From JBFLYE01 sp040756715 [NCBI: bacterium] (GTDB taxonomy: Bacteria; UBA9089; UBA9088): a stretch of DNA of 6,626 nt. The stretch covers positions 1 through 6,626 of the forward strand of contig JBFLYE010000131.1 of the NCBI GenBank assembly GCA_040756715.1, read 5' to 3'. Of this stretch, positions 1-6,626 are shown in pieces; the first letter of the stretch is position 1, and each line of letters starts with the position of its first letter. Position numbers and translations under genes: made by a program. The notes under the pieces were generated by a model, which had not been told where the DNA came from, did no database searches, and was given only the letters and a program-made list of their open reading frames with translations.

Positions 1-62
1 TTAATTCAAAATTCAACATTCAAAATTCAAAATTTTATAAAGCGTTATGGAAATTAACTATA
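1..62 (-). repeat. Dispersed AT-rich gene-end repeat, copy 1
   Basis: This stretch matches 1706-1766 almost exactly, with one substitution (A47 versus G1752) and one single-base indel over 62 bases. The body is built of the words AAAATTC and ATTCAA. The end nearest the gene carries a non-simple tail (AAGCGTT, then TGGAA, then TTAACTATA), so this is more than low-complexity drift. The left side is cut by the window edge, so the true unit may be longer. On the minus strand it begins 41 bases after the stop codon of the anchored-protein gene, in the same orientation as the other copy has relative to lpxC-fabZ. No function is evident; no G+C-rich terminator stem is visible. Confidence 0.85.
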
Positions 63-103
63 GGATACTAAACACATACTCCGCGATGGTTATCATTGGT
101 GCA

Positions 104-1483
104 TTATTTTATTGCCTTAAGGGGTATTGCAACCGCCTTATATTTTTTAAATTTCCAGGATATGGCTGTTTTGTATGGTTTTTCTACTACCTCTCTTTTT
201 ATATCTTTCTTACCCCCTTCCTTCTTGCTAACTACCTCTTTATCCCTCTTTACTTTCTTCCTTTTTTTATAGGTATTCTTTGTATCAAGGATTACCCCTC
301 CGATAAGGAAATATTGCTGTGTCCAGGTTCCCCTGTGTATTTCCCTAACCGTCTCTTTAATAGAAGGTATCTTTGATGGTGTATCAATGGGTTTTATTGG
401 ATAATCTGCTAATGCCAAATTTTGAAGATGGCCCCTATCTTTAAGCCACCTTGCTATAGCCACAAATTTTGCTATTCTAATAAGCTCTTTATAAATAGGC
501 ACCTCTTTGGCAAATTCCCTATAATTTTCTTCAAAGAAAGAGGCAAATTCCTCTGGTGCTTGATATTTACTTTCACTTTCAACCCCCATTACAATCTTAT
601 CAAACATAATGCCCCCTCCTTCTTCTATAAGGACAACCTCTTTTGGCTTAAACCAGATTCTGCTAAAATGCCCTATTTTTATATTCTCATCTTTATTAGA
701 AACAAGCTCTATCAGGGTTTTAAATCCAGAAAGGGAGGATGTAATTGTTTCTTTAGTTATAGGGTCTTTTCCAAAGCTTAATGCCTTTAGCATCCTATCT
801 GCCTCAAACAGCCTTTGCCCAAGGTGGGTATTGTTTATTTCATTTGGTATATAGCGCACCTTTTGGTAAGCATTGCAAGGCTCAATGCTTACACCTGGAT
901 TTTCTTCCCCTTTTATAATCTTCATTACCATAATTAAATCATCCATATCCATAGGGGGAAGGGATGGGTCTTTTTTGCTTGTATCAGAAAGGATAACTGG
1001 CCAGCCTAAATTATTATCCCAGATTGCTCCATCAACATCATTAAGCTTAGCAAATGCCTTATATGCCTCTTGGATGCGCAACCTAGGCAATTCCTGCCTT
1101 GCTTTTTCTACCTCAGGAAAGCCAGGATATTCATTGATAAATCCTTCGTAAGCATCCAGACTATCCTTTTTTTGGGTAATTTCCCAGGCAAGACAAGATG
1201 CCTTTTTCATAGCTGTTTTAGAAAATCTGCCTTTGGGAAATTCCTTAAGATAATTTTTATAGCTATTAAGGTCGTTTGCCTGTAAGGTTTTTATCCAGTA
1301 TTTAACCTCTCTCTTATGAGAGCTTATGGGAAATTTACCAACAAAGGATTTATATGATAAGATGCTATTTATCTGGCAGGCTTTATCAAAAGCTTTGGAT
1401 TCTATCCTTTTAAAAACTATAATTCCCACTATTGTTCCAGCTAGAATTATACAAACAATCAATAGCAATACAAGCTTCTTCAA
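104..1483 (-). CDS. Uncharacterised membrane-anchored protein with TPR-like repeats
   Basis: This 459-residue protein is not one I can name. Residues 1-3 (MKK) and a hydrophobic run at 4-24 form an uncleaved signal anchor; Cys11 has Val before it, so there is no lipobox. Residues about 40-132 hold three related helical repeats with the pattern aromatic-x2-aromatic then F/Y-P (Y44/F47/FP52, Y75/Y78/FP83, Y112/F115/YP120), like the TPR-type repeats of TolA-binding-protein relatives. Residues 150-370 form a separate domain with GWPVIL (160-165), PGVSIEP (196-202), and FEADRMLKALSFGKD (226-240). From memory this resembles an uncharacterised domain seen in Planctomycetes and other environmental bacteria. 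A GGVILD motif (about 395-400) precedes a lysine-rich tail (404-459, 15 of the first 32 residues K/R). The start is TTG, chosen because it alone includes the whole anchor; no Shine-Dalgarno precedes it. Likely monocistronic, with its bulk on the periplasmic side. Coding is well supported; function is unknown. Confidence 0.85.
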   Translation of the reverse strand: MKKLVLLLIVCIILAGTIVGIIVFKRIESKAFDKACQINSILSYKSFVGKFPISSHKREVKYWIKTLQANDLNSYKNYLKEFPKGRFSKTAMKKASCLAWEITQKKDSLDAYEGFINEYPGFPEVEKARQELPRLRIQEAYKAFAKLNDVDGAIWDNNLGWPVILSDTSKKDPSLPPMDMDDLIMVMKIIKGEENPGVSIEPCNAYQKVRYIPNEINNTHLGQRLFEADRMLKALSFGKDPITKETITSSLSGFKTLIELVSNKDENIKIGHFSRIWFKPKEVVLIEEGGGIMFDKIVMGVESESKYQAPEEFASFFEENYREFAKEVPIYKELIRIAKFVAIARWLKDRGHLQNLALADYPIKPIDTPSKIPSIKETVREIHRGTWTQQYFLIGGVILDTKNTYKKRKKVKRDKEVVSKKEGGKKDIKREVVEKPYKTAISWKFKKYKAVAIPLKAIK

Positions 1484-1495
1484 TTTATTATCTAC

Positions 1496-1524
1496 ACTAT
1501 AGTATCTTCCATCACTTAGTGCAA
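1496..1524 (-). promoter_or_regulatory. Sigma70-type promoter of the anchored-protein gene
   Basis: Read on the minus strand, TTGCAC (1524-1519) and TATAGT (1501-1496) are separated by exactly 17 bases. The element matches the dnaE promoter at 22 of 29 aligned positions without gaps, including the 11-base block AAGATACTATA. By the usual -10 to start distance, transcription would begin near 1489, about six bases before the TTG codon at 1483. There is no ribosome-binding sequence between them, so the mRNA would be nearly leaderless. The -35 box alone is weak (TTG only matches); conservation with the second promoter is the main support. Confidence 0.65.
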
Positions 1525-1539
1525 AAATAGTATTTAAGA

Positions 1540-1640
1540 AATTTTGAATTCTAAATTTTGAATTTTGGATTGAAGGTTTAAGTTTTATAAAATTTTGAAT
1601 TCTAAATTTTGAATTTTGGATTGAAGGTTAAGTTTTATAA
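1540..1640. repeat. Tandem pair of ~51-base AT-rich units (type A/B)
   Basis: Two head-to-tail units, 1540-1590 and 1591-1640, are identical except for one T lost in the second. Each starts AATTTTGAATTC, contains GGATTGAAGG, and ends TTTTATAA. The reverse complement of the following C/D units aligns to these at roughly 31 of 39 positions, so A/B are diverged inverted copies of C/D. They lie in the upstream region of the anchored-protein gene, starting 16 bases beyond its -35 box. No ORF with any credibility runs through them. Confidence 0.8.
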
Positions 1641-1744
1641 AATTTTTCCCCTTTTAATTCAAAATTCAACATTCAAAATTCATAATTTTATAAATTTTTC
1701 CCCTTTTAATTCAAAATTCAACATTCAAAATTCAAAATTTTATA
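1641..1744. repeat. Tandem pair of 52-base AT-rich units (type C/D)
   Basis: Units 1641-1692 and 1693-1744 match at 51 of 52 positions (T1683 versus A1735). Each begins AATTTTTCCCCTTTTAATTC and ends TTTTATA. The unit order with the previous pair is A-B then inverted C-D, making an overall imperfect inverted repeat of about 100 bases per arm across 1540-1744. With the terminal tail of unit D and the promoter at 1496-1524, these units account for most of the 309-base gene-free spacer 1484-1792; I see nothing else in it. Confidence 0.8.
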
Positions 1745-1766
1745 AAGCGTTGTGGAATTAACTATA
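1706..1766 (-). repeat. Dispersed AT-rich gene-end repeat, copy 2
   Basis: This is the distal part of unit D plus a tail absent from unit C (AAGCGTTGTGGAATTAACTATA, bases 1745-1766). It matches 1-62 with one substitution and one indel. It ends 26 bases beyond the lpxC-fabZ stop codon, with the tail facing the gene, exactly as copy 1 faces the neighbouring gene. The spacing and orientation suggest a repeat associated with 3' ends of genes; whether it aids termination or mRNA stability cannot be told from sequence. Confidence 0.85.
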
Positions 1767-1792
1767 AGTAATAGAGCCTATGAACTTTCCCT

Positions 1793-3088
1793 CTAAACAC
1801 CAAGAGAAAAGAGAAGGGTTGCTTCGGCAGCCAGCTCGCTGTCTACCCATCCCTTTACTTCAACCATACCTACCTTTTTTCTAATCTTTACCGGTATTGC
1901 CTCAAACCTTATTTGATCCCCGGGGATAACTGGCTTTCTAAATCGGACATTATCCAGACCAGCAAGATATACCAGCTTTCCCCTATTTTTCTCCTCTAAA
2001 AGAAGCAAAACACCCGCTGTTTGAGCCATTGCCTCAATAATGAGAACACCTGGCATAACCGGATTTCCTGGAAAATGTCCCTGAAAGAATTCTTCGTTCA
2101 TTGTTACATTTTTTATCCCAACAACCCTTTTCGCTGGCTCTATCTCAAGGATTCTGTCAATAAGAAGGAATGGATACCTGTGGGGAATTATTCCAAGGAT
2201 TTCTTTTATATCCATCCTTCCCTCCCCTATTACTATACCCTCATTCTTTTTTAGCATCTCCTCTATCCTCCTTGCCAATTTTATATTTAAGGAATGTCCC
2301 GAGCAATTGGCAATAATATGACCTTTTAATGGAATGCCCAGAAGGAAAAGGTCACCAATTAAATCAAGAATCTTATGTCTGACAAATTCATCTTCATACC
2401 TTAATGGCTTGTTAATAATTTCATCATCAGAGAGAACAATTGCATTTTCAAGAGAACCACCCTTAATAAGACCTGCTTGCCGAAGGCTATTGACCTCATC
2501 AAGAAAACCGAATGTCCTTGCTGGAGCTATCTCTTTTATAAAAGATGTTTCATCTAGCTTAAGTTCTAATGACTGTTTCTTTACCCCAGGATGAGAAAAA
2601 GAAATTGTATATGATACCTTAAACCCATTATAAGGAAGGATAGAGATAGACCTTCCATCCTCCTTTATCTCAACAGGACCTGTAAAAGAGAGATATTTCA
2701 TTCTTCCCTCCTGCTTTTTTATGCCCGCAGATTTTATAAGCAGAGCAAAGGGAAGACTGCTTCCATCCATAATGGGTATCTCAGATCCATTAACCTCTAT
2801 AAATAGGTTTGTAATGGAAAAAGAAGATAAAGAACCCAAAAGATGCTCTATTGTCTTAATCTCTGTTCCATCTTTTTTTAAAGAAATCTCCCTGTATGAT
2901 GAGGAAACATAGCAAAGCTTTGCAGGTATCTCTACATCATCCTTTATAAAAACAATGCCTGTATTAGGAGGAGCTGGTTTAAGGGCTATTGTAATATTTT
3001 GTCCTGTATGTAGCCCTATACCAGAGAGGGATACCTCTTTATTTATTGTATTCTGTGTTAAATTATTCATCCTTCCCGAATCCCGCAA
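1793..3088 (-). CDS. lpxC-fabZ: Bifunctional LpxC deacetylase / FabZ dehydratase
   Basis: A cytoplasmic fusion of two lipid enzymes. The N-terminal part (to about residue 282) is the zinc-dependent UDP-3-O-acyl-GlcNAc deacetylase LpxC, the committed step of lipid A synthesis. It has GLHTG at 25-29, the catalytic/zinc pair E81-H82 (IEHLLG), the FVRHKILDLIGD segment with zinc ligands H238 and D242, and SGH near 265. The C-terminal part (292-431) is FabZ, 3-hydroxyacyl-ACP dehydratase, a hot-dog fold: HRYPFLLIDR, then catalytic H338 in GHFPGNPVMPG and E352 in IIEAMAQ. Both active sites look complete. The linker is only about ten residues. Such fusions are known in Bacteroidetes and Chlorobi. The gene begins three bases after dnaE stops, so it is co-transcribed. 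The start is uncertain: TTG at 3088 has GGAG six bases upstream, whereas ATG at 3070 gives an N-terminus closer to typical LpxC; numbering here uses TTG. Confidence 0.95.
   Translation of the reverse strand: MRDSGRMNNLTQNTINKEVSLSGIGLHTGQNITIALKPAPPNTGIVFIKDDVEIPAKLCYVSSSYREISLKKDGTEIKTIEHLLGSLSSFSITNLFIEVNGSEIPIMDGSSLPFALLIKSAGIKKQEGRMKYLSFTGPVEIKEDGRSISILPYNGFKVSYTISFSHPGVKKQSLELKLDETSFIKEIAPARTFGFLDEVNSLRQAGLIKGGSLENAIVLSDDEIINKPLRYEDEFVRHKILDLIGDLFLLGIPLKGHIIANCSGHSLNIKLARRIEEMLKKNEGIVIGEGRMDIKEILGIIPHRYPFLLIDRILEIEPAKRVVGIKNVTMNEEFFQGHFPGNPVMPGVLIIEAMAQTAGVLLLLEEKNRGKLVYLAGLDNVRFRKPVIPGDQIRFEAIPVKIRKKVGMVEVKGWVDSELAAEATLLFSLGV
2213..2227 (-). promoter_or_regulatory. Strong internal ribosome-binding site and ATG at the FabZ boundary
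   Basis: Within the fusion gene, GGGGAGG (2227-2221) lies five bases before an in-frame ATG (2215-2213), which is Met292. Translation from here would give a 140-residue protein that starts MDIKEIL, directly at the natural FabZ N-terminus and of ordinary FabZ length. The codons GGG-GAG-GGA-AGG are also needed to encode linker residues GEGR, so chance is possible. The site is stronger by eye than any other ribosome-binding sequence in the window. Confidence 0.55.
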
Positions 3089-3098
3089 TTCCTACTCC
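3086..3098 (-). promoter_or_regulatory. Ribosome-binding site overlapping the dnaE stop
   Basis: GGAG (3098-3095) is followed by TAGGAA and then TTG (3088-3086). The dnaE stop codon TAG (3094-3092) lies inside the spacer, an arrangement typical of translational coupling. For the alternative ATG at 3070, the nearest candidate is GGGA (3084-3081) ten bases upstream, plus a GGGAAGG run that abuts the ATG and is too close to work normally. The site therefore favours TTG, while family comparison is compatible with either. Confidence 0.55.
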
Positions 3099-6000
3099 AC
3101 CCACACATTCTCTCCCCCCACAACCTCCTTTAAACTTGCAAACATCTCTTCATCAAGCTTAATCCTCTTTGCTGCCAATAAAACCCTCTCTGAACCATTT
3201 TTTCCAAAATGAAGATAGAATAGGCAATTTCCAGAAAAAGGGGAGATAATTTCTTTAATTTTATGGAGAATCTCTTCACAAGATGTGTTTAGCCGAAGGT
3301 GTATTGTCGGCCTCCTTTCATCAAAGGATAAGACCTTATCTGCTATAACCTTTGGTTCTCTCTTTTTATCTACCCTTCCCTCCACAATAACAATTGTGTC
3401 TTTTGCAACCTTATTTTCAGAAATTTTGTAGGCTTCGGGAAACAAAATAACCTCAATCCCTCCGCTTAGGTCTTCTATCTCCATAAATGCCATTGTATCG
3501 CCCTTTTTTGTCTTTGTCTTCTTTATCTTCCTTATCATCCCTGCTATGGAAACAAAAAAACCATCCCCTTTATCAAAAATGGAGATTATCTTTTCGTATC
3601 CTCTAAGCTTATCTTTATACCTTTCCAAAGGATGACCTGAGATATAAACGCCGGTTAGCTCCTTTTCAAGAGCCAGCTTCTGCATTTCATCCCATTCGGG
3701 AACATCTACAGGTTTTACTTCTTCTTCAAAAAGAGAAATTTGGTTTGTCTTTTTCCCATTTGTTTCAAGAACCTTATCTAAAGCAAGGATAAGGCTTGCT
3801 CGCTTACCAAGACCATCAAATGCACCTACTTTTATCAAACTTTCAAGAACCCTCTTATTTACAAGACGGGTATCAACCCTGTTGCAGAAATCAGAAAGGG
3901 AGGAAAATGGCCATTTCTTTCTTACCGATACAATTGATGAAGCAGCCAATTCTCCTACATGCTTTATTGCGGTAAGGGAAAACCTTATATTTCCATCCTC
4001 AATAGCAAAATATGGATATGAGCTATTTATATTGGGTGGAAGAATTTTTATTCCCATCTTCCTGCACTCATTGATATATATGGCTATCTTATCTTGGTTG
4101 TTCAATTCATTGGTAATAAGCGAAGCCATAAACTCTAAAAGATAATTTGCCTTAAGATAGGCTGTCTGATAGGCAATTAAGGCATAAGCTGCAGAATGTG
4201 ATTTGTTAAAACCATATTCAGCAAACCTGCTCAAAAGCTCATATATCTTTGAGGCAAGATGCTCTGAATGATTATGCCTTATACATCCCCTTATAAATTC
4301 ATCCCTCATCTTTCTCATCTTATCCTCTTGTTTTTTAGACATTGCCCTCCTTAGCTCATCTGCGGTAGACATAGAAAATCCTGCCAGGGTCTCTGCAATC
4401 TGCATAACCTGCTCCTGATAGACTATAACGCCATATGTTTGAGCAAGGATTGGCTTTAATAAAGGTGTTGGATATTCTATTTTCTTTCTTTGATGCTTTC
4501 TTTCTATAAAATCAGAAACCATACCAGATTTAAGTGGTCCTGGTCTATGTAAAGCAATGAGGGCGATTAAGTCTTCAAAGGTTGTTGGTTTTATCCTTTT
4601 TAATAAATCCTGCATTCCAGATGACTCAAGCTGGAATAAACCAATGGATTCTCCCCTTGAAAGAAGCTCATATGTCTTTTTATCATCAAGGGGAATTTTC
4701 TTTATGTTTATTTCAATTCCCTGCCTTTCCTTTATTAACTTTATTGTGTCATGGATTACAGTAAGGTTAACCAGGCCAAGAAAATCCATCTTAAGAAGGC
4801 CTATTGCCTCAATATCGTCTTTTGAATATTGGGTTGCAATCCTTCCCGATGTTGGGTCTTTGTAGAGAGGAACAATCTCTGTAAGGGGAAGGGAGCTAAT
4901 TACGATGCCTGCGGCATGGGTTGAGGCATGCCGTGTAAGACCTTCAAGCCTCATTGCTATATCAATAAGCTCCTTCTTTTTTTCATCACTTTTATATTCT
5001 TCTCTAAAGCTTGGAATTTTAACCAATGCCTCATGTAGGGTAACACCTACCTCCTCATTAAGCATCTTGGCAAGCTTATCACAATCACTATAAGAAAAAT
5101 TAAGGACCCTTCCTGTATCACGGAGAACCTGTCTGGCAAGCATGGTTCCAAATGTAATAATTTGGGCTGTTTTATCAGAGCCATATTTCTTTGTTACATA
5201 GGAAAGTATCTCATCCCTCCTTTTGTAGCAAAAATCTATGTCAATATCTGGCAGGGAAACCCTGTTTGGATTTAAAAACCTTTCAAAGAGGAGGTTATAC
5301 CTTAATGGGTCTATATCTGTAATCCCAAGGCAATAGGCAACAATAGAGCCAGCCACAGAGCCCCTTCCTGGGCCAACCGGAATTCCTTCTCTTTCTGCAT
5401 ATTGAATAAGGTCATGAATAATAAGGAAATAGCTGGCATATTTCATCTTTGAGATAACCGAAAGCTCATATTCAAGCCTTTCCCAAGCCTTCTCATCATC
5501 ATTATACCTTTCTTTTAAACCCTTTATACATAAGTGTTTTAAAGCCTCGTCTGGCTCTTCTTCTTTTGTTTCGTAGTGTGGGAGATAGAGAGAGCCAAAT
5601 TCAAGCTCAAGGTTGCAAGCATCGGCTATCAATTGTGTGTTTTCTATTGCAGAGGGAATATCTGAAAATAAGGCTTTCATTTCTTCTTCGCTTTTAAAGT
5701 AAAGCTCTGGGGTTTGAAATTTTAGCCTCTTTTCTTCTTCTATTTTCTTTCCTGTCTGGATGCAAATAAGGACATCATGTGCAGGATAATCAGCCCTTTC
5801 TAAATAATGGATGTCATTTGTTGCAACAAGACCAATGGAGAGCCTTTTTCCTATTTCAATTAAGCCCTTTCTTACAATTTCTTCCTCATCAAGGTTGTGG
5901 TTTAGAAGCTCAAGGTAAAAATTTTTGCTGCCAAATATTTTAAGGTATTCTTCTGCCTTTTTTTCTGCCTCTTTAATTCTTCCATCCAAGATAAGCCTTG

Positions 6001-6415
6001 GGATTTGACCCTTTGTGCAACCAGATAAAGCAATTATTCCCCTGCTATATTCCTTAAGAAGGCTTTCGTCTATCCTTGGCTTATAGTAAAACCCATCAAG
6101 ATAGCTTATACTTGTAAGCTTTATAAGGTTTTTATAGCCTGTTATATCTTTTGCAAGGAGGGTTATATGGAAAAGTATTTCCTTTTGCCTTTCTTTTATG
6201 TTATTGCAAACATAAAATTCACATCCAATTATGGGCTTTATGCCATGGGCAAGGGCTGTCTTATAAAACTTTATCGCACCAAACATATTTCCATGGTCTG
6301 TGATAGCCAAAGCAGACATTGAAAGGAAAGATGCCTTTTGGACAAGGCTTTCGACCCTTATTGCTCCATCCAATAAGCTATACTCAGAATGGCAATGAAG
6401 ATGGGTGAATTTCAT
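3092..6415 (-). CDS. dnaE: DNA polymerase III alpha subunit
   Basis: The catalytic replicative polymerase (C-family), 1107 residues, somewhat shorter than the 1160 of E. coli. Order of domains: PHP (about 1-210), polymerase palm/thumb/fingers (about 270-800), tandem HhH (about 813-868), OB fold (about 953-1030) and a short C-terminal domain (about 1031-1107). The catalytic aspartates are D390 and D392 (PDIDIDF) and D544 (KMDFLGL), each 11 residues before the E. coli equivalents. GPGRGSVAGS lies before them. The clamp-binding motif QISLF is at 892-896. All nine PHP metal ligands of Thermus-type enzymes are present: H7, H9, D16, H41, E66, H83, C133, D201 and H203, unlike E. coli where the site is degenerate. 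The start is fixed because HLHCH begins at residue 5. No Shine-Dalgarno precedes the ATG; the -10 box sits seven bases away, so the mRNA is probably leaderless. First gene of the operon with lpxC-fabZ. Confidence 0.98.
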   Translation of the reverse strand: MKFTHLHCHSEYSLLDGAIRVESLVQKASFLSMSALAITDHGNMFGAIKFYKTALAHGIKPIIGCEFYVCNNIKERQKEILFHITLLAKDITGYKNLIKLTSISYLDGFYYKPRIDESLLKEYSRGIIALSGCTKGQIPRLILDGRIKEAEKKAEEYLKIFGSKNFYLELLNHNLDEEEIVRKGLIEIGKRLSIGLVATNDIHYLERADYPAHDVLICIQTGKKIEEEKRLKFQTPELYFKSEEEMKALFSDIPSAIENTQLIADACNLELEFGSLYLPHYETKEEEPDEALKHLCIKGLKERYNDDEKAWERLEYELSVISKMKYASYFLIIHDLIQYAEREGIPVGPGRGSVAGSIVAYCLGITDIDPLRYNLLFERFLNPNRVSLPDIDIDFCYKRRDEILSYVTKKYGSDKTAQIITFGTMLARQVLRDTGRVLNFSYSDCDKLAKMLNEEVGVTLHEALVKIPSFREEYKSDEKKKELIDIAMRLEGLTRHASTHAAGIVISSLPLTEIVPLYKDPTSGRIATQYSKDDIEAIGLLKMDFLGLVNLTVIHDTIKLIKERQGIEINIKKIPLDDKKTYELLSRGESIGLFQLESSGMQDLLKRIKPTTFEDLIALIALHRPGPLKSGMVSDFIERKHQRKKIEYPTPLLKPILAQTYGVIVYQEQVMQIAETLAGFSMSTADELRRAMSKKQEDKMRKMRDEFIRGCIRHNHSEHLASKIYELLSRFAEYGFNKSHSAAYALIAYQTAYLKANYLLEFMASLITNELNNQDKIAIYINECRKMGIKILPPNINSSYPYFAIEDGNIRFSLTAIKHVGELAASSIVSVRKKWPFSSLSDFCNRVDTRLVNKRVLESLIKVGAFDGLGKRASLILALDKVLETNGKKTNQISLFEEEVKPVDVPEWDEMQKLALEKELTGVYISGHPLERYKDKLRGYEKIISIFDKGDGFFVSIAGMIRKIKKTKTKKGDTMAFMEIEDLSGGIEVILFPEAYKISENKVAKDTIVIVEGRVDKKREPKVIADKVLSFDERRPTIHLRLNTSCEEILHKIKEIISPFSGNCLFYLHFGKNGSERVLLAAKRIKLDEEMFASLKEVVGGENVWVE

Positions 6416-6422
6416 TTACAAA

Positions 6423-6451
6423 ATTATAGTATCTTGCATAAATTGTCGCAA
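6423..6451 (-). promoter_or_regulatory. Sigma70-type promoter giving leaderless dnaE mRNA
   Basis: On the minus strand, TTGCGA (6451-6446, four of six consensus matches) and a perfect TATAAT (6428-6423) are 17 bases apart. Counting the usual six to seven bases from the -10 box puts the transcription start at about 6416-6417, one or two bases before the ATG at 6415-6413. The bases between (TTTTGTAA) contain no ribosome-binding sequence. The element is 22/29 identical to the promoter at 1496-1524. Confidence 0.8.
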
Positions 6452-6459
6452 TATTACAG

Positions 6460-6484
6460 TTAGACTAAAAGAGATTAGACCAAA
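6460..6484. repeat. Short direct repeat upstream of the dnaE promoter
   Basis: TTAGACTAAA (6460-6469) and TTAGACCAAA (6475-6484) differ at one base and are offset by 15 bases. They lie nine to 33 bases beyond the dnaE -35 box, where a regulator could bind. The offset is not a whole number of helical turns and the region is A+T-rich, so it may be chance. Confidence 0.35.
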
Positions 6485-6494
6485 TTTCAATCTC
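6467..6494 (-). terminator. Weak terminator-like hairpin before dnaE
   Basis: On the minus strand GAGATT (6494-6489) pairs with AATCTC (6476-6471) across a 12-base loop, followed at once by TTTT (6470-6467). G-U pairs can extend the stem on both sides. The stem is short and only moderately G+C-rich. It overlaps the stop codon (6489-6487) of the possible upstream gene and lies just before the dnaE promoter, which is where an end of transcription would be expected. Confidence 0.35.
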
Positions 6495-6626
6495 CAATTA
6501 GTTCAAAATTACGGTTAAGTTCATTTTGCATTTTTAAGTTTTGCATTGCTAATTTTAGGTATGGTCTCTCTTTTTGTTCCTTAAAAACCCTCTTTTTAAA
6601 GACCCTAAGGCAAATTATTTTACAGC
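6487..6626 (-). CDS. Possible 3' end of an unidentified upstream gene (partial)
   Basis: One minus-strand frame is open from the window edge (first full codon at 6624-6622) for 45 codons to TGA at 6489-6487, a notable run in such A+T-rich sequence. The peptide is charged (for example FKEQKERPYLKLAMQNLK) and could be a helical C-terminus; it ends NFELIGD. It is the same strand as dnaE and its stop is followed by a terminator-like hairpin. I recognise no family. The alternative is an A+T-rich intergenic repeat, since the words AATGCAAAA recur in it and such sequences often give open frames by chance. Confidence 0.35.
   Translation of the reverse strand, partial: CKIICLRVFKKRVFKEQKERPYLKLAMQNLKMQNELNRNFELIGD

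What the first reader, a model, noticed from the sequence alone, without database searches (positions are those of the whole stretch)
2213..2227. Internal start could yield free FabZ beside the LpxC-FabZ fusion
GGGGAGG five bases before an in-frame ATG sits exactly at the domain junction, and the product would be a normal-size 140-residue FabZ. Either the gene makes two proteins, balancing fatty acid and lipid A supply, or this is the fossil start of a formerly separate fabZ fused by loss of an lpxC stop. The ten-residue linker supports a recent or minimal fusion.
Basis: partly seen in the sequence, partly recalled or inferred. Interest (0 to 1): 0.6.

Follow-up and report, generated by a model that had tools for sequence, protein, structure and literature searches.

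The report
Internal FabZ start in LpxC-FabZ fusion
A gene that joins two lipid-making enzymes into one protein carries strong ribosome landing sites just before its second half, so it may also make the second enzyme on its own; the joined gene itself is already known, and the short product is not yet proven.

Summary
On the minus strand, GGGGAGG (2221-2227) and ATG (2213-2215, spacer 5) lie in frame at the first residue of the FabZ domain of an LpxC-FabZ fusion; the product would be a complete 140-residue FabZ (15.7 kDa). GGAGG at spacer 4-9 precedes only 4 of 475 sampled in-frame internal ATGs of this genome. This exact site is kept in 3 of the 5 held species of the class and eroded in two. 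On rechecking I found a second site of like strength in the window's family: AAGGAGG (2267-2273), spacer 9, ATG (2255-2257), 14 codons upstream, present in 3 of 3 family members. So in 5 of 5 species the strongest in-frame ATG of the gene lies 10-27 codons before the PHRYPF motif, at -11.2 kcal/mol or lower; about 0.3% of random stretches have this, and 0 of 46 other fused loci reach -8. I therefore favour an internal start that makes free FabZ, its position differing between the two families, with the focal site probably a remnant of the old fabZ leader. It is unproven: synonymous choice shows no clear selection. "Recent" fusion is wrong; the fusion has been known since 2004.

The parts
1793..3070 (-). 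lpxC-fabZ fusion gene, ATG at 3070-3068 (425 aa, 47.0 kDa); a TTG 18 nt upstream at 3088 is an alternative start (431 aa)
   Evidence: NCBIfam NF009667 470.7 bits, cut-off 465; only LpxC/FabZ match in the genome; mass
2264..3055 (-). LpxC domain (UDP-3-O-acyl-GlcNAc deacetylase)
   Evidence: Pfam PF03331 330.6 bits, residues 12-275 of 431
2267..2273 (-). upstream SD-like AAGGAGG inside the LpxC end (codons of Ala-Arg-Arg)
   Evidence: -11.2 kcal/mol, 5 of 472 internal ATGs as low; present in L001, L002, L003
2255..2257 (-). upstream in-frame ATG (residue 278 of 431), spacer 9; would give a 154-aa FabZ with 14 extra residues
   Evidence: opening cheaper at only 12% of positions
2216..2263 (-). 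junction/linker, residues 276-291 of 431; its last codons GGG GAG GGA AGG contain the focal SD-like sequence
2221..2227 (-). focal SD-like GGGGAGG
   Evidence: -11.5 kcal/mol; 5 of 475 and 4 of 472 internal ATGs as low
2213..2215 (-). focal in-frame ATG (residue 292 of 431), spacer GAAGG
1793..2215 (-). FabZ domain = 140-aa ORF from the focal ATG
   Evidence: TIGR01750, residues 1-137 of 140 = profile 1-140 of 141

Best explanation
The gene makes the bifunctional LpxC-FabZ protein and, in this class, probably also free FabZ from an internal start just before the FabZ domain. In the window's family the better kept start is the ATG at 2257-2255 behind AAGGAGG; in the second family it is the ATG at the FabZ start itself. 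The focal site of the window is probably the old fabZ leader, read as linker since the genes fused, and may add to initiation. Shown: sites, energies, distribution, erosion of the focal site. Inferred: that ribosomes start there, that the old leader became the linker, and that extra FabZ relieves the 1:1 ratio of the two enzymes.
For: In 5 of 5 held class species the strongest in-frame ATG of the ORF lies 10-27 codons before the PHRYPF motif, at -11.2 to -12.4 kcal/mol; an ATG of -11.2 or lower occurs in 0.29% (G000) and 0.35% (G004) of 19-codon stretches of sampled genes, and 0 of 46 fused loci outside the class have an ATG of -8 or lower there. The upstream site is present in 3 of 3 species of the window's family, with AGG AGG and the Met kept, and is easy to open in L001 and L002 (cheaper at 12% and 1% of positions). 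The f2 sites are AAGGAGG-7-ATG, matched by none of 426 or 472 internal ATGs. In L001 the internal SDs are stronger than that of the gene's own ATG (-5.0) or TTG (-7.4). The fusion is the only FabA/FabZ match in 5 of 5 class genomes. Leader origin of the focal site: 10 of 12 separate fabZ starts of the phylum have an SD of -8.9 or lower, and the class junctions resemble ten of those leaders.
Against: No product has been seen. The stretch of 9-27 codons was chosen after I saw the upstream site. Synonymous resampling shows no clear bias to the motif: upstream site P 0.16, 0.16, 0.067; focal place P 0.033 (L001), 0.77, 0.75, 0.46, 0.44. The focal site is eroded in L002 and L003, and in L001 it is not open (76% of positions cheaper). 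Codon conservation around it is ordinary. 12 of 16 fused genomes checked outside the class have the fusion as their only FabA/FabZ match, so free FabZ is not generally needed. Only five species of the class are held, and L001/L002 and L005/L006 are close pairs.
Confidence: 0.45

Rival explanations
1. Fusion scar only: the focal site is the old fabZ ribosome-binding site, now read as linker, decaying without a role; the upstream site of the window's family is an accident of Arg-Arg codons. Only the fusion protein matters.
For: Nine of 19 phylum genomes have separate lpxC and fabZ, in four of them within 400 nt on one contig. Class junctions resemble separate fabZ leaders: similarity equalled or exceeded by 1 and 1 (L006), 1 and 2 (L005), 9 and 5 (L003), 16 and 8 (L001), 33 and 23 (L002) of 472 and 426 internal ATGs. 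The class is one clade in the LpxC tree (100/98), and all fused rows as one clade is rejected (p-AU 0.0007). Erosion in L002 and L003 by two different routes. No clear synonymous bias. 12 of 16 other fused genomes checked have no second FabA/FabZ match.
Against: 5 of 5 species keep some strong SD-ATG just before FabZ, and the f2 sites are near ideal since a fusion older than both families. The upstream site lies inside LpxC and cannot be the old leader of a separate fabZ in the same frame.
Confidence: 0.33
2. Chance: Gly/Glu/Lys/Arg-rich codons around the join, in genomes that favour GGA, GAG and AGG, spell GGAGG before a methionine.
For: Given the residues, energies as low as observed arise in 44-46% of synonymous samples for f2 and 7-16% for the upstream site. 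Internal AGGAG before AUG is not depleted in bacterial genes (PMC6107199, section 12). Eleven of 51 fused loci, with titles of Bacteroidota genera, have an in-frame ATG at the FabZ start without an SD.
Against: About 0.3% of stretches have such an ATG, yet both families have one at the FabZ border, from different residues.
Confidence: 0.17

Closest known systems
Bifunctional LpxC/FabZ (NCBIfam NF009667; fusion described in Chlorobium by PMC516016 in 2004 and in Bacteroidetes, Chlorobi and Verrucomicrobia by PMC3087551 in 2010)
   Same: Domain order; score above the curated cut-off. Fusion by loss of the first stop codon was already proposed for HotDog-domain fusions (PMC516016, section 17).
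   Different: In the LpxC tree this class does not form one clade with the other sampled fusions, and it has strong SD-ATG sites before FabZ that the other 46 fused loci lack.
Genes with internal in-frame translation starts (phage endolysins, PMC9430671; Cas11b inside cas8b, PMC11899642)
   Same: A second start inside one frame, upstream of a C-terminal product (passages).
   Different: Those have experimental support for the short product; here it is predicted only.
Adjacent lpxC and fabZ of Pelosinus (L008, L009, L019)
   Same: The fabZ SD AAGGAG lies in the last lpxC codons, and the lpxC TGA is in frame with two codons between it and the fabZ ATG: one stop codon away from a fusion.
   Different: Still two genes, in another phylum.

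Membership tests
Bifunctional LpxC/FabZ (NF009667) | Score over the curated cut-off with both domains in one frame | tested here: met
   470.7 against 465 bits; TIGR00325 and TIGR01750 also over cut-off
Bifunctional LpxC/FabZ (NF009667) | Residues recalled as catalytic in both enzymes are present | tested here: met
   E75, H76, H232, D236, H259, H332, E346 invariant in 20 of 20 aligned fusions; their roles are from memory
Internal in-frame translation start | SD at workable spacing and start codon in frame | tested here: met
   focal site and upstream site
Internal in-frame translation start | The exact focal site conserved in close relatives | tested here: not met
   kept in 3 of 5 class species (L001, L005, L006); eroded in L002, L003
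Internal in-frame translation start | Some strong SD-ATG just before the C-terminal domain in all held relatives of the class | tested here: met
   5 of 5 class species, -11.2 kcal/mol or lower; the stretch was set after seeing the upstream site
Internal in-frame translation start | Synonymous bias towards the SD | tested here: inconclusive
   focal P 0.033, 0.77, 0.75, 0.46, 0.44; upstream P 0.16, 0.16, 0.067
Internal in-frame translation start | Short product detected | not testable with these tools
   no proteome or ribosome-profiling data at hand
Fusion scar (old fabZ leader) | Unfused relatives with adjacent genes and a similar leader | tested here: met
   G011, G013, G014, G017; leader similarity

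The most novel reading that the evidence does not exclude
In this class the fusion is a gene within a gene under selection for internal initiation but not for its place: when the old fabZ start decayed in one family, a new in-frame start inside the end of lpxC took over. One mRNA then sets the lipid A to fatty acid enzyme ratio by the strengths of its starts, with free FabZ as a major product.
Probability: 0.3. Interest if true: 0.55.

Novelty: new member of a known kind. Interest (0 to 1): 0.4.

Why it matters
If the short product exists, fusing two enzymes at a metabolic branch point need not lock their ratio, and start sites can move while the output is kept; other fused genes should be rescanned for hidden starts at their joins. 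If not, it is a clear case of a ribosome-binding site turned into protein linker.

Tried and rejected
Recent fusion: rejected, as both families of the class are fused. One shared origin of the sampled fused LpxC rows: rejected (19 of 41 rows, p-AU 0.0007). One origin with G016 (L087): not rejected (p-AU 0.06), so an older fusion with later splits remains possible. The FabZ tree is weakly resolved (11 of 30 inner branches starred). Internal promoter for a fabZ-only mRNA: 3 promoter-like hits against 3.9 expected, no support. Raised codon conservation around the focal start: 61 of 419 and 42 of 416 windows as high, not remarkable. A solved fusion structure: none of the 51 PDB sequences matched at 1e-5 covers both domains. 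One search found no paper. The organism could not be named.

Change made on rechecking: I first favoured a fusion scar without function.

Rows chosen or dropped: 80 loci kept of 317 relatives. Junction survey: L001-L087 without L004 (the same gene as L001), 86 loci, 51 fused by the script's rule. In one search's wider range (5-23 codons) three Hymenobacter loci (L039, L040, L041) have a GTG at -8.3 to -9.3; these are not ATGs and are not's count. LpxC tree 41 of 100 sequences and FabZ tree 33 of 100, thinned by hand. 21 genomes hand-picked, several incomplete or of unknown completeness. Leader similarity used 10 of 12 separate fabZ matches; the other two were looked at (L109 -10.9, L108 -5.8). 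Background ORFs (200 codons or more) come from a crude script on 20 contigs each of G000 and G004. One search's set of real starts takes the best of several candidates per ORF and overstates SD use. One search printed a meaningless product length; 154 aa is counted from residue 278 of 431.

Full report
What is there. The minus strand carries dnaE (6415-3092) and right behind it an lpxC-fabZ fusion (3070-1793, or from a TTG at 3088). It scores over the cut-off of the bifunctional family NF009667 and of the separate LpxC and FabZ models. It is the only LpxC or FabA/FabZ match in its genome. Residues that I recall as catalytic in both enzymes are invariant in 20 of 20 aligned fusions.

The focal site. 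GGGGAGG (2221-2227), spacer GAAGG, ATG (2213-2215) is in frame, and the ATG is the first residue of the FabZ profile match. In the AlphaFold model (mean pLDDT 87, about 64-72 around the join) it lies two residues before the first FabZ helix, with eleven residues between it and the end of the last LpxC helix. In 20 sampled contigs, GGAGG at spacer 4-9 precedes 4 of 475 in-frame internal ATGs; -11.5 kcal/mol is reached by 5 of 475 or 4 of 472.

Relatives. Of 19 phylum genomes, six are fused: the five of the class (L001, L002, L003, L005, L006) and G016 (L087). Nine have both genes apart, in G011, G013, G014 and G017 within 400 nt on one contig. G005 shows only fabZ, G007 only lpxC, and G015 and G018 neither. 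Junctions: L001 GGGGAGG-5-ATG. L002 (same genus) GGGGAAGGAGGG-ATG: a synonymous GAG->GAA removes GGAGG at the useful spacing, and a new GGAGG sits 1 nt from the ATG. L003 (same family) has GGAGG five bases before the codon that matches L001's ATG, but that codon is ATA; the GTG before it is 2 nt away. L005 and L006 (second family) have AAGGAGG-7-ATG, one codon upstream of L001's ATG. Energies at spacing 4 or more are -11.5, -6.6, -4.4, -12.2 and -12.2; the last two are matched by none of 426 or 472 internal ATGs.

The upstream site. A survey of all in-frame starts shows AAGGAGG-9-ATG in the codons of Ala-Arg-Arg...Met at the end of LpxC in L001 (ATG 2257-2255), L002 and L003: -11.2, -11.2 and -12.4 kcal/mol, with 5, 5 and 0 of 472 internal ATGs as low. 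In L002 and L003 it is the strongest in-frame start of the gene; in L001 it is second to the focal one. The f2 species lack it. So in 5 of 5 class species the strongest in-frame ATG lies 10-27 codons before PHRYPF. An ATG of -11.2 or lower occurs in 79 of 27,112 (G000) and 78 of 22,346 (G004) 19-codon stretches of sampled genes. None of the other 46 fused loci has an ATG of -8 or lower 9-27 codons before the motif; over all 51 fused loci the strongest ATG falls in that zone in 6 (the five and L027), 4.6 expected by share, so place alone is no signal and strength is what sets the class apart. I set the zone after seeing the site, and many of the 46 are Bacteroidota, which from memory rely little on SD; both weaken the contrast.

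Origin. 10 of 12 separate fabZ starts of the phylum have an SD of -8.9 or lower. The class junctions resemble ten of those leaders: similarity equalled or exceeded by 1 and 1 (L006), 1 and 2 (L005), 9 and 5 (L003), 16 and 8 (L001), 33 and 23 (L002) of 472 and 426 internal ATGs. In the LpxC tree the class is one clade (100/98) inside the phylum's clade; all fused rows as one clade is rejected (p-AU 0.0007), the class with L087 is not (p-AU 0.06). The simplest account is fusion of neighbouring genes at the base of the class, the fabZ leader becoming linker. Pelosinus shows a layout one stop codon short of this (L008, L009, L019). Stop-codon loss was proposed for HotDog fusions in 2004 (PMC516016, section 17). 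The upstream site lies inside lpxC in the fabZ frame, so it cannot have started a separate fabZ; it arose after the fusion or by accident.

Does it work? For: the class-wide presence above; easy opening of the upstream site in L001 and L002 (cheaper at 12% and 1% of positions; L003 41%) and of the f2 site in L006 (6%; L005 38%); internal SDs stronger than those of the gene's own ATG (-5.0) and TTG (-7.4) in L001; the fusion as the only FabA/FabZ match in 5 of 5 class genomes. Against: no clear synonymous bias (focal P 0.033, 0.77, 0.75, 0.46, 0.44; upstream P 0.16, 0.16, 0.067); focal site eroded in two species and closed in L001 (76% of positions cheaper); ordinary codon conservation; 12 of 16 fused genomes checked outside the class with no second match. 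Internal AGGAG before AUG is not depleted in bacteria (PMC6107199, section 12). On balance I favour internal initiation at 0.45, a scar without role at 0.33 and chance at 0.17.

Known or new. The fusion is known (PMC516016, passages and section 17; PMC3087551, passages). Internal in-frame starts are a known kind (PMC9430671, passages; PMC11899642, passages). In the listings of seven searches of the held library (lists cut at 25 of 34, 15 of 23 and 12 of 54 papers) I saw no paper on an internal start in lpxC-fabZ.

Verdict. Observation confirmed; two-product reading now the leading one but unproven; fossil reading plausible for the focal site; 'recent' fusion wrong. Interest 0.4.

Noticed in passing
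1-62, 1533-1634, 1654-1770: An AT-rich ~50-nt repeat unit (TTAATTCAAAATTCAACATTCAAAATTC...) in direct and inverted copies around the gene at 104-1483; 65 matches listed in the genome, several at contig ends, so it probably breaks the assembly.
   Followed up: partly
104-1483 (-): 459-aa protein with a weak YbgF-like match (TIGR02795, 26.6 bits against cut-off 90.1) and no Pfam match at 0.001.
   Followed up: no
3092-6415 (-): dnaE directly upstream of lpxC-fabZ; L003 shows a similar protein end (ENIWVA, here ENVWVE) and stop just before its lpxC start, so the order seems kept in the family.
   Followed up: no
L001 and L002, FabZ domain: In the FabZ tree the window's end branch is 0.11 against 0.008 for its same-genus relative, while their LpxC branches are alike, 0.13 and 0.11: FabZ may evolve faster in the window's species.
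   Followed up: no
L031-L041, junction: Eleven fusions with titles of Bacteroidota genera keep an in-frame ATG at the FabZ start with weak SD energy, -0.1 to -2.2.
   Followed up: no
2699-2714 (-), ATG at residue 130 of 431: A third strong in-frame ATG (GCAGGAGGGAAGAATG, -10.8 kcal/mol, 7 of 472 as low) inside the LpxC domain of the window's gene; it matches no domain border, a reminder that such sites also arise without an obvious role.
   Followed up: no
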